Assembly (NCBI RefSeq): GCF_008807075.1
Contig: NZ_CP035632.1
Location: 2,294,001-2,358,000, forward strand
DNA length: 64,000 bases
Direction: 5' to 3'
Source of the DNA: Synechococcus sp. RSCCF101
GTDB taxonomy: Bacteria; Cyanobacteriota; Cyanobacteriia; PCC-6307; Cyanobiaceae
Positions 1 to 64,000 of the stretch are shown here, piece after piece. How positions within the stretch are numbered: the stretch's first letter is position 1; each line of letters opens with the position of its first letter. The notes below the pieces were generated by a model. That model searched no databases. It was not told the DNA's origin and was given only the letters and a program-made list of their open reading frames with translations. The translations under genes and the position numbers were made by a program.

Positions 1-66
1 GCTTCCTCTCCACGCTCCGCAGCTGCCCCTGGCGAGGATGGAGAGCCCTTGCCACCCAATGTTTTG

Positions 67-756
67 ATGCCGGGCCCCAGCACCGAGCACGACCCGGCAG
101 CGATGCGCCGCAGCTACATGGCGGCAGGCCTGCGCCGGCGCGACCTGGCGGCGGATCCGATCGAGCAGTTCCGCCTCTGGTTCGGCCAGGCCACCGCGGC
201 CGAGCTGCTGGAGCCCAATGCGATGGTGCTCTCCACCAGCGACGGTCGCCGCCCCAGCAGCCGCACCGTGCTGCTCAAGGCCTACGACAGTCGTGGTTTC
301 GTGTTCTTCACCAACCACGGCAGCCGCAAGGCCGGCGAGATCGCCGCCTGCCCGATGGTGAGCCTGCTGTTCCCCTGGTACGCGCTGGAGCGGCAGGTGG
401 CCGTGATCGGCCGGGCCGAACGCATCAGCACCGCCGAATCGCTCGCCTACTTCACCTCCCGGCCGCGCGGCAGCCGCGTGGGGGCCTGGGTGTCGCAGCA
501 GAGCACGGTGATCGGCTCCCGCACCCTGCTGGATCAGGCCTGGCACCAGATGAGCGAACGCTTCGCCCGCGGCGAGGTGCCGCTGCCCTCCTTCTGGGGC
601 GGCTACCGGGTGGAGCCGGAGGAGATCGAGTTCTGGCAGGGCCGGGAGAACCGCCTGCACGATCGCTTCCGCTACCGGCGATCGGAAGGGCTTGCAGCAG
701 GCGATGCAGCGGCGCAGCCCGAGCGGCTCTGGACGATCGACCGCCTAGCGCCCTGA
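67..756 (+). CDS. pdxH: Pyridoxamine 5'-phosphate oxidase
   Basis: FMN-dependent oxidase that converts pyridoxine or pyridoxamine 5'-phosphate to pyridoxal 5'-phosphate in the cytosol. The 229-residue product has the family's flavin-binding region ([26 protein letters not shown]), the WVSQQS segment and the typical C-terminus [10 protein letters not shown] followed by a terminal W..DRLAP. Length fits the family (about 210-230). I chose the ATG at 67; a TTG at 49 would add six residues, and an ATG at 103 is also possible. The gene stands alone, with the CDGSH gene following in the same direction after about 85 bases. Confidence 0.95.
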
Positions 757-840
757 CTGGAGCAGGCGGATCGGCTCGCTCCCGGACCGCGGCCGCCGGA
801 TCGGTCCGTTGCCAGGCTTCAGCCAGCCGCACCCGCTGCT

Positions 841-1101
841 GTGGGCCCCACTCCGCTCCACCTGCCAGCCGGAACCCACCACCTCTGCCGCTGTGGTCGC
901 AGCCGCCACGGCTGGTTGTGCGATGGAGCCCATCTCGGCACCGGGCTGGTGTCCTACGACCTCACCACATCCGAGGACGGGGTGGTGCTGATGTGTGGTT
1001 GCCACAGGTCCCGCTGCTACCCGCTCTGCGATGGCCGCCATGAGCGGCCGCCCCGACAGACGCGCTGGTGGCGCCTGTGGCCGCTTCGATCCGGGTCCTG
1101 A
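841..1101 (+). CDS. Tandem CDGSH-type iron-sulfur protein
   Basis: Small soluble protein with two complete CDGSH motifs: CRCGRSRHGWLCDGAH at residues 16-31 and CGCHRSRCYPLCDGRH at 52-67. Each supplies three Cys and one His for a 2Fe-2S cluster, so two clusters are expected. The family (mitoNEET-related) is tied to redox sensing and Fe-S handling; no substrate is known. The start is uncertain: GTG 841 is the first usable codon, yet similarity to the family seems to begin just before it and the frame is open back to the pdxH stop. The basic, Trp-rich C-terminal tail (residues 68-86) is unusual. It overlaps the opposite-strand membrane gene by 140 bases. Confidence 0.75.
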   Translation: MGPTPLHLPAGTHHLCRCGRSRHGWLCDGAHLGTGLVSYDLTTSEDGVVLMCGCHRSRCYPLCDGRHERPPRQTRWWRLWPLRSGS

Positions 1102-1426
1102 TCAGCTCTGGCTGCGCGCCCACCACAGCCGGGGCGAAGGGCTCCGGCACATCGGTGATCCAGGTGCGCCCCACTGTGTAGAGGAGGATCTGGCTCAGGG
1201 CCGCGGCAACGAAGGTGGGCAGGGCCATCCACCAGTCCGCAATGAAACCGATCGCCACCACACCATCCATGCCCAGGTCGGCCACATCGAGAACCCGCCA
1301 TTTCAGAGGCGACTCCAGCCAGGACGATCCGGACAGCCCGGCGATGTTGGCGATGTGAACCACGGCTCCAGCGCCGTAGAGAAGAGCCACGATCCAGACG
1401 ACCGCTTTCACACCAGCCGAGGTCAT
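962..1426 (-). CDS. Hypothetical membrane protein
   Basis: Unrecognised 154-residue protein. Residues 6-30 form a hydrophobic segment (VWIVALLYGAGAVVHIANI) and residues about 53-85 another one or two (VVAIGFIADWWMALP, FVAAALSQILLYTVG), so two or three membrane helices are likely. The last 40 residues are Gly/Ala/Arg-rich, lack family character and lie antisense to the CDGSH gene, suggesting that the stop was lost or shifted and that the functional part ends near residue 115. It is convergent with the CDGSH gene. Function unknown. Confidence 0.5.
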   Translation of the reverse strand: MTSAGVKAVVWIVALLYGAGAVVHIANIAGLSGSSWLESPLKWRVLDVADLGMDGVVAIGFIADWWMALPTFVAAALSQILLYTVGRTWITDVPEPFAPAVVGAQPELIRTRIEAATGATSASVGAAAHGGHRRAGSSGTCGNHTSAPPRPRMW

Positions 1427-1512
1427 GCGGATCGCTGCGCGACTGGATGGTTGGACCGTTGGCGCAACCTAGCTTTCATTGAATCGTGCCGCCCGGGACT
1501 CGGGAATCAGCC

Positions 1513-1992
1513 ATGCCCGCACGAATGCACCTGTGGTTCGGTCTGGCCTTGTGGGTGGTGCTCCTGTGCCCCGCCGTGGCCATCGCGGAACCCCGGTTGA
1601 AGGATCTGCTGGCCGCGCCGGAACAGCTGCCGCTCGCCGGCGGAACGCTGCGGCTTGAGGTGGATCTGTGGCGCGACTTCATGCCCATCGCACCAGCCGA
1701 TGGCCGCCCCCTGATGGCATCGATCACGCTCAAGCCGATGCGTGGGGCGGTGCTGCCGGACGCGCTTGCGGTGGAGAGCGTCTGGGTGGTCAATGGCCAG
1801 CAGCTCTGGATGGCCGAGCCCGGGGAGGTGCGCCTCTCGGATGGTGCATCGCCGTCGCTGGTGGTGGTGGTTCGCGATGGCCCGAAATGGGGCCCGGGGA
1901 TCGACGTGGATGTGGTGGTGCGGATCCGCACGGCCACTGGTGAGTCGCGCCTGCTCCGGGCTGCCGGCCAGCGCATCGAGCGGACCGACTGA
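1513..1992 (+). CDS. Exported protein of unknown function
   Basis: The ATG at 1513 is preferred over an upstream start at 1486 because it opens directly into a signal peptide (MPARMHLWFGLALWVVLLC, ending near AIAEP). The mature part, about 135 residues, is beta-rich with no recognised motif; it contains DLWRDFMPIAPADGRP and GPKWGPGIDVDVVVRI, which look like strands of a small beta-sandwich. No cysteines are seen in the mature part. It lies on the same strand 135 bases before the bufferin precursor gene, so a periplasmic role linked to that locus is possible, but this is inferred from position only. Confidence 0.7.
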   Translation: MPARMHLWFGLALWVVLLCPAVAIAEPRLKDLLAAPEQLPLAGGTLRLEVDLWRDFMPIAPADGRPLMASITLKPMRGAVLPDALAVESVWVVNGQQLWMAEPGEVRLSDGASPSLVVVVRDGPKWGPGIDVDVVVRIRTATGESRLLRAAGQRIERTD

Positions 1993-2011
1993 GAGGCGCC
2001 ACGGCTTCTTG

Positions 2012-2045
2012 GATCGGTGCGGTTGGGGCCAACCGAGATCCGATC
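2012..2045. promoter_or_regulatory. Nested inverted repeat before bufA
   Basis: The interval between the exported protein and bufA holds a perfect palindrome, CGGTTGG-GG-CCAACCG (2020-2035), inside an outer pair GATCGG (2012-2017) and CCGATC (2040-2045). As RNA it would fold into a stem-loop with a small internal bulge. There is no T-run after it, so it is not a standard intrinsic terminator. It could be an operator or leader structure for the buf operon, or a factor-dependent end for the gene upstream. Confidence 0.45.
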
Positions 2046-2127
2046 GGCCTGCTCGGCGGTAGTGGGAGGAGCGGGGCCGGTTGTTCTCGATCGGCGCTCG
2101 CCTGTTCCTCCATTCCTCTCCCATCCG

Positions 2128-2403
2128 ATGAACACTCCTCAGGCACCCCAGGCTGTGGTCAGCGCTGCCATCAGCGGCGTTCTGGCCCTCGGTCTCGTGG
2201 CCGCCGGCGCCGGTGAATCCCTGGCCGCCAAGGCCGGCATGGAAAAGTGCGCCGGCATCGCCCGGGCCGGCATGAACGACTGCGGCACCAGCACCCACTC
2301 CTGTGCCGGTGAGGCGAAGGTGTCCGGCGATCCGGAGGAGTGGGTCTACGTGCCCACCGGCACCTGCAAGAAGATCGTGGGCGGCACCCTCAAGACCTCC
2401 TGA
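2128..2403 (+). CDS. bufA: Bufferin-type RiPP precursor (DUF2282)
   Basis: A 91-residue precursor with an N-terminal signal-peptide-like leader ([19 protein letters not shown], then SLAAKA) and a core with four cysteines at 41, 52, 59 and 80 in the DUF2282 spacing ([38 protein letters not shown]). In the family these exported peptides are modified by a DUF692 (MNIO) enzyme that converts selected Cys to thio-oxazole groups, and they bind copper. Start: ATG 2128, after a pyrimidine-rich leader; the open frame extends upstream to 2017, but that part has no signal sequence. bufB follows at once, starting 41 bases beyond the stop. Substrate role and modified residues are inferred from the family. 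Confidence 0.88.
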
Positions 2404-2444
2404 CCCCGCGAGGCCCCAGTCCATCCCGATGGTTGCCACTGCTC

Positions 2445-3269
2445 ATGGCCGCGTCCTGCATCACCGGTGTGGGCCTGGGGCTTCGATCCCCCCACTACGC
2501 CGACATCCTCTCCACCAGGCCGGCGATTCCCTGGTTCGAAGCCCTCTCGGACAACTATCTCGGCGGGGGGCTGCCCCTGCATCACCTCAGCCGGGTGCGT
2601 GAGACCTACCCGATCACCCTGCATGGCGTCGGCCTCTCGCTGGGTTCGGTGGATCCGCTCAACACCGACTACCTGCAGCGCTTGAAGGCGCTGGTGGATC
2701 GCATGGAGCCTGCCCTGGTCTCCGACCATCTGGCCTGGGTCTCTCGCGGTGGGCGCTACTTCCACGATCTGGCGCCCCTGCCCTACACCGAGGAGGCCCT
2801 GGTGCATGTGGTGGAGCGGGTCCAGCGGGTGCAGGAGCTGCTGGGGCGTCGGATCCTGCTGGAGAACCTCTCCCCCTATGTGTCCTTCGCGGGAGCCGAC
2901 TATCCCGAGTGGGCGTTTCTGGCGGAGCTGGCCGATCGCGCCGACTGCTTCCTGCTGCTGGATGTGAACAACGTCTTCGTGAATGCCTTCAACCACGGTT
3001 TCGATCCAGAGCAATACCTCGATGCCCTGCCTGCCGAGCGGGTCAAGGAGATCCACCTCGCCGGCTACGAGGAGCAAGGCTGCTTCCTCTTCGACACCCA
3101 TGGCCGGGAGGTGCAGGAGGGGGTGTGGGCCTTGTATCGCCGCGCCCTGCAGCGCTTCCCCGGGGTGCCGGCCCTGATCGAGTGGGACAACGCCATTCCC
3201 CCCTTTGATGTGCTGCTGGCTGAAGCGGCCAAGGCGGAAGCCCTGCGTCGGGAGCCGGCCGCGCTGTGA
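2445..3269 (+). CDS. bufB: DUF692 multinuclear non-heme iron oxidase, bufferin maturase
   Basis: A 274-residue TIM-barrel enzyme of the MNIO (DUF692) family, which uses an iron cluster and oxygen to modify peptide cysteines. Visible family motifs in order: GVGLGLRSPHY at the N-terminus, WFEALSDNYL, TLHGVGLSLGS, SDHLAWVS, LLENLSPYVSF, LLLDVNNVFVNAFNHG, IHLAGYEEQG, DTHGREV and LIEWDNAIPPF; the His, Asp and Glu residues in these make the metal site. ATG 2445 is preferred because residues encoded upstream of it overlap bufA in another frame and have no family character. The stop overlaps the bufC start by four bases (GTGA), so the two are translationally coupled. Confidence 0.9.
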   Translation: MAASCITGVGLGLRSPHYADILSTRPAIPWFEALSDNYLGGGLPLHHLSRVRETYPITLHGVGLSLGSVDPLNTDYLQRLKALVDRMEPALVSDHLAWVSRGGRYFHDLAPLPYTEEALVHVVERVQRVQELLGRRILLENLSPYVSFAGADYPEWAFLAELADRADCFLLLDVNNVFVNAFNHGFDPEQYLDALPAERVKEIHLAGYEEQGCFLFDTHGREVQEGVWALYRRALQRFPGVPALIEWDNAIPPFDVLLAEAAKAEALRREPAAL

Positions 3270-4078
3270 GCCTGGCCGATCTGCAGCAGCTGTTCACCGC
3301 GGCGGCCCTGGGCCGGGCCAGCGAGGACGACCTGGCCCGGCTGGATCAGCATCTGCAGGGAAGCCCGGTGCTCCCGGCCCGCCAGGGCATCGAGGCCTAC
3401 CGCACCAGCGTGGCCGGCAAACTGCTGCGCAGCCTGGAGCAGATCTACCCGGTCTGCCTCCAGCTGGTGGGCCCGGCCTTCTTCCAGGCCATGGCCACGG
3501 CGTTCCTCACCACCGAGGTGTCCCACTCCCCGGATCTGGGCGACTTCGGGGGAGGGCTTCCGGCCTTCCTCGCAGCATTCCCGCCCGCCCGGCCGCTGCC
3601 GTATCTCGCCGATGTGGCCCGGCTGGAGTGGCACTGGCACCGGGCCTTCAACGCTCCTGATGAGGAGGGCCTGAACCTGGAGGCGCTGGCCCGGGTTCCA
3701 CCCGAGCAATGGCCGCAGCTGGTGTTCCGGTTGCCTGCCGGCTCGGCTCTGATCGCCTCCGACTACCCGATCCACCGCATCTGGCAGGCCAACGCTGCGG
3801 CCGATGCCCAGGAGCAGGAGATCGATCTCAACGCGGGAGGCGTGCACCTCTTCGTGTGGCGGGACGGCCACACCACGCGCGTGGATCCTCTGGAGGCGCA
3901 GGAGTGGCAACTGCTGGAGGCCCTGGGCCGGTGTGTGCCCTTCGGGGAGATCTGCGGCCTGGACGTTGATCTCAACGACGTCACGCTCGCCTCACTTCTG
4001 CCCCTCTGGGTGCAGCGCGGCTGGTTGTGTGGCTTTGAGGTGGCTGGGTGTGGTGTTGAGGCACAACCCCCGGCCTGA
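3266..4078 (+). CDS. bufC: DUF2063 partner of the MNIO enzyme
   Basis: A 270-residue protein with the N-terminal DUF2063 DNA-binding-like fold (LADLQQLFTAAALG, then GIEAYRTSVAGKLLRSLEQIYPV split over residues 34-56) and a C-terminal domain ending near VQRGWLCGFEV. In bufferin and related loci it partners the DUF692 enzyme and is thought to present the precursor peptide. The GTG start at 3266 overlaps the bufB stop. It is the last gene of the operon; the DoxX-like membrane gene often found in such operons is absent here and is replaced by a recombinase relic. Confidence 0.85.
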   Translation: MSLADLQQLFTAAALGRASEDDLARLDQHLQGSPVLPARQGIEAYRTSVAGKLLRSLEQIYPVCLQLVGPAFFQAMATAFLTTEVSHSPDLGDFGGGLPAFLAAFPPARPLPYLADVARLEWHWHRAFNAPDEEGLNLEALARVPPEQWPQLVFRLPAGSALIASDYPIHRIWQANAAADAQEQEIDLNAGGVHLFVWRDGHTTRVDPLEAQEWQLLEALGRCVPFGEICGLDVDLNDVTLASLLPLWVQRGWLCGFEVAGCGVEAQPPA

Positions 4079-4142
4079 TTGAGAAGGGTGTGTGACGCCT
4101 GTGGTGGCAGCTGGGCTGGGCGAGCGATCAACCGGCCACAGT

Positions 4143-4253
4143 CATCAGTGCTGCTTGTTGGCCATTCGTCTCCTTGATGGTGGACAGGACATCGGCACCA
4201 TCCAGGAGTGGCTTGGCAACAGCGATGTGGAGACGACTAGAAGACGATCATGA
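4143..4253 (+). pseudogene. 3' relic of a tyrosine recombinase (integrase)
   Basis: No start codon, but the frame reads LLAIRLLDGGQDIGTIQEWL then GNSDVETT, ending at a TGA at 4251. This matches the C-terminal helix of phage/XerC-type integrases (A-x-L-L-x-x-G-x-D-I-x-T-I/V-Q-x-x-L-G-x-S-D-V-x-T-T). The preceding catalytic HxLRH region is reduced to a lone His codon at 4143, and the Y-T-H nucleophile region after ETT is missing. It is a dead fragment of about 36 codons, located where GC content drops and an accessory islet starts. Confidence 0.7.
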
Positions 4254-4505
4254 TCGACACACATCTTCTCAGTTGGGGCCGTCAGGGTGTTTCGATCGCG
4301 GCCGACCTTCTGGTGTGGCTCGTTCAGTGCGATCGGCGGATCCCAATCATCTGGTTTAGTCTGTTTGAGGAACAGACACCGGAGACTCTGAGTCAGCATC
4401 ATGAGTCTGTCTCTCGTTGAGGCTGTCTCCCATCCGCAGGCACCGCCAGCATCTCTGGTTTGCGTGGCGGATCTGCCCAGTTATTGTTTCGTGTAGGGAG
4501 ATCGC
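4254..4505. other. Intergenic stretch without a gene
   Basis: About 250 bases of comparatively AT-rich sequence between the integrase relic and the next gene. Short open frames exist on both strands but none shows family character or a signal sequence. I see no tRNA-like clover leaf and no clear att repeat. It is best read as degraded mobile-element DNA. Confidence 0.5.
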
Positions 4506-4817
4506 ATGAGAGAGTCGAGACTCAATAGCTATGCCGAGTTGCTCGATCATCCCGAGCGTCTTGACCGGACAGTTGCCCGTCGTGCCAGGAGTCGCAGAAT
4601 TCTGACCGTCGCCGTATGGATCATTCTGGGGGCGTGGGTGCTTGGACTGGTTTCAGATCATCTCTCAGGTCAGTCCAATGACCCGAACCTTGGCTTTGTT
4701 GCTCTCTGGCTCGCGATCTACTGCATCAGTGAGCTGGAATGGCAGATGCTGTCGCTCATCAAGAAACTCAAAGATAGAGAAATCGATGCAGCGCAGCGGA
4801 GTGGGTTGGATCCTTGA
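4506..4817 (+). CDS. Small two-helix membrane protein, unknown
   Basis: A 103-residue protein starting at an ATG preceded by GGGAG. A basic N-terminal half (RRARSRR at about 25-31) leads into two hydrophobic segments, ILTVAVWIILGAWVLGLV and LGFVALWLAIYCISELEW, and a charged C-terminal helix (LIKKLKDREIDAAQRS). The arrangement resembles small membrane proteins with a cytosolic coiled tail. No recognised family. Base composition is clearly lower in GC than the flanking core genes, in keeping with transfer. Confidence 0.6.
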   Translation: MRESRLNSYAELLDHPERLDRTVARRARSRRILTVAVWIILGAWVLGLVSDHLSGQSNDPNLGFVALWLAIYCISELEWQMLSLIKKLKDREIDAAQRSGLDP

Positions 4818-4919
4818 TGATGAGCTTTCAAGAGCGGTGTCCGAGCAGGTCACCTTTGGCGGTATGCGCTCTTCGATGTCTGATCTATTCTGGTCTTCCT
4901 CTCTGCAGTGGGGCCGATC

Positions 4920-5378
4920 GTGAGAATCCTTCTTGCCCTTGCAGTCTTCTGGTTGCCAGCACTCCCAGTGCAGGCACAAGAAGGCACTGAAATGACCTGC
5001 CTTGAAGCTGCGACGACTCAGTTGGAGATGAATCAATGTGCCGGCCTCGACTTGGAGGCGGCGGAGTCTGAGTTGAACCGCGTGCTGGCTGACATCAACC
5101 TTCGCTATGCGGACAAAGCGGATTTTCTGAATAAGCTGAAGATGTCGCAGAGTGCGTGGCAAACACTCCGGGAGGCGAACCTGGACTTGCGCTTCCCTTT
5201 GGAGGACAAGCGGGTGCAGTACGGAAGCATGGTTCCGATGTGTGTTCAGACGATTGATCGTCAGCTGGTCATTGAGCGAGTTGCGTTCTTGAAGCAGTGG
5301 CTGGTCGGCATTGATGAAGGTGACGTCTGTGGTGGATCGATCCAGAGCAGCGACTGTCTTGAGAACGATTGCAGCTGA
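4920..5378 (+). CDS. LprI / DUF1311-like exported protein
   Basis: The GTG at 4920 gives a clean signal peptide (VRILLALAVFWLPALPVQAQ); a GTG at 4908 would add four residues. The mature part has the DUF1311 pattern: a first Cys in MTCLEAATTQLEMNQCAG, with the typical T-Q-x-x-M-N-x-C core, a helix ESELNRVLADINLRY, then WQTLREANLDLRF and a C-terminal Cys pair (MVPMCVQTIDRQL). The family includes lysozyme inhibitor LprI and acts in the cell envelope. Lower-GC islet gene. The C-terminal tail with CGGSIQSSDCLENDC may form extra disulfides. Confidence 0.7.
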   Translation: MRILLALAVFWLPALPVQAQEGTEMTCLEAATTQLEMNQCAGLDLEAAESELNRVLADINLRYADKADFLNKLKMSQSAWQTLREANLDLRFPLEDKRVQYGSMVPMCVQTIDRQLVIERVAFLKQWLVGIDEGDVCGGSIQSSDCLENDCS

Positions 5379-5556
5379 CGCGCGCAGCAGTGATGACGAT
5401 AGGCCATGCAGCGAGAGTTCACATGGTCCTGGACAACGCGTTGCACTGGTGGCCGGCCGGTTCCGTTCCTGGTTGGGCTTGTGCATGTGTTGCCCTCCCT
5501 GATCGCAGCAGCCCCGGTCATGCCATGGCGACCGCGCAGGTTCTTGGCCCGGAGAC

Positions 5557-5997
5557 GTGACAATCGTTGAGAAGCGCCGATTTGCAGCATCGGCTCACGA
5601 CATCTGGCAGATCATCCATGATCCCGGGACGATGCCGGCATGGAATCCAAAATGCGTTTGAAGCCGAAAGCCAAGGAGATTGGAGGTCGGCCAGACGTTT
5701 GCGGTGACCGACGAGATGAACCGGAAGCGAAGCAAGGCACTTGCGGAGCTCGTGCACTACGAGAAAGATCAGTTGATCCATTTCAGATACCATTATGAAG
5801 AATCGGCTCAGATTGGAGCTGTGGACGAGATCTTTGAGCTGCGATCGGGCAACAGGGGTGTTGAGCTGGTGCACACGGTGGATTTCGATCAATCCACCTT
5901 GCCTTGGTGGGTCAAACTGTTGATTGGTTATCTCAATCGATTTGGCAAGGCAGAAGGGGAAGGGCCGTTGGATGGAATCGCCGCCCTTCTCGACTGA
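5557..5997 (+). pseudogene. Disrupted SRPBCC (START-like) family gene
   Basis: From GTG 5557 the frame reads VTIVEKRRFAASAHDIWQII then HDPGTMPAWNPKCV, a typical SRPBCC N-terminus, and hits TGA at 5659. After about 20 bases in another frame (LKPKAKEI) the original frame resumes with LEVGQTFAVTDEMNRKRSK and runs to 5997 with a normal SRPBCC C-terminal half. Two compensating one-base changes, near 5658 and 5679, would explain it. A truncated product could begin at TTG 5680 (105 residues), but it would lack the first strand and helix of the ligand cavity. Either a recent pseudogene or two sequence errors. Confidence 0.65.
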
Positions 5998-6091
5998 TCG
6001 TTGAGCCGCCAATTCGCTGAGGCTGGCGCCGCCGGCTCGCGCACGCGCCCACCCTGGGATTTAGCGTTGCTTGAGCTTCGGAGGTGCCAGC

Positions 6092-6418
6092 ATGAACAAG
6101 CTGCACATTGCGCTGTCCACGGCCAGACTTGAGGAATCCGTCGCCGATTACACGGCTCGGCTCGGGGCTGCGCCATGCGTTGTGATCCCCAACGAGTATG
6201 CCTTGTGGCGAACCGAATCGCTCAACGTTTCCATTCGTCAGGACACCCGTTGCCAGCCCGGTCAGTTGCGGCATCTGGGCTGGGAAGACAGTGAAGCCCA
6301 GGCGTTTGCTGAGGACAGGGATGTGAATGGCATCGTGTGGGAACGGTTCAGCGCGCAACAGCAAGCGGACGACATCAATGCGATCTGGCCTGAGGCGAAG
6401 TACTGGCCAGATCTCTGA
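6092..6418 (+). CDS. VOC (glyoxalase-fold) family protein
   Basis: A 108-residue protein starting at ATG 6092 (MNKLHIALSTARLEESVADY). It shows one beta-alpha-beta-beta-beta module typical of the vicinal oxygen chelate superfamily: N-terminal strand, helix with DYTARLGAAP, then strands with ALWRTESLNVSIRQ and RHLGWED. It resembles cyanobacterial short VOC proteins of unknown substrate. Metal ligands are not obvious beyond His 5 and the HLGWED segment, so no reaction is assigned. Same strand as the GNAT gene, 45 bases ahead of it. Confidence 0.65.
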   Translation: MNKLHIALSTARLEESVADYTARLGAAPCVVIPNEYALWRTESLNVSIRQDTRCQPGQLRHLGWEDSEAQAFAEDRDVNGIVWERFSAQQQADDINAIWPEAKYWPDL

Positions 6419-6463
6419 CTGCATGCCAGTGGCTCCTCCTGTTTCCTGAGCCCCGAACTGCCA

Positions 6464-6919
6464 ATGCTCACCTGCCACCCCATCGATTCCTGCACCATTC
6501 CTGAACTGCTTGCGCTGCTGAACGATGCACGTGTGCGCAGGTACCTCATGCTTCATGCCCCCTTCACAGCCTCGTCGGCAGATGACTGGCTCCAGGTCAA
6601 ACAGGCCGAGGACCGTCGGCCAGGCTGCCTCATCCGTGCCATCCGGAATGGCGCCGATCTGGTGGGTTGGTGCGGCATCCAGAAGCAGGACGACTCCTTC
6701 GAGCTGGCCATTGTGCTGGCACCCTCTCAGTGGTCTCGCGGACGAGACGTACTCGCAACACTGAAGACGTGGGGCCGGCAGCAGGGTCACACCTCCCTGG
6801 TGGCTCTGCTGCCCAGCAGCCGGCCCCAGCGGCGCGCCATTGCTCGACTGTTCGGCCAGCCGTCCTCGGAAACGGTGCTCCAGGGCACGGTGTTCAACCG
6901 CTACACGATCGCCCTCTGA
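6464..6919 (+). CDS. GNAT-like acetyltransferase family protein
   Basis: A 151-residue protein with an N-acetyltransferase layout: an N-terminal segment IPELLALLNDARVRRYLMLH, a central strand pair around LVGWCGIQKQDDSFELAIVL, and a C-terminal region VLATLKTWGRQQGHTSLVAL ending in FNRYTIAL. The acetyl-CoA loop (Q/RxxGxG/A) is not clearly preserved; SQWSRGRDVLATL occupies its place, so activity is uncertain. It could alternatively be a catalytically inactive GNAT fold. Confidence 0.55.
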   Translation: MLTCHPIDSCTIPELLALLNDARVRRYLMLHAPFTASSADDWLQVKQAEDRRPGCLIRAIRNGADLVGWCGIQKQDDSFELAIVLAPSQWSRGRDVLATLKTWGRQQGHTSLVALLPSSRPQRRAIARLFGQPSSETVLQGTVFNRYTIAL

Positions 6920-6998
6920 GACGGCACTGCCGCCGCCTCCACCGTCCCGTTCCGGGGCCAGGCCATCCAGAAGAGATGGATCGTCGAAGTGCTGAAAA

Positions 6999-7015
6999 GG
7001 TATAAAATCCGTACC
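6999..7015 (+). promoter_or_regulatory. Promoter / operator of brnTA
   Basis: GGTA (6999-7002) and TACC (7012-7015) form an inverted repeat around a TATAAAAT -10-like box at 7001-7008. The brnT ATG lies at 7018, so the transcript would be nearly leaderless. BrnA antitoxins bind their own promoter, and this palindrome over the -10 box is a natural candidate for the operator. Confidence 0.45.
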
Positions 7016-7017
7016 GA

Positions 7018-7281
7018 ATGAACTTTGAGTGCGACCCGCTCAAGAGTGCGGCCAACCAGGTCAAGCACGGCATCGATTTCCTCGATGCGCAAGCCCTCTG
7101 GAGTGATCCCGCCGTGCTCGAGATTCCAGCCCGTACCACCGATGAGCCACGGTTCCTCGTGATTGGCCAGATCCACCGCAGGCACTGGTCGGCTGTGATC
7201 ACGTATCGCGGCCAGGCCATCCGTCTCATTTCCGTCCGCCGCTCCCGCCCGGAAGAGGTCCAGCTTTATGAACAGCTCTGA
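7018..7281 (+). CDS. brnT: BrnT-type ribonuclease toxin
   Basis: An 87-residue type II toxin of the BrnT family, a RelE-like fold that cleaves RNA. The family signature is visible: MNFECDPLKSAANQVKHGID (D-x-x-K-x-x-x-N-x-x-K-H-G), then FLDAQALWSDP, TTDEPRFLVIG, SAVITYRGQAIRLISVRRS and a final E-x-x-x-Y. The catalytic Arg/Lys/Glu constellation therefore looks intact. The antitoxin gene overlaps its 3' end by 14 bases, as usual for this pair. It sits at the right part of the accessory islet. Confidence 0.88.
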   Translation: MNFECDPLKSAANQVKHGIDFLDAQALWSDPAVLEIPARTTDEPRFLVIGQIHRRHWSAVITYRGQAIRLISVRRSRPEEVQLYEQL

Positions 7282-7546
7282 ATTTGATCGGCGCGTTGAT
7301 GACGGTGAGTCCGTGGTCGAGGCGCTCGATCTCGACGGTGCCCGTCGATCCCGCTTGCAACAGAAGCGCGTGAACGTGGATTTCCCCCTCTGGATGGTGG
7401 AGCGACTCGACCATGAGGCCACCCGGCTCGGTGTGACCCGCCAGTCGATCATCAAGGTCTGGCTCGCAGAGCGTCTGGAGCACGGTCGGCCTGCCGCGTC
7501 GTCTCAAGCCGACAGCTGCCTCCCTTCGCCGCAGGAGAAGAGCTGA
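7268..7546 (+). CDS. brnA: BrnA-like ribbon-helix-helix antitoxin
   Basis: A 92-residue partner of BrnT. Residues about 34-66 carry the RHH/CopG pattern: QQKRVNVDFPLWMVERLDHE then ATRLGVTRQSIIKVWLAERL, the typical C-terminal helix that dimerises and binds DNA. The N-terminal SSEFDRRVDDGESVVEALDL is the expected toxin-neutralising arm. The gene overlaps brnT and would autorepress the pair from the palindrome ahead of brnT. Confidence 0.8.
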   Translation: MNSSEFDRRVDDGESVVEALDLDGARRSRLQQKRVNVDFPLWMVERLDHEATRLGVTRQSIIKVWLAERLEHGRPAASSQADSCLPSPQEKS

Positions 7547-7694
7547 GTCAGGACTGATCAGGCTGCCGCATCCGCATCAGCCTCCACCACAACCCTGGCG
7601 CCCGCTGCACACACCCTGGCGTCCAGGGACGAGAAGTCTGCGCTGAACGTCACGACTCTGGCGGTGTTCCGATTCGCTCCGAGCGCCACCCCCC

Positions 7695-8951
7695 ATGACG
7701 TGCCTCGAACAGGCCACCCTTCTGGCCCCGCCCTCTCCGTCGACCCGCACCACACTGGTTCTCGGATCGTCCGGAAAGACCGGCCGGCGCATCGCGGCTC
7801 GCCTGCATGAGCGGGGTTGCGCTGTTCGCTCGGGATCACGCACCGCCTCACCGGCGTTCCACTGGGAGGACCCCTCCACCTGGTCTGACGTGCTGAGTGA
7901 TGTGGCCCAGATGGTGGTGATCCTTCCCTCCAGCCTGCCGATCGCAGGCACACCGGCCCGCTTCCGAGCGCTGGTGCAGGTCGCAGAGGCTCACGGTGTG
8001 GAGCGGCTTGTTCTGGTGTCCGGCCGCGGTGAGGCGGCGTGCCTGGAGTGGGAGGCGGCCCTGCGTGAGAGCAGCCTGGCCTGGACGGTGCTGCGGTCCG
8101 CCTGGTTCCAGCAGAACCTTTCGGAGGGGGACTTCGCGCCGATGGTGCGCGATGGCGCGCTGGCCGTGTCCCATGCCGACGTGCCCGAGCCCTTCGTGGA
8201 TCTCGATGATCTGGCCGATGTGGCGGTGGCTGTGCTCTCGGGGCCCGGCCATGACGGGGAGATCCTGGAGGTCACCGGGCCTCGGCTGATCAGCTTCCGG
8301 CAACTGGCCGGCGTTCTCACCGAGGCCCTGGGCCGGCCCATCGGCATTGAGGCGCTCAGCCAGGCCGATCTGCTGGCCGCGGCGGCTGCCGGCGGGGCCT
8401 CCGAAGAGGAGCTGGGTCTGATCGACTACCTCTTCGGGGCGCTGCTGGATGGGCGCAATGCCCATCTCGGCGACGGCGTGCAGCGCGTTCTCGGCCGGGC
8501 ACCCCGCGACGTGGCCGCCTTCGCCTGCGCGGAGGCGGCGTCGGGGCGATGGGACACAGCTCCCCAATCGGTCGTGCGCCGCTTGATCGAGCAGGGCATC
8601 AACGGGGGCAACGAGGCGGTGCTCACCGAGCTCCTGCACCACGACTACGTCTACCGGGCTCCTGGCGAGGAGCTGCGCGGCCCGGCCGCTCTGCAGGCTC
8701 TCTTCGCCGGCTACCGGCAGGCCTTCCCTGATCTCCATGTGGCCATCACCGGATCCTTCGACAACGGCTTCATGGTGGCCACCACCTTCACCCTCAGCGG
8801 CACCCATGCCGGTCCGCTGCACGGCATGCCGGCCAGCGGGCGTTCCGTCTCGGTGGACGGGATCGTCCACAGCCGCGTCAGGGACGGGCGGATCGCGGAG
8901 GAGTGGGAGCTGATCGACATGGCGGCCCTGATGCAGCAGCTGAGTGGCTGA
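7695..8951 (+). CDS. NmrA-like NAD(P)-binding protein fused to SnoaL-like domain
   Basis: A 418-residue two-domain protein. Residues 18-280 form an NmrA-type Rossmann domain with the nucleotide motif GSSGKTG at 24-30, a RLVLVSGRGE strand, the substrate-region motif WTVLRSAWFQQNL and the PFVDLDDLADVAVAVL segment. Residues about 285-418 form a SnoaL/ester-cyclase-like fold (VVRRLIEQGINGGNEAVLTE, VYRAPGEELRG, PDLHVAI, GMPASGRSV, VRDGRIAEEWELIDM). The fusion could pair a redox sensor or reductase with a small-molecule pocket. It is convergent with, and overlaps by 74 bases, an AraC regulator. Substrate unknown. Confidence 0.8.
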   Translation: MTCLEQATLLAPPSPSTRTTLVLGSSGKTGRRIAARLHERGCAVRSGSRTASPAFHWEDPSTWSDVLSDVAQMVVILPSSLPIAGTPARFRALVQVAEAHGVERLVLVSGRGEAACLEWEAALRESSLAWTVLRSAWFQQNLSEGDFAPMVRDGALAVSHADVPEPFVDLDDLADVAVAVLSGPGHDGEILEVTGPRLISFRQLAGVLTEALGRPIGIEALSQADLLAAAAAGGASEEELGLIDYLFGALLDGRNAHLGDGVQRVLGRAPRDVAAFACAEAASGRWDTAPQSVVRRLIEQGINGGNEAVLTELLHHDYVYRAPGEELRGPAALQALFAGYRQAFPDLHVAITGSFDNGFMVATTFTLSGTHAGPLHGMPASGRSVSVDGIVHSRVRDGRIAEEWELIDMAALMQQLSG

Positions 8952-9816
8952 GCCGGTAGGCCCTCGGGGTCTGCCCCGTCCAGCGCCGGAAGGCACGGCC
9001 GAAGCTGCTCTGATCGCCGAAGCCGGTGAGGAACGCCACCTCGGCCAGAGAGCACTCCGACGCCGCCAGCAGTTCGCGCGCCAGCCCCTGCTGCACCTCG
9101 CTCACCAGAGCCTGGAAGAGCACGTCCGCTTCGGCCAGCCGGCGTTGCAGGGTGCGCGGGCTCATGGTGAGGCCTCGGGCGATCTCCGTGAGCCGGGGCG
9201 GTCCTCCGCTCAGCGCTCTGGAGATCGCCTCCCTCAGGCGCTGGATCAGTTCGCTGGCATCCGGGAGCGCCTGCAGCGCCCCATCGAGATGGCCATCGAA
9301 GAAGCGGCAGATCGCCGCATCGCCCAGGCGGTTCGCACGCTCCAGCTGGCGGCTGCTCACCACCAGGGCATCCCGCCCCGCGTCGTACTGAATCGGGCAG
9401 GCGAAGTGGGCATGGAAGGGTTCCGAATCCTCGGGTGCCTCCTGCGACAGATGCACCGCCAGGGGAGCGAAGGCCTCATCGGCCACCTCCCGGCTCAGGG
9501 CCACGGCGGCCGCCAGTGCCAGCTCGTTCGTGAGCCGCAGGCCTGGGCGATCCGGAGACCCTGGCATCACCTCGAACAGGGCCGGCTCCCTGTCCTCCAG
9601 CAGACGGAAGTTGGCGATGCTCGTCACCACACGCCCGTAGCGCTCGACCCGCCGGTAGGAGCCCGCCAGATCGAGCGCCGATTTGAAGGCGAGGCCGAAG
9701 GCTCCGTAGTCGTCGCATCGCATCGACGCGCCGACCTGCATCGGAATGGATCGACCGGCCGGCTCCCGCTCCGCCACCCGCTCCAGCAGATCAAAGAAGA
9801 CTCCGTCCGGAATCAT
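8878..9816 (-). CDS. AraC-family transcriptional regulator (arabinose-binding-like N-domain)
   Basis: The N-terminal part matches the PF12625 ligand-domain pattern (IPDGVFFDLLERVAERE, YGAFGLAFKSALDLAGSYRR, VEPFHAHF-like region EPFHAHFACPIQYDAG). The C-terminal 110 residues carry the two HTH units (LTMSPRTLQRRLAE and SLAEVAFLTGFGDQSSFGRA, then FRRWTGQTPRAYR). ATG 9816 is used; GTG 9921 and ATG 10011 are alternative starts. The tail SGPPCRSAPTPPRSARP is low complexity and lies antisense to the end of the NmrA-SnoaL gene. Control of that convergent neighbour is plausible but only inferred. Confidence 0.85.
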   Translation of the reverse strand: MIPDGVFFDLLERVAEREPAGRSIPMQVGASMRCDDYGAFGLAFKSALDLAGSYRRVERYGRVVTSIANFRLLEDREPALFEVMPGSPDRPGLRLTNELALAAAVALSREVADEAFAPLAVHLSQEAPEDSEPFHAHFACPIQYDAGRDALVVSSRQLERANRLGDAAICRFFDGHLDGALQALPDASELIQRLREAISRALSGGPPRLTEIARGLTMSPRTLQRRLAEADVLFQALVSEVQQGLARELLAASECSLAEVAFLTGFGDQSSFGRAFRRWTGQTPRAYRLSHSAAASGPPCRSAPTPPRSARP

Positions 9817-9925
9817 CGACCCGCCCTGCGCCGGTTCAGACGGCAGAGGAACCGACTGAGGATCAAGCGTGGTGCACAGGCTCAGGGCCTTGCGCGCAAA
9901 CAGCGCCGGAATCCAGCCCACCCGT

Positions 9926-10168
9926 TCAGCACGGCTGCAGCCGCGGCGTGATCCGGGTGCTCTCCGCCAGCTGCCAGACCATGCAGGCGTGACATGCGGC
10001 CCGCACAACACTCAGAACGGCGAGGCCGAGACAGATCGGACAGTGGAGCAGACCCATCGGTGCCGGCAAGCGCCGCCACTGTGGCATGGGTGCCTCTGGC
10101 CGGCCGCAATGGAACGACACACCAATCAGGCAACCGCTGACGCTCATTTCTAGGGTGAGACCTGCCAT
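9926..10168 (-). CDS. Possible small Cys-rich membrane protein
   Basis: An 80-residue frame with a hydrophobic stretch bounded by two CxxC pairs (HCPICLGLAVLSVVRA and ACHACMVWQL), which could be a single membrane helix with metal- or disulfide-forming Cys. The start is uncertain (ATG 10168 or 10147; the frame is open to 10366). Its stop lies five bases before the alternative GTG start of the AraC gene. No family recognised, and a chance frame is possible. Bases 10169-10350 hold nothing else I can support. Confidence 0.35.
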   Translation of the reverse strand: MAGLTLEMSVSGCLIGVSFHCGRPEAPMPQWRRLPAPMGLLHCPICLGLAVLSVVRAACHACMVWQLAESTRITPRLQPC

Positions 10169-10350
10169 GAGATCGAGCGCGCTGCCTTCCGGATTTCGGT
10201 TCTGCGGCTGCCGCAGGAACGAACCAGCCTCGCGCCCGATCAGGAGCCCAGCGATATCCGCCCGTTCCACTCCTGTTCTCCGGCCCTTCTGTCCCTGAGT
10301 GGTCGTGTCGGGAGTCCTCTCTTCCGTCCGTTTCGCTGGAGGTCCAGCCC

Positions 10351-10542
10351 ATGATCCGCCCTTCATCCCCCGAGCTGCTCGAACGCTGTCTGCTTCGTTC
10401 CGGTTCCGATCCGCTCTGCTGCGAGGAGAGGGAGCATCGCTGGGATGCCGTCGAGTCCTATTTCATCTGTCTGGAGAGCTGCGATCTTCGCGATCGCAGC
10501 TGCTCGGATCAGTGTGTGGAGGTGCTTCGCGGCGTGAGCTGA
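10351..10542 (+). CDS. Small Cys-rich hypothetical protein
   Basis: A 63-residue soluble protein with seven cysteines, including a DPLCCEE pair and an ESYFICLESCDLRDRSCSDQ segment whose C-x3-C-x6-C-x3-C spacing suggests a helix pair joined by disulfides or a metal site. It starts at an ATG preceded by GGAGG about nine bases upstream. The 3' end overlaps the opposite-strand TPP enzyme tail by 80 bases. I do not recognise a named family. Confidence 0.5.
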   Translation: MIRPSSPELLERCLLRSGSDPLCCEEREHRWDAVESYFICLESCDLRDRSCSDQCVEVLRGVS

Positions 10543-12199
10543 CCCGTTGCGCCAGGGCCGCCGTGAGGCGTTGCAGGGCCTCGGAGGCATCGTCCGCCGG
10601 TAGCTCCACGCTGAGCAGCACCGGCCCGCTGCGCTCCGCCTGCCAGTGCTGCAGCGCGTCGATCAGTTCATCCTCGCGGCTCACCCGCCGCGCCTCCAGC
10701 AGGCCGAGGGAGAGGGCCAGGGCCACGTGATCCACCCGCTGCACGTCGTTGAAGGCGCCATCGAGCATCGGACGCTCGGTGCCGTAGCCGCCGTTGTCCA
10801 GCACCACCACCAGTGCCGGGATCCCGTAGCGCGCCAGGGTGGCCAGCTCCAGGCCGCTCATCAGCAGGGCTCCATCCCCCAGCAGCACCAGGGGGCGCCG
10901 GTCGGGTCGGGCGCCCCAGGCGCCCACCGCTCCGGGCAGGGCAAAGCCCAGCGACGCCCAGAAGCCGCTGCTGAGGTAGCTGTTGGCCTCCTGCAGATGC
11001 AGTTCCGCCGAGGCGAAGAGGGCATCGCCGGGATCCGCGAGCACGATGTCGCGCGGGCTGAGGGTGGCATCCAGCGCCGCCATCAGGCGCCGGACCCGGA
11101 TCGGGGCGTCGGCGTCGGGCTGGAAGGGTGGCGCCGCTGCGGCTCGGCCCGAGGTCGTGTCCGGATCCTTGCGCGCTGGGGCCTCCGCGTCTGAGGGGGC
11201 ATCCCCAGCGGCCTGGAGCCAGATGCGCAGCGCCATCGCCGGATCCAGCCCGTCCTCCTGCCCGCCCGGCCAGATCAGTCCCCGGGCCAGGTCCACCTGC
11301 ACGCGATCCGGACCGGAGAGGTCCATCGTGAAGATGCCGGTGTCGAGGTCGCTGAGCGGCAGGCCCAGCAGCAGCACAGCGTCGCTGCCCTCCACCACCT
11401 CCCGGGTGGCACGGGCGCTCATCGCACCCTCGTAGACCCCCAGATGGAGGGGATGCCCCTCCGGCAGCAGGGACTTGCCCGAGAGGCTCGTGGCCACCAG
11501 CCATCCCTCCCGTTCGATCAGCTCCAGCAGCCTCTGCTCCAGCCCCAGGCGGGCCACCTCCACACCCGCCAGCACCACCACGCGCCGGCGCTGCCGCAGC
11601 CAGCGCAGCACCGCCTCGCCCCGTTGCTGCAGAGCCGCCGGGATCAGCGGCCGGGGTGCTGCTGCCGTGAAGCCCTCGAGCTGCCAGGGGATCTCGCGAT
11701 CGAGGCAGTCGCGTGGGATCTCGAGGTAGCCCGGTCGCGATTCCCGCTCCATGGCCGCCAGCACCCGCTGGAGCTCGGCCGCCGCCGTGCGGCCCGAGTC
11801 GAGGCAGGCCGTGGCGGCTGTGATCTCGGAGAAGAGGCGCTGCTGGGTCTCCACCGCCCGGATGCGGTGATGCAGCAGAGCATGGGCATCGCTCTCCCTC
11901 ACACCCGGGGCCCCACTGATCACCAGCACGGGGGAGCGCTCCACGAAGGCTCCGGCCACGGGATTGAGCAGTTTCAGAGCGCCGACGCCATAGGTGACCA
12001 CCACCACGCCGAACCCCGTCAGGCGGGCGTGCACATCGGCCGCGAACCCCGCCCCCTCCTCACCGGCGCTGTTGATCAGGGCGATGGGTGAGCGCTCCAG
12101 CTGATCGCAGAGGGCGAGTGCGTAATCGCCGGGCACCCCGTAGACGTGGCTGACGCGCCGCTGCAGCAGGGCGTCGATCAGGGCCTCGATGATGGTCAC
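10463..12199 (-). CDS. TPP-dependent 2-keto acid decarboxylase (pyruvate/indolepyruvate decarboxylase-like)
   Basis: A 578-residue thiamine diphosphate enzyme with three domains. Residues of the decarboxylase site are present: D25 in GVPGDYA, the activating Glu in NSAGEEGAGFAADVHAR (47-48), the His pair H110-H111 in ALLHHRIRAVETQQR, and the C-terminal Glu in GGYGTERPML. The TPP/Mg motif is GDGALLMSGLELATL. The HH pair separates it from acetolactate synthase and favours a simple decarboxylase giving an aldehyde from pyruvate, indolepyruvate or a branched keto acid; the substrate cannot be decided from sequence. GTG start. The tail after TAALAQRV is low complexity. Confidence 0.82.
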   Translation of the reverse strand: MTIIEALIDALLQRRVSHVYGVPGDYALALCDQLERSPIALINSAGEEGAGFAADVHARLTGFGVVVVTYGVGALKLLNPVAGAFVERSPVLVISGAPGVRESDAHALLHHRIRAVETQQRLFSEITAATACLDSGRTAAAELQRVLAAMERESRPGYLEIPRDCLDREIPWQLEGFTAAAPRPLIPAALQQRGEAVLRWLRQRRRVVVLAGVEVARLGLEQRLLELIEREGWLVATSLSGKSLLPEGHPLHLGVYEGAMSARATREVVEGSDAVLLLGLPLSDLDTGIFTMDLSGPDRVQVDLARGLIWPGGQEDGLDPAMALRIWLQAAGDAPSDAEAPARKDPDTTSGRAAAAPPFQPDADAPIRVRRLMAALDATLSPRDIVLADPGDALFASAELHLQEANSYLSSGFWASLGFALPGAVGAWGARPDRRPLVLLGDGALLMSGLELATLARYGIPALVVVLDNGGYGTERPMLDGAFNDVQRVDHVALALSLGLLEARRVSREDELIDALQHWQAERSGPVLLSVELPADDASEALQRLTAALAQRVSSRREAPPHTDPSSCDREDRSSPDR

Positions 12200-12310
12200 G
12201 GTCGCTCGCTCCCGAGCCGCTGGCCCAACCCAATGGTCGAAGCGTAGAGATCCAGATCAGCGCTGTCAGCAGAGCACGTCCCTGCGGCACTCCGGCGGGA
12301 TGATCAGGCC

Positions 12311-12718
12311 ATGAGTGAGTCCGACGCCCAGCGTGTTGCCCTGTTTCTCGCCGATCTTCAGGTGCTGGATCCAGGCAAGGCCCGCATCATCGAGGCGGTG
12401 CGGGATCTGTTCATGCAGGCCGATCCAGATCTGCAGCAGCGGATCATGTACCGCGGCCTGGTGTTTCTGAGCGATGGTGCCCTCATCGGCGGCGCCTTCC
12501 CCTACAGCCACCATGTGTCGATCGAATTCAGCAACGGGGCCGATTTCACCGATCCCTCCTCCCGGCTGCAGGGACGCGGTCAGCGTCGGCGGCACCTGAA
12601 GATCCACACCGTCGCTGACCTTGAGGCCACCGATGCCGCCGGCTTCATCCGCCAGGCGGTCGGCCGCGACGGGCCGGAGCCCCGCTTCAGTGCAGCCGGT
12701 GGCGCGTCCGGCGGCTGA
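12311..12718 (+). CDS. DUF1801-like protein
   Basis: A 135-residue cytosolic protein with the YdhG/DUF1801 pattern: ARIIEAVRDLFMQADPDLQQ, then RIMYRGLVFLSDGALIGGAF, SHHVSIEFSNGADFTDPS and HLKIHTVADLEA. The family (with similarity to iron-chaperone Fra-like folds) has no firm biochemical role. Divergent from the decarboxylase gene with a 110-base shared upstream region, and convergent with the next membrane gene (32-base overlap). Confidence 0.65.
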   Translation: MSESDAQRVALFLADLQVLDPGKARIIEAVRDLFMQADPDLQQRIMYRGLVFLSDGALIGGAFPYSHHVSIEFSNGADFTDPSSRLQGRGQRRRHLKIHTVADLEATDAAGFIRQAVGRDGPEPRFSAAGGASGG

Positions 12719-13205
12719 GCTGCAGCAACAGCAGCACCAGCAGTGGTGTGCCCAGGTCGGTGATCAGCACGCTGCCGCTGTTGGAGGGGGCCGTGTCGCC
12801 GGCGGTGAGCAGGGACACCAGATGCCCCACCCCGTCGGCGAAGAACCAGGAGCCGTAGGCCAGCATCGAGGCCAGCAGGAACTCGCGGCTGCGGCGCAGG
12901 AAGCTGCTGAAACCGAGCAGGCCGATGGTGAGATTGGCGTAGGCCACCTCGTACTGGAACGGGCTGTTCGGCCAGCCGATCCGTTCGGCGATGAAGGGCC
13001 CGAAGGCCAGATGCAGCACGAAGCCGTAGACGCCCGTCACGCCCAGCACCCAGAAGGCGATCCAGATCAGAGCGGCCTCCGCCCAGCGGCCGCTCTGCCA
13101 CGGCCGTCCGGCCTGCAGCAGCGCCGTGAGCAGGGCCACCCCCAGGGTCCAGACGGACGCATCCGCCAGCAGAAACCGGATCAGCCCATCCATCCACGCA
13201 CCCAT
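12687..13205 (-). CDS. DUF6790-like integral membrane protein
   Basis: A 172-residue protein with four predicted helices: around VWTLGVALLTALLQA, ALIWIAFWVLGVTGVYGFVL, YANLTIGLLGFSS plus FLLASMLAYGSWFFADGVG, and ITDLGTPLLVLLLLQL. The sequence GPFIAERIGWPNSPFQYEVA followed by YANLTIGLLG is typical of a family known to me as DUF6790; its role is unknown. Divergent from nrdA, sharing about 230 bases of upstream DNA. Confidence 0.7.
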   Translation of the reverse strand: MGAWMDGLIRFLLADASVWTLGVALLTALLQAGRPWQSGRWAEAALIWIAFWVLGVTGVYGFVLHLAFGPFIAERIGWPNSPFQYEVAYANLTIGLLGFSSFLRRSREFLLASMLAYGSWFFADGVGHLVSLLTAGDTAPSNSGSVLITDLGTPLLVLLLLQLSRRTRHRLH

Positions 13206-13322
13206 GAATCGACCCCAAGCCTGCTGCCTGTCGGGCCGTTCCGGTCGCCATCGCTACCGCTGCGGCGTGTCCGGGGGCACGGAGCCGCCCCGCCCCAGAT
13301 ATGGTGTTGACGGCGAAGAAGC

Positions 13323-13338
13323 TCGCCATATATTGAGC
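13323..13338 (+). promoter_or_regulatory. Candidate NrdR box upstream of nrdA
   Basis: TCGCCATATATTGAGC agrees at about 11 of 16 positions with the NrdR consensus acaCwATATaTwGtgt. A weaker ATAT-centred element lies at 13294-13309. NrdR normally binds two boxes about 31-32 bases apart; the best alignments here are 29 apart, so the pair is imperfect. NrdR represses ribonucleotide reductase genes when dATP is plentiful. Confidence 0.35.
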
Positions 13339-13434
13339 CTCCCGGTGGTGCCGGAGCGAGGATCCCTCTCCCCTCAGAGGCTCCTCCCGCATTGCTGTGA
13401 CCGCCTGCACCAGTCCTCTGTTGTCGAGCCGATC

Positions 13435-16341
13435 GTGACCGTTACCTCCTGCGTTCCTGACGCCGCAGCCGCCCCCGAGGGGACTGGGTCTGCCGCCACC
13501 GGCAGCGGTGCAGAGGTTCTGCTGCAGGTGATCCGGCGCGATGGCCAGGTGGCCGGTTTCGATGCCGGCAAGATCACCCTGGCCATGAGCAAGGCCTTCC
13601 TGGCGGTGGAGGGCGACCACGCCGGTGATTCCCACCGCATCCACGATCTGGTGGCGGAGCTCACCAGCCAGGTGGTGGATGCCCTCAGCCGGCGGCGACC
13701 CCAGGGGGGCACGGTTCACATCGAGGACATCCAGGACCAGGTGGAACTGGCCCTGATGCGGGCCGGTGAGCACCGGGTCGCCCGCGACTACGTGCTCTAC
13801 CGCGAGGCCCGCGCCCGTCAGCGGGCCGAGAAGGCTGCTCTGGCCACAGCGGACGCTCCCGCACCGACCGGTCTGCGGGTGCTCCGCAGCGATGGCCGGC
13901 TCGAGCCGCTCGATCTGCAGCGTCTGCGCCGCCTGGTGCTCGAGGCGGCCGCGGATCTGCCCGGCGTCGACGCCGACGCGATCCTGCTCGACACCCAGCG
14001 CAACCTCTTCGATGGGGTGACCGAGGCCGATGTGGCCCAGGCCCTGGTCATGTCGGCCCGGGCCCTGATCGAACAGGAGCCCGACTACAGCCGCGCCGCC
14101 GCCCGGCTCCTGCTCGACATCCTGCGGCGCGAGGTGCTGGCCAGCCTGGGGCTGCCGCAGACCGTGGACACCCAGGCCGACATGGCCGAGAGCTACGGCG
14201 AGGTGTTCCGCGCCTACATCCGCGCCGGCGCCGATCTGGAGCTGCTCGATCCCCAGCTGGCCCGCTTCGACCTGCAGCGTCTCGGCGCGGCCCTGCGTCC
14301 GGAGCGCGATCTGCAGTTCACCTATCTCGGTCTGCAGACCCTCTACGACCGCTACTTCATCCACACCAGCGCCGGCGAGCGGATCGAGCTCCCCCAGGCC
14401 TTCTTCATGCGGGTGGCCATGGGTCTGGCCATCAACGAGATCGATCGGGAGGAGCGGGCGATCGAGTTCTACGAGCTGCTCTCCAGCTTCGATTTCATGA
14501 GCAGCACGCCCACGCTGTTCAACTCCGGCACCCTGCGGCCCCAGCTCAGCTCCTGCTACCTCACCACCGTTCCCGACGATCTCGATGGCATCTACAGCGC
14601 CATCAAGGACAACGCCCTGCTGAGCAAGTTCGCTGGCGGCCTCGGCAACGACTGGACCCGGGTGCGCGGCATGGGAGCCCACATCAAGGGCACCAACGGC
14701 AAGAGCCAGGGCGTGGTGCCGTTCCTCAAGGTGGCGAACGACACGGCCGTGGCCGTGAACCAGGGCGGCAAGCGCAAGGGGGCGGTGTGCGGCTATCTCG
14801 AGACCTGGCACATCGATGTCGAGGAATTCCTCGAGCTGCGCAAGAACACCGGCGATGACCGGCGCCGCACCCACGACATGAACACGGCCAACTGGGTGCC
14901 CGATCTGTTCATGAAGCGTGTGGCCGAGGACAGCCACTGGACCCTGTTCTCCCCCGATGAGACCGCCGATCTGCACGATCTGACCGGCCGGGCCTTCGAG
15001 GAGGCCTATGAGGCCTATGAGCAGCGCGCCGAACGCGGTGAGCTGCTGGTGCACAAGCGCCTTCCCGCCATGGATCTGTGGCGCAAGATGCTGGCGATGC
15101 TGTTCGAGACGGGGCATCCCTGGATCACATTCAAGGATCCCTGCAACCTGCGCTACACCAACCAGCATGTTGGTCGGGTGCACAGCTCCAACCTCTGCAC
15201 CGAGATCACCCTGCACACCAACGATCAGGAGATCGCGGTGTGCAACCTCGGCTCGGTGAATCTGGCGGCTCACGTCAACGACGATGGCCTCGATGAGGCC
15301 AAGCTCCGGCGCACAGTGCGCACCGCAATGCGCATGCTGGACAACGTCATCGACTACAACTTCTACAACGTTGCTCAGGCCCGTCGCTCCAACCTGCGGC
15401 ACCGGCCCGTGGGCCTCGGTCTGATGGGCTTCCAGGACGCCCTTTACCGTCTGCGCCTCTCCTACGGCAGCGAGGAAGCGGTGGCCTTCGCCGACCGCAG
15501 CATGGAGGTGATCTCGTATCACGCCATCAGCGCCAGCACCGATCTGGCCGTTGAGCGGGGCCCCTATCAGAGCTTCGCCGGCAGCCTCTGGAGTCAGGGC
15601 ATCCTGCCGATCGACAGCATCCGCCTGCTGGCCGAAGGTCGCGGCGGCTATCTGGAGATGGACGACAGCGCCACGCTCGACTGGGACAGCCTGCGCGAGC
15701 AGGTGCAGCGGCAGGGCATGCGCAACAGCAACTGCCTGGCCATCGCCCCCACCGCCACGATCAGCAACATCGTCGGGGTGTGTCAGTCGATCGAGCCGAC
15801 CTATCAGAACCTGTTTGTGAAGTCGAACCTCTCGGGTGAATTCACGGTGGTGAATCCCGCCCTGGTGGAGGACCTCAAGGCCCTCGGTCTCTGGGACAAG
15901 GTGATGGTGAACGACCTCAAGTACTACGACGGCAGTGTGCAGCAGATCGATCGCATTCCCGCCGAACTGCGGCAGCTCTATGCCACCGCCTTCGAGATCG
16001 ATGCCCGCTGGCTGGTGGAGGCGGGCAGCCGCCGTCAGAAGTGGCTGGATCAGGCCCAGAGCCTGAACCTCTACATGCGCGAACCCTCGGGCCGCAAGCT
16101 CGACAACCTCTACAAGCTCGCCTGGGTGCGGGGTCTCAAGACCACCTATTACCTCCGCTCAATGGGCGCCACCCATGTGGAGAAATCCACCATGGCCGAC
16201 AGCAGCCGGGCCAACACCCTCTCGGCCGTGACCGGCAGCTACGGCACCAGTGCAGCCTCCAGCGCCGCTGTGGCTGATGAGCCCGTTGCCGCCCCATCGG
16301 CCTGCTCGGTGCTTGATCCCACCTGTGAGGCCTGTCAGTAA
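13435..16341 (+). CDS. nrdA: Class I ribonucleoside-diphosphate reductase, large subunit
   Basis: Reduces ribonucleotides to deoxyribonucleotides with NrdB. Start GTG 13435 gives 968 residues; the longer open frame back to 13126 has no family character. Two N-terminal ATP cones are visible (VLLQVIRRDGQVAGFDAGKI and LRVLRSDGRLEPLDLQRLRR), giving dATP feedback control. Catalytic parts: LRPQLSSCYLTTVPDD with the first Cys, SSNLCTEITLHT and EIAVCNLGSVNLA with the thiyl and second redox Cys, and the MRNSNCLAIAPTATISNI nucleotide loop. The C-terminus DPTCEACQ carries the CxxC that exchanges with thioredoxin. nrdB follows after 105 bases. Confidence 0.96.
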   Translation: MTVTSCVPDAAAAPEGTGSAATGSGAEVLLQVIRRDGQVAGFDAGKITLAMSKAFLAVEGDHAGDSHRIHDLVAELTSQVVDALSRRRPQGGTVHIEDIQDQVELALMRAGEHRVARDYVLYREARARQRAEKAALATADAPAPTGLRVLRSDGRLEPLDLQRLRRLVLEAAADLPGVDADAILLDTQRNLFDGVTEADVAQALVMSARALIEQEPDYSRAAARLLLDILRREVLASLGLPQTVDTQADMAESYGEVFRAYIRAGADLELLDPQLARFDLQRLGAALRPERDLQFTYLGLQTLYDRYFIHTSAGERIELPQAFFMRVAMGLAINEIDREERAIEFYELLSSFDFMSSTPTLFNSGTLRPQLSSCYLTTVPDDLDGIYSAIKDNALLSKFAGGLGNDWTRVRGMGAHIKGTNGKSQGVVPFLKVANDTAVAVNQGGKRKGAVCGYLETWHIDVEEFLELRKNTGDDRRRTHDMNTANWVPDLFMKRVAEDSHWTLFSPDETADLHDLTGRAFEEAYEAYEQRAERGELLVHKRLPAMDLWRKMLAMLFETGHPWITFKDPCNLRYTNQHVGRVHSSNLCTEITLHTNDQEIAVCNLGSVNLAAHVNDDGLDEAKLRRTVRTAMRMLDNVIDYNFYNVAQARRSNLRHRPVGLGLMGFQDALYRLRLSYGSEEAVAFADRSMEVISYHAISASTDLAVERGPYQSFAGSLWSQGILPIDSIRLLAEGRGGYLEMDDSATLDWDSLREQVQRQGMRNSNCLAIAPTATISNIVGVCQSIEPTYQNLFVKSNLSGEFTVVNPALVEDLKALGLWDKVMVNDLKYYDGSVQQIDRIPAELRQLYATAFEIDARWLVEAGSRRQKWLDQAQSLNLYMREPSGRKLDNLYKLAWVRGLKTTYYLRSMGATHVEKSTMADSSRANTLSAVTGSYGTSAASSAAVADEPVAAPSACSVLDPTCEACQ

Positions 16342-16393
16342 CCGCGCGATCGCGACGCCCGTCGCTCCGGTTCCACGTCGCCTCCACGGCTCG

Positions 16394-16433
16394 CTCCTCT
16401 CTCCTCTTCCTTCCTTCTCTCCGCTCCTCCTCC
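16394..16433 (+). other. Polypyrimidine tract before nrdB
   Basis: Forty bases that are all C/T except one G at 16423; the first 29 (16394-16422) are uninterrupted pyrimidines. The tract ends 13 bases before the nrdB ATG, where a Shine-Dalgarno sequence would be expected and is missing. It could act as an S1-dependent leader or an unusual DNA structure. Confidence 0.6.
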
Positions 16434-16446
16434 GCTGTTCAGACCG

Positions 16447-17736
16447 ATGATGCTCAACTGGGACGATCCCCTCTCCGGCGCCACCGCAACCGCTCCCTCT
16501 CCCGCCGAAGCTCCCGCTGAGTCGCCCCGTGAGGCGCCCCGTGCGGCGACTGCAACGATCACACTCGATCCACCCGTACGCCCCGGGGATGGAGTGGTGT
16601 CCAATGACGCCCTGATGGCCACGGCGGGTGCCGCTCCGGTGGTGAACCCCGAGGGGTACCGCCGCGCCCAGCGCGAAGCCGGCGGTGTCACCGGCCTGGA
16701 GGCGATCCGCATGGGTGAGGGCCGCATCCGGGTGGATGACAAGCGCATCATCAACTGCCGCGCGGATCTCAATCAGCTGGTGCCGTTCAAGTACGAATGG
16801 GCCTGGCAGAAGTATCTCGATGCCTGCGCCAATCACTGGATGCCGCAGGAGGTGAACATGAACGCCGACATCGCTCTGTGGAAATCGAGCGATGGCCTCA
16901 GTGAGGACGAGCGCATGATCATCAAGCGCAACCTCGGCTTCTTCGCCACCGCCGACTCACTGGTGGCCAACAACCTCGTGCTGGCCGTCTACCGGCACAT
17001 CACCAATCCCGAGTGCCGCCAGTATCTGCTGCGTCAGGCTTTCGAGGAGGCGCTGCACACCCACGCCTACCAGTACGTGGTGGAGAGCCTGGGCCTCGAT
17101 GAGGGCGAGATCTTCAACATGTACCGCGAGGTCCCGGTGATCGCGCGCAAGGCCGAGTGGGCCCTGCCCTTCACTCAGTCGCTGTCCGACCCCTACTTCC
17201 ACACCGGCAGCCCCGAGGCCGATCAGCGATTGCTGCGCGAGCTGGTGGCCTTCTACATCGTCTTCGAGGGCATCTTCTTCTATGTGGGCTTCGTGCAGGT
17301 GCTCAGCATGGGCCGCCGCAACAAGATGACCGGCACGGCGGAGCAGTTCCAGTACATCCTGCGTGATGAATCGATGCACATGAACTTCGGCATCGACATG
17401 ATCAATCAGATCAAGATCGAGAATCCCCACCTCTGGAGTGATGCCTTCCAGCAGGAGCTCGTCGGCATGATCCGCGAGGCCGTGGATCTGGAAGCCCGCT
17501 ACGCGGTGGAGACCATGCCCCGTGGTGTGCTCGGCCTCAACGCCCCGATGTTCGAGGAGTACCTCCACTTCATCGCCAACCGCCGCTGCTCCCAGATCGG
17601 CCTGCCCGAGCAGTACCCCGGTGCCGCCAACCCCTTCCCGTGGATGTCCGAGGTGCTCGACCTGAAGAAGGAGAAGAACTTCTTCGAGACCCGCGTCACC
17701 GAGTACCAGACCGGCGGCGCCCTCAACTGGGACTGA
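16447..17736 (+). CDS. nrdB: Class I ribonucleoside-diphosphate reductase, small subunit
   Basis: Di-iron radical subunit, 429 residues. Ligands and radical residue fit the canonical scheme: D170 ([12 protein letters not shown]), E201 and H204 in [13 protein letters not shown], the radical Tyr at 208 (four after His), E in [19 protein letters not shown], and E..H in [16 protein letters not shown]. The C-terminus GGALNWD is the peptide that docks to NrdA. The first 80 residues are an Ala/Pro-rich extension with a second copy-like LNWDDP at the N-terminus. Same strand as nrdA; leader is pyrimidine-rich. Confidence 0.95.
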
Positions 17737-17760
17737 CCCGCGCCCGAGTCCGCGACCGCG

Positions 17761-18057
17761 TCAGCGGCTGGGACAGGGGTGCTGCAGACAGCGCTCCAGG
17801 TGCAGGATCCGGCTCACCTGGCCGCTCAGGGTGGAGCCCGGGTCCTCGTCCTGGCGACGGCCTGCTGTCAGTCCGCAGTGACTCAGGGCCATCAGCAGCA
17901 CCAGCACGGCAATCGCCGGCTGTATCAGGGCCAGGGTCATGCAGCCCACGAGGGCCAGCAGGTTCACGGGTGTGAGCGGGCCGGCAGCGAGGGCTGGGCG
18001 CATGGCGAAGAGCCGGGCACTGCTGTTCTGGTAGCAGCGCCCGCCACCCGGCACCAT
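17761..18057 (-). CDS. Small membrane protein coupled to J-domain gene
   Basis: A 98-residue frame whose ATG overlaps the J-domain gene stop (TGATG), implying translational coupling. One long hydrophobic region (LLALVGCMTLALIQPAIAVL followed by VLLMAL) could span the membrane once or twice. The C-terminal part GQVSRILHLERCLQHPC is basic with three Cys across the tail. No family recognised. A start at the inner ATG near 18003 (MRPALAAG) is also possible. Confidence 0.45.
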   Translation of the reverse strand: MVPGGGRCYQNSSARLFAMRPALAAGPLTPVNLLALVGCMTLALIQPAIAVLVLLMALSHCGLTAGRRQDEDPGSTLSGQVSRILHLERCLQHPCPSR

Positions 18058-18638
18058 CAGAGGCGGAACTGCTCCCAGGCCTGCAGCAGGTTGTAGGCCG
18101 CCTGTTTGCGCAGCCAGCGCTCCTGGTCACCGCCCCGGTCCGGATGCCAGAGGGGCAGCTTGCGCCGCCAGGTGGCGCGGATCACCTCCCAGCTCACACC
18201 CGGCTCGAGGCCCAGTTCGGCGCAGGCGCGGCAGTAGCGGTCGGGGTACGTGGGGGCTGGGTCAGGAGCCTGAATCGGCGATGGGGGCGGCATCGTCTGA
18301 TTGCGCCGCTTCGCTGGCCGGCGCCGAGGTTGTGATGGCCCTGTCCAGCTCACGCCATCCGCTGGATCATTCCGAGTTTGGCCGCCGATTCCGGGAGGAT
18401 GCGGGCGGAGCAGGACCAGGCCACTCCGCACCCCCAGCCACAGGCCAACCGCCATGAAGGCCAGCGGTGAAACCAGCATCAGCTGGCTGTCGAAGGCGTA
18501 CTGGTGCTCCTGGTTGAGCCGCGCTTCACGAGCCCGGGTCAGGATCACGCCGGCCAGGATGGCTCCCACCACCAGACAGCCGGCGGCCTGCAGGGCCATC
18601 GTGGCTGCGGCGACGGTGCGGGATCGTGGCGCGGCCAT
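18057..18638 (-). CDS. Membrane-anchored J-domain protein
   Basis: The N-terminal third has two hydrophobic segments (MALQAAGCLVVGAILAGVIL and LMLVSPLAFMAVGLWLGVRS), the middle is a Pro/Arg-rich linker, and the last 50 residues are a short J-domain: LGLEPGVSWEVIRATWRRKL, PLWHPDRGGDQE with the HPD triad, and KQAAYNLLQAWEQF. It should recruit an Hsp70 to the membrane. ATG 18638 is chosen because it lies a few bases after the restored ATPase stop at 18646 and behind a CAGGGG ribosome site; ATG 18671 would overlap that gene. Confidence 0.75.
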   Translation of the reverse strand: MAAPRSRTVAAATMALQAAGCLVVGAILAGVILTRAREARLNQEHQYAFDSQLMLVSPLAFMAVGLWLGVRSGLVLLRPHPPGIGGQTRNDPADGVSWTGPSQPRRRPAKRRNQTMPPPSPIQAPDPAPTYPDRYCRACAELGLEPGVSWEVIRATWRRKLPLWHPDRGGDQERWLRKQAAYNLLQAWEQFRL

Positions 18639-18645
18639 CCCCTGA

Positions 18646-18842
18646 TCATGCCGCGCCTGCCGGGCGATCAAGCCGGTGGGTGAGCCAGGCCATGGGCAGC
18701 ATCGGCAGCATCGCCAGGCTGCAGATCAGCCAGTCGTCGGGGCTGAGGGGCGTGGTGGCGAACCAGTGGTTCATCGCCGGCAGCTGGCTGAAGAGCACCT
18801 GCAGCGCCACAGCCACCACCACGCCCGCCAGCAGCAGGGGGC
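18646..18842 (-). pseudogene. Frameshifted C-terminal tail of the P-type ATPase
   Basis: In the frame one base away from the ATPase the DNA encodes APLLLAGVVVAVALQVLFSQ, then LPAMNHWFATTPLSPDDWL and ICSLAMLPMLPMAWLTHRLD, ending at TGA 18646. This is a perfect last two helices for the ATPase. The shift lies at a run of five G on the plus strand (18837-18841); a sixth G would restore a protein of about 876 residues. As given, the ATPase runs into a Trp/Cys-rich nonsense tail. Either a slip mutation or a base-call error. Confidence 0.75.
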
Positions 18843-21275
18843 CTGCCGCAGGGCCGGCCAGTGCAGGTGCCCCCCTCGCCAGAGACCGCGCACGGCCTCG
18901 CTCAGGCTGAGCAGGTAGATCAGCCGGCTCAGCACCAGGCCCTGCACGGCCATGGTGCGCCCCACCTCCAGGCTGCCGTGCTGGTGCTGGCCCCAGGCGA
19001 ACAGACCGAAGATCACGGCCCAGTTGAAGGCGGACACCAGGGCCAGCCGGCGCAGCAGGCCACCGGTGAGCAGCGGCGCATCGGGCCGGCGCGGTGGCTG
19101 CTGCATCAGCCCCTCGGCCCTGGGCTCGAAGGCCAGCGGCACCGAGAGGGTGAGGGAGTTGACCATGTTCAGCCAGAGGATCTGCAGCGCGGTGATCGGC
19201 AGCGGCAGCCCCAGCAGGGTGCTGAACACGATCGTCATCGACTCGCCGCCGTTGATCGGCAGCACGAAGGCCAGGGCCTTGTGCAGGTTCATCGCCACGC
19301 CGCGGCCCTCCTCCACCGCCGCTTCGATCGAGGCGAAGTTGTCGTCGGTCAGCAGCATGTCGGCCGCTTCGCGGGCCACCTCGGTGCCGCCCCGGCCCAT
19401 GGCGATGCCGATGTCGGCCTGCCGCAGGGCCGGCGCATCGTTCACGCCGTCGCCGGTCATCGCCACGATCTCCCCCGCCGCCTGCAGGGCGCGCACCAGA
19501 GAGAGCTTCTGCCCCGGCGCCACCCGGGCGAACACCGTGGTGGCGCGTGCGGCCTCCGGCAGATCCGCCTCCGCCAGTGCCTCCAGCTCACGGCTGCCCA
19601 TGGCCTGCAGCCCATCGCCCTGGCCCAGCCCCACCTGGCGGGCGATCGCCCCGGCGGTGGCCAGATGATCGCCGGTGATCATCTTCACGGCGATGCCGGC
19701 GCTGTGGCAAGCCGCCACGGCCCGGCGCACCTCCGCCCGCGGCGGATCGAGCATGCCCTGCAGGCCCAGGAAACAGAGATCGTCCGGCAGTTGCCCGGCT
19801 GTGAGCGTCGCCCCCGGTGGCAGGCGACCCTCCGCGAAGGCCAGCACCCGCTGGCCACGCTCCGCCAGCTGGCTGAGGGCCTGCTGCTGGGCCTGGGGGT
19901 GGAGGGGCTCGCTGCCGCCATCGGCGGCAAGCTGGCGGTTGCAGCGGGGCAGGATCGCCTCCAGCGAGCCCTTCATCAGCAGGCGATCGGGCGCATGCAC
20001 CGTCGCCATGCACTGGCGGGCGGCCTCGAAGGGCAGGCTGTCGCGCCGGGGCCAGCGATCCAGCAGCCCGTCGCGCTCGAGGCCGGCCCGGTCGGCGGCC
20101 ACCAGCAGGGCGGTCTCGGTGGGGTCGCCCAGCGGCCCCTCGCCCTCCTGCATCGGGGCGGCGTCGTTGCAGAGCACTCCGGCCTCCAGGGTCCGGCGCT
20201 GGGCGCTGCTGAGCTCGGCCTCTCGATCCGGGGCGTCGGCACGGCCGGCGGCCTGCACCGTCACCACCGTCATCCGATTTTCGGTGAGGGTGCCGGTCTT
20301 GTCGGAGCAGATCACGGTGGCGCTGCCGAGGGCTTCCACCGCGGGCAGCCGGCGGATGATCGCGTTGCGCCGGGCCATGCGGTGCACCCCGATCGCCAGG
20401 GTGATGGTCACGATCGCGGGCAGCTCCTCGGGGATGGCGCTCACGGCCAGGGCCACCGCCGCATCACCCATCTCGCCCCAGGGCTGGCCGCGGCTGATGC
20501 CGATCAGGAAGGTGAGCAGCGCCGCCACCGCCACCACCTTCAGCAGCAGACGGCTGAAGCGGGCGAAGCGCCGCGTCAGCGGCGTGGACAGGTTCACCTG
20601 CTGTTCCAGATCGCTGGAGATGCGCCCCAGTTCGGTGTCCTGCCCCGCGGCCACCACCACCGCCCGGGCCGTGCCGCGGCTCACGAAGCTGCCGGCGTAG
20701 GCCATGTTGGTGCGGTCGGCCAGCGGCGTGGATGGCGGCAGGGGCGCGCACTGCTTGGCCGCCGGGAGCGATTCGCCCGTGAGGCTCGATTCGTCGCAGC
20801 TGAACTCGTGCAGCTCCAGCAGCCGCAGATCCGCCGGCACCCTGCCGCCGGGCTCCAGCAGCACCACATCCCCCACCACCAGACCGGCTGCATCCAGGGG
20901 CTGACGCCGGCCGTCGCGCAGCACCACCACGGTGCTGCGCACCACCCGGGCCAGGGAGGCGATGGCCGTCTCGGCCCGGCTCTCCTGCACGAAGCCGATC
21001 ACGGCGTTGATCAGGGTCACGCTCCAGATCACCAGGGCCTCGGTGAGGGATCCGCTGAAGGCCTTGATCGCCCCGGTGATCAGCAGGGCGTAGAGGAGCG
21101 GGTCGTGGAACTGCCGCAGGAAGCGCCACCACAGGGGCCGCCGCCGCGGTGGCCGCAGGCTGTTGGGGCCATCGCGCTCCAGGCGTGTGCTCGCTTCAGC
21201 CCGGCTGAGTCCGCGCTCGGCATCGCTGGCCAGCTCCCGCAGGACCTGATCGCTGGGGAGGCTGTGATGCGGCAC
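18771..21275 (-). CDS. P2-type cation-transporting ATPase (PacL-like), 3' end frameshifted
   Basis: Membrane cation pump driven by ATP. As read, 834 residues. Motifs: actuator TGES (166-169), phosphorylation site CSDKTGTLTEN with D325, TM4 ion-site motif IPEELPAIV (281-289), KMITGDHLATA, and hinge TGDGVNDAPALRQADIG. TM6 reads WLNMVNSLTLSVPLAFEP, with N/N/S where SERCA has N/T/D, so calcium is not assured; Na+, K+ or Mn2+ are alternatives. The product ends in a frameshift-like tail (PCCWRAWWWLWRC) in place of the last helices. Same strand as the J-domain gene that follows. Confidence 0.85.
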   Translation of the reverse strand: MPHHSLPSDQVLRELASDAERGLSRAEASTRLERDGPNSLRPPRRRPLWWRFLRQFHDPLLYALLITGAIKAFSGSLTEALVIWSVTLINAVIGFVQESRAETAIASLARVVRSTVVVLRDGRRQPLDAAGLVVGDVVLLEPGGRVPADLRLLELHEFSCDESSLTGESLPAAKQCAPLPPSTPLADRTNMAYAGSFVSRGTARAVVVAAGQDTELGRISSDLEQQVNLSTPLTRRFARFSRLLLKVVAVAALLTFLIGISRGQPWGEMGDAAVALAVSAIPEELPAIVTITLAIGVHRMARRNAIIRRLPAVEALGSATVICSDKTGTLTENRMTVVTVQAAGRADAPDREAELSSAQRRTLEAGVLCNDAAPMQEGEGPLGDPTETALLVAADRAGLERDGLLDRWPRRDSLPFEAARQCMATVHAPDRLLMKGSLEAILPRCNRQLAADGGSEPLHPQAQQQALSQLAERGQRVLAFAEGRLPPGATLTAGQLPDDLCFLGLQGMLDPPRAEVRRAVAACHSAGIAVKMITGDHLATAGAIARQVGLGQGDGLQAMGSRELEALAEADLPEAARATTVFARVAPGQKLSLVRALQAAGEIVAMTGDGVNDAPALRQADIGIAMGRGGTEVAREAADMLLTDDNFASIEAAVEEGRGVAMNLHKALAFVLPINGGESMTIVFSTLLGLPLPITALQILWLNMVNSLTLSVPLAFEPRAEGLMQQPPRRPDAPLLTGGLLRRLALVSAFNWAVIFGLFAWGQHQHGSLEVGRTMAVQGLVLSRLIYLLSLSEAVRGLWRGGHLHWPALRQAPCCWRAWWWLWRCRCSSASCRR

Positions 21276-21312
21276 GGGCTCGGGCGTCCCGCATCACGCT
21301 AGATCCGGTGCC

Positions 21313-22239
21313 TCAGGCGGCCACCGGCACGTTCTGCAGCTGCAGCAGCTCCTCGCTCCGCTGCCAGAGCCGCTGGCGCTGGGCGGGGTCCAGAGCGGCG
21401 GGGGCGATGCGGCAGCTGGTGGGCCAGCCCCGCATGCCGCCGAGCTGGTCGGGGCCGTAGTGGCCGCCGGGCTCGGCCTCGGGCGCGGTGGCGGCGTAAA
21501 GCTGGGGCAGGGCGCCCTGGGCCGCGCTCTGGAAGAGGGGGTCCATGAGGCGGTAGGCCAGGGCCTCGATCCGCGAGCCGTGGCTGGCGATCGAGGTGGG
21601 CTGCAGGTTGGTGCGGGCCAGGCCCGGATGCGCGGCCAGCGAGCGCAGGCCGCCGCCGGCCGCCGCCTCCCGCTCCTGCAGCTCCAGGGCGAACATCACA
21701 TTGGCCAGCTTGCTCTGGCTGTAGGCGGCCCAGCGGTCGTAGCGGCGCTCGCCCTGCAGGTCATCAAAGCCGATGCGGCCGAAGTACTGGGCGCCGGAGG
21801 TCACCGTCACCACCCGGGCTCCGGGCTGGCTGCGCAGCAGCGGCAGCAGCTGCAGGGTGAGGGCCATGTGGGCCAGGTGGTTGACTCCGAACTGCAGCTC
21901 GAAGCCCTGGCGGGTGAGGGTGCGCGGCGGTGCCATCACCCCGGCGTTGTTGAGCAGCAGATCCAGCCGGCCGTAGTCGCGGCGCACGGTCTCGGCCGCG
22001 GCGGTGACGCTGGCCAGATCCGAGAGATCCATCGGCAGCAGCTCCAGGCCGCCCCGTGCGCTGCCGAGCAGCTGCTGGCGGGCCTGCTCACCGCGGCGGC
22101 TGGAGCGGCAGGCCATCAGCACGGTGGCACCGGCGGTTGCGAGAGCCCGGGCGCTCTCCAGGCCCAGGCCGCTGTTGGCGCCGGTGATCAGGGCGACCCG
22201 ACCGCTCTGATCGGGGATGTCCTGGCAGGTCCAGCGCAT
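21313..22239 (-). CDS. Short-chain dehydrogenase/reductase, retinol-dehydrogenase-like
   Basis: A 308-residue SDR enzyme starting at ATG 22239; the open frame upstream to 22371 lacks family character. Cofactor motif TGANSGLG at 19-26 with a following MACRSSRRGE that favours NADP(H), then LLNNAGVMAPP, the catalytic Ser in VTVTSGAQYFG, and YSQSK (YxxxK). The pattern LxxHPGxxRTNL and the length fit the retinol dehydrogenase / WWOX / protochlorophyllide-reductase-like group common in cyanobacteria. Substrate unknown. Confidence 0.85.
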   Translation of the reverse strand: MRWTCQDIPDQSGRVALITGANSGLGLESARALATAGATVLMACRSSRRGEQARQQLLGSARGGLELLPMDLSDLASVTAAAETVRRDYGRLDLLLNNAGVMAPPRTLTRQGFELQFGVNHLAHMALTLQLLPLLRSQPGARVVTVTSGAQYFGRIGFDDLQGERRYDRWAAYSQSKLANVMFALELQEREAAAGGGLRSLAAHPGLARTNLQPTSIASHGSRIEALAYRLMDPLFQSAAQGALPQLYAATAPEAEPGGHYGPDQLGGMRGWPTSCRIAPAALDPAQRQRLWQRSEELLQLQNVPVAA

Positions 22240-22321
22240 CGGGCTGCGGGTGAAAGAGGTGCGCCGCAAGGATGGCGTCCGGATGGGGTCGGTTGTGACC
22301 CCCCCTGCCGCGCCCGCCGCC

Positions 22322-22588
22322 TCAGTCCTCGGGGTCTTCGGGGTAGAGCAGGGCGGCGAGTTCGTCGGCATCCACCTCGTAGACGCGCGCCAGGCTGGTC
22401 TCGATCGCGGCGGAGACCTCCGCCGGCAGGAAGCGGGAGGCGTTCAGGGCGTCCTCGGCGATCTCGTCGGTGAGGAGCGACTCCTCGCTGTCGAGCTTCT
22501 CGTCGTTGATCACCGCCATCACCCAGCTCTGGTACGCGTACACCAGATCCGAGAACTCGAGTTCGGGATCGTTGAAGTCCAGCGCCAC
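22322..22588 (-). CDS. Conserved small acidic protein (cyanobacterial)
   Basis: An 88-residue, strongly acidic cytosolic protein: DFNDPELEFSDLVYAYQSWV, then EKLDSEESLLTDEIAEDALN, SRFLPAEVSAAIETSLARVY and VDADELAALLYPEDPED. I remember close relatives in marine Synechococcus and Prochlorococcus, possibly the family labelled DUF6761, with no known role. It is all helical by eye. It is divergent from metY, whose start is 145 bases away. Confidence 0.75.
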   Translation of the reverse strand: MALDFNDPELEFSDLVYAYQSWVMAVINDEKLDSEESLLTDEIAEDALNASRFLPAEVSAAIETSLARVYEVDADELAALLYPEDPED

Positions 22589-22684
22589 AGCCTTGTGCCT
22601 CGCTCCTGCCCCCGCAGTCTGCCTGGCAGGCCGCCCCTGACAGGGCTCTGACCCTCAGGTCCCACAGAGCCGGTCCTGAGCTAG

Positions 22685-24061
<1,377 letters not shown>

Positions 24062-24083
24062 CATCCCCCCTCGCTCCACGGCC

Positions 24084-25031
24084 ATGGCGCTGATCCTGCC
24101 GCGCTCGTATCACGGTCTCGAGGCCGTGGAGGCCAACCGCATCCACTGGATGCCACCGGAGCGTGCCGAGAGCCAGGACATCCGTCCGCTGCGCATCGGC
24201 ATCCTCAACATCATGCCCCTGGGTGAGCAGTACGAGTTCAACCTGCTCCACCCGCTCGGGCTCTCCCTGATCCAGATCCAGCCGATCTGGCTGCGGCTCC
24301 GCTCCCACGCCTACCGCACCTGGTCGCGCCAGCATCTCGATGAGCTCTACGTCGACTGGGAGACCGCTCTGGCCGAGGCGCCGCTGGACGGTCTGATCAT
24401 CACCGGCGCGCCGGTGGAGCACCTCACCTACCGGGAGGTGCGCTACTGGGATGAGATCTGTGAGCTGATGGATGTGGCCCGCCAGCACATCCCCAGCACC
24501 CTCGGTCTCTGCTGGGCCGGTTTCGCCATGGCCTATAGGGCCGGCGTCGACAAACGGGCCCTCTCCAGCAAGCTCTTCGGCGTGTTCCCGCTGCGCAACC
24601 TCGGCCGCGGCCATCCGGTGATGGGCAGCCACGACGACAGCTTCCCCTGCCCCCAGAGCCGTCACGCCACCCTCGATGACGCGGCGATGGAGGAGGCCCA
24701 GGCCGACGGGCGCCTGCGTCTGCTGGCCTGGGGCCACAAGGTGGGCTACTCGATCTTCGAGACGCCGGATCAGCGCCAGATCGTGCATCTGGGCCACCCC
24801 GAATACAACGCCGGCCGGCTGATCATGGAGGCCGAACGGGATCAGGCCAATCCCCTGGTGGAGCCGCCGGAGCACTTCGATCCCGCCGACCCGCTCAACC
24901 TCTGGCGCAGCCACCGCAACCTCTTCTTCGGCCGCTGGATCCATCACATCTACGACCGGATCTCCATTCCCCAGGCCCAGGCCGACGCCCGGGAGGCCGC
25001 TGCCCTCGCCGCGGCCGCCGCGCGTGGTTGA
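24084..25031 (+). CDS. metA: Homoserine O-acetyltransferase (MetA family)
   Basis: A 315-residue enzyme that activates homoserine for methionine synthesis. Family motifs: RIGILNIMPLGEQYEFNLL, LIITGAPVEHLTYREVRYW, the acyl-accepting Cys C143 in STLGLCWAGF, and GHPEYNAGRL with the catalytic His/Glu. In this family the residue after GAPV decides the acyl donor: Glu (as B. cereus) selects acetyl-CoA, Gly (as E. coli) succinyl-CoA. Here it is Glu (E112), so acetyl-homoserine is predicted, matching metY beside it. The last eight bases overlap the next small gene. Confidence 0.93.
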   Translation: MALILPRSYHGLEAVEANRIHWMPPERAESQDIRPLRIGILNIMPLGEQYEFNLLHPLGLSLIQIQPIWLRLRSHAYRTWSRQHLDELYVDWETALAEAPLDGLIITGAPVEHLTYREVRYWDEICELMDVARQHIPSTLGLCWAGFAMAYRAGVDKRALSSKLFGVFPLRNLGRGHPVMGSHDDSFPCPQSRHATLDDAAMEEAQADGRLRLLAWGHKVGYSIFETPDQRQIVHLGHPEYNAGRLIMEAERDQANPLVEPPEHFDPADPLNLWRSHRNLFFGRWIHHIYDRISIPQAQADAREAAALAAAAARG

Positions 25032-25224
25032 TCCCACCCTGCTGGTGGCCCTGGGGATCCCGACCCTGATCCTGGTGGTGTCGACCCTGCTGCTGCAGCG
25101 GTATCCCGATGCCCTGCCCGACAGCCTGCGGCGGCTGGCGCGGCGTCAGTCCCTGGTCTGGAACGTTGGCATCGGGCTCACCATCGGCCTCAGCGCGATG
25201 GCGGTGGTGCTGCTGCGGCGCTGA
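25024..25224 (+). CDS. Small two-helix membrane protein
   Basis: A 66-residue protein from a GTG start inside the metA end. Two hydrophobic segments ([20 protein letters not shown] and [20 protein letters not shown]) are joined by a basic loop with [10 protein letters not shown], so both ends likely face the same side. Overlap with metA and the 38-base gap to valS suggest co-transcription. No assigned function. Confidence 0.6.
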
Positions 25225-25262
25225 GGCGCCTGCGAGCATGGGGCCAGCCCGCTGACCCGCCT

Positions 25263-28094
25263 GTGCCCGAGCCCTCCGTCGCCGCCGCCACGGCCGCGGA
25301 CGCCCTGCCCAAGACCTACGACCCGGCCGGCACGGAAGCCCGCTGGCAGCGGATCTGGGAGGAGAGCGGTGCCTTCCATGCCGATCCCGAGGCCCCGGGG
25401 GAGCCCTTCTGCCTGGTGATCCCGCCGCCGAACGTCACCGGCAGCCTGCACATGGGCCATGGCTTCGAGACGTCGCTGATCGACACCCTGGTGCGCTTCC
25501 ACCGCCTCCGGGGCCGCAACGTGCTCTGCCTGCCGGGCACCGACCACGCCTCGATCGCGGTGCAGACGATCCTGGAGAAGCAGCTGCGGGCCGAGGGCTC
25601 CGACAAGCGCGATCTGGGGCGGGACGCCTTCCTCGAGCGGGCCTGGCAGTGGAAACGGGAGAGCGGTGGCCGCATCGTTTCCCAGCTGCGTCGGCTTGGC
25701 TACTCGGTCGACTGGAGCCGTGAGCGCTTCACGATGGACGAGGGGCTCAGCCGGGCGGTGAGCGAGGCCTTCGTGCGCCTGCATGAGCAGGGGCTGATCT
25801 ACCGCGGCGAGTACCTGGTCAACTGGTGCCCCGCCTCCGGCTCGGCCGTGAGCGATCTCGAGGTGGAGATGAAGGAGGTGGATGGGCACCTCTGGCATTT
25901 CCGCTATCCCCTCAGCGGCGCTGAGGACGGTGCCGCCGATGGCCAACCCACCCATCTGGAGGTGGCCACCACCCGGCCCGAAACGATGCTGGGGGATGTG
26001 GCGGTGGCCGTGAACCCCGCCGACGAGCGCTACCGCCATCTGGTGGGCCGCACCCTGGTGCTGCCGCTGGTGGGGCGCGAGATCCCGGTGATCGCGGACG
26101 ATCACGTGGAGGCGGGCTTCGGAACGGGCTGCGTGAAGGTGACCCCGGCCCACGACCCCAACGACTACGCGATCGGCCAGCGCCACGGTCTGCCCCAGAT
26201 CACGGTGATGCGCAAGAACGGCACGATGAACCATCACGCCGGTCGCTTCGAGGGGCTCGATCGCTTCGAGGCGCGTCGTGCCGTGGTGGAGGCCCTCGAG
26301 GCGGAGGGCCTGCTGGTGAAGGTGGAACCCCACCGCCACTGCGTGCCCTACTCCGACCGGGGCAAGGTGCCGGTGGAACCCCTGCTTTCCACCCAGTGGT
26401 TCGTGCGCACCGAACCGCTCGCCGCCCGCTGCCGCGAGGCCCTGGAGCGGCAGCAGCCCCGATTCGTGCCGGAGCGCTGGCGCAAGGTTTACCTCGACTG
26501 GCTCACGGACATCCGCGACTGGTGCATCAGCCGCCAGCTCTGGTGGGGACACCGCATCCCGGCCTGGTTCGTGATCAGCGCGACCGATGGCCGGGTGTGC
26601 GACGACACCCCCTTCGTGGTGGCCCGCAGCGAGGCGGAGGCCCGCGCCATCGCCAGCGAGCGCCACGGTCCGGATGTGGTGCTGGAGCAGGACGAGGACG
26701 TGCTCGACACCTGGTTCTCGAGCGGCCTCTGGCCCTTCTCCACCCTGGGCTGGCCCGATGCCGGCAGCGCCGATCTGCAGCGCTGGTACCCCACCACCAC
26801 CCTGGTGACGGGTTTCGACATCATCTTCTTCTGGGTGGCCCGCATGACGATGATGGCCGCCGCCATGGATCCCGGCGGCGCCGGCGAGCCCTGGATTCCC
26901 TTCCGGGATGTGGCCATTCACGGCCTGGTGCGGGATGAGCAGAACCGCAAGATGAGCAAGAGCGCCGGCAACGGCATCGATCCGCTGCTGCTGGTGGACC
27001 GCTACGGCGCCGATGCCCTGCGCTTCGCCCTGGTGCGGGAGGTGGCCGGTGCCGGCCAGGACGTGCGCCTCGACTACGACCGCGCCAGCGGGGCCTCCGC
27101 CACCGTGGAGAGCGCCCGCAACTTCGCCAACAAGCTCTGGAACGCCACCCGCTTCGCCCTGATGAACCTGGGTGGGGAGACGCCGGCCAGCCTCGGCCGC
27201 CCCGACCCGGCGCACCTGACCCTGGCGGACCGCTGGATTCTCTCCCGGCTGGCGCGGGTCAATGCCGGCACCGCCGAGCGCTTCGCGGCCTACGGCCTCG
27301 GTGAAGCGGCCAAGGGGCTCTACGAGTTCGCCTGGAACGAGGTCTGCGACTGGTATCTGGAGCTGAGCAAGCGTCGCCTCAATCCAGCGGCGGAGCTGCG
27401 GGGCGAGGCGGCACAGCGGGCCGCGACCGATCAGCGCACCGCCCGGCAGGTGCTCGCGCTGGTGCTGGAGCAGCTGCTGCTGATGCTGCATCCGCTGATG
27501 CCCCATCTGACCGAGGAGCTCTGGCATGGCCTCAGCGGCGCCGCTGATGACCGGCTCCTCGCCCTGCAGCGCTGGCCCGAGCCCGATGCCGCCGCCATGG
27601 ATGCGGGGCTGGAGGCCCGCTTCGCCGAGCTGATCGCCGCCATCCGGGTGGTGCGCAACCTGCGGGCCCTGGCGGGCCTGAAGCCCTCCCAGCCCGCTCC
27701 GGTGCTCTTCATCACCGGCCGGCCCGAGCTGGCGGACGTGCTGATGCGCGCCGAGGTGGACATCGCCCTGCTCACCCGCGCGCCCTCGGTGCAGGTGATG
27801 GATCCGGCCGTGGCCAGAGCGCGCCCGGCCAGCCGGGCCCTGGCCGGCGTCAGCGGAGAGCTGCAGGTGGTGCTGCCGCTTGAGGGTTTGGTGGATCTGG
27901 CGGCCCTGAGCAGCCGCCTGGAGAAGGACCTGGCCCGGGCGGAGAAGGAGATCGCCCAGCTCTCCGGCCGGCTGGCCAATCCGAAGTTCGTCGACCGGGC
28001 GCCGGAGGCCGTGGTGGCCGACTGCCGCGCCAGCCTGGCCGAAGCCGAGACCCAGGCCCAGCTCGCCCGCGAACGGCTGAGCGGACTGAGCTGA
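25263..28094 (+). CDS. valS: Valyl-tRNA synthetase
   Basis: Class I aminoacyl-tRNA synthetase, 943 residues, GTG start. ATP site motif HMGH in [16 protein letters not shown], the KMSKS motif in [13 protein letters not shown], the editing-domain segment [17 protein letters not shown] and the tRNA-binding anticodon domain from about residue 640. The C-terminal 65 residues ([20 protein letters not shown] and [15 protein letters not shown]) form the family's coiled-coil arm. A small frame overlaps its stop (CTGA). Confidence 0.98.
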
Positions 28095-28321
28095 TCCACC
28101 GACCCGGCGACCGGCTGCGGGTCTGCAGCGGCAGTGAGGAGGGTGGCGTCGCCGCCAGCGCTGTGCTGCTCGTGGCGGCTGATGGCGGACCGCTGGAACG
28201 CCGGATCGTGCCCGAGGCCGTGCGCCATGCGAAGGGGTTCACGGGCCTTCAGGTCGCCCTGGACCTGGCTGAGCTGAACCGCTGCTTCCGCTGGATCGAC
28301 GGGGCGGAGGCGGAGGGCTGA
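28091..28321 (+). CDS. Uncalled small protein after valS, non-standard start
   Basis: Between valS and the next membrane gene lies an open frame with protein-like composition: [60 protein letters not shown] and [11 protein letters not shown], 76-77 codons. There is no ATG, GTG or TTG at its front; the frame is open back into valS, and the best start is CTG 28091, overlapping the valS TGA. The [17 protein letters not shown] core resembles a small protein I recall in marine picocyanobacteria. It may start at CTG or be misread because of an upstream shift. Confidence 0.5.
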
Positions 28322-28363
28322 GCCTGCCTACGCTTGGACTGCCATCCGACGTGGACAGGTCCA

Positions 28364-31230
<2,867 letters not shown>

Positions 31231-31316
31231 GGCGTTGGGCGGAAGGGGAAGGATGGGCGAGTCTGACGGACCGCTGGCCCCTGCCGGCAGACTGAGCCGG
31301 CCGAGCTGCCGATGGC

Positions 31317-31904
31317 ATGCCGCTGGAGCCGCTACCGCCCCTGTTCCATCGCCTGAACCGGGAGCATTTCGACGGCTCGCTGCTGCACCGGGGATCACCG
31401 CTGGTGAGCCTGCGCTGGAGCGACGGCCGCATGACCCGCACCGCCGGCTTCTACAAGCGCGGCCGGGGCCGCGACGGCGGGGATCTGTGCGAGATCGTGC
31501 TGTCGCGCCCCCTGCTGGAGCCCCTGCCGCGGGAGGCCCTGCTGTCCACCCTCTGCCACGAGATGATCCACGCCTGGGTGGACCGGGTGCTCGGCCTCAG
31601 GGAGGCCCACGGCCCCCGCTTCTGCGCCCGCATGGAGGCCATCAACGCCGCCCAGTCGGATTTCCGGGTGAGCGTGCGCCACCGCTATCCGCTGCCGGCC
31701 GCATCGGTGCGCTGGCAGGCCCGCTGCCCTCAGTGCGGACGCACCACGCCCTACCGGCGTCGGGTCAGCCAGGCGGCCTGCCGGCCCTGCTGCGAGCGTC
31801 TGCACAGCGGCCGCTGGCATGCCAGCTGTCTGCTGGTGTTCGAACCGGCCGCGGTGACCGACCCGGAGAGAGCCCCCGAGACGGTCCGGGAGACCGCCTC
31901 GTGA
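31317..31904 (+). CDS. SprT-like zinc metalloprotease
   Basis: A 195-residue SprT-family protein. The zinc site HEMIH at residues 81-85 sits in LSTLCHEMIHAWVDR; N-terminal LNREHFDGSL and SLRWSDGRMTRTAGFY match the family start. A C-terminal zinc ribbon is formed by RCPQCGRTTPYRRR and ACRPCCERLHSGRW. Eukaryotic relatives (Spartan) cleave DNA-protein crosslinks; the bacterial role is unproven. The stop overlaps a tiny downstream gene (GTGA). Confidence 0.85.
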   Translation: MPLEPLPPLFHRLNREHFDGSLLHRGSPLVSLRWSDGRMTRTAGFYKRGRGRDGGDLCEIVLSRPLLEPLPREALLSTLCHEMIHAWVDRVLGLREAHGPRFCARMEAINAAQSDFRVSVRHRYPLPAASVRWQARCPQCGRTTPYRRRVSQAACRPCCERLHSGRWHASCLLVFEPAAVTDPERAPETVRETAS

Positions 31905-32017
31905 GCGACGCCGTCACCGCCGGCAGCTGCTTTCTCTGGACCCTCGAGCTGGCCGGTGTGGCGATCGCCGTGCTGGGCCTCCGGCGCGAGCGCTGGCTGA
32001 GGAGCCGGCGCCGGTAG
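31901..32017 (+). CDS. 38-residue single-helix peptide coupled to the SprT gene
   Basis: GTG 31901 overlaps the SprT stop by four bases. The product reads VSDAVTAGSCFLWTLELAGV then AIAVLGLRRERWLRSRRR: one hydrophobic helix followed by a strongly basic end, as in small bacterial membrane peptides with an N-out, C-in layout. It is ten bases ahead of the next gene. Function unknown. Confidence 0.55.
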   Translation: MSDAVTAGSCFLWTLELAGVAIAVLGLRRERWLRSRRR

Positions 32018-32026
32018 GGTCGGGCC

Positions 32027-32515
32027 ATGGATCGATTCGATGCCGCCCGGGGGGGCCGCCGCCTCGACCGTGCCCGCAGCGAGGGCCGCCGCGCCGCTGA
32101 CGGTCTGGCCCGCATGGGGCGCTGGATGGGGGATCGACTCGACTGGCTGCTCGAGGATGAGGACGACTGGCAGGAGCCCTGGCAGCAGCAGGACCCGCCG
32201 GCCGTCCGCTCTCCGGCGCCGCCGGAGCCCGGCGGCCGCCGCCGGCTGGAGGCCATCTCCCGCCGTCAGCCCAGGGCCAGGGCAGAGGCCCCAGCCCCTG
32301 TTCGGGAGCCGCGACCGACGCCTCCCGCAGGACCGGACGACTGGCCGGATGAGGACGCGTTTCGCATTGCCCGCTGGAGCCGGGATGCGGAGCCCGTGGA
32401 GCCGGCGGCTCCGGCCCCCCGCGGCTCCGACGATCAACCGGACCGACCGGTGCGCCGCCCCGGTCCGGGCCGCCGGCCCATGCCGCGCTCCAGTCGCCGC
32501 CGCCAGAGCCCCTGA
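32027..32515 (+). CDS. Arg/Pro-rich hypothetical protein
   Basis: A 162-residue, mostly disordered protein. The N-terminus DRFDAARGGRRLDRARSEGR and MGRWMGDRLDWLLEDEDDW look folded or amphipathic; the remainder alternates Pro/Arg-rich stretches (RRPGPGRRPMPRSSRRRQSP at the end). A short repeated DDWPDEDAF-like acidic patch occurs in the middle. Similar low-complexity proteins occur at this place in related genomes as I recall, but no role is known. Confidence 0.5.
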   Translation: MDRFDAARGGRRLDRARSEGRRAADGLARMGRWMGDRLDWLLEDEDDWQEPWQQQDPPAVRSPAPPEPGGRRRLEAISRRQPRARAEAPAPVREPRPTPPAGPDDWPDEDAFRIARWSRDAEPVEPAAPAPRGSDDQPDRPVRRPGPGRRPMPRSSRRRQSP

Positions 32516-32596
32516 GCTGCGGCCCGGCCTCTCCGCCCGCCGCGCCTGACTACGCTTCTGGCCAGACCTTTGACGCGGCATCAGCCGCTCGCAGCG

Positions 32597-33118
32597 ATGA
32601 GCAACCTTGTGGTGGTGGGCTTCCCCAAGGCCGAGGAGGCCGAAGCGGTGCGCAAGGAGCTGGTGTCCATCCAGCAGGAGCACCTGATCGCCCTCGAGGA
32701 CGCGGTGGTCGTCGAGAACGACGCCGACGGACAGGTGCACCTGCGCCAGGCGGTGAACCTCACGGCCGCCGGCGCCCTCGGTGGCGGCTTCTGGGGAACC
32801 CTGGTGGGTCTGCTGTTCCTCAACCCCCTTCTGGGCGCCGCGGTGGGTGCCGGCGTCGGCGCGGCTTCCGGCGCCATGAGTGACCTGGGCATCAACGACA
32901 CCTTCATGCGGGAGCTCGGTGAAACCCTGCCTGCGGGCAGTGCCGCCCTCTGCCTGCTGGTGCGCGATGCCACGCCGGATCGGGTGATCGAGCGCCTGCG
33001 CAGCCACGCGCCCCATGCCCGCCTGATCCGTACCAGCCTCAGCCATGTGGATGAGGACCGCCTGCGGGAGATGCTCTCCAAGGCCAGCCAGCAGGCGGAA
33101 GCTCTGCGGCTGGCCTGA
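32597..33118 (+). CDS. DUF1269 family membrane protein
   Basis: A 173-residue protein starting at ATG 32597. The DUF1269 pattern is clear: LVVVGFPKAEEAEAVRKEL, DAVVVENDADGQVHLRQAVN, then a Gly-rich hydrophobic hairpin (GALGGGFWGTLVGLLFLNPL, GAAVGAGVGAASGAMSDLGI), and TLPAGSAALCLLVRDATPDR. Such proteins are common stress-associated membrane or membrane-inserting proteins; biochemical role unknown. Confidence 0.85.
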   Translation: MSNLVVVGFPKAEEAEAVRKELVSIQQEHLIALEDAVVVENDADGQVHLRQAVNLTAAGALGGGFWGTLVGLLFLNPLLGAAVGAGVGAASGAMSDLGINDTFMRELGETLPAGSAALCLLVRDATPDRVIERLRSHAPHARLIRTSLSHVDEDRLREMLSKASQQAEALRLA

Positions 33119-33136
33119 GGCCGGTCCCCAGGCCTC
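33117..33136. terminator. Hairpin between convergent genes
   Basis: GAGGCC (33117-33122) and GGCCTC (33131-33136) form a six-base perfect stem with an eight-base loop, directly at the stop of the DUF1269 gene and five bases before the stop of the convergent gene. There is no T-run, so only a weak or factor-assisted bidirectional terminator is suggested. Confidence 0.3.
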
Positions 33137-33140
33137 TGAT

Positions 33141-33611
33141 TCAGTCGGCTCCCGCCGACACGGCTGCCCGGCCGCCACGGTGCAGCCCGCGCCGGCGCAC
33201 CCGGTAGCTGCAGCCGTCATGCTGCAGCTGGCGGTTCACCGGCTCCACCAGCTCGCTGGGCACGTCCTCGGCCATCTGATCGGCCGAGAGGGAGATCGAG
33301 GGGGAGCCGTGCACCAGGGCTTCCAGCAGATCGGCCCACTGCCGCACCCGCTCGGCCAGGCTCACCGGTTGCAGGCCCCGCGCACCGAGCGCCGTGCTGC
33401 AGACCTCCCGGTTCCAGAGCTTCGGGCCGGTCGTTCGCCCGCCATGGGAGCGCCGGGCGGCACCGGTGCGGATCGCTTCCGCGCTCGGCGCGCCGCCGCT
33501 CAGGCGCAGGCCGGCCTGGCTCAGCTGCTGGGCGCAGGCCCGGCTGGAGAGGCCGAACAGGTGCGCCAGGTCGTCAAGGCTGAGCCAGATGGGCTGAGGT
33601 GAGGTGGCCAT
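33141..33611 (-). CDS. Hypothetical protein with HTH-like N-terminus
   Basis: A 156-residue protein. The N-terminal 40 residues (PIWLSLDDLAHLFGLSSRAC, AQQLSQAGLRLSGGAPSAEA) resemble a MerR/excisionase-type winged helix, as in DNA-binding regulators. The rest is helical (LAERVRQWADLLEALVHGSP, MAEDVPSELVEPVNRQLQHD) and ends in a basic, Gly-rich tail. No known family; a regulator is possible. Confidence 0.5.
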   Translation of the reverse strand: MATSPQPIWLSLDDLAHLFGLSSRACAQQLSQAGLRLSGGAPSAEAIRTGAARRSHGGRTTGPKLWNREVCSTALGARGLQPVSLAERVRQWADLLEALVHGSPSISLSADQMAEDVPSELVEPVNRQLQHDGCSYRVRRRGLHRGGRAAVSAGAD

Positions 33612-33701
33612 GGCGATGGGCTGTCCTCACCACAGATTGGGGTTGGAGCGGCGAAGGGCAACCTGTCAAGCCGAAAGCGGGACAAACCGTCATGGCCGTC
33701 A

Positions 33702-34343
33702 TCAATCGTCATGAGGAAGTGTTGCCGTCGGCCCCAGCCAACGCTCCAGCGCCGGCGAGAACACCTCGCGGATCACGGTGAGTTCCCGGCCGCCGCGGAA
33801 GAAGCGGTAGTGGCGGCTCCAGAAGGGGCCCTCCTGCCCGAAGCCCTCGCTGAGCCAGGGGGCCGTGACCAGGGCCAGCCCGTCCACCTCGCGGAACAGT
33901 TCCGCCCGGCGGCTGGTGAGGCTCTTCCAGATCGGCTGGGAGCGATCGCGCAGGTGGTGCTCGGCGGCATCCCGGTTCCACCAGCTCTCGGCCCAGGCCA
34001 GGCGCCGCTCGCCGCAGCGCAGCCACACCTGGCGCCGCAGCAGCGGACCAGCCAGCTCTGCCACTTCGGGCGGGCGCTCCCGATTCGCGCCATCTGCCCT
34101 ATCGCCCCCTTCCGTTGACGCCTCCAGGGCCGGTTCGGGCGCCATGGCGATCAGCTCGATGCTGACCGGATCGCCGGTCAGCAGCTGGAAGTGGCGGGTG
34201 GGGCTGCCGTCGCCCAGCAGCAGCAGGCGCCAGGCGCCGCTGAGGTGCTGGCCGGCTCTGGCCTCGAGCACATCGCTGAAGGGGGCCTGCCAGAGCGGCG
34301 TGGGGGAGGGCAGCAGGGACGGCAGGGTGGCCTCGGCCGCCAT
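33702..34343 (-). CDS. Cyanobacterial-type chorismate lyase (DUF98)
   Basis: Predicted to convert chorismate to 4-hydroxybenzoate, the head-group precursor of plastoquinone. The 213-residue protein matches the DUF98/UbiC-like family (Synechocystis sll1797 type): TRHFQLLTGDPVSIELIAM, RQVWLRCGERRLAWAESWWN, FREVDGLALVTAPWLSEGF and FWSRHYRFFRGGRELTVIRE, then VFSPALERWLG. The Arg and Glu that hold the substrate carboxylates in UbiC have candidates in RRQVWLR and TVIREVF. Single gene, next to a PilP/GspC-like protein. Confidence 0.8.
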   Translation of the reverse strand: MAAEATLPSLLPSPTPLWQAPFSDVLEARAGQHLSGAWRLLLLGDGSPTRHFQLLTGDPVSIELIAMAPEPALEASTEGGDRADGANRERPPEVAELAGPLLRRQVWLRCGERRLAWAESWWNRDAAEHHLRDRSQPIWKSLTSRRAELFREVDGLALVTAPWLSEGFGQEGPFWSRHYRFFRGGRELTVIREVFSPALERWLGPTATLPHDD

Positions 34344-34366
34344 CGGCTCACATGCGGCCGTTCACC

Positions 34367-35197
34367 CTAGAAACCGCTGATGCTGACGCGCTGCTGAACA
34401 CCGCCCTGCTCCAGCACCGCCTCGTCGTTGCCGGCGGCCACCAGCCGCCAGCCACTGGCCCCGATCACTTCGCCCACGCCGGCGCTGGTGGAAGTTCCCC
34501 CCACCTGGAAGATGGCCGAGGCGCCGTTGGGGGATTCCACCAGGCCCACCAGTTCCGGCAGGGGCGGCAGGGCCGCGGCGGGTGCGGCGACCGCGACCGC
34601 CTGCTGGGGCGCTGGTGCCGGCAGCGTGCCCTGCAGAGGCACCGGCAGCGGCGCGATCTCCTGCATCCAGGCTTCCTCCGGTGGCGGCGGCGGCAGCGCT
34701 GCGGCCGCATTCACCCCAGCCACCGCCGGAGCGGCGGCGACGGCCGGGTTGGCGGCGGCCACGGCCGCCGTGGGCTGGGTCGCCGGTGCGGCAGGGGTGC
34801 CGGCGGCGGCGGGTTCGGCCGGCCGGAGCTGGCGCATGCGCTCCAGCACGAGCATGGTGCGCTGCTGGCGCAGGTCGGCCTGGGCGGCGCGCCAGCCGCT
34901 CCAGCCCATCAGGGCGGCGATGCCGGCCGCGCCGGTGACCAGGGCCAGGCCCCCAACCAGCAGCTGGCGACGGGTCTGATCGCGCTGGCCGGCGGCCCGG
35001 CGGGTCTCCAGCCGGGTGACCCGGCTGGAGCGATGCGGCGGCGCTGCGCTCTCCGGTGCCGGAGCGGGCCGCTGCAGCACGGGTTCCGGGGCCGGATGAA
35101 GCGGCACATCGATGGCCTCCTCCTGCTCCTCGAACACCCGGTCGAGCACCTGCTCGGCCTTGAGTTCCCAGTAGGCGCGGGAGGTTGGAGTGTGCAC
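34367..35197 (-). CDS. Membrane-anchored protein with GspC/PilP-like C-terminal domain
   Basis: GTG 35197 gives 276 residues; the open frame to 35287 runs into mnmG. Layout: short cytosolic part (SRAYWELKAEQVLDRVFEEQ), one membrane helix (LLVGGLALVTGAAGIAALMG), a coiled segment (QADLRQQRTMLVLERMRQLR), a long Ala/Pro linker, and a C-terminal beta-domain with LVGLVESPNGASAIFQVGGT then VGEVIGASGWRLVAAGNDEA. The last part has the G-I/V-x-G-E-x-I-xx-GW-x-L pattern of pilus/secretion HR (PilP, GspC) domains, so a type IV pilus or secretion role is possible. Confidence 0.65.
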   Translation of the reverse strand: MHTPTSRAYWELKAEQVLDRVFEEQEEAIDVPLHPAPEPVLQRPAPAPESAAPPHRSSRVTRLETRRAAGQRDQTRRQLLVGGLALVTGAAGIAALMGWSGWRAAQADLRQQRTMLVLERMRQLRPAEPAAAGTPAAPATQPTAAVAAANPAVAAAPAVAGVNAAAALPPPPPEEAWMQEIAPLPVPLQGTLPAPAPQQAVAVAAPAAALPPLPELVGLVESPNGASAIFQVGGTSTSAGVGEVIGASGWRLVAAGNDEAVLEQGGVQQRVSISGF

Positions 35198-35232
35198 CGC
35201 GATGCGTCCTGCCTGAGACGGTCGCGCGGATC

Positions 35233-37158
35233 TTATCGGTCCCGGCCGCTGCTGACGAGCGTTCGGCGTCGCTCGAGCTCCAGCCACAGCAGCAGGGCGC
35301 TCACGTCGGCCCGGCTCACGCCGGGGATCCGGCTGGCCTGCCCGAGGGTGAGGGGCTGCACGGCCGCGAGCTTCTCGCGCGCCTCGAGCGAGAGGCTGTC
35401 GATCGAGGCATAGGGCACGTCCTCGGGGATCGGCCGGTGCTCCTGGCGGCGGACGCGGGCGATCTGGGCCTCCTGGCGAGCCAGGTAGCCGCTGTATTTG
35501 ATGTCGATCTCGGCGGCTTCGCAGACGTCGGCTCCCAGCTCCGCCTCCATCAGTCCGTGCTCGACCAGATCGCTGTGGTGCAGGGCCGGGCGCCGCAGCA
35601 GATCCGCCAGGGTGATCGAGCCCTTGATCGCCGCGCCGGACCGCTCCGCCAGGGCCGCGCCGGCGGTATCGCCGGCCCTGAGGCGGCTGGTCTCCAGCCG
35701 CTGGATCTCCCGCTCGATCGCCTCCTGCTTGCGCTGGAACAGATCCCAGCGGCGCTGATCGATCAGACCCAGCTCACGGGCGAGCGGTGTCAGGCGGCGG
35801 TCGGCGTTGTCGCCCCGCAGCACCAGCCGGTACTCGCTGCGGCTGGTCAGCACCCGGTAGGGCTCGCGCAGATCCCGGCTCACCAGATCGTCGATCATCG
35901 TGCCGATGTAGCTGCCCTCGCGCGGGAAGTGCACCGGGTCCTGCTGCCCCAGCCGTCGGGCGGCGTTGAGGCCCGCCACCAGGCCCTGGGCCGCCGCCTC
36001 CTCGTAGCCGGTGGTGCCGTTGAGCTGGCCGGCGCAGAAGAGTCCCTGCACCCGCTTGCTCTCCAGGCTCGGCCAGAGCTGGGTCGCCGGCACGTAGTCG
36101 TAGTCCACCGCGTAGGCGGGCCGGAGCATCACGCATTGCTCCAGCCCCGGCAGGGTGCGCAAGAGCTCCAGCTGCAGCCGCTCCGGCAGCCCCGTGGAGA
36201 AGCCCTGCACGTAGAGCTCGGGCGTGTCGCGCCCTTCCGGCTCCAGAAAGATCTGGTGGGAGGGCTTGTCCGCGAAGCGGACGATCTTGTCCTCGATCGA
36301 GGGGCAGTAGCGCGGCCCCGTGCTGTCGACCACACCGCCGTAGATCGGGGTGAGGTGGAGGTTGTCGCGGATCAGCCGGTGCGTGGCCTCGGTGGTGCGG
36401 GTGATGTGGCAGCTCATCTGCTCGCCGCTCACCCAGGCCGTGGGATCGAAGGAGAAGAAGCGATCGGCGGCGTCGCTGGGCTGCTCCTCGAGCGCATCGA
36501 GGGCGACGCTGCGCCGGTCCACCCGGGCCGGGGTGCCGGTCTTGAGGCGCTCGGTGTGGATGCCCAGGGCATGCAGGGCTTCGGTGAGGCCCTGGGAGGG
36601 TGCCTCGCCGGCCCGGCCGGCCGCCATCGACTGCAGGCCCACCCAGATGCGGCCGTTGAGGAAGGTGCCGGTGGTGAGGATCACGGCCCCGGCGCCGTAG
36701 CGGCCCCCGAAGTAGGTGCCCACCCCCTCGATGCGGGCCGTTCCCGCATCGGCGTCCCCCGCCACCAGCAGCTCGGTCACCATCGCCTCCCGCAGGGCCA
36801 GGTTCGGGGTGTGCTGCAGCAGCTGCAGCATCTGACGGGCGTAGAGACGCTTGTCGGTCTGGGCGCGCAGGGCCCGCACCGCCGGGCCGCGGCTGGCGTT
36901 GAGCACCCGTTTCTGCAGGGCCGTGGCGTCGGCCAGGCGGCCGATCACCCCGCCCATGGCATCGACTTCGTGCACCAGCTGGCTCTTGGCCGGCCCGCCC
37001 ACCGCCGGGTTGCAGGGCTGCCAGGCGATGCGGTCGAGGTTGAGGGTGAACAGGGCGGTGGAGAGGCCGAGCCGCGCTGCCGTGAGGGCCGCCTCGCAGC
37101 CTGCATGACCGCCTCCGACGACGATCAGATCGAAGCGTTCGGTGCAGTCCTGAGCCAT
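35233..37158 (-). CDS. mnmG: tRNA uridine-5-carboxymethylaminomethyl modification enzyme MnmG (GidA)
   Basis: FAD enzyme that works with MnmE to modify U34 of several tRNAs. It has 641 residues. FAD motif [19 protein letters not shown], conserved [68 protein letters not shown] and the C-terminal [18 protein letters not shown] are all present. Upstream on the same strand lie the two formaldehyde genes. Confidence 0.97.
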
Positions 37159-37179
37159 CGGGTCAATGTATGGCTCGGC

Positions 37180-38112
37180 TCAGGGCAGTGGCTGGTTCAG
37201 CAGCGCCCGGGCGTGATGGTGGAGATGGTCGTCGATGAAGCTGGCGATGAAGAAGTAGCTGTGGTCGTAGCCGGGCTGCCGGCGGAGCTCCAGGGGCTGG
37301 CCGGCTGCGGCCGCGGCGGCCTCCAGATCCGCGGGCCGCAGCTGCTCCTCCAGGAAGCCGTCGGCCAGGCCCTGGTCCACCAGCAGCGGCAGCAGGCCGC
37401 CATCCGGCCCCGTCGCCCGCTGGCCGTCCTGAAGGAGCGTGCAGGCATCCCAGCCACGCCAGGCCGCCGGATCCGCTCCCAAGTAAGCGCCCAGGGCCTT
37501 GCGCCCCCAGGGGCAGGCACCCGGGTGGGCGATCGGGGCGAAGGCGGAGACCGAGGCGTAGCGACCGGGATGGCGGAGGGCGCAGATGAGCGCCCCGTGT
37601 CCCCCCATCGAGTGCCCGCTGATTCCCCGCAGCGGCAGCAGTGGCAGCTCCCGCTCCAGCAGCTCCGGCAGCTCCTCTGTCACGTAGCTGTGCATGCGGT
37701 AATGGCGGTTCCAGGGCGGGGCGCTGGCATCCACATAGAAGCCCGCTCCCTGGCCCAGATCCCAGCCGCCGTCAGGATCCGTGGGCACCCCCTCGCCGCG
37801 TGGGCTGGTGTCCGGTGCCACCACCGCCAGTCCCAGCCGGGCGGCCAGACGCTGCACGCCGGACTTCTGCATCACGTTCTGATCGGTGCAGGTGAGGCCG
37901 GAGAGCCAGTACAGGGCTGGAACCCGCTGGCCGTCGAGCGCCGAGGGGGGCAGAAACACCGCCACCACCGTGCTGCCGCTCAGCTCGCGGCTCTCAATCC
38001 TGTAGCGGCGGTGCAGGCCGCCGAAGCAGCGGTTCTCCTCCAGCAGCTGCAGCCATGGCGGGGCGCCTGGCGGGCTGGCTGGACGTCTGGAGCCGGGCTC
38101 GGGCAGGGGCAT
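37180..38112 (-). CDS. fghA: S-formylglutathione hydrolase
   Basis: Esterase that hydrolyses S-formylglutathione to formate and glutathione, the second step of formaldehyde detoxification. It has 310 residues with the alpha/beta-hydrolase nucleophile in GHSMGGHGALI, oxyanion region LSGLTCTDQNVMQKSGVQ, the aspartate in PLLVDQGLADGFL and the histidine in PGYDHSYFFIASFIDDHL. The enzyme for the first step lies directly upstream (12 bases), so the two are an operon. Confidence 0.93.
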   Translation of the reverse strand: MPLPEPGSRRPASPPGAPPWLQLLEENRCFGGLHRRYRIESRELSGSTVVAVFLPPSALDGQRVPALYWLSGLTCTDQNVMQKSGVQRLAARLGLAVVAPDTSPRGEGVPTDPDGGWDLGQGAGFYVDASAPPWNRHYRMHSYVTEELPELLERELPLLPLRGISGHSMGGHGALICALRHPGRYASVSAFAPIAHPGACPWGRKALGAYLGADPAAWRGWDACTLLQDGQRATGPDGGLLPLLVDQGLADGFLEEQLRPADLEAAAAAAGQPLELRRQPGYDHSYFFIASFIDDHLHHHARALLNQPLP

Positions 38113-38124
38113 GGGGTTGGAGCG

Positions 38125-40699
<2,575 letters not shown>

Positions 40700-40727
40700 G
40701 ACCGCAGGGGAACGCCCGGCCGCCGGA

Positions 40728-41186
40728 TCAGTGGCTCACCACCTCGAGGTTGATCTCGGCGGTGACCTCGGGGTGCAGCTTCACCTGGATCTTGTAGGAG
40801 CCGGTCCGGTGGATCTCGGGCACCAGGATGTGGCGGCGGTCCACCTCCTTCTTGGTGGCCGCGGTGATCGCGTCGGCCACATCACCGTTGGTCACCGTGC
40901 CGAAGAGCACGTCATCGCCACCGGTCTGCTTCTTGACGGTGAAGCGTCCGATCGTGGTGAGGGCCGTGCGGAAGTCCACGGCGGCCTGGCGCAGCGCTTC
41001 CTGGCGCTCGGCCTCCTTGGCGCGGCGGTGCTCCACCTGGCGCATCACCGAGGGGGTCACGGCCAGGGCCTTGCCGGTGGGCAGCAGGTGGTTGCGGGCA
41101 TAGCCCGGGGCCACCTCCACCAGATCACCCTTCTTGCCGAGGTTGAGCAAGTCCTCGCTGAGGACGACCTGGACACGCTTGGCCAT
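40728..41186 (-). CDS. rplI: 50S ribosomal protein L9
   Basis: A 152-residue L9 starting at ATG 41186 (the frame to 41252 is not conserved). Visible: N-domain [35 protein letters not shown], the long central helix [17 protein letters not shown], and C-domain [11 protein letters not shown]-like [20 protein letters not shown] with [13 protein letters not shown]. It sits 28 bases ahead of dnaB, the usual order. Confidence 0.97.
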
Positions 41187-41285
41187 GGGAACGGTTCGAA
41201 GGGGTGGGGGGGAATCAGCTGGGGCGGGCGCTGGCGGGAGGCCCCGGTGCATCCGGGCACGCCCCCCGCAGATCAGCCCAACACC

Positions 41286-42227
41286 TTACCCGGCCGTGCC
41301 GGGGGCATCCGCCCAGCCGCCGGGCAGGCGGATGCGGGTCGCCAGGCCGAGCCGGCGCATCAGCCGGATGTGCTGCCAGGTCAGATCAATCTGGCCGGGT
41401 TCCAGGCCGTGCCGTGCGGAGTGGGGGTAGGCGTGGTGGTTGTTGTGCCAGCCCTCGCCGAAGGTCAGGGCGGCGACCCATGGGTTGTTGCGGGAGGCGT
41501 CACCGCTGCTGTGGGGCGCCTGGCCCCAGCAGTGGGTGGCCGAGTTCACCAGCCAGGTGATGTGATATACGACCATCAGGCGAAGCGGGATGCCCCAGAG
41601 CACCAGGGCCCAGCCGCCGGCGCCCGTCACCGTGCCGATGCCGTAGAGGAGCAGGGCGAGGGGCAGCTGCAGCCAGAGGAAGTGAACGTTGAGCCAGCGG
41701 TAGTAGGGGTCTTTGGCCAGGTCGCCCGTGAGCCGCGGCACGGCCGCCATGGCCGGGATCTCCTGGAACATCCAGCCCATGTGGCTCCACCAGAAGCCGC
41801 GGTGGCTGTTGTGGTGGTCGGCGTCGGTGTCGGAGAACTTGTGGTGGTGGCGGTGCAGGCCCACCCAGTCAATCGGGCCGTGCTGGCAGCTGATGGCCCC
41901 GAAGGTGGCGAACACCCGCTCGAGCCAGTGGGGCACCCGGAAGGCGCGGTGGGAGAGCAGGCGGTGATAGCCGATCGTGACCCCCAGGCAGGCGGTGGCC
42001 CAGTAGAGGATCAGCAGGCTGAGCACGGCCGGCAGGCTCCAGAAGCGCGGCAGCAGGGCGAAGAGCCCGAGGGCGTGGATCACGACCATGAAGGCCACCG
42101 TGCCCCAGCGCACCCCCCGCTCGGCGGAGGGCATCGGCTCGCCGCGGCGGGGGATGTGCAGGGCCTGGGCTCGGCGGTGGGCGGCACTGGCGGCCACTGG
42201 TGCCGAGAGGGTTGCCGTCATGGGCAT
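41286..42227 (-). CDS. desC: Acyl-lipid / acyl-CoA delta-9-type desaturase
   Basis: Membrane di-iron desaturase (about 313 residues). Three His boxes: HRLLSH in GYHRLLSHRAF, HRHHH in WVGLHRHHHKFSDTD, and HNNHH in EGWHNNHHAYPHSARHG. Four helices are visible (TVAFMVVIHALGLFALL, AVLSLLILYWATACLGVTIG, LWLQLPLALLLYGIG, ALVLWGIPLRLMVVY). It likely introduces the first double bond into membrane lipid chains. A paralogue lies 0.8 kb away on the same strand, beyond an HTH-like gene transcribed the other way. Confidence 0.9.
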   Translation of the reverse strand: MPMTATLSAPVAASAAHRRAQALHIPRRGEPMPSAERGVRWGTVAFMVVIHALGLFALLPRFWSLPAVLSLLILYWATACLGVTIGYHRLLSHRAFRVPHWLERVFATFGAISCQHGPIDWVGLHRHHHKFSDTDADHHNSHRGFWWSHMGWMFQEIPAMAAVPRLTGDLAKDPYYRWLNVHFLWLQLPLALLLYGIGTVTGAGGWALVLWGIPLRLMVVYHITWLVNSATHCWGQAPHSSGDASRNNPWVAALTFGEGWHNNHHAYPHSARHGLEPGQIDLTWQHIRLMRRLGLATRIRLPGGWADAPGTAG

Positions 42228-42321
42228 TCCGAATCAGTGATCGGTACAATAGCGATACGGATCAAGATCACGCTTGGGGTATCGAGACGACCTCGTATCA
42301 GGGCGCCAGGCCTTCGGGCAC
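42228..42321. promoter_or_regulatory. Shared promoter region of desC and HTH-like gene
   Basis: The 94 bases between divergent starts contain a TACAAT (-10-like, plus strand) at 42245-42250. GATAC and GTATC and the perfect CGAG/CTCG pair (around 42287-42299) make an inverted-repeat-rich zone close to the HTH-like ATG. If the HTH-like protein regulates the desaturases, its operator would be expected here. Confidence 0.4.
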
Positions 42322-43020
42322 ATGATCAAGGTCTGGCACGAGCGCAACGCCTGGTCGCACCGGGTGCTGCCGGCCATGGCCGAGCTGCTCGATCTCGGTC
42401 GCATCCACAACTCCCAGCTCTCCAATCTGCGCAACGGCAAGCTGGCCGCACCGGGGCCGGAGATCTTTCTCACCCTGGCCCGCCTCAACGCCCTGCTGGC
42501 CCAGCGGCCCGCCGGGGCGCCGCTTCCTTCGGCGCTGTGCACGGCGCTGGCGGATGTGCCCGAGCTGCTCGCCGCCGTGGAGGCCTCGGCCCTGCCCCTG
42601 CTCGACGGCGGTGGTCAGCCCCTCGGCTGCGGTGACCTGGTGGAGATCTTCGTCGGCCTGAGGCCGCCGCCGCCGGCCTACGACTGGCGCATCGCCGGCG
42701 ATGCCGAGGCCGCTGAGCTGAGCGCGGCCCTGGCGGATCTGCTCTGCGGCGGCCGGTCCTGGCGGTCCTGCCGGGATGAGGTGATGGCCGCCTTTCCCCG
42801 CCGCCGCCGCCAGGACCGCAATGACTTCGCCGCCGTGATGGCCGGACAGGCCGAATACAGCGCCCGCAGCCTCGATGCCCTCCTGCCCGATCTGCAGCGC
42901 ACCGAGCAGGCTCTTCTCGGGAGCGAGGGGAAGGTCGGGGCAGACGGTGAGGAGAACCCGGGGGAGTTCCTCGAGCGCCTGCGCCGCAGGCTGCCGACGA
43001 ACGGTTCAGGGCCCTCCTGA
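42322..43020 (+). CDS. HTH-like protein between two desaturases
   Basis: A 232-residue protein from ATG 42322 (an in-frame TTG at 42274 would extend it). The N-terminal 60 residues show an XRE-like helix-turn-helix: MAELLDLGRIHNSQLSNLRN then GKLAAPGPEIFLTLARLNAL. The middle has a conserved-looking GCGDLVEIFVGLRPPPPAYD and a C-terminal helical region. It is divergent from desC and convergent with the second desaturase, so regulation of lipid desaturation is an attractive but unproven role. Confidence 0.65.
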   Translation: MIKVWHERNAWSHRVLPAMAELLDLGRIHNSQLSNLRNGKLAAPGPEIFLTLARLNALLAQRPAGAPLPSALCTALADVPELLAAVEASALPLLDGGGQPLGCGDLVEIFVGLRPPPPAYDWRIAGDAEAAELSAALADLLCGGRSWRSCRDEVMAAFPRRRRQDRNDFAAVMAGQAEYSARSLDALLPDLQRTEQALLGSEGKVGADGEENPGEFLERLRRRLPTNGSGPS

Positions 43021-43029
43021 ACCCGCGCC

Positions 43030-44034
43030 TCAGCGCCCGGAGCCTGGCATCGGCGCCAGCCGCAGCCGGCGCGCCAGACCCAGGGCGCGCAGCACCCGGA
43101 TGTGGGCCCAGGTGATGTCGAGCTCGAACCAGCGCAGCCCGTGGCGGGCGCTGGAGGGGTGGGCATGGTGGTTGTTGTGCCAGCCCTCACCGAAGCTCAG
43201 CAGGGCCACCCACCAGCAGTTGCGCGAGAGATCGGGCGAATCGAAGTTGCGGTAACCGAAGGCGTGGGTGGCCGAGTTCACAAGCCAGGTGACGTGATAC
43301 ACGAGCACCAGCCGCAGCGGGATGCCCCACAGCACCAGGGCCAGGCCGCCGCCGGGCACGGCCAGGCGCTCGCCCAGGGCGTACAGGGTCAGACCCAGGG
43401 GGATCTGGAGCAGCAGGAACCAGCGGTCGAGCCAGCGATAGAAGGGATCGCGCCGCAGGTCGCCGGTGAAGCGGCTCACCTCCCGGAGGGCCGGGATCTC
43501 GTGCAGCATCCAGGCGCTGTGGCTCCACCAGAGGCCGCGGCGGGCGTCGTGGTGGTCGTTGACCTGATCGGAGTGAAGGTGGTGATGGCGATGCAGGCCC
43601 ACCCACTCGATCGGACCGCTCTGGCAGGCCAGGGTGCCCATCAGCACCAGCAGCCGTTCCAGCCAGCGGGGGGCACTGAAGCTGCGGTGGGCCACCAGGC
43701 GGTGCAGCCCCAGGGTCACCCCCAGCACCGTGACCCAGTAGAGAACAGCGAGGGTGAGAACGGCCGGCAGGCTCCAGAAGCGGGGCAGCAGGGCCGCCAC
43801 CGCTCCCACGTGCAGCGCCAGCATGAATCCGGTGGTGCCCGCCTTGAACCGTCGCTGCCGTGGCGGCAGTGGTGGACGGGGCTCCAGCAGACCGCGGCGC
43901 AGCTCCGCTGGACGTGGCGCCTGCGGGCGCGACGGGGAGGGGAGCGTGGCGGCGGCAGTGGGCAAGGCGGTGTCCGAAGCGGCGGGGCAGCGCGGCAATC
44001 TAGGAGTCCTGTGCGTCGCGGAGTGCGCAGCCAT
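43030..44034 (-). CDS. Second delta-9-type fatty acid desaturase
   Basis: Paralogue of desC with His boxes HRLVAH (LGLHRLVAHRSF), HRHHH (WVGLHRHHHLHSDQ) and HNNHH (EGWHNNHHAHPSSARHG). The 90-residue N-terminal part is an Ala/Pro/Arg-rich extension; the start at ATG 44034 overlaps the divergent neighbour's ATG (44033), so the true start may be an inner TTG. The residue spacing after the first box and the substitution SHRA to AHRS suggest a different chain or position specificity. Confidence 0.85.
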   Translation of the reverse strand: MAAHSATHRTPRLPRCPAASDTALPTAAATLPSPSRPQAPRPAELRRGLLEPRPPLPPRQRRFKAGTTGFMLALHVGAVAALLPRFWSLPAVLTLAVLYWVTVLGVTLGLHRLVAHRSFSAPRWLERLLVLMGTLACQSGPIEWVGLHRHHHLHSDQVNDHHDARRGLWWSHSAWMLHEIPALREVSRFTGDLRRDPFYRWLDRWFLLLQIPLGLTLYALGERLAVPGGGLALVLWGIPLRLVLVYHVTWLVNSATHAFGYRNFDSPDLSRNCWWVALLSFGEGWHNNHHAHPSSARHGLRWFELDITWAHIRVLRALGLARRLRLAPMPGSGR

Positions 44035-45316
44035 GGCGGCAGCAGGGGGAACGGGGGCGGACTGGCGGGCCTGGGAGGCCTGGGCCAGCGAGCGGGTCCA
44101 GGCGGCCGGTGAGGCGATGGCCGGGGCCGCGGCGGCCCGCACCGAGGCGGTGCGCCCCCGTCTGGCCCGCGTGCTGGCGGCCCTGGCGGCGGCGCGTGTG
44201 GGGCCGCACCATTTCGCCTCCGTGAGCGGTTACGGCCACGGCGATCAGGGCCGTGAGGTGATCGACCGGGTCTTCGCCGATGTGCTCGGAGCGGAGCGGG
44301 CGGCTGTGCGGCTTCAGTTCGTCAGCGGCACCCATGCGATCGCCGCCGCACTGTTCGGGGTGCTGCGCCCCGGCGATCGCATGCTGGCGCTCACCGGCCG
44401 GCCCTACGACACCCTCGAGGAGGTGATCGGTCTGCGGGGCAGCGGCCAGGGCTCGCTGGCGGAGTTCGGCGTGACCTACGCCGAGGTACCCCTCGCCCCG
44501 GACGGCCGGCCCGACGAGGGCGCGATCGAGACGGCGCTGGCCGAGGAGCCCCGCCTGGTGCTGCTGCAGCGCAGCTGCGGCTACAGCTGGCGCCCCTGCC
44601 TGTCGATGGAGGAGATCGAACGCCTGTGCGAGCGGGTGCACCGGCGCTGGCCCGGCTGCGTCTGCTTTGTCGACAACTGCTACGGCGAGTTCGTGGAGGA
44701 GCGGGAGCCCACCGCCGCCGGTGCGGACCTGATCGCCGGCTCCCTGATCAAGAACCCCGGCGGCACCCTGGCTCCCACCGGCGGCTACCTGGCCGGCCGG
44801 GCCGATCTGGTGGAGCAGGCCTGCTGCCGCCTGACGGCGCCCGGCATCGGCGCCGCCGGCGGCACGGGCTTCGAGGCCCACCGCTGGGTGTTGCAGGGGC
44901 TGTTCCTGGCGCCGCAGATGGTGGCCGAGGCCCTCATCGGCGCCGATCTGGTGGCGGCTCTGTTTCAGGGCCTCGGCTACCCGGTGCAGCCGCTGCCCGG
45001 CGCCTGGCGCGGTGATCTGATCCAGGCCGTGCGCTTCGGCAGCCCCGAACCGCTGCGGCTGGTCTGCCGCGCCTTCCAGGCCTGCTCGCCGATCGAGGCC
45101 TATCTGGATCCCGTGCCGGCCGCTATGCCCGGCTATGCCAGCGATCTGGTGATGGCCGGCGGCACCTTCGTGGATGGCAGCACCAGCGAGTTCTCCGCTG
45201 ACGCGCCGCTGCGGGAGCCCTACGTGCTGTTCAGCCAGGGGGGGACCCACCGGGCCCACCACCAGCTGGCGCTGATCCGGGCCCTCGCCGCCCTGCGGGC
45301 GGCTGAGCTGGTCTGA
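44033..45316 (+). CDS. Methionine gamma-lyase family PLP enzyme (aluminium resistance protein family)
   Basis: A 427-residue fold-type I PLP enzyme of the PF06838 family. PLP lysine in AGSLIKNPGGTLAPTGGYL, Asp/Asn pair in VCFVDNCYGEFVEE, and family motifs VSGYGHGDQGREVIDRVF, VRLQFVSGTHAIAAALFG and PGDRMLALTGRPYDTLEEVI. Reaction unproven; the name reflects similarity and reports of aluminium resistance. ATG 44033; the gene precedes gcvH by 43 bases on the same strand. Confidence 0.85.
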   Translation: MAAAGGTGADWRAWEAWASERVQAAGEAMAGAAAARTEAVRPRLARVLAALAAARVGPHHFASVSGYGHGDQGREVIDRVFADVLGAERAAVRLQFVSGTHAIAAALFGVLRPGDRMLALTGRPYDTLEEVIGLRGSGQGSLAEFGVTYAEVPLAPDGRPDEGAIETALAEEPRLVLLQRSCGYSWRPCLSMEEIERLCERVHRRWPGCVCFVDNCYGEFVEEREPTAAGADLIAGSLIKNPGGTLAPTGGYLAGRADLVEQACCRLTAPGIGAAGGTGFEAHRWVLQGLFLAPQMVAEALIGADLVAALFQGLGYPVQPLPGAWRGDLIQAVRFGSPEPLRLVCRAFQACSPIEAYLDPVPAAMPGYASDLVMAGGTFVDGSTSEFSADAPLREPYVLFSQGGTHRAHHQLALIRALAALRAAELV

Positions 45317-45359
45317 GGCCGGGGGATCGGCAGACTGGGGATCGTGTGCTCCGGCTCCG

Positions 45360-45749
45360 ATGGCGTTTGACGCTCCCGCCGATTTCCGTTTCGCCGACAG
45401 CCATGAATACGTGCGGCCCGATCCGGAGCTGGCCCGCGTGGGGCTGAGCGCCTACGCCGTGGAGCAGCTGGGCGACATCGTCTTCGTGGAGCTGCCCGAG
45501 GTGGGAGAGCGCCTCAGCCGCGGCAGCAGCTTCGGCTCGGTGGAATCGGTGAAGGCGGTGGAGGACCTGTTCGCGCCGGTCTCCGGCGTGATCGAGCGCC
45601 GCAACGATGCGGTTCTGGCCAGCCCCGAGGAGCTCCAGAACGACCCCCATGGCGAGGGCTGGCTGCTGCAGATCCGGCTGGAAGATCCCGCCGAACTGGA
45701 GGGTCTGATGGATCTGGCCGGCTACGCGGCTCGCGTGGACGGCCTCTGA
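45360..45749 (+). CDS. gcvH: Glycine cleavage system H protein
   Basis: A 129-residue lipoyl carrier. The lipoylated lysine is K65 in GSVESVKAVEDLFAPVSG. N-terminal FRFADSHEYVRPD and C-terminal NDPHGEGWLLQIRLEDP are family features. It shuttles the aminomethyl group from GcvP. gcvP follows after 57 bases; gcvT and lpd are not in this window. No glycine riboswitch is visible upstream. Confidence 0.95.
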   Translation: MAFDAPADFRFADSHEYVRPDPELARVGLSAYAVEQLGDIVFVELPEVGERLSRGSSFGSVESVKAVEDLFAPVSGVIERRNDAVLASPEELQNDPHGEGWLLQIRLEDPAELEGLMDLAGYAARVDGL

Positions 45750-45806
45750 GGGACGGGCCGCGGGCGCCCTCCTTAGCATCCCCGCCGGTGGCATGGTTCG
45801 CGGCAC

Positions 45807-48755
45807 ATGGCAGAGGGCATCCGGGCTGGTGGTGACGCGTTCGTGGGGCGCCACATCGGCCCCACGGCGGCGGATCAGGACCGGATGCTCCGGGCCATCG
45901 GCTTCGAGGACTGGAGCAGCTTCCTCGCCGCCGCCGTGCCCGAATCGATTCTGCTGGAGGCCGATGCGGCGACCGCCGGTCTGCCCGAGGGCTGCGACGA
46001 GGGCGAGGCCCTGGCGGATCTGCGCCGCATCGCCGCGCTCAACACGCCGCGCCGCAGCCTGATCGGCCTCGGTTACCACGGCACGATCACGCCGGCCGCC
46101 ATCCAGCGCCATGTGCTCGAGAACCCCTGCTGGTACACGAGCTACACCCCCTATCAGGCCGAGATCGCCCAGGGACGCCTCGAGGCCCTGCTCAACTTCC
46201 AGACCCTGATCAGCGAGCTCACGGGCCTGCCGATCGCCAACGCCTCCCTGCTGGATGAAGGCACCGCCGCCGCCGAGGCGATGGCCCTGAGCCTCTCGGC
46301 CTGCACCCGGCGCGAGGCCCGCTGCTTCCTGGTGGACGACCAGGTGCTGCCCCAGACTCTGGAGGTGCTGCGCACCCGGGCCGAGCCTCTGGGCGTGGCG
46401 GTGCGCACCGCGTCGGTGGCTGCGCTGGCGGGCAGCGTCGACCTCAGCGATGTCTTCGGCCTGCTGCTGCAGCTGCCCGGTCGCGATGGGGGTCTGCCCG
46501 ATCCCCGCCCGCTGATCGACCGTCTGCACGGGGCCGGCGCCCTGGTGACCGTGGCCATCGATCCGCTGGCCCAGGTGCTGCTGCAGCCGGTGGGGGAGCT
46601 GGGGGCCGACATCGCCATCGGCAGCACCCAGCGCTTCGGGGTGCCGATGGGCTTCGGCGGGCCCCATGCCGCCTTCTTCGCCACCGGCGAGGCCCACAAG
46701 CGCCGCATTCCCGGGCGCCTTGTGGGGCGCTCCCGCGACCGGGCCGGTCAGCCCGCCCTGCGGCTGGCCCTGCAGACGCGGGAGCAGCACATCCGCCGCG
46801 ACCGGGCCACCAGCAACATCTGCACCGCCCAGGTGCTGCTGGCCGTGATGGCGGGCTTCTACGCCGTGCATCACGGCCCCGAGGGCCTCACCGCCATCAC
46901 CCGCCGGATCCTGACGCTGCGGGAACAGCTGCGCCGCGGGCTGGAGGGGCTGGGCCTGACCCCCGGGAGCGGGCCCGGCTTCGACACCGTCTGCCTGCAG
47001 AGCGGCCGGGCGCCCGAGCTGCTGGCGGCCGCGAGTGCGGCGGGCTTCAACCTCAGGGTGCTGCCGCTGGGCGCTCCTCCGCAGCAGGCCACTGGCCTGG
47101 CGCTGAGCCTGGATGAGTGCAGCGATGCCGGCGAACTGAAGGGGCTGCTGGCAGCCTTCGCCTCAGCCCTCCCGGCCGCGCCTGCCGAGGTCTCCGCAGG
47201 GATCGAGGTGGCCGCGGCGCCCGAGCAGGAGCTCTGGGCCGGGCTGCCCCTGCGGCAGGGGCCCTGGCTGCGTCAGCCGGTGTTCCATGACCACCGCAAC
47301 GAGAGCACCTTCGTGCGCTATGTGCACCGCCTGGCCGCGCGCGACTTCTCCCTGGTTCAGGGGATGATCCCGCTGGGCAGCTGCACGATGAAGCTCAATG
47401 CCGCTGCCGAGCTGGCACCGGTGAGCTGGCCGGAGTTCTCCCAGCTGCACCCCTTCGCACCGGCTGAGCAGAGCCGGGGCTACGCGCGCCTGATCGAGGA
47501 CCTCGAGCGCTGGCTGGCCGCCCTGACCGGCTTCGCCGCCGTGTCGCTGCAGCCCAATGCCGGATCGCAGGGCGAGTACGCCGGTCTGCTGGTGATCCGC
47601 GCCTGGCACCGGCAGCGGGGCGAGGGCCATCGCCGCATCTGCCTGATCCCCACCAGCGCCCACGGCACCAACCCGGCCAGCGCCGTGATGGCGGGCATGC
47701 AGGTGGTTCCCGTGGCCTGTGACGACGAAGGCAACGTGGACCTGGAGGATCTGGAGCGCAAGGCCAGCCAGCACGCCGGCGAGCTGGCGGCCGCCATGGT
47801 CACCTACCCCTCCACCCACGGCGTGTTCGAACCGGGCATCCGCCGCCTGTGCGAGCTGGTGCACCGGCACGGCGGTCAGGTCTATCTGGACGGGGCCAAC
47901 CTCAACGCCCAGGTGGGCCTGGCCCATCCCGGGGCCTACGGCGCCGATGTGTGCCACCTCAACCTGCACAAGACCTTCTGCATCCCCCACGGCGGTGGCG
48001 GCCCCGGCGTCGGGCCGATCGCCGTGGCCGCGCACCTGGCTCCGTTCCTGCCCGGCCATGGCCTGCGGCCGGGCTGCGGCGGCGAGGAGGCCATCGGTGC
48101 GGTGTCGGCGGCTCCCTGGGGCAGCGCCGGCATCCTGCCGATCAGCTGGATGTACATCCGCATGATGGGAGGTGCGGGTCTGCGCCAGGCCAGCGCGGTG
48201 GCGCTGCTGTCGGCCAATTACCTGGCCACACGGCTGGATCGCCATTACCCGGTGCTGTTCCGGGGACCCTCCGGCCTGGTGGCCCACGAGTGCATCCTCG
48301 ATCTGCGGGGGCTGCGCCGCACGGCCGGTCTCGAGGTGGATGATCTGGCCAAGCGTCTGATGGACTACGGCTTCCACGCGCCGACCGTGAGCTGGCCGGT
48401 CGCGGGCACCGTGATGGTGGAGCCCACCGAGAGCGAGCCCATCGAGGAGCTCGATCGCTTCTGCGAGGCCATGGCCGCGATCCGTGCCGAGGCCGCCGCC
48501 ATCGAGAGCGGCGAGGCGGATCCCGAGCGCAACCCCCTGCGCCAGGCCCCCCACACCCTCGCGGCCGTGACGGCCGACACCTGGGAGGAGCCCTACTCGC
48601 GCGAGCAGGCCGCCTACCCGATGGCGGGGCTGCGGGAGGCGAAGTTCTGGCCCGCCGTGGCCCGCATCGACAACGCCTACGGCGACCGGCATCTGATCTG
48701 CACCTGCCCCTCGCTGGAGGAGCTGGCGGAGCCCGTTCCGGCCCTGGCGCGCTGA
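45807..48755 (+). CDS. gcvP: Glycine dehydrogenase (decarboxylating), P protein
   Basis: PLP-dependent P protein of glycine cleavage, 982 residues, full-length two-half form. PLP lysine in [19 protein letters not shown]. Other motifs: [98 protein letters not shown], and the C-terminal [17 protein letters not shown] and [16 protein letters not shown]. With GcvH it decarboxylates glycine, part of photorespiration in cyanobacteria. Confidence 0.97.
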
Positions 48756-48771
48756 TCTTCAGACTTTCTGC

Positions 48772-48801
48772 TTGATTCAGCCCTTGCGCATCCCGCACAA
48801 T
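48772..48801 (+). promoter_or_regulatory. Possible sigma70-type promoter
   Basis: TTGATT (48772-48777) and CACAAT (48796-48801) are 18 bases apart, right after the gcvP stop and about 18 bases ahead of the GTG at 48819. It would serve the two small genes downstream. Agreement with consensus is moderate. Confidence 0.3.
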
Positions 48802-48872
48802 CTGCTGCAACTGCGGTCGTGGAGGTCGGATTTCCCGTCCTGCCTCACCGCATTCCCCGATTCGGCGGTTTC

Positions 48873-49142
48873 ATGAGCAGCGATCGCACCGGCAGACCCT
48901 CCGGCACACCGGGCCGTTCCCTCCCCGCCGGCCCCAGCCTGCCGCCCGGTCTCAACGCCACCCGGCAGTCCCTCGCCAGCGGCCAGGCAGTGACCGTTGA
49001 GGGCACCAACGTGATCCGGGTTCCCTTCGGCGTCCGCCGGCCCCGGCGTGAACGCCCCGCCCGGCCCGAGCGCCTGGCCACCCTGGTGCTGCCGCTGGTG
49101 GCCAACGGTTCGGCCCCCACTCCGCCTCCCGCTGCAGCCTGA
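48873..49142 (+). CDS. Hypothetical Pro/Arg-rich small protein
   Basis: About 89 residues from ATG 48873 (GTG 48819 would add 18). Sequence is low complexity: SGTPGRSLPAGPSLPPG, then a more structured core NATRQSLASGQAVTVEGTNV and IRVPFGVRRPRRERPARPER. It resembles small cyanobacterial basic proteins without assigned role. The next gene begins 31 bases later. Confidence 0.45.
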   Translation: MSSDRTGRPSGTPGRSLPAGPSLPPGLNATRQSLASGQAVTVEGTNVIRVPFGVRRPRRERPARPERLATLVLPLVANGSAPTPPPAAA

Positions 49143-49173
49143 GACCTTCCTCGGGCCCGACCAGCAGCTGTTG

Positions 49174-49326
49174 ATGAAAGGAGGTCTTCTGGCGCTCAGC
49201 GCCCTTCTGGCGTTCGGCTTCAGCCCCGCTGTCCTGGCCGAGGAGTTCGAGGTCTATGAAGAAGAGGTGGTCGAGGAGGTTGTCGAAGAGGAAGTGATCG
49301 AAGAGGAGGTCGTCGAGGAGTATTGA
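49174..49326 (+). CDS. Exported ultra-acidic microprotein, Glu/Val repeats
   Basis: A 50-residue protein. The first 22 residues are a signal peptide (MKGGLLALSALLAFGFSPAV ending at LAEE). The mature 28 residues are nearly all Glu and Val with two Tyr and one Ile and Phe: EEFEVYEEEVVEEVVEEEVI then EEEVVEEY. The register E-E-E-V-V repeats three or four times. The mature part has about 18 negative charges and no positive ones. It should be periplasmic or released, perhaps a metal or cationic-partner binder; nothing is known to me. Confidence 0.65.
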   Translation: MKGGLLALSALLAFGFSPAVLAEEFEVYEEEVVEEVVEEEVIEEEVVEEY

Positions 49327-49434
49327 AGAGGAGTGCGTCGACGCGTGATGCCTCGTCTCGCTGACGCCCCCTCGCTTCACCGGCTCCCTTCAGGATCTGT
49401 GCTCGTCAATCTCCGCTGAGATCCGTGCCTTCCC

Positions 49435-50247
49435 TCAGCCCAGTTCGAAGAGCAGCAGGTCCGCGCCTTTGGTGCCGGCTGTGATCCCGGCACCGCAATC
49501 CTTGGCCGGCCGGAAGGCCAGACCATCGCCGCGGTACAGATCCAGCGGGCCGCTGTCGTCTGAGCCGCCTGTCTCCAGGGCGCCATCCCCGTCGATCAGC
49601 TGCAGCCAGGCCGGTGCGCCGGAGGCCAGCGGCAGATGGAGTTGCTGGCCCGCCTGCGGTCGGGCCCGCCAGAGCCGGATGCCCTGATGCACGTGCAGGG
49701 GGTGGCTGGCGTCCGCGTCCTGGCTGGCTCCCTGGACCTCACGATCGGCACCGGGTTCCGTGTCATGTTCGGCGTCCGCCCCATCCACCAAGAGGCTCCA
49801 GTCGCCTCCGATCCGGAAGTGGCGCTGTTGGTAGCCGGGTGGGAGCTGGTTGGCCTCCGGTTCGACCCAGATCTGGAGCAGCCGGCAGGGCTCGCTCCCC
49901 TCATTCATCTCGCTGTGCACCATGCCGGTGCCGGTCGTCATCCGCTGCACCTCCCCCGCCCGCAGCACCTCATGGGTGCCCATCGAATCGCGATGGTGCA
50001 GCTCGCCCTCCACCATCACCGTGATGATCTCCATGTCGCGGTGGGGATGCATGCCGAATCCCTTCCCGGCGGCGATTGTGTCGTCGTTGATCACCCGCAG
50101 CGGCCCGCAGCCGCTCCAGTCGGGATCGTGGTGGCCGGCGAAGGAGAAGCTGTGCCACGAGTCGAGCCAGTCGAGCCGGCTGTGGAAACGCTCAGCGGCA
50201 CGGCGGAGCCGGATGGGGCCGGCTGGCGGGGGGAGAGGACTGGGCAC
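49435..50247 (-). CDS. Pirin family protein
   Basis: A 270-residue bicupin protein with GTG start. Metal ligands are in GMHPHRDMEIITVMVEGELH and in the second HRDSMG; the pirin core GPLRVINDDTIAAGKGFGM and RMTTGTGMVHSEMNEGS is intact, and LLQIWVEPEANQLPPGYQQR follows. Pirins include quercetinases and redox-dependent regulators; role here unknown. An inserted Asp/Glu/Gly segment (residues about 156-180, AEHDTEPGADREVQGAS) lengthens the linker between the two cupins. Confidence 0.88.
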   Translation of the reverse strand: MPSPLPPPAGPIRLRRAAERFHSRLDWLDSWHSFSFAGHHDPDWSGCGPLRVINDDTIAAGKGFGMHPHRDMEIITVMVEGELHHRDSMGTHEVLRAGEVQRMTTGTGMVHSEMNEGSEPCRLLQIWVEPEANQLPPGYQQRHFRIGGDWSLLVDGADAEHDTEPGADREVQGASQDADASHPLHVHQGIRLWRARPQAGQQLHLPLASGAPAWLQLIDGDGALETGGSDDSGPLDLYRGDGLAFRPAKDCGAGITAGTKGADLLLFELG

Positions 50248-50281
50248 GGGATCGGCGGTTGCGGAGGGGAAGGAACGCCGG

Positions 50282-50815
50282 TCAGCTCAGCTGCAGCGGT
50301 TCCATCTGCAGCAGCCGCACCATCAGATCCCGGATGCTCTCGGGCTTGGCGGGCTTCGCGGCATTGGCCTGCACCTGGCGGCCCACCACCTGAGCCCCCA
50401 GGTGGGCCAGCTGAATGCGCAGCACCGTCAGCAGTTCCATGCCGCCACCGCCGGAATGGCTGGCCATGCCGATCGGGCGCCCGTTGAACAGGGTGCGGAA
50501 ATCGTCGCCCTGCACCGACAGCCAGGCGATGGCGCTGGAGAGCACCGGTGGGATCGAGCCGTTGTATTCCGGTGCGCAGATCAGCCAGCGGGGTGCCGCC
50601 TGCAGCTGGCTGCTGAGGGCCCGGGCCGCGTCGGGCACGCCATCGGCGGCATGGGCGCGCGGGTTGTAGAGCGGCAGGGGGAGGCTGGTGAGGTCCAGCA
50701 GGTCGGTCTGGCGGCCGAGCTCACGGCCGGCGGCGACGAAGCGCTCTCCCAGCTTGAGGTTCTCGCCATTGCTGGCGCTGATCACCAGAACATCGGGGGT
50801 GGCGTTGGCGGTCAT
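50282..50815 (-). CDS. NADPH-dependent FMN reductase family protein
   Basis: A 177-residue flavodoxin-fold oxidoreductase from ATG 50815. The N-terminal VLVISASNGENLKLGERFV forms the phosphate loop, APEYNGSIPPVLSSAIAWL is the family hallmark, and RPIGMASHSGGGGMELLTV closes the flavin site. Likely reduces quinones, azo compounds or metals with NAD(P)H. Adjacent to, and on the same strand as, pirin with 34 bases between. Confidence 0.85.
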   Translation of the reverse strand: MTANATPDVLVISASNGENLKLGERFVAAGRELGRQTDLLDLTSLPLPLYNPRAHAADGVPDAARALSSQLQAAPRWLICAPEYNGSIPPVLSSAIAWLSVQGDDFRTLFNGRPIGMASHSGGGGMELLTVLRIQLAHLGAQVVGRQVQANAAKPAKPESIRDLMVRLLQMEPLQLS

Positions 50816-51002
50816 CGGATCGGGGCGGGGGTTGCCTGAACAACGGCCGGGTGCTGGAGCCGGTGCGGGCTGGGGGCGGCTCAAGATTTCACAGCCGGAG
50901 CCGGTCTGACAAGGGCGGTTGTCACGGCCTGGATCGCCGGCGTAGGCGCCGGCCCCGGCCAACGAGCCGGCGAAACTGTTGGTTCTCTTGTATGAGTGGC
51001 CG

Positions 51003-51581
51003 ATGCCAACCCAACCGCCTGCCGGAGGTTCCGATGCGGACCGGCGCCCGGAGGCGGCGGAGCTGTTGGCGCTGGAGGAGCGGGCCCGGCGGGAGGGCCT
51101 GGGGCTGCACCCCGGGGATCTGGTGGGTGTGTGGTGCCTGGAGCAGGTCTGGCCGAAGGGAGCCACCTCCGAGCCGCGGCTGACCGGTGCGCTGCTGCGC
51201 CGGCTGGGCGCGCGGCTGGAACTGAGCCTGAGCCCGGATGCCGCTGGGGAGCCCCTGCGCGTGGCCAATGCCGTGGCGCTCGGCCCCCTGCAGCTGCGCT
51301 TCGCCGGCTGGGGCCGGCTGCAGGGGCGGCGACCGCTGCTGCTGTTCGGCTTCGAGGGCCTCAGCCTGCTCTGGGGCCGCTGGACTCTGCTGTCCAGATC
51401 GCTCGCGACGCCCACCGCCAGCGATGGCACGGGCGGCGTCAGGGATGGCGGGGTGCCGAAAGGGCAGCCGTTCTTCGCGCTGATCGGAGGCGGGCGGCGA
51501 GAGGGCTGGCTCGCCGCCCGCGGACGGGGCGGGGGGCTGGCGCGCTGGGTGCGGCGCGGCGACCCCCCGGATCCGGCCTGA
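51003..51581 (+). CDS. Conserved hypothetical, possibly PAP/fibrillin-like
   Basis: A 192-residue protein from ATG 51003. A core of DLVGVWCLEQVWPKG, LTGALLRRLGARLELSLSPD, LQLRFAGWGRLQGRRPLLLF and GFEGLSLLWGRWTLLSRSL, then PFFALIGGGRREGWLAARG, resembles the beta-barrel of plastid lipid-associated proteins. The C-terminus is Gly/Arg-rich. Role unknown; in related proteins lipid or carotenoid binding is suspected. Convergent with the rubrerythrin gene. Confidence 0.55.
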   Translation: MPTQPPAGGSDADRRPEAAELLALEERARREGLGLHPGDLVGVWCLEQVWPKGATSEPRLTGALLRRLGARLELSLSPDAAGEPLRVANAVALGPLQLRFAGWGRLQGRRPLLLFGFEGLSLLWGRWTLLSRSLATPTASDGTGGVRDGGVPKGQPFFALIGGGRREGWLAARGRGGGLARWVRRGDPPDPA

Positions 51582-51592
51582 AGGCCGCCGGC

Positions 51593-52306
51593 TCAGGCAG
51601 CGCGCAGCTCCGCTTCCCGGTAGGGCACGAAGCTCTTCTTGGTGGCACCGCAGATCGGGCAGCTCCAGTCGTCCGGGATCGCCTCGAACGGCGTGCCCGG
51701 TGCGATGCCGGAGTCCGGATCACCGGCGACCGGGTCATAGATCATCGAGCACACCTTGCAGATCCACTTGCCGGCCACCGGCTGCTCGGCCTCGCCGGCC
51801 TGCCCCAGGCCCTGCAGCGCCCTGAGGGCCACCCCGTAGCGCTCGGCGTGGTGCTGCTCGATCGGCGCCAGGAAGCCGAAGTTGCTGGCGGCCTTGCGGA
51901 AGATGGCGGCGTGGTCCTGCGACTCCTCGATCTGCTCGCGGAACTCCGCCTCGGCGCCGCCGTCGCGATCGGCCCGAGCCGTGGCGGCGAACTCTGGGTA
52001 CATGGTGGTGTATTCATACGTCTCGCCCTCGATGGCGAGCTCGAGGCAGCGGCTGAGCACGGCCTGCTTCTGCTCCTCGCTCAGGCCGGCGCCGTCCTCC
52101 ACCACGAGCTCCGGGTGAAGCAGACGGAAGTGGGCGAAGGCGTGCTCGGTCTCCTGGGCCGCGGTGTCGCGGAAGAGGCGGGCGAGCTCGGCGTGGCCGA
52201 GACGCTTGGCCACGTCCGCGAAGAAGAGGTACTTGCGGTTCGCCATGCTCTCGCCGCCGAAGGCGGCCTCGAGATTGGCGTGGGTGGAGGGCTTGGAGAG
52301 ATCCAT
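51593..52306 (-). CDS. Rubrerythrin
   Basis: Di-iron peroxidase with a C-terminal rubredoxin, 237 residues from ATG 52306. The two four-helix-bundle motifs are visible: [51 protein letters not shown] and [14 protein letters not shown]. The rubredoxin domain has [19 protein letters not shown] and [15 protein letters not shown], the two Cys pairs for one iron. It protects against hydrogen peroxide in the cytosol. Divergent from the metal-related operon. Confidence 0.93.
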
Positions 52307-52491
52307 CAGCGAGGGGTGGCGGGGGACGAAACGCTGCCGGCCCGGAGCCGACAGGAGCATCAGCTTACACGAAGTCGGAACGACTATGGATAAGCCTCCG
52401 TCATTCGGTTGACCCCCGCCTGTCCCCCTCCCGTTGTTTGGTCTCTCTCGGTCGGGTCCCTCTTACCGTCGTGGCGCCGCGAGGGGCTCGG

Positions 52492-53457
52492 GTGGACCAG
52501 CTGGGCACGATCTGGTCCCTCTTCCAGGCGCTGTTCCTCGAAGCGACCCCCTTTCTGGTGCTCGGCATCGCCATCTCCACCCTCGCCCGCCGCTATCTGC
52601 CCGGGGGTGAGGTGCTGCAGCGCCTGCCCTCCCATCCGTTGCTCGGCCCCCTCACCGGTGCAGCGCTCGGCTTCGCCCTGCCGGCCTGCGAGTGCGGCAA
52701 CGTGCCGGTGGCGCGGCGGCTGCTTGCCGCTGGAGCTCCGATGCCCACCGGTCTCGGCTTTCTGTTCGCCGCGCCGGTGCTCAATCCGATCGTGATCGCC
52801 GGCACCTGGGCGGCCTTTCCGGACCGGCCCTGGCTGCTGCTGGCCCGGCCGCTCGGCGCCCTGCTGCTGGCCCTGGCCCTGGCCGGCCTGCTGCGCTTCA
52901 TGGCCGAGCCGGATCTGCTCGCCGCCAGCCTGCTGGCTGAACGGCGTCTGCATCTGCCCCGGCAGCAGGTGTCGCTGCTGGAGGCCGGCGGCGGCTGGCT
53001 GGGGGGTGCCCCGGCCCCGCCGCCGCCGCTGGCCCCGGCCGGGCGGGAGCGGCCCAGCTGGCGCGACACCCTCCGCCATGCCCTCGACGAGCTGCTGGAG
53101 CTGGGCGTGCTGCTGGTGATGGGGTGCCTGATCGCCGCCGCGCTGCAGTCGCTGCTGCCGCGCCAGTGGCTGCTGGCGGTGGGTCAGGCCCCCACCCTCT
53201 CGATCCTGGCGCTGATGCTGCTGACGGTGATCATCTCGGTCTGCAGCAGCGTCGACGCCTTCCTGGCCCTGGGCTTCGCCGCCCAGATCACCCCCGGCGC
53301 CCTGCTCGCGTTCCTGGTGCTGGGCCCGATCGTGGACATCAAGGCCCTGGGGCTCTACTCCGCCATCTTCCGGGGCCCGGCCCTGGGGCTGGTGGTGCTC
53401 TGCTCCTGCGTCATCGTGCTGCTGATGGGGCAGTGGCTGAACCTGATCGCGCTCTGA
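52492..53457 (+). CDS. DUF318 family permease
   Basis: Integral membrane permease of about 321 residues (GTG 52492 chosen because it directly precedes WSLFQALFLEATPFLVLGI; TTG 52438 would add 18). Eight or more helices; family signatures: FALPACECGNVPVARRLLA, PTGLGFLFAAPVLNPIVIAG, and in the second half SVCSSVDAFLALGFAAQITP and VLGPIVDIKALGLY. The conserved Cys pair in PACECGN and CSS point to metal or thiol chemistry. Operon with the next two genes (2- and 6-base gaps). Confidence 0.85.
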   Translation: MDQLGTIWSLFQALFLEATPFLVLGIAISTLARRYLPGGEVLQRLPSHPLLGPLTGAALGFALPACECGNVPVARRLLAAGAPMPTGLGFLFAAPVLNPIVIAGTWAAFPDRPWLLLARPLGALLLALALAGLLRFMAEPDLLAASLLAERRLHLPRQQVSLLEAGGGWLGGAPAPPPPLAPAGRERPSWRDTLRHALDELLELGVLLVMGCLIAAALQSLLPRQWLLAVGQAPTLSILALMLLTVIISVCSSVDAFLALGFAAQITPGALLAFLVLGPIVDIKALGLYSAIFRGPALGLVVLCSCVIVLLMGQWLNLIAL

Positions 53458-53459
53458 AC

Positions 53460-54173
53460 GTGCCTCCCTCGTCCGCCCCGGTCCCGCCGCCGCCTCACCA
53501 GCGCCGCCTGCGCGCTGCCGCCCGCCTCGATCCGGCGGCCCTGGCGGGCATCCTGCTGGGCGCCAGCCTGGTGCAGGCCTGGCTGGCGGGTCGTCTGGAT
53601 CTCCTGCTGGCACCGGCGTTCCACCTGCTGGTGGCCGGGGCCGGGGCCCTGCTGGTGGCCGCCTCCGGTGCGGCCCTGGTCCAGAGCTGGCGCCGGCCCC
53701 GGCCGCTGCGCCGACCCCGTCAGACCGCCCTGCTGGCGCTGGTGGCGCTGCTGGTGATGCTGCTGCCGCCCCGCCCCTCCTTCAGCCTGCTGGTCGCCAA
53801 CCGCAGCTCCGCCGCGCTGGAGGGCCTGACGGCCGGCTTCGCCCTGCCGCCGGCCGAGCGGTCGCTGGTGGACTGGGCCCGTCTCTGGCGCTCCGCTCCC
53901 GACCCCGCCGGCTTTCTCGGCGAGGAGGTGCGCATCTCCGGCTTCGTGCTGGAACGGCCCGACGGCTCCCGCAGCCTGGCCCGGCTGGTGGTGCGCTGCT
54001 GCCTGGCCGATGCCACACCGGTGGATCTGGCCGTGCGCTGGCCGGAGCAGCCGCCGGCCGTGGATGCCTGGCTGGAGGTCAGCGGTGTGGTGGGAGCCGG
54101 GCCGGAGGGGCTGGAGGTGGTGGCCGCCAGCGTGCGGCCGATCCCGCGGCCGAGCCAGCCCTTCGACACCTGA
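53460..54173 (+). CDS. TIGR03943-type partner of DUF318 permease
   Basis: A 237-residue protein from GTG 53460, two bases after the permease stop. Two hydrophobic helices near the N-terminus (LLGASLVQAWLAGRLDLLL, HLLVAGAGALLVAASGAALV, then TALLALVALLVMLLPPRPSF), followed by a soluble OB-like domain: EEVRISGFVLERPDGSRSLA, RLVVRCCLADATPVDLAVRW and VDAWLEVSGVVGAG. The RCCLADA motif is the TIGR03943 hallmark. In other bacteria these pairs are often linked to zinc regulation. Substrate unknown. Confidence 0.85.
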   Translation: MPPSSAPVPPPPHQRRLRAAARLDPAALAGILLGASLVQAWLAGRLDLLLAPAFHLLVAGAGALLVAASGAALVQSWRRPRPLRRPRQTALLALVALLVMLLPPRPSFSLLVANRSSAALEGLTAGFALPPAERSLVDWARLWRSAPDPAGFLGEEVRISGFVLERPDGSRSLARLVVRCCLADATPVDLAVRWPEQPPAVDAWLEVSGVVGAGPEGLEVVAASVRPIPRPSQPFDT

Positions 54174-54179
54174 GCCGCC

Positions 54180-55577
54180 GTGCTGAACCGCCGCCTGCTG
54201 CCCCTCACCCTGATGCTGTCCGCGGCCGGGCTGCTGGCGCTGGTGCAGCAGCAGGTCCTGCTGCGCCGACCGGGCCGGCTGGTGGCGGTGGAGTCGGTCC
54301 CCGCCCTGGGCCCCGGCGTGCCGCTCACGTTCCGCTTCAGCCGGGCGGTGCAGCCGGAGGTGGCCCTCACCGATGCCGGCGGCCGGGTGATCCGCCGCCT
54401 GACGGTGCGGGGGCAGGAGCGCCGCTGGCGGCTTGATCTCACGGGGGAGCCGGCGATCGAGGCCCCCCTGCGGTTGAGGGTCTCGGGGCGGGATGCGGCG
54501 GGCCGGCCGATCCGCCCGCGCCGGCTGGTCTGGGACCCGCGCCCCGCCCTGCTGGCGCGGGTGAGCCGCGGGTCGGCCGAGCGGTTGGAGCTGCGCGAGC
54601 CCGACGGCCGCTGGCATCCCCTCACCCCCTGGAGCGAGGAGCTCAGCGATGCCTGGCCGCTGGCGGATGGCGCCGGTGTGCTCTACGCCACGGATGCCGC
54701 TCCGCTGCGGGCCCGGGCCTGGCGCGTCGCCGTGGAGCAGAACCGGCTCTGGGACCCGCAGGCGCCGCGTCCGCCGCTGAGGGTGCGTCCGCCCCGGGAT
54801 CTGCTCGGGGCCAGCAGCACCTTCGTTCACGCCAGCAGCAGTGCCACCGGCCGGCTGCTGGTGCAGGGCGCCAGCCTCCAGCCGCAGGGTGCCGCCAGCG
54901 GTTCCGACGCCTGGCTGCGGCTGCAGGAGTCCAACGGACGCGGCTGGCGCGATCTGCCCTTCGCCTCCGGCGGTGCGGCCACCCTGCTGCCCACCGGGGA
55001 CGGGGTGATCGTTCCGGTGGCCGATGGCCTCACCCTCCACACCCTGCCGCCCCTGGCGGAGGGCCGCCGCTTTCTGCCCGGCCGGCGGGATCTGCTGGCC
55101 TTCTGCGGCCTCGGGGAGCGGGCCGTGATGCTGGCCCGGCAGGCGGATTTCACCCGCACGGTGGCCCTGCTGCGGCCGGGTGAGGCCCCCGTGCGCCTCT
55201 GGAGCGGCCGGGCCGCGGTGGTGGGCGCCAGCTGCAGCGCCGATGGCGAGCGGGTCTGGCTGCTGACGGTGGATCAGGACCGGGACGGAAGCCACCAACT
55301 GGCGCTGCAGACCCTGCAACCCGGCGGCGCTGGCGGCAGCCGTTTCCCGCTGGAGGACTGGCGCCTGGGCACGGGCACCAGCCTCAGCTTCGATCCGGTC
55401 AGCCGGTCGCTGCTGGCCACCCTTTCCCCGGTCGGCGGTGACGAGACCCGGGCCGTGCTGATCGCCCTGGATGGGGAGGGAACACCCCGCGAGGTGTCCG
55501 CCCTGCCGCGGCCGCTGCTGCAGGCCGCCTGGCTGCCGGCCCGGGGCCGCATCGGCGGCTTCAGCGCTCTGTTCTGA
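54180..55577 (+). CDS. Exported beta-propeller-like protein in the permease operon
   Basis: A 465-residue protein with GTG start. An N-terminal anchor or signal (RRLLPLTLMLSAAGLLALVQ) is followed by an Ig-like domain (PGVPLTFRFSRAVQPEVALT to LRLRVSGRDAAGRPIRPRRL) and six to seven blade-like repeats, e.g. YATDAAPLRARAWRVAVEQN, AFCGLGERAVMLARQADFTR, ASCSADGERVWLLTVDQDRD and SFDPVSRSLLATLSPVGGDE. No enzyme motif. It starts six bases after the TIGR03943 gene and overlaps the znuA 3' end by 17 bases. A periplasmic partner of the permease is likely but unproven. Confidence 0.6.
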   Translation: MLNRRLLPLTLMLSAAGLLALVQQQVLLRRPGRLVAVESVPALGPGVPLTFRFSRAVQPEVALTDAGGRVIRRLTVRGQERRWRLDLTGEPAIEAPLRLRVSGRDAAGRPIRPRRLVWDPRPALLARVSRGSAERLELREPDGRWHPLTPWSEELSDAWPLADGAGVLYATDAAPLRARAWRVAVEQNRLWDPQAPRPPLRVRPPRDLLGASSTFVHASSSATGRLLVQGASLQPQGAASGSDAWLRLQESNGRGWRDLPFASGGAATLLPTGDGVIVPVADGLTLHTLPPLAEGRRFLPGRRDLLAFCGLGERAVMLARQADFTRTVALLRPGEAPVRLWSGRAAVVGASCSADGERVWLLTVDQDRDGSHQLALQTLQPGGAGGSRFPLEDWRLGTGTSLSFDPVSRSLLATLSPVGGDETRAVLIALDGEGTPREVSALPRPLLQAAWLPARGRIGGFSALF

Positions 55578-56628
55578 TGGCCTGCCAGCGCTCGATCAGG
55601 GCGTCGCCGGCCGGCCGGTCGCAGTTGCCGCCCAGGCCCTCGGCGATGGTGCAGACATTGGAGACGAAGGTGGCCACCAGGCTGGAGCCCGGGGCGGTGC
55701 CGTCGGCCAGCAGGGCCGTGTCCGAGAGGGGCAGGCCCGTGCGGCTGGCGATGGTCTGCAGGGCCTTGCCGGGAGGGGTCTGCTCGGGGAACAGGATCGT
55801 GACCCCCTGGCTGCGCAGCTCCTCGGCCAGGTTGGCCAGGTCGGCGGGCCGGAGCAGATCACCGCTGCCGTGGGCACCGATCACGGCCAGATCCTGCAGG
55901 TCGTAGCGATCCGCCAGGCTGGCGAAGGCCCGGTGGGAGGTGGCCAGCGTGCGGGAGCCGGAGGGCAGGGTGCTGAAGGCCTGCTCCGCCCAGGCGTCCA
56001 GATCGCTCAGCACGACCTGTGCCTGCTGGAGCCGCGCATCCAGCCCGGCCGTGTCATCCGGCGCCAGCAGCTGCAGGCGGGCGCTGATCACTCCCGCCAT
56101 CACCGCGGTGTTGGTGGGGTTGTGCCACACGTGCGGATCCTGGTCGCCGTGGGCGTGACCGTCGTGATCGTGCCCGGTGTGGTCGTCGCCGGCGTGGGCC
56201 TCGTCGTCGTGGTCGTCGTGATGGTCCGCGTGGCCGATGTCCTTGAGGCTCACGGGCTTGATGCCGGGCGCCTCGGCGGTCCAGGTCACGTTGTCGCGAT
56301 CCCGCAGGCTCTCGAGCTGGGGCGTGAGAGTGAGGCCGTTGATGAACACGTGGTCGGCGCCTTCCAGCTCCTCCCGGTCGCTGGGGGTGAGGGCGAAGCT
56401 GTGGGGGTCATCGCCCGGTTCCAGCAGGCAGCTCACCGATGCCGCCGAGCCGGCCAGGGTGGTGGTGAGGTCGCACAGCACGCCATCGGCCGCCACCACC
56501 TGCGGTGCGTCCGCTTCCGCGGCGGGTGGCTGCGGGGCGCGGCAGCCGGCGGCAAGGACCAGGGCGAGAGCCACCAGGGCCCCGGTTCCGGCCGGGCGGA
56601 TCGGGCAGGCGCGTCGCGGTTCGATCAT
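55561..56628 (-). CDS. znuA: Zinc ABC transporter substrate-binding lipoprotein
   Basis: A 355-residue lipoprotein: lipobox LVLAAGC with Cys 29, then a cluster-9 binding protein fold. Metal-site His: GDDPHSFALTPSDR (H76), DPHVWHNPTN (H166) and LATSHRAFASLADRY, with a C-terminal Glu/Asp in PEQTPPGKALQTIAS. A His/Asp-rich loop at 133-169 (HADHHDDHDDEAHAGDD and more) is typical of zinc-binding ZnuA. The permease and ATPase genes of the transporter are not in this window. A Zur/Fur-like box lies 58-72 bases upstream. Confidence 0.9.
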   Translation of the reverse strand: MIEPRRACPIRPAGTGALVALALVLAAGCRAPQPPAAEADAPQVVAADGVLCDLTTTLAGSAASVSCLLEPGDDPHSFALTPSDREELEGADHVFINGLTLTPQLESLRDRDNVTWTAEAPGIKPVSLKDIGHADHHDDHDDEAHAGDDHTGHDHDGHAHGDQDPHVWHNPTNTAVMAGVISARLQLLAPDDTAGLDARLQQAQVVLSDLDAWAEQAFSTLPSGSRTLATSHRAFASLADRYDLQDLAVIGAHGSGDLLRPADLANLAEELRSQGVTILFPEQTPPGKALQTIASRTGLPLSDTALLADGTAPGSSLVATFVSNVCTIAEGLGGNCDRPAGDALIERWQAIRTER

Positions 56629-56685
56629 GGATGACGGTGCACCTCAGGCGTGGCGGGGAAAGCGAGCTGTGGCGCAGATCTTGCC

Positions 56686-56700
56686 TGAGAATGATTCGCA
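56686..56700 (-). promoter_or_regulatory. Zur/Fur-like operator upstream of znuA
   Basis: TGAGAAT-G-ATTCGCA: a 7-1-7 inverted repeat in which six of seven arm pairs match, and 12 of 15 positions agree with the Fur-family consensus TGATAATNATTATCA. It lies 58 bases ahead of the znuA start, where zinc-dependent repression would act. Zur is favoured by the target gene, though Fur cannot be excluded by sequence. Confidence 0.7.
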
Positions 56701-56766
56701 TTTTATGGGCGCAGCCCTGTGGGGTGTTCAGAGGCTCTGGCTGTGCAGTCCCGGCAGGGCTGAGGT

Positions 56767-59484
56767 TCAGCTCCCCAGCTCGATCCGGGTCGCGGCCTCC
56801 AGTAGGGCGCTGCGTTCCGGATCGCAGCTGAGCACGATCACCTGCAGGCCCCGATCGGCGGCCTGCCGCAGCATGCGGTGCACCCCCTGCTGGCGCTCGG
56901 GATCGCAGGCGGCGAAGGCGTCATCGAAGACCAGCGGCAGGCAACCCTCGTAAGCCTCGGCCAGCACCTCCGCCATCGCCAGGCGCAGGGCCGCGGCGAA
57001 CTGCTCGCGGGCTCCGGTGCTGAGCACAGCGAAGGGAAAGGCGGCCTCCCCGCCCCGCCGCCAGCCGAGATCGCCGAAGCCGTTGCGGGCGTCGTAGCTG
57101 AGGTCTGCCCGCGGCACCTCAGCGAACACCGGGGCCAGATAAGCGCTGATGCGCTCGCTGATCGGTGCGGTGTAGCGGCTGGCCATGGCGTTGCGCTCCT
57201 CCTCCAGCAGGCGGCGCAGCAGGCTCAGCACATTGGCTTCGGTCTCCAGCCGCTGCTGCTCCTGGCCGCAGGCCTCCAGCTGGGCCTGCTTCTGCTCCCG
57301 CTCCGCCTGCAGATCGCGGCTGCCGTTGCCCTGCAGCCGGCTTTCGGCGCGGATGCGGGCCGCTTCCGCCTGCCGCTGCTGCTCCTGCATCGCCCCGATC
57401 TCCCGGGTCAGCTCCTGTGCGCGGCGCGCCAGATCCTCCGGATCGAGGGCGGCCAGCTCGCGGCGATGTCCGGCGAGGCGGCCTTCCGCCGCGGTCCGCT
57501 GCGTCTCCAGCTGCTGCACGGCGGCCTCCAGCTCCTGCAGCGAGCCGGCGCGTGTGAGCACCTCGTCGATGCGGGTGCGGGTCTGCAGCAACTGATCGCG
57601 GGCCTGAGCCAGCCCGGCGTCCGCAGCCTCGATCGCGCGCCGGCCCTCCTCCAGGGCCCGCTCGGCCTGGGAGGCGAGCCCTGCCTGCCGCTCCGCCGCC
57701 GCCTGGGCCTGATCGCGCTCGCTGCGGGCCTGCTGCAGCTCCTGCTCGAGCTGGATGAGCCGGGCCTCGGGGTCCCGATCCATCGCGGCCTCGTCCTCCG
57801 GATGCTCCGGCAGCGCCTCGATCTGCTCCTGCACCCGCTCCTGCCGATGCTTCAGGGCGGCGGCATCGTCGCTGCCGCGTTGCTCCAACAGACGCTCGCG
57901 CTGTGCCAATAGGTCGCTGCGGCGCCGTTCGGTGGTCGCCGCCGCCTCCACCGACGCCACCCCCCCGGCGTCCAGCCCGCGCGCCAGGGCTGCCGCGGCG
58001 GCCTCAAGCTCCTTCTTGGCCGCTTCGATCGAGCCGCCGCCACCAGGCAGCAGGCGGATGGCCACGGCATCGCCCACCTCCAGCAGGCCGGCCTGACTGA
58101 GGGTGCAGCGGCTGCCGGCCTCCAGCGGCCGCCCGTCGAGCCGCACCGACAGGCCGGCCTGCAGCACCTCAAGGCCGGCGGCCATCGCCTCGGCCCGGGC
58201 CCGGGCGGTGTCGTGCTGCTGCTGCAGAGTCCGCAGCCGCTCCACCGCGCCGGCATCGATCGCCGGCAGCCGGGCGAGGTCCTTCTCCAGCTGCTCCAGC
58301 TCGCCCTGGAGCCGGCCGATCGCGCTGAGCCGTTCCGCCAGGCCCCGCTGCTGCCTCAGGGCTGTGGCGTGGCGATGGCGCTGCTCAAGACGAAGCGCAT
58401 CGCCGCGGAGTTCCGCTGCACGACGCCGCAGGGTCTCCAGCTCCGTGCGGGCCCGATCGAGGGCCTGCTGCCGCTGCGCCTGCTCGCCCCGCAGCGTTTC
58501 AAGCGCCCTGGCCTGAGGGGCCAGCTCCGCTTCGAGGGCTTCCCGGCGGCGCAGCTGGCTGCGGAGTTGCTCGCGGTCCGCCAGGGGTTGCTGCAGCTGC
58601 TGGCCGAGGGCCTTCAGTGCGGCCTCCTCCAGGCCGATCGCCTGCTGCAGGCTGCGGCAGGTCTCCTGGCGCTGCTGCAGGTCCCGTTGCTCCTGCTGCC
58701 GCTGGGGCCAGGCGGCGGCCAGCCGCGCCAGGGCGGCGCCGGCCCGTTCACAGGTCTCCTGCTCCTGCTGCTGCTCCCGGATCAGCCCCTCGATCGCGGC
58801 CAGTTCATCGCTGGCGTCCCGCGCGGCCTGCCGCGCGGCGGCCAGCGGCGAGCCCTTGCGCACCTGCGGTGCGCGGCTGGCGCTGCCGGGGGTGTGGATG
58901 GCGGACCAGCGCGCCTCGATCGACTCGCTCACGCTCAGATCCAGGGCCGACTGCACCGTGGGCCCCGTGCCGGCCTGGAGCCGTTCCACCAGACGGTCGT
59001 GGTCGTAGGCGGCGGCTGATCGCTCGAGCGGGTTGGCGCTGGAGGAGCCCTGCCACACCCAGAGATGCCCCCAGCGTTCGCGCAGCTGTTCGGCGGCGCT
59101 GCGGTTGCGGGCCACGGCGGCCGTGCCCACCAGCCGTGCCAGCGCCTCCTCCGCCTCATCGCCCTTGAAGCTGCGGCCGCTCGGGTCCTGCAGGGTGACG
59201 CTGCCGCGACTGCCGGCGAAGCGCTTGCGCAGGGTCCAGTCGCCGCCGCCGCTGCGCAGCACCAGCTCCACCCTGGGATCGGCCACGAACGGATCGGTGC
59301 GCATGGCCTCGAGCAGGGCGCCGCCGCTGCGGGCCGGCAGAAACAGCACCCGGTGCAGGGCTTCGGCCAGGGTGCTCTTGCCCGACTGGTTGGGGCCGGT
59401 GATCAGCGTCAGCCGCCGGTCGAAGCGCAGGTCCAGCTCCCGGTGCAGCCGGTAGTCGCGCAGGCGGGCGGAGATCAGTTGCAT
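56767..59484 (-). CDS. SbcC/YhaN-like SMC-type ATPase
   Basis: A 905-residue ATPase from ATG 59484. N-terminal Walker A GPNQSGKSTLAEALH with the YRLHRELDLRFDRRLTLITG lead-in, about 550 residues of Gln/Glu/Arg-rich coiled coil with a break near VRLDGRPLEAGSRCTLSQAG, signature motif LSTGAREQFAAALRLAM and Walker B LPLVFDDAFAACDPERQQG. No CxxC zinc hook is seen in the coil centre, unlike canonical SbcC/Rad50. It works with the nuclease encoded upstream (22 bases) in DNA end processing. Length fits YhaN-type proteins. Confidence 0.85.
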   Translation of the reverse strand: MQLISARLRDYRLHRELDLRFDRRLTLITGPNQSGKSTLAEALHRVLFLPARSGGALLEAMRTDPFVADPRVELVLRSGGGDWTLRKRFAGSRGSVTLQDPSGRSFKGDEAEEALARLVGTAAVARNRSAAEQLRERWGHLWVWQGSSSANPLERSAAAYDHDRLVERLQAGTGPTVQSALDLSVSESIEARWSAIHTPGSASRAPQVRKGSPLAAARQAARDASDELAAIEGLIREQQQEQETCERAGAALARLAAAWPQRQQEQRDLQQRQETCRSLQQAIGLEEAALKALGQQLQQPLADREQLRSQLRRREALEAELAPQARALETLRGEQAQRQQALDRARTELETLRRRAAELRGDALRLEQRHRHATALRQQRGLAERLSAIGRLQGELEQLEKDLARLPAIDAGAVERLRTLQQQHDTARARAEAMAAGLEVLQAGLSVRLDGRPLEAGSRCTLSQAGLLEVGDAVAIRLLPGGGGSIEAAKKELEAAAAALARGLDAGGVASVEAAATTERRRSDLLAQRERLLEQRGSDDAAALKHRQERVQEQIEALPEHPEDEAAMDRDPEARLIQLEQELQQARSERDQAQAAAERQAGLASQAERALEEGRRAIEAADAGLAQARDQLLQTRTRIDEVLTRAGSLQELEAAVQQLETQRTAAEGRLAGHRRELAALDPEDLARRAQELTREIGAMQEQQRQAEAARIRAESRLQGNGSRDLQAEREQKQAQLEACGQEQQRLETEANVLSLLRRLLEEERNAMASRYTAPISERISAYLAPVFAEVPRADLSYDARNGFGDLGWRRGGEAAFPFAVLSTGAREQFAAALRLAMAEVLAEAYEGCLPLVFDDAFAACDPERQQGVHRMLRQAADRGLQVIVLSCDPERSALLEAATRIELGS

Positions 59485-59506
59485 CGGGCTCCCGGATGTG
59501 GGCCGC

Positions 59507-60694
59507 TCAGCAGCTGGTGCAGCTGCGGTGCAGCTCCCGCAGCGCCAGCCGGGCCAGCTCGCCCTGCTCGGCATCCTCCTGCAGCTGCTGCAGACGCCGG
59601 GCGACGCGGGCCACCAGGGGATCGCCGGCCCGTTCCGTGAGCTGGCGCAGCTCCGCCGGGTCGGGCGCGACGCTGGTGCGATCGCGCAGCTTGAGGCGCA
59701 GCAGCCGGGCCTCAAGCCGCTGCAGCAGCTCCTTCAGAGCGGCGGCCGCCGCCAGGCTGAGGCTGCCGTCGAGTTCGAGCAGGAGCAGGTCCCGGTTGCT
59801 GCGACTGCCGATGGCGTCAGCAACCCGCTGCTCCAGCCGCTCCAGATCGGCGTCGTCGCTGAAGCGGTGGGCGATCTGGTGCCAGCCGATGGCGCCGGTG
59901 GGCAGCACCTCCACCTCGGGCGGACCGCCCCGCTCCAGCGTCACCAGCAGCGCCTGGCCGGAGCGGTAGTCGGCCGCGCGCGGGAAGCGGTCCATCTCAT
60001 GGCAGCCGCTGTACCAGGCCCGGGGCGCCACCTGCTTGAGGCCGTGCCAGTCGCCGAGGGCGATGTAATCGAGTTCGCTGGCGGGCAGAGCGGCCAGGTC
60101 GATGCGGTTGCCGCTCAGCGGCGGATTCTCGTCGTCGGCATCAGCGGGGCCGCTGCCGCCGCCGAACTCCTGGATCGAGCCGTGGGCCAGCACGATGCGG
60201 GGTCCGCCTGGCAGGGCGTTCCAGTGGAGGCTGCGCAGCCAGGCGGTGGGATCACCGGGCTCGCTGCGGCGCAGCAGCGGGCAGGGCAGCAGCAGGCCGG
60301 GCGGCAGCCCGTAGCGGCGCAGATCCACCGGCTCGCGCTCCAGCAGCACGTGCAGATTCGGGGCCAGCTGTTCGCGCTCCTCGAGGAAGTAGCGCTCCTG
60401 CCAGAGGCTGCCCGGCCCGCCGTGGTCGTGGTTGCCGGGAATCGCCAGCACCGGTCGATCGATGGCGCCGATGGCGCTGCAGGCGGCCGACACCTGGGCC
60501 CGGCTGGGCTGGGGCGCATCGAAGAGATCCCCCGCCACCAGGATGCAGGCGGCCTGCCGCTCACGGGCCAGGGCTCCCAGCCGGCCGATGGCCTCCAGCC
60601 GCTCCTGCCGCAGCCGGGCCCGCTTGTCGCTGTCGGCGACGCGGGCATAGGGCTTGCCGAGCTGCCAGTCGGCGCTATGGAGGATGCGGAGCAT
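59507..60694 (-). CDS. SbcD/YhaO-like metallophosphoesterase (Mre11 family)
   Basis: A 395-residue DNA repair nuclease. Metal motifs in order: SADWQLGKPYARVADS, ILVAGDLFDAPQPSRAQV, VLAIPGNHDHGGPGS, IVLAHGSIQEF and YIALGDWHGLKQ. The first motif has D-W-Q where classical SbcD has D-x-H, a variation also known in YhaO-type proteins. C-terminal part is the capping region that touches the ATPase. The ATPase gene follows on the same strand. Confidence 0.88.
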   Translation of the reverse strand: MLRILHSADWQLGKPYARVADSDKRARLRQERLEAIGRLGALARERQAACILVAGDLFDAPQPSRAQVSAACSAIGAIDRPVLAIPGNHDHGGPGSLWQERYFLEEREQLAPNLHVLLEREPVDLRRYGLPPGLLLPCPLLRRSEPGDPTAWLRSLHWNALPGGPRIVLAHGSIQEFGGGSGPADADDENPPLSGNRIDLAALPASELDYIALGDWHGLKQVAPRAWYSGCHEMDRFPRAADYRSGQALLVTLERGGPPEVEVLPTGAIGWHQIAHRFSDDADLERLEQRVADAIGSRSNRDLLLLELDGSLSLAAAAALKELLQRLEARLLRLKLRDRTSVAPDPAELRQLTERAGDPLVARVARRLQQLQEDAEQGELARLALRELHRSCTSC

Positions 60695-60709
60695 GGCGGC
60701 GGGGCCGGC

Positions 60710-61405
60710 TCAGCGCGGCGGGCCGTTGTAGATGGTGCGGGTCACGCTGCGGCCGTCGGGGCTCACGCTCAGCTCGGTCTCCAGCGTGGGACGGCGGTCA
60801 TTGTCCTGCCAGCCGGGCGTGCCGCCGGGAAAGCGGAAGCGGTAGCCGGAGCCGTCGATGCCGGTCACGCAGGGATTGGAGCGGGTGGCGGCCGGCGCCT
60901 GCATGCAGCGGCCGGGTTCGTAGGCGGCCATGCCGCCGTTGCGCTCCACGGCACGGGTGCGGGCCACATTGATGGCCAGGGAGGCGGGCCGCGGCGTGCC
61001 GTTGTAAAGCACCTCGCTCACCTCGCGGCCCTGGGGCGCGATGCGGATCTCGCTTTCCACGGTCGGCAGACGGTTCTGCTGCTCCCAGGCCGGAGACCCG
61101 CCGACGAAGTGAAACAGGAAGCCATCGGCATCGTCCTGCACCAGGCAGAGGTTGCTGCCGGGCACGGGGCTGGCGAACATGCATTGAGCCGGCCGGTAAG
61201 CGCTGAGGCCGCCGTTCAGCGCCACCACCGTTGTACGGGCCAAATTGATGGCCCGTAGTGCTTCGGGGGGCACGCGCGGTTGGGCGGAAGCGGAAGCGAT
61301 GTCCAGCAACGTGGTGGGTGCAAGGTGCAGGGCCGTAGTGATGCCGATTGCAGAAAGGGTGCGTACCGCGAATGAGTGTTGGAGAGCCGGCATGGCTGAT
61401 GACAA
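60710..61405 (-). CDS. Exported protein with a tandemly duplicated domain
   Basis: A 231-residue protein: signal sequence (ITTALHLAPTTLLDIASASA ending SAQP), then two copies of an about 88-residue domain at residues 52-139 and 143-231. Shared features: AIN-ART, NGGLSAY / NGGMAAY, CM near the middle, N-x-C (C75 and C87; C167 and C179), FHFVGGSPAW / FRFPGGTPGW, LPTVESEIRIAP / RPTLETELSVSP and YNGTPR / YNGPPR. Each copy probably has one disulfide. No named family known to me; periplasmic or secreted. ATG 61405 or 61393. Confidence 0.7.
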   Translation of the reverse strand: MSSAMPALQHSFAVRTLSAIGITTALHLAPTTLLDIASASAQPRVPPEALRAINLARTTVVALNGGLSAYRPAQCMFASPVPGSNLCLVQDDADGFLFHFVGGSPAWEQQNRLPTVESEIRIAPQGREVSEVLYNGTPRPASLAINVARTRAVERNGGMAAYEPGRCMQAPAATRSNPCVTGIDGSGYRFRFPGGTPGWQDNDRRPTLETELSVSPDGRSVTRTIYNGPPR

Positions 61406-61669
61406 GGTGACGTGATGTCTTCGGACTCAGCGTAGTACCGGGGTTCGCTGCCGCCAACGCTGCTCAAGAGAGATTGCAGTTGATGGCTCGGCATCCGTGG
61501 TCATCCGGGTGACTCGCCATCCGTGGTCGCTCCCCATGGATGGACGGGCGATGCAGACTGGCGTCTGACCTGTTGAGAGTGAAGTCTTGGCTCCAGCAAT
61601 CATCGGGCTATTTCGTAAGCGCTGATCCTCGTCTGCTGAAGCCCTGCCCGACCCCTGTCTGCATCGGCA
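61406..61669. other. Intergenic stretch without a clear gene
   Basis: About 260 bases between the duplicated-domain protein start and the end of the surface protein. CATCCGTGGTC occurs twice (61492-61502 and 61518-61528), a direct repeat 26 bases apart. No convincing reading frame; short open frames are random. The promoter of the duplicated-domain gene must lie here. Confidence 0.4.
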
Positions 61670-64000
61670 TCAGGTGTGATCAGGGCGAGCCTGGTCCTGT
61701 AGAGCGAACGGACTGGATGACGGCATTGAGGAGCTGCTGGAGCACGTCAAAGGAGGGGACGGCGATGCGGAGGGAGCTGCTGTCCTCGGGGTGTTGGTGT
61801 CGGAGTCGCCCGTGGTTTTGATGAGGCCGAGTTTTGCGGCGGCCTCGATGGCGGCGCGGCGTTCGGATTCGCTGTAGGTCTCGCTGGTTTCGGCGGGGGT
61901 GAGCACGAGCACATCGACGACGCTGTTGATGGCGGCGAGCCGTTCATCGATGCTGCCTGTGACGGACTGGATGTCACCGCTGAGGGAGGAGCCGTCCTGG
62001 AAGGAGGTCTGGATGCGTTGATCCAGACTGCGATCCAGGCGATCAGCCAAACTGAGAGCCTCCTGACTGCTGCGCTGAATCTCGCCGGCCAGGACATCCT
62101 GATCAGTGCCCGCTGCAGCCTCAAGCGCCTCGGCAAGGATCTCGCTGTCCTCAATCTCTGCCTGAAGAGCAGTGTCGGTGTCGGAGGTCAGGAGCGTGCC
62201 GGTGAGGAAGAGTTCGCTTTCCTCAAGCTGGAGATCGACGGGAGAGGGTTGCTGAGCATTCTCGACATCGGAGACCAGGGGCTGGGGTGCCTCCCTGGGG
62301 ACCGCGGGATCGGTCTCCTGATTGCGGAGCGGCTGTTGCTCGACCTGGGTGTTGATGACGACGTTGACGATGGGTGATTCGAGCAGGACCTCCACCAGCT
62401 CGGGGGTGTCCGGGACGGGGACCGGATCGATCCGAGTGTCGGATGTGGGCGTCGGAGTTGGAGTCGGCGTTGGCGTGGGAGTTGGCGCGGGAGCCGGGGC
62501 TGGAGTGGGCATTGGCGTGGGAGCCGGAGTTGGAGCCGGAGTCGGCGTTGGTGTGGGTGTTGGCGTGGGCGCTGGAGTTGGAGTTGGCGTGGGTGCCGGC
62601 GTAGGGCCGGGGATGATGGTGATGGTGGCGTTGTTCGTGACGCTGCCTCCGGGGCCAACGTTCAGGGAGGGAGGGGGAGCGCCGGGGCCGAGTTCAAGGG
62701 TGGTGTTGCCATCAAGGCTGAGGCTGCTCGTGCTGGTCGAGCCGATGGTCATGGACCCGCCGTCATCGCCAAAGACATTGAGCGTGGAATTGCGCAGGTC
62801 GATGGAGCGTCCATCGATGCCGATGGTGCCGCCGAGCGCGGGCGGATCAGCAATGAGTGAGCTGCTCTCGATCAGGACGTTGTTGGGCAGCGGTGTGCCG
62901 AGGCCGATGGCGATGCTGCCGCCGTTGGTGATGGTGCCGGAGGTGTTGAGCTGACTGCTGGAGAGGGTGATGGAGGGAGCGTCGATGGCGATGGTGCCGC
63001 CGGAAGCTGCGCCACTGACATCGATCGAGGCGTTGTTGAGGGAGAGGGGCTGCGAGCTGCTGGCGAGGGCGACGGTGGCACCGGGTGAGGTGATCGAGGC
63101 GTCACCGGAAAGGGACAGGGAATCGGTGGAGGTATTGACGATGGCGATGGTGGAGAAGCCGCTGAGGCTGCCGCCCTGTTGGGTGTAGCGATCGGAGATC
63201 GAGAGGGTGCCGGTTCCGCTGAGCAGGGAGCTGGCGCTGGTTTCGGTATCGGTGATGGCCAGGGTGGTGGCGGAGAGGCCGCCGGCAGCGATGAGGCTGC
63301 CGCCGTTCAGGGTCAGTGCACCGTTGAGTGCGGAGTTCTGGGCGACGGAGAGGTCCCCGCTGGCGATGGAGAGGCTGTTGTCTGCTGTGGAGAAGAGGCT
63401 GGCGATGGAGACCGATGAGTTGGTTGCGCCTGCCGCAATGGGATCAAAGAGGATGCTTGCGCCGCCGGAGAGATCGAGGGCGACCTGATCGGTGCTGGTG
63501 GGGAGCAGATCGGTGTTCCAGTTCTGACGGGTGCTCCAGAAGTTGTCAGTCCCGCCACCATCCCAGCAGATCGTGCCGGTGCCGCATCCTGAGCCGGTGG
63601 AGAAGAGGAGATCGAAGCTCTGGGGGCTGCTGGTGGTGTTGGTCTGGGACGAGAAGCCGGTCGGGATGGATTCGGTTGTGAAGCCGCCGATGATGCCGCG
63701 TGGAGTGGAGAGCAGACTGATCCGATCGCCGTTCACGGGTGTGTAGTTGGGCGTCAGAGAGGCGTTGAGGTCGCCATTGAGCACGAGTGAGCCACTCACG
63801 TCGATGCGGTCCGACTGAATGGGGTCGATCCCGGTGCCGCTCAGATCAACAGTGAGCACTGAGGATGGGGTCAGATCCAGATTTCCGGCAACACTGAGAA
63901 GGCCGATTCCGGCACCGCCGTTGGTGGGATTGCTGCCACTGCCGGGAGCGATGGTGCCCAGGTTGATGAGGGTGTTCCCGAAGACATCGATACGGCCATC
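61670..64000 (-). CDS. Large surface/exported beta-helix protein, N-terminus beyond window
   Basis: The frame is open to the right edge, so the window has only the C-terminal part (about 776 residues). The visible start is a beta-helix passenger of autotransporter type ([59 protein letters not shown]), followed by [13 protein letters not shown], Ser/Gly/Thr-rich strands, a Pro-Thr hinge, and an acidic C-terminal domain ([20 protein letters not shown]). No autotransporter beta-barrel or PEP-CTERM is seen. The last 40 residues look shifted; a one-base correction near 61788 gives a better end, [20 protein letters not shown] then [12 protein letters not shown], closing at 61680. Confidence 0.7.
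62447..62612 (-). repeat. Pro-Thr/Ala dipeptide repeat hinge in the surface protein
   Basis: About 165 bases of degenerate six-base units (plus strand GTNGGN-like, e.g. GTTGGAGTCGGC) that encode alternating Thr-Pro and Ala-Pro. The codons vary at third positions, so the repeat is old and kept at the protein level. It would make a stiff extended linker between the beta-helix part and the C-terminal domain. Confidence 0.85.

Follow-up and report, generated by a model that had tools for sequence, protein, structure and literature searches.

The chromosome of Synechococcus sp. RSCCF101, a picocyanobacterium, carries what is, judged from its sequence, the canonical gene set of a type-1 bufferin, and the observations as a whole are very probably best explained by a complete type-1 bufferin operon that works by copper binding and came from a gammaproteobacterium-like donor. 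In other bacteria such operons produce a bufferin, a small peptide that is exported and binds copper; type-1 bufferins are grouped with others as captophorins. The DNA analysed, referred to here as the window, comprises 64,000 nt of this strain (NZ_CP035632.1, positions 2,294,001 to 2,358,000, forward strand). Three co-directional genes in the order bufA-bufB-bufC occupy positions 2128-4078, and a bufferin-type operon in a picocyanobacterium, as the first-pass annotation had proposed, is supported because every sequence and fold test at hand agrees with it. The operon is an ordinary member of the known bufferin family; it is the host that is unusual. The features of the locus are as follows, in window coordinates:

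2036-2127, plus strand: leader and probable promoter region of bufA, recognized from an upstream alignment of four copies
2128-2403, plus strand: bufA, type-1 bufferin precursor of 91 residues, ATG start (PF10048, 84 bits)
2445-3269, plus strand: bufB, MNIO bufferin maturase of 274 residues, ATG start (PF05114, 355 bits; NF050167)
3266-4078, plus strand: bufC, MNIO partner of 270 residues with DUF2063 and an RRE-type C-terminal domain (PF09836, 63 bits; AlphaFold2 model)
4092-4253, plus strand: decayed tyrosine recombinase fragment, a neighbour outside the system (TIGR02249, E 1e-6)

The Pfam scores of all three genes (DUF2282, MbnB_TglH_ChrH and DUF2063) exceed the cut-off, in agreement with the earlier assignment of the products to DUF2282, DUF692 (MNIO) and DUF2063, and the reported GTGA overlap between bufB and bufC is real, the GTG start of bufC overlapping the bufB stop at 3266-3269. 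BufA matches DUF2282 with E 5e-24 and has a hydrophobic N-terminus and four Cys residues, at positions 41, 52, 59 and 80, in the spacing typical of the family. Alignment with 13 other BufA sequences showed Cys 52, 59 and 80 to be invariant and Cys 41 to be kept in all but one. The BufA of Cyanobium sp. Cruz-8D1 (L034 5742-5975) has lost the first conserved Cys by an in-frame deletion, so that the outer-pair disulphide could not form there; bufB and bufC of that strain are open. A hydrophobic stretch followed by an SLA-A site can be read from the BufA sequence and is kept in relatives; the n-region has neither Lys nor Arg, which makes the efficiency of export uncertain. Identity as a Buf2 bufferin was rejected, since BufA scores 23 bits against NF050166 (BufA2; cut-off 60) and has four Cys residues, not six or twelve.

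BufB scores 371 bits against the NCBIfam model NF050167 (MNIO_BufB; cut-off 310) and stays below the NCBIfam cut-offs of HvfB (241 vs. 360 bits), MbnB (77 vs. 325 bits), ApyH and ChrH. All MNIO ligand motifs are present. They include N175, D217 and H219, the motif counterparts of HvfB N175, D242 and H244; HvfB loses its activity when these residues are replaced (PMC13419390). The solved MNIO structure 3BWW aligns with most of the length of BufB. For BufC, a partner of PME type 1 that matches DUF2063 with E 3e-17, a PDB sequence search gave no match. Its AlphaFold2 model (mean pLDDT 90.6) matches only MNIO partner proteins in the PDB at E<0.001, namely TglI (8hi7, 8hci) and NGO1945 (3dee), which makes the Pfam label "putative DNA-binding domain" misleading for this protein.

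Three further features had been taken to suggest a variant locus, namely a palindrome, an exported protein of no known family and the lack of a DoxX gene, and none of them sets the operon apart. The palindrome CGGTTGGGGCCAACCG is indeed present at 2020-2035. It is not found in relatives and lies near chance level, the window holding 240 inverted repeats (arms of at least 6, loops of at most 4) vs. 171-177 in simple shuffles, and a role as operator was rejected on both counts. Upstream of it the open reading frame of the exported protein, at 1513-1992, exists and has no family match, as described, but it is strain-specific, with no counterpart in 150 other Cyanobiaceae genomes or at the other buf loci, and it was accordingly dismissed as a member of the system. 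The operon does lack a DoxX gene, and the single DoxX match of the genome is far away, at 250 kb. Since DoxX is frequent but not universal in bufferin clusters (PMC12452194), its absence is ordinary.

The host genome (Cyanobiaceae) is a single contig of 2.98 Mb, so that contamination is an unlikely source of the operon. DUF2282 was detected in six of 400 Cyanobiaceae genomes, one of them with a weak fragment; the match in genome G586, weak, with one internal stop and no bufBC nearby, was discarded as a buf locus. Five credible Cyanobiaceae genomes hold six buf operons in total. Across the phylum, DUF2282 occurs in 2 and an MNIO of any kind in 28 of 386 genomes. The nearest operons occur in two Cyanobium strains, in genome G468 and, as two copies, in Synechococcus sp. 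SynAce01; Gammaproteobacteria come next, at no more than 62%. In the BufB tree the six picocyanobacterial sequences form one clade (support 100/98), which sits within a clade of 17 rows (95/94) otherwise made up of Gammaproteobacteria and one cyanobacterial genome, G400, for which contamination is possible because its copy is on a contig of 4974 bases. The DUF692 tree had been named beforehand as the check that might refute the bufferin assignment; BufB falls inside the bufferin maturases of Pseudomonadota. A single clade of all cyanobacterial MNIOs is rejected (AU test, p-AU 7.7e-6), and together with the nesting this supports a horizontal origin. The operon was thus probably acquired from proteobacteria; most likely the donor was gammaproteobacterium-like and the operon, having entered the Cyanobiaceae, persists in few lineages. 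We infer the direction of transfer, out of Pseudomonadota, solely from the nesting. The text of the literature consulted describes bufferins mainly from Pseudomonadota and does not discuss cyanobacterial ones; published taxonomic figures and supplements may already count these genes.

DNA homology among the copies is confined to the operon (window about 2091-4035), plus a leader of about 90 bp detected by alignment. The conserved leader block runs from ATCCRATCGG to the bufA start in the four aligned copies (the window, L078, L033 and L034), and a search of Rfam gave no credible RNA family in it. The six operon copies lie in five different contexts, a common one being found only in the two Cyanobium strains, with the operon behaving like a compact unit. 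We tentatively consider it possible, if somewhat unlikely, that the self-contained 2-kb operon and its leader form a copper-tolerance unit that moves repeatedly from one picocyanobacterium to another. If so, it would bring copper peptides with thiooxazoles into photosynthetic cells, where plastocyanin has to be supplied with copper as well.

The recombinase relic reported next to the operon is genuine and resembles the C-terminal region of an integron integrase, although its TIGR02249 score is far below the cut-off. It starts 13 bp 3' of bufC, and the wider match contains a stop. This closeness, and the fact that homology between the copies stops near the operon edges, would fit an integron gene cassette, or transport of the operon by the recombinase that left this relic. 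We consider that highly improbable, as only a fragment is left, the genome has no intact integrase (two decayed fragments, neither above the TIGR02249 cut-off), three relatives aligned over the downstream region lack a counterpart of the fragment, and the operon carries its own leader, whereas typical cassettes are promoterless. The recombinase was consequently rejected as the mover of the operon. The description of the locus as mobile therefore holds for horizontal acquisition and changing context and not for a mobilising element, the relic being dead and missing from the compared copies. The second decayed integrase fragment is at C1 390515. Directly downstream of the operon the GC content drops to 55.7% vs. 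69.9% for the window, and the stretch at 4080-6500 (about 56% GC) contains, besides the integrase-like relic, an LprI-like protein and small proteins of no assigned family.

The operon might also be a recent, decaying passenger that is useless to its host, given that very few genomes carry it, that the adjoining DNA is low in GC and contains a dead fragment of a recombinase, and that one related strain has a BufA without Cys-I. However, none of the three reading frames is interrupted, purifying selection seems to act on them in several lineages, and the GC content of the operon (68%) is like that of the chromosome (70%), so the operon is not very recent; we regard the passenger explanation as improbable. 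Compared with the nearest relative, pN/pS is 0.25 for bufA, 0.24 for bufB and 0.45 for bufC, the fastest-evolving of the three; the values suggest purifying selection on each gene.

An operon retained for a function would, by analogy with characterised bufferins, work as follows. BufA would be made with a Sec-type signal peptide and presented to BufB by BufC, the RRE-bearing partner; BufB, with its iron cluster and O2, would convert the central Cys residues (52 and 59) to 5-thiooxazoles. The modified BufA would then be exported and form the Cys41-Cys80 disulphide, and its thiooxazoles would bind copper outside the cytoplasm, resulting in less copper stress. In Caulobacter, Buf1 chelates copper via Cys-derived thiooxazoles, its two central Cys residues being converted to thiooxazoles and the outer pair to a disulphide (PMC12452194), and installation of 5-thiooxazoles is broad among MNIO-PME1 pairs (PMC13097082). 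The putative copper-defence function of the window operon, like its export and protective role, is carried over from this family; no copper genes were identified among those adjoining the operon.

The photosynthetic cyanobacterial host requires copper in the lumen. This need agrees with another possibility, that the operon is intact and the peptide modified, but that the role here is not copper detoxification and is, for example, buffering of other metals, protection from oxidative stress or copper supply to plastocyanin or oxidases. The family papers allow roles beyond copper, such as gold-induced gig operons and MerC fusions (PMC12452194), and a related Microbulbifer cluster is neither expressed nor copper-induced (PMC12538549). 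On the other hand, the sole functionally studied type-1 bufferin protects against copper excess (PMC12452194), and a role other than detoxification seems unlikely to us. Copper sensitivity varies among picocyanobacteria (e.g. PMC13374865), and an operon that a handful of strains have and almost all relatives lack makes it easy to compare carriers with non-carriers, in a photosynthetic setting where one may ask if bufferins only protect or supply copper too.

Other MNIO genes came to light in the survey. The same genome has a second pair of MNIO and DUF2063 partner. It begins about 30 nt downstream of the gene for a multicopper oxidase of 1452 residues, in which the sole Cys lies within the type-1 copper motif FHCHILPHEDAGMM:

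L075 7179-13371 (C1 about 1815678-1821870), minus strand: second MNIO locus, directly downstream of the giant multicopper oxidase

No Cys-rich precursor gene was seen at this locus. The giant oxidase has a strong match in four of 386 cyanobacterial genomes, and an MNIO adjoins it in three of the four (divergently in G160 and G169). A literature search found no paper joining an MNIO with a multicopper oxidase, and this locus may be a more unusual lead than the buf operon. An MNIO of the same subgroup in genome G364 (L080 5348-7077) has altered ligand motifs (LDVNN to LNINS, DTHG to DNRK) with the partner gene retained, and is possibly a pseudoenzyme. At L014 and L031, cyanobacterial MNIOs of family f28 come after membrane proteins with Cys-rich C-terminal tails, which look like the TIGR04222 group of PMC12452194. 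A cluster in G383, of the same phylum (L022 1432-3264), is oxazolin-like: it combines a DoxX-like gene with one for a short exported protein, in which the HKCG motif recurs, and with an MNIO that is followed by a further gene.

Among known systems, the operon is most like bufA1-bufB1-bufC1 of Caulobacter vibrioides, with which it shares the precursor family, four Cys residues in register, the MNIO, the DUF2063 partner, the ABC gene order and a putative hydrophobic export signal; it differs in its picocyanobacterial host, in lacking the optional DoxX gene and in being known from sequence. The copies in Cyanobium sp. Aljojuca 7A6 and Cruz-8D1, SynAce01 and G468 have the same gene order and BufB proteins 71-83% identical to that of the window, and the leader is common to Aljojuca 7A6, Cruz-8D1 and G468; what differs is the flanking genes, which change with context, and the first Cys, which BufA of Cruz-8D1 lacks. 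The resemblance to hvfABC (Haemophilus oxazolin) and the methanobactin genes mbnABC lies in an MNIO and a partner acting on a Cys-bearing precursor, but BufB is far below the HvfB and MbnB cut-offs, and the BufA described here is not of the EGKCG type.

Follow-up and report, generated by a model that had tools for sequence, protein, structure and literature searches.

A one-base frame change at a five-G run in a P2-type cation ATPase gene of Synechococcus sp. RSCCF101, with evidence leaning to an assembly error

The pump locus and its two reading frames

The genome of Synechococcus sp. RSCCF101 is a single contig of 2,984,853 bases. The window, by which we mean the whole 64,000-nucleotide stretch that was analysed, has a GC content of 69.9%, and a 504-kb sample of the genome has 68.6%. 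The part of the window considered here holds a cation pump gene, a homopolymer within it at which the reading frame changes, and the ORF that follows the gene:

21275..18771, minus strand: 834-aa ORF in the main frame, encoding a P2-type cation ATPase; listed with a GTG start
18837..18841, minus strand: five-base homopolymer (G on the plus strand, C on the coding strand), site of the -1 frame change
18771..18836, minus strand: end of the main ORF that is out of frame (21 codons and a stop); codon usage is non-coding-like and a hydrophobic segment is absent
18646..18837, minus strand: shifted-frame tail, 63 codons and a stop, C-terminal part of Cation_ATPase_C
18741..18832, minus strand: RNA hairpin predicted downstream of the run; z = -3.08, with equal stability in 2 of 200 shuffled sequences
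18057..18638, minus strand: ORF following the pump, 193 aa; contains hydrophobic segments, and its end, which has an HPD motif, is weakly J-domain-like

The pump carries the Pfam domains PF00690, PF00122, PF13246, PF00702 and PF00689 in this order (N, E1-E2, hydrolase, Cation_ATPase and Cation_ATPase_C), and these P-type ATPase domains place it among the P2-type cation ATPases. The main-frame translation also contains DKTGTLTEN, which includes DKTGT, the phosphorylation motif of P-type ATPases.

The last of these domains was divided between two frames. PF00689 (Cation_ATPase_C, 175 positions) was matched over positions 1–111 in the main frame and over positions 121–172 in the shifted frame, and the second match (E = 4.8e-9) began directly after the first one left off. 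The protein encoded in the main frame was thus without a complete Cation_ATPase_C helical domain, since positions 121–172 were present only in the -1 frame. This agreed with an earlier interpretation, made from the sequence alone, that the pump as read loses its TM9–TM10 region.

The homology of relatives to the main ORF extended to about ...HLHWPALRQAP and was followed by an unrelated Trp/Cys-rich end (...RQAPCCWRAWWWLWRCRCSSASCRR). In the -1 frame from 18837, 63 residues (LLLAGVVVAVALQVLFSQL...LDRPAGAA) could be read before the stop codon at 18648–18646.

Codon usage switched at the same place. The main frame scored best as far as the window starting at 18881, and the shifted frame scored best for windows starting from 18851 to 18701; the last window was negative in both frames. 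The codon log-odds of the out-of-frame end (18771..18836) was -12.1. A frame-change scan that was blind to the expected site placed the shift at 18838. The one-base slip at the five-G run and the stop at 18646, both proposed in the sequence-only reading, were recovered. The frame changes at the run, and what lies on its two sides is homologous to parts of one protein.

In hydropathy, the tail contained a strong segment at residues 1–19 (2.31) and a weak one at residues 37–55 (1.16); over the main-frame end, all 11 computed windows were negative. A "perfect pair of transmembrane segments" had been described for the tail. The first segment bore out this description; the second was too weak to be called perfect.

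The next ORF begins with an ATG at 18638, seven bases from the end of the shifted-frame stop at 18646. Its match to PF00226 was weak, at 16.4 bits (E = 0.0099) where the cut-off is 27.8. Nothing resembling it was found beside the pump at E < 0.1 in 33 relative loci, each of which covered about 1.5 kb or less past the match (two were repeat regions of two others). The neat fit of this gene start after the restored stop had been offered as support for an ancestral frame. The spacing is as described, but the argument drawn from it is weak, as the ORF was unmatched in these loci.

The same region in relatives

The comparison set consisted of 151 genomes of the family, in which RSCCF101 is the sole member of its genus. 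The shifted stretch was matched in 32 of the 151 (RSCCF101 itself among the 32), with 45 matches in relatives at 37–59% identity. The loci of 31 of these 45 matches were aligned across the junction, and in every one of the 31 the head and the tail lay in a single frame. This bore out the proposal of an intact ancestral frame. A comparison with relatives had been named as a check, with orthologues ending in a Trp/Cys-rich tail as the contrary outcome; such an end was absent from all 31 aligned loci, which end in the helical tail.

The run itself was not shared. A run of at least five bases within nine bases of the junction occurred in none of the 31 aligned relatives. In two of them, L010 and L012, a run of six G begins about nine bases past the junction, yet they are in frame.

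One of the 31 aligned loci (L035, in genome G133) has the C-terminal part in a frame of 175 aa, with the head matching only from residue 717; this copy is broken further upstream.

The tail was also compared codon by codon. Across 51 codons its amino-acid identity to 24 relatives averaged 0.49, and the relatives' own range was 0.43–0.58; gapped rows, two repeat regions (L040 and L053) and L038 were left out of this comparison. Since the identity of the tail fell within the range of the relatives, there was no sign of decay, which suggested that the break is either recent or not real. Over 26 ungapped rows, unpruned for repeats, the differences at codon positions 1, 2 and 3 were 0.40, 0.27 and 0.39 in the tail, without a third-position excess, and 0.29, 0.25 and 0.44 in the head. 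The relatives compared among themselves gave much the same codon-position pattern in the helical region.

Other frame breaks in the genome

The search for other breaks covered 504 kb of the RSCCF101 genome (window included) and, as controls, 360 kb from three family members. The first thresholds of the frame-change scan missed the pump itself and were then relaxed. The totals of the codon-usage scan were discarded as rates, many of the calls being gene overlaps and antisense ORFs. In one scan, 4 of 22 calls in RSCCF101 were near a run of at least five bases, compared with 0 of 14 and 0 of 10 in two control genomes.

The strict scan gave 53 rows in RSCCF101 and 46 in the controls. Those with a run nearby were inspected (16 in RSCCF101, merged to 12 sites; seven in the controls, making six sites), and the 37 and 39 rows without a run were left out. 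Five of the 12 sites in RSCCF101 were confirmed: one in the pump, two in FtsH, one in PEP carboxylase and one in a response regulator. A sixth, in a transglutaminase-like gene (L159), came from a separate earlier scan. The total for RSCCF101 was therefore six confirmed breaks at G/C runs in five genes, all of the -1 class. The genes other than the pump, a possible further case and the one confirmed control were as follows:

L157:8709-10596 (G000:C1:1708754-1710506), minus strand: FtsH, in three pieces and three frames, split at two G/C runs
L181:14357-17469 (G000:C1:1614573-1617469), plus strand: PEP carboxylase, in two frames (profile 1–462 and 451–919), beside C runs
L178:5323-6143, minus strand: OmpR-type response regulator, frame differs between the receiver and the DNA-binding domain, which are separated by a stretch with several C runs
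L159:2570-3663, plus strand: transglutaminase-like protein, N-terminal and core domains in different frames, nine-G run
L173:16793-17991, minus strand: glycerol dehydrogenase-like gene, possible split at a seven-G run, with a family match confined to the downstream part
L186:6819-8428, plus strand: glycerol kinase of control genome G139, -1 class, five-C run, profile 2–394 and 402–496 in two frames

Six other sites were dropped by eye as overlaps or antisense (L156:6629, L157:15773, L174:1320, L176:18895, L177:7151/7179 and L180:11114), and a call at position 49119 of the window was unconfirmed on inspection.

In reciprocal tblastn searches, three break rows came up when the ORFs of the relatives were run against the RSCCF101 sample and four in the opposite direction, among 53 good pairs each. 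Alignments were viewed for two rows of the first set and two of the second, and all of these looked like antisense or out-of-frame matches; the positions of the remaining two rows of the second set suggested antisense matches. FtsH was the sole break kept from these searches.

The middle part of the broken FtsH was identical to that of G139 at 326 of 342 residues, and the genome has three other FtsH copies that are intact and above the family cut-off. For PEP carboxylase, there were no family matches in the genome beyond the two pieces. Among 19 other genomes searched, 17 had one full-length match without stops; the exceptions were G001, with two internal stops, and G012, with only an end piece at a contig edge. 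In the response regulator and the transglutaminase-like protein, the two domains are normally parts of one protein. The glycerol dehydrogenase-like gene may be a seventh break in this genome.

With six confirmed breaks near runs in 504 kb and one in 360 kb of the controls, numbers too small to weigh, the counts do not separate RSCCF101 from the controls. Four housekeeping genes chosen by name (rpoC2, dnaE, carB and gyrA) were all intact; together they total only about 12 kb, so that few breaks would be expected there.

Five-base G/C runs numbered 195 per 100 kb in the RSCCF101 sample, fewer than in G071, G098 and G139 (273–303) at similar GC.

Cause of the frame change and comparison with known systems

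Whether the cause is an error or a mutation had been left undecided in the sequence-only reading. The finding of similar breaks in other conserved genes of the genome tips the balance towards an assembly error. We put the probability that the frameshift is a homopolymer indel, or length error, in the assembly at about 0.7; a sequencing or consensus error, as opposed to a mutation in the cell, is the most likely cause. The organism would then carry an ordinary, intact P2-type cation ATPase. An error in the length of the homopolymer at 18837–18841 would shift the frame by -1 in the given sequence, and the last two helices would only seem to be lost.

Two features expected of homopolymer errors were found. 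The break in the pump lies at a run, with intact homologues in relatives, and the break in PEP carboxylase lies in a gene that, judging from its essentiality in other cyanobacteria, cannot be lost. PMC4078008 reports that ppc is essential in cyanobacteria and that knockouts in Synechocystis were not fully segregated, as earlier in S. elongatus. It is the breaks of the same class in the sole PEP carboxylase and in a strongly conserved FtsH that favour error over mutation, and the main weight is on PEP carboxylase. In the portions of the literature searched, the sequencing method of the RSCCF101 genome was not found.

Several observations counted against an error. The pump may be dispensable, given another P-type ATPase of 929 aa; the housekeeping genes were intact (4/4); a control genome has the broken glycerol kinase; and the tail is without a third-position excess, though the relatives behave alike.

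A second reading is a real and recent one-base frameshift in this strain, arising by replication slippage at the run, perhaps in culture. The pump would be truncated, losing its last two helices, and other P-type ATPases would compensate. Mutation at the run is plausible, and the genome contains at least one more P-type ATPase, the open frame of 929 aa, and additional matches at 686858–688432, seen at the DNA level only; the relative G133 likewise has a broken pump copy. On the other hand, the breaks of the same class in the sole PEP carboxylase and the conserved FtsH point to a cause in the sequence data and not in one dispensable gene. We consider a real mutation unlikely, while taking it as the alternative to be reckoned with.

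Programmed -1 ribosomal frameshifting and transcriptional slippage involve a shift at a homopolymer with a downstream stem-loop. At the pump, such recoding, aided by the hairpin, would yield both full-length and short pumps. The five-base run, the strong predicted hairpin after it and the -1 class of the shift fit this. However, neither the slip site nor the shift is conserved: none of the 31 aligned relatives has such a run within nine bases of the junction, each needs no shift to stay in frame, and L010 and L012 do so despite their six-G run past the junction. Among the coding stretches of the window, 20 of 535 were predicted to fold equally well, as were 6 of the 346 whose GC was similar. 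Downstream of the five other confirmed sites the predicted folding energies ranged from -36.7 to -47.5 kcal/mol, close to the mean for the window (-45.3). The predicted hairpin was accordingly judged to be a probable by-product of composition, and we regard recoding as very improbable. A lineage-specific recoding site, with the run and the hairpin giving one full-length form and one without the last two helices, seems more improbable still. In that case, judging from the -1-class sites in FtsH and PEP carboxylase, this cyanobacterium would correct many frameshifts at short G/C runs during expression.

It is hardly credible that the normal protein is the 834-aa product with its Trp/Cys-rich end and that the shifted frame is an ORF by chance. 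The main ORF is indeed open through to its stop at 18771, but PF00689 is matched by the shifted frame where expected and with coding-like codon usage, and the main-frame end has a negative codon score and no counterpart in the 31 aligned relatives.

The preferred reading, an assembly error, carries a warning on this genome sequence: annotation would label several conserved genes truncated genes or pseudogenes. Should the breaks be errors, it would be wrong to conclude that the pump, FtsH or PEP carboxylase is missing.

Among known pumps, the nearest solved chains were LMCA1 and the secretory-pathway Ca2+-ATPase (8iww). LMCA1 (lmo0841, 9euq/6zhf) aligned to main-frame residues 19–791 (E = 8.3e-154), and the tail alone had no match to a solved structure at E up to 1. 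Compared with P2-type cation ATPases, the pump as read ends 52–63 residues before the helical end. It also scored under the cut-offs of the ion-specific NCBIfam models (594.8 of 798.3 bits for TIGR01522).

With programmed -1 frameshifting the pump shares the -1 shift at a homopolymer and a predicted stem-loop, but its run and shift are not conserved in the 31 relatives. According to PMC12007338, the residual errors in long-read assemblies are mostly homopolymer indels, and the breaks in RSCCF101 resemble them in being -1-class shifts at G/C runs of at least five bases in several unrelated conserved genes.
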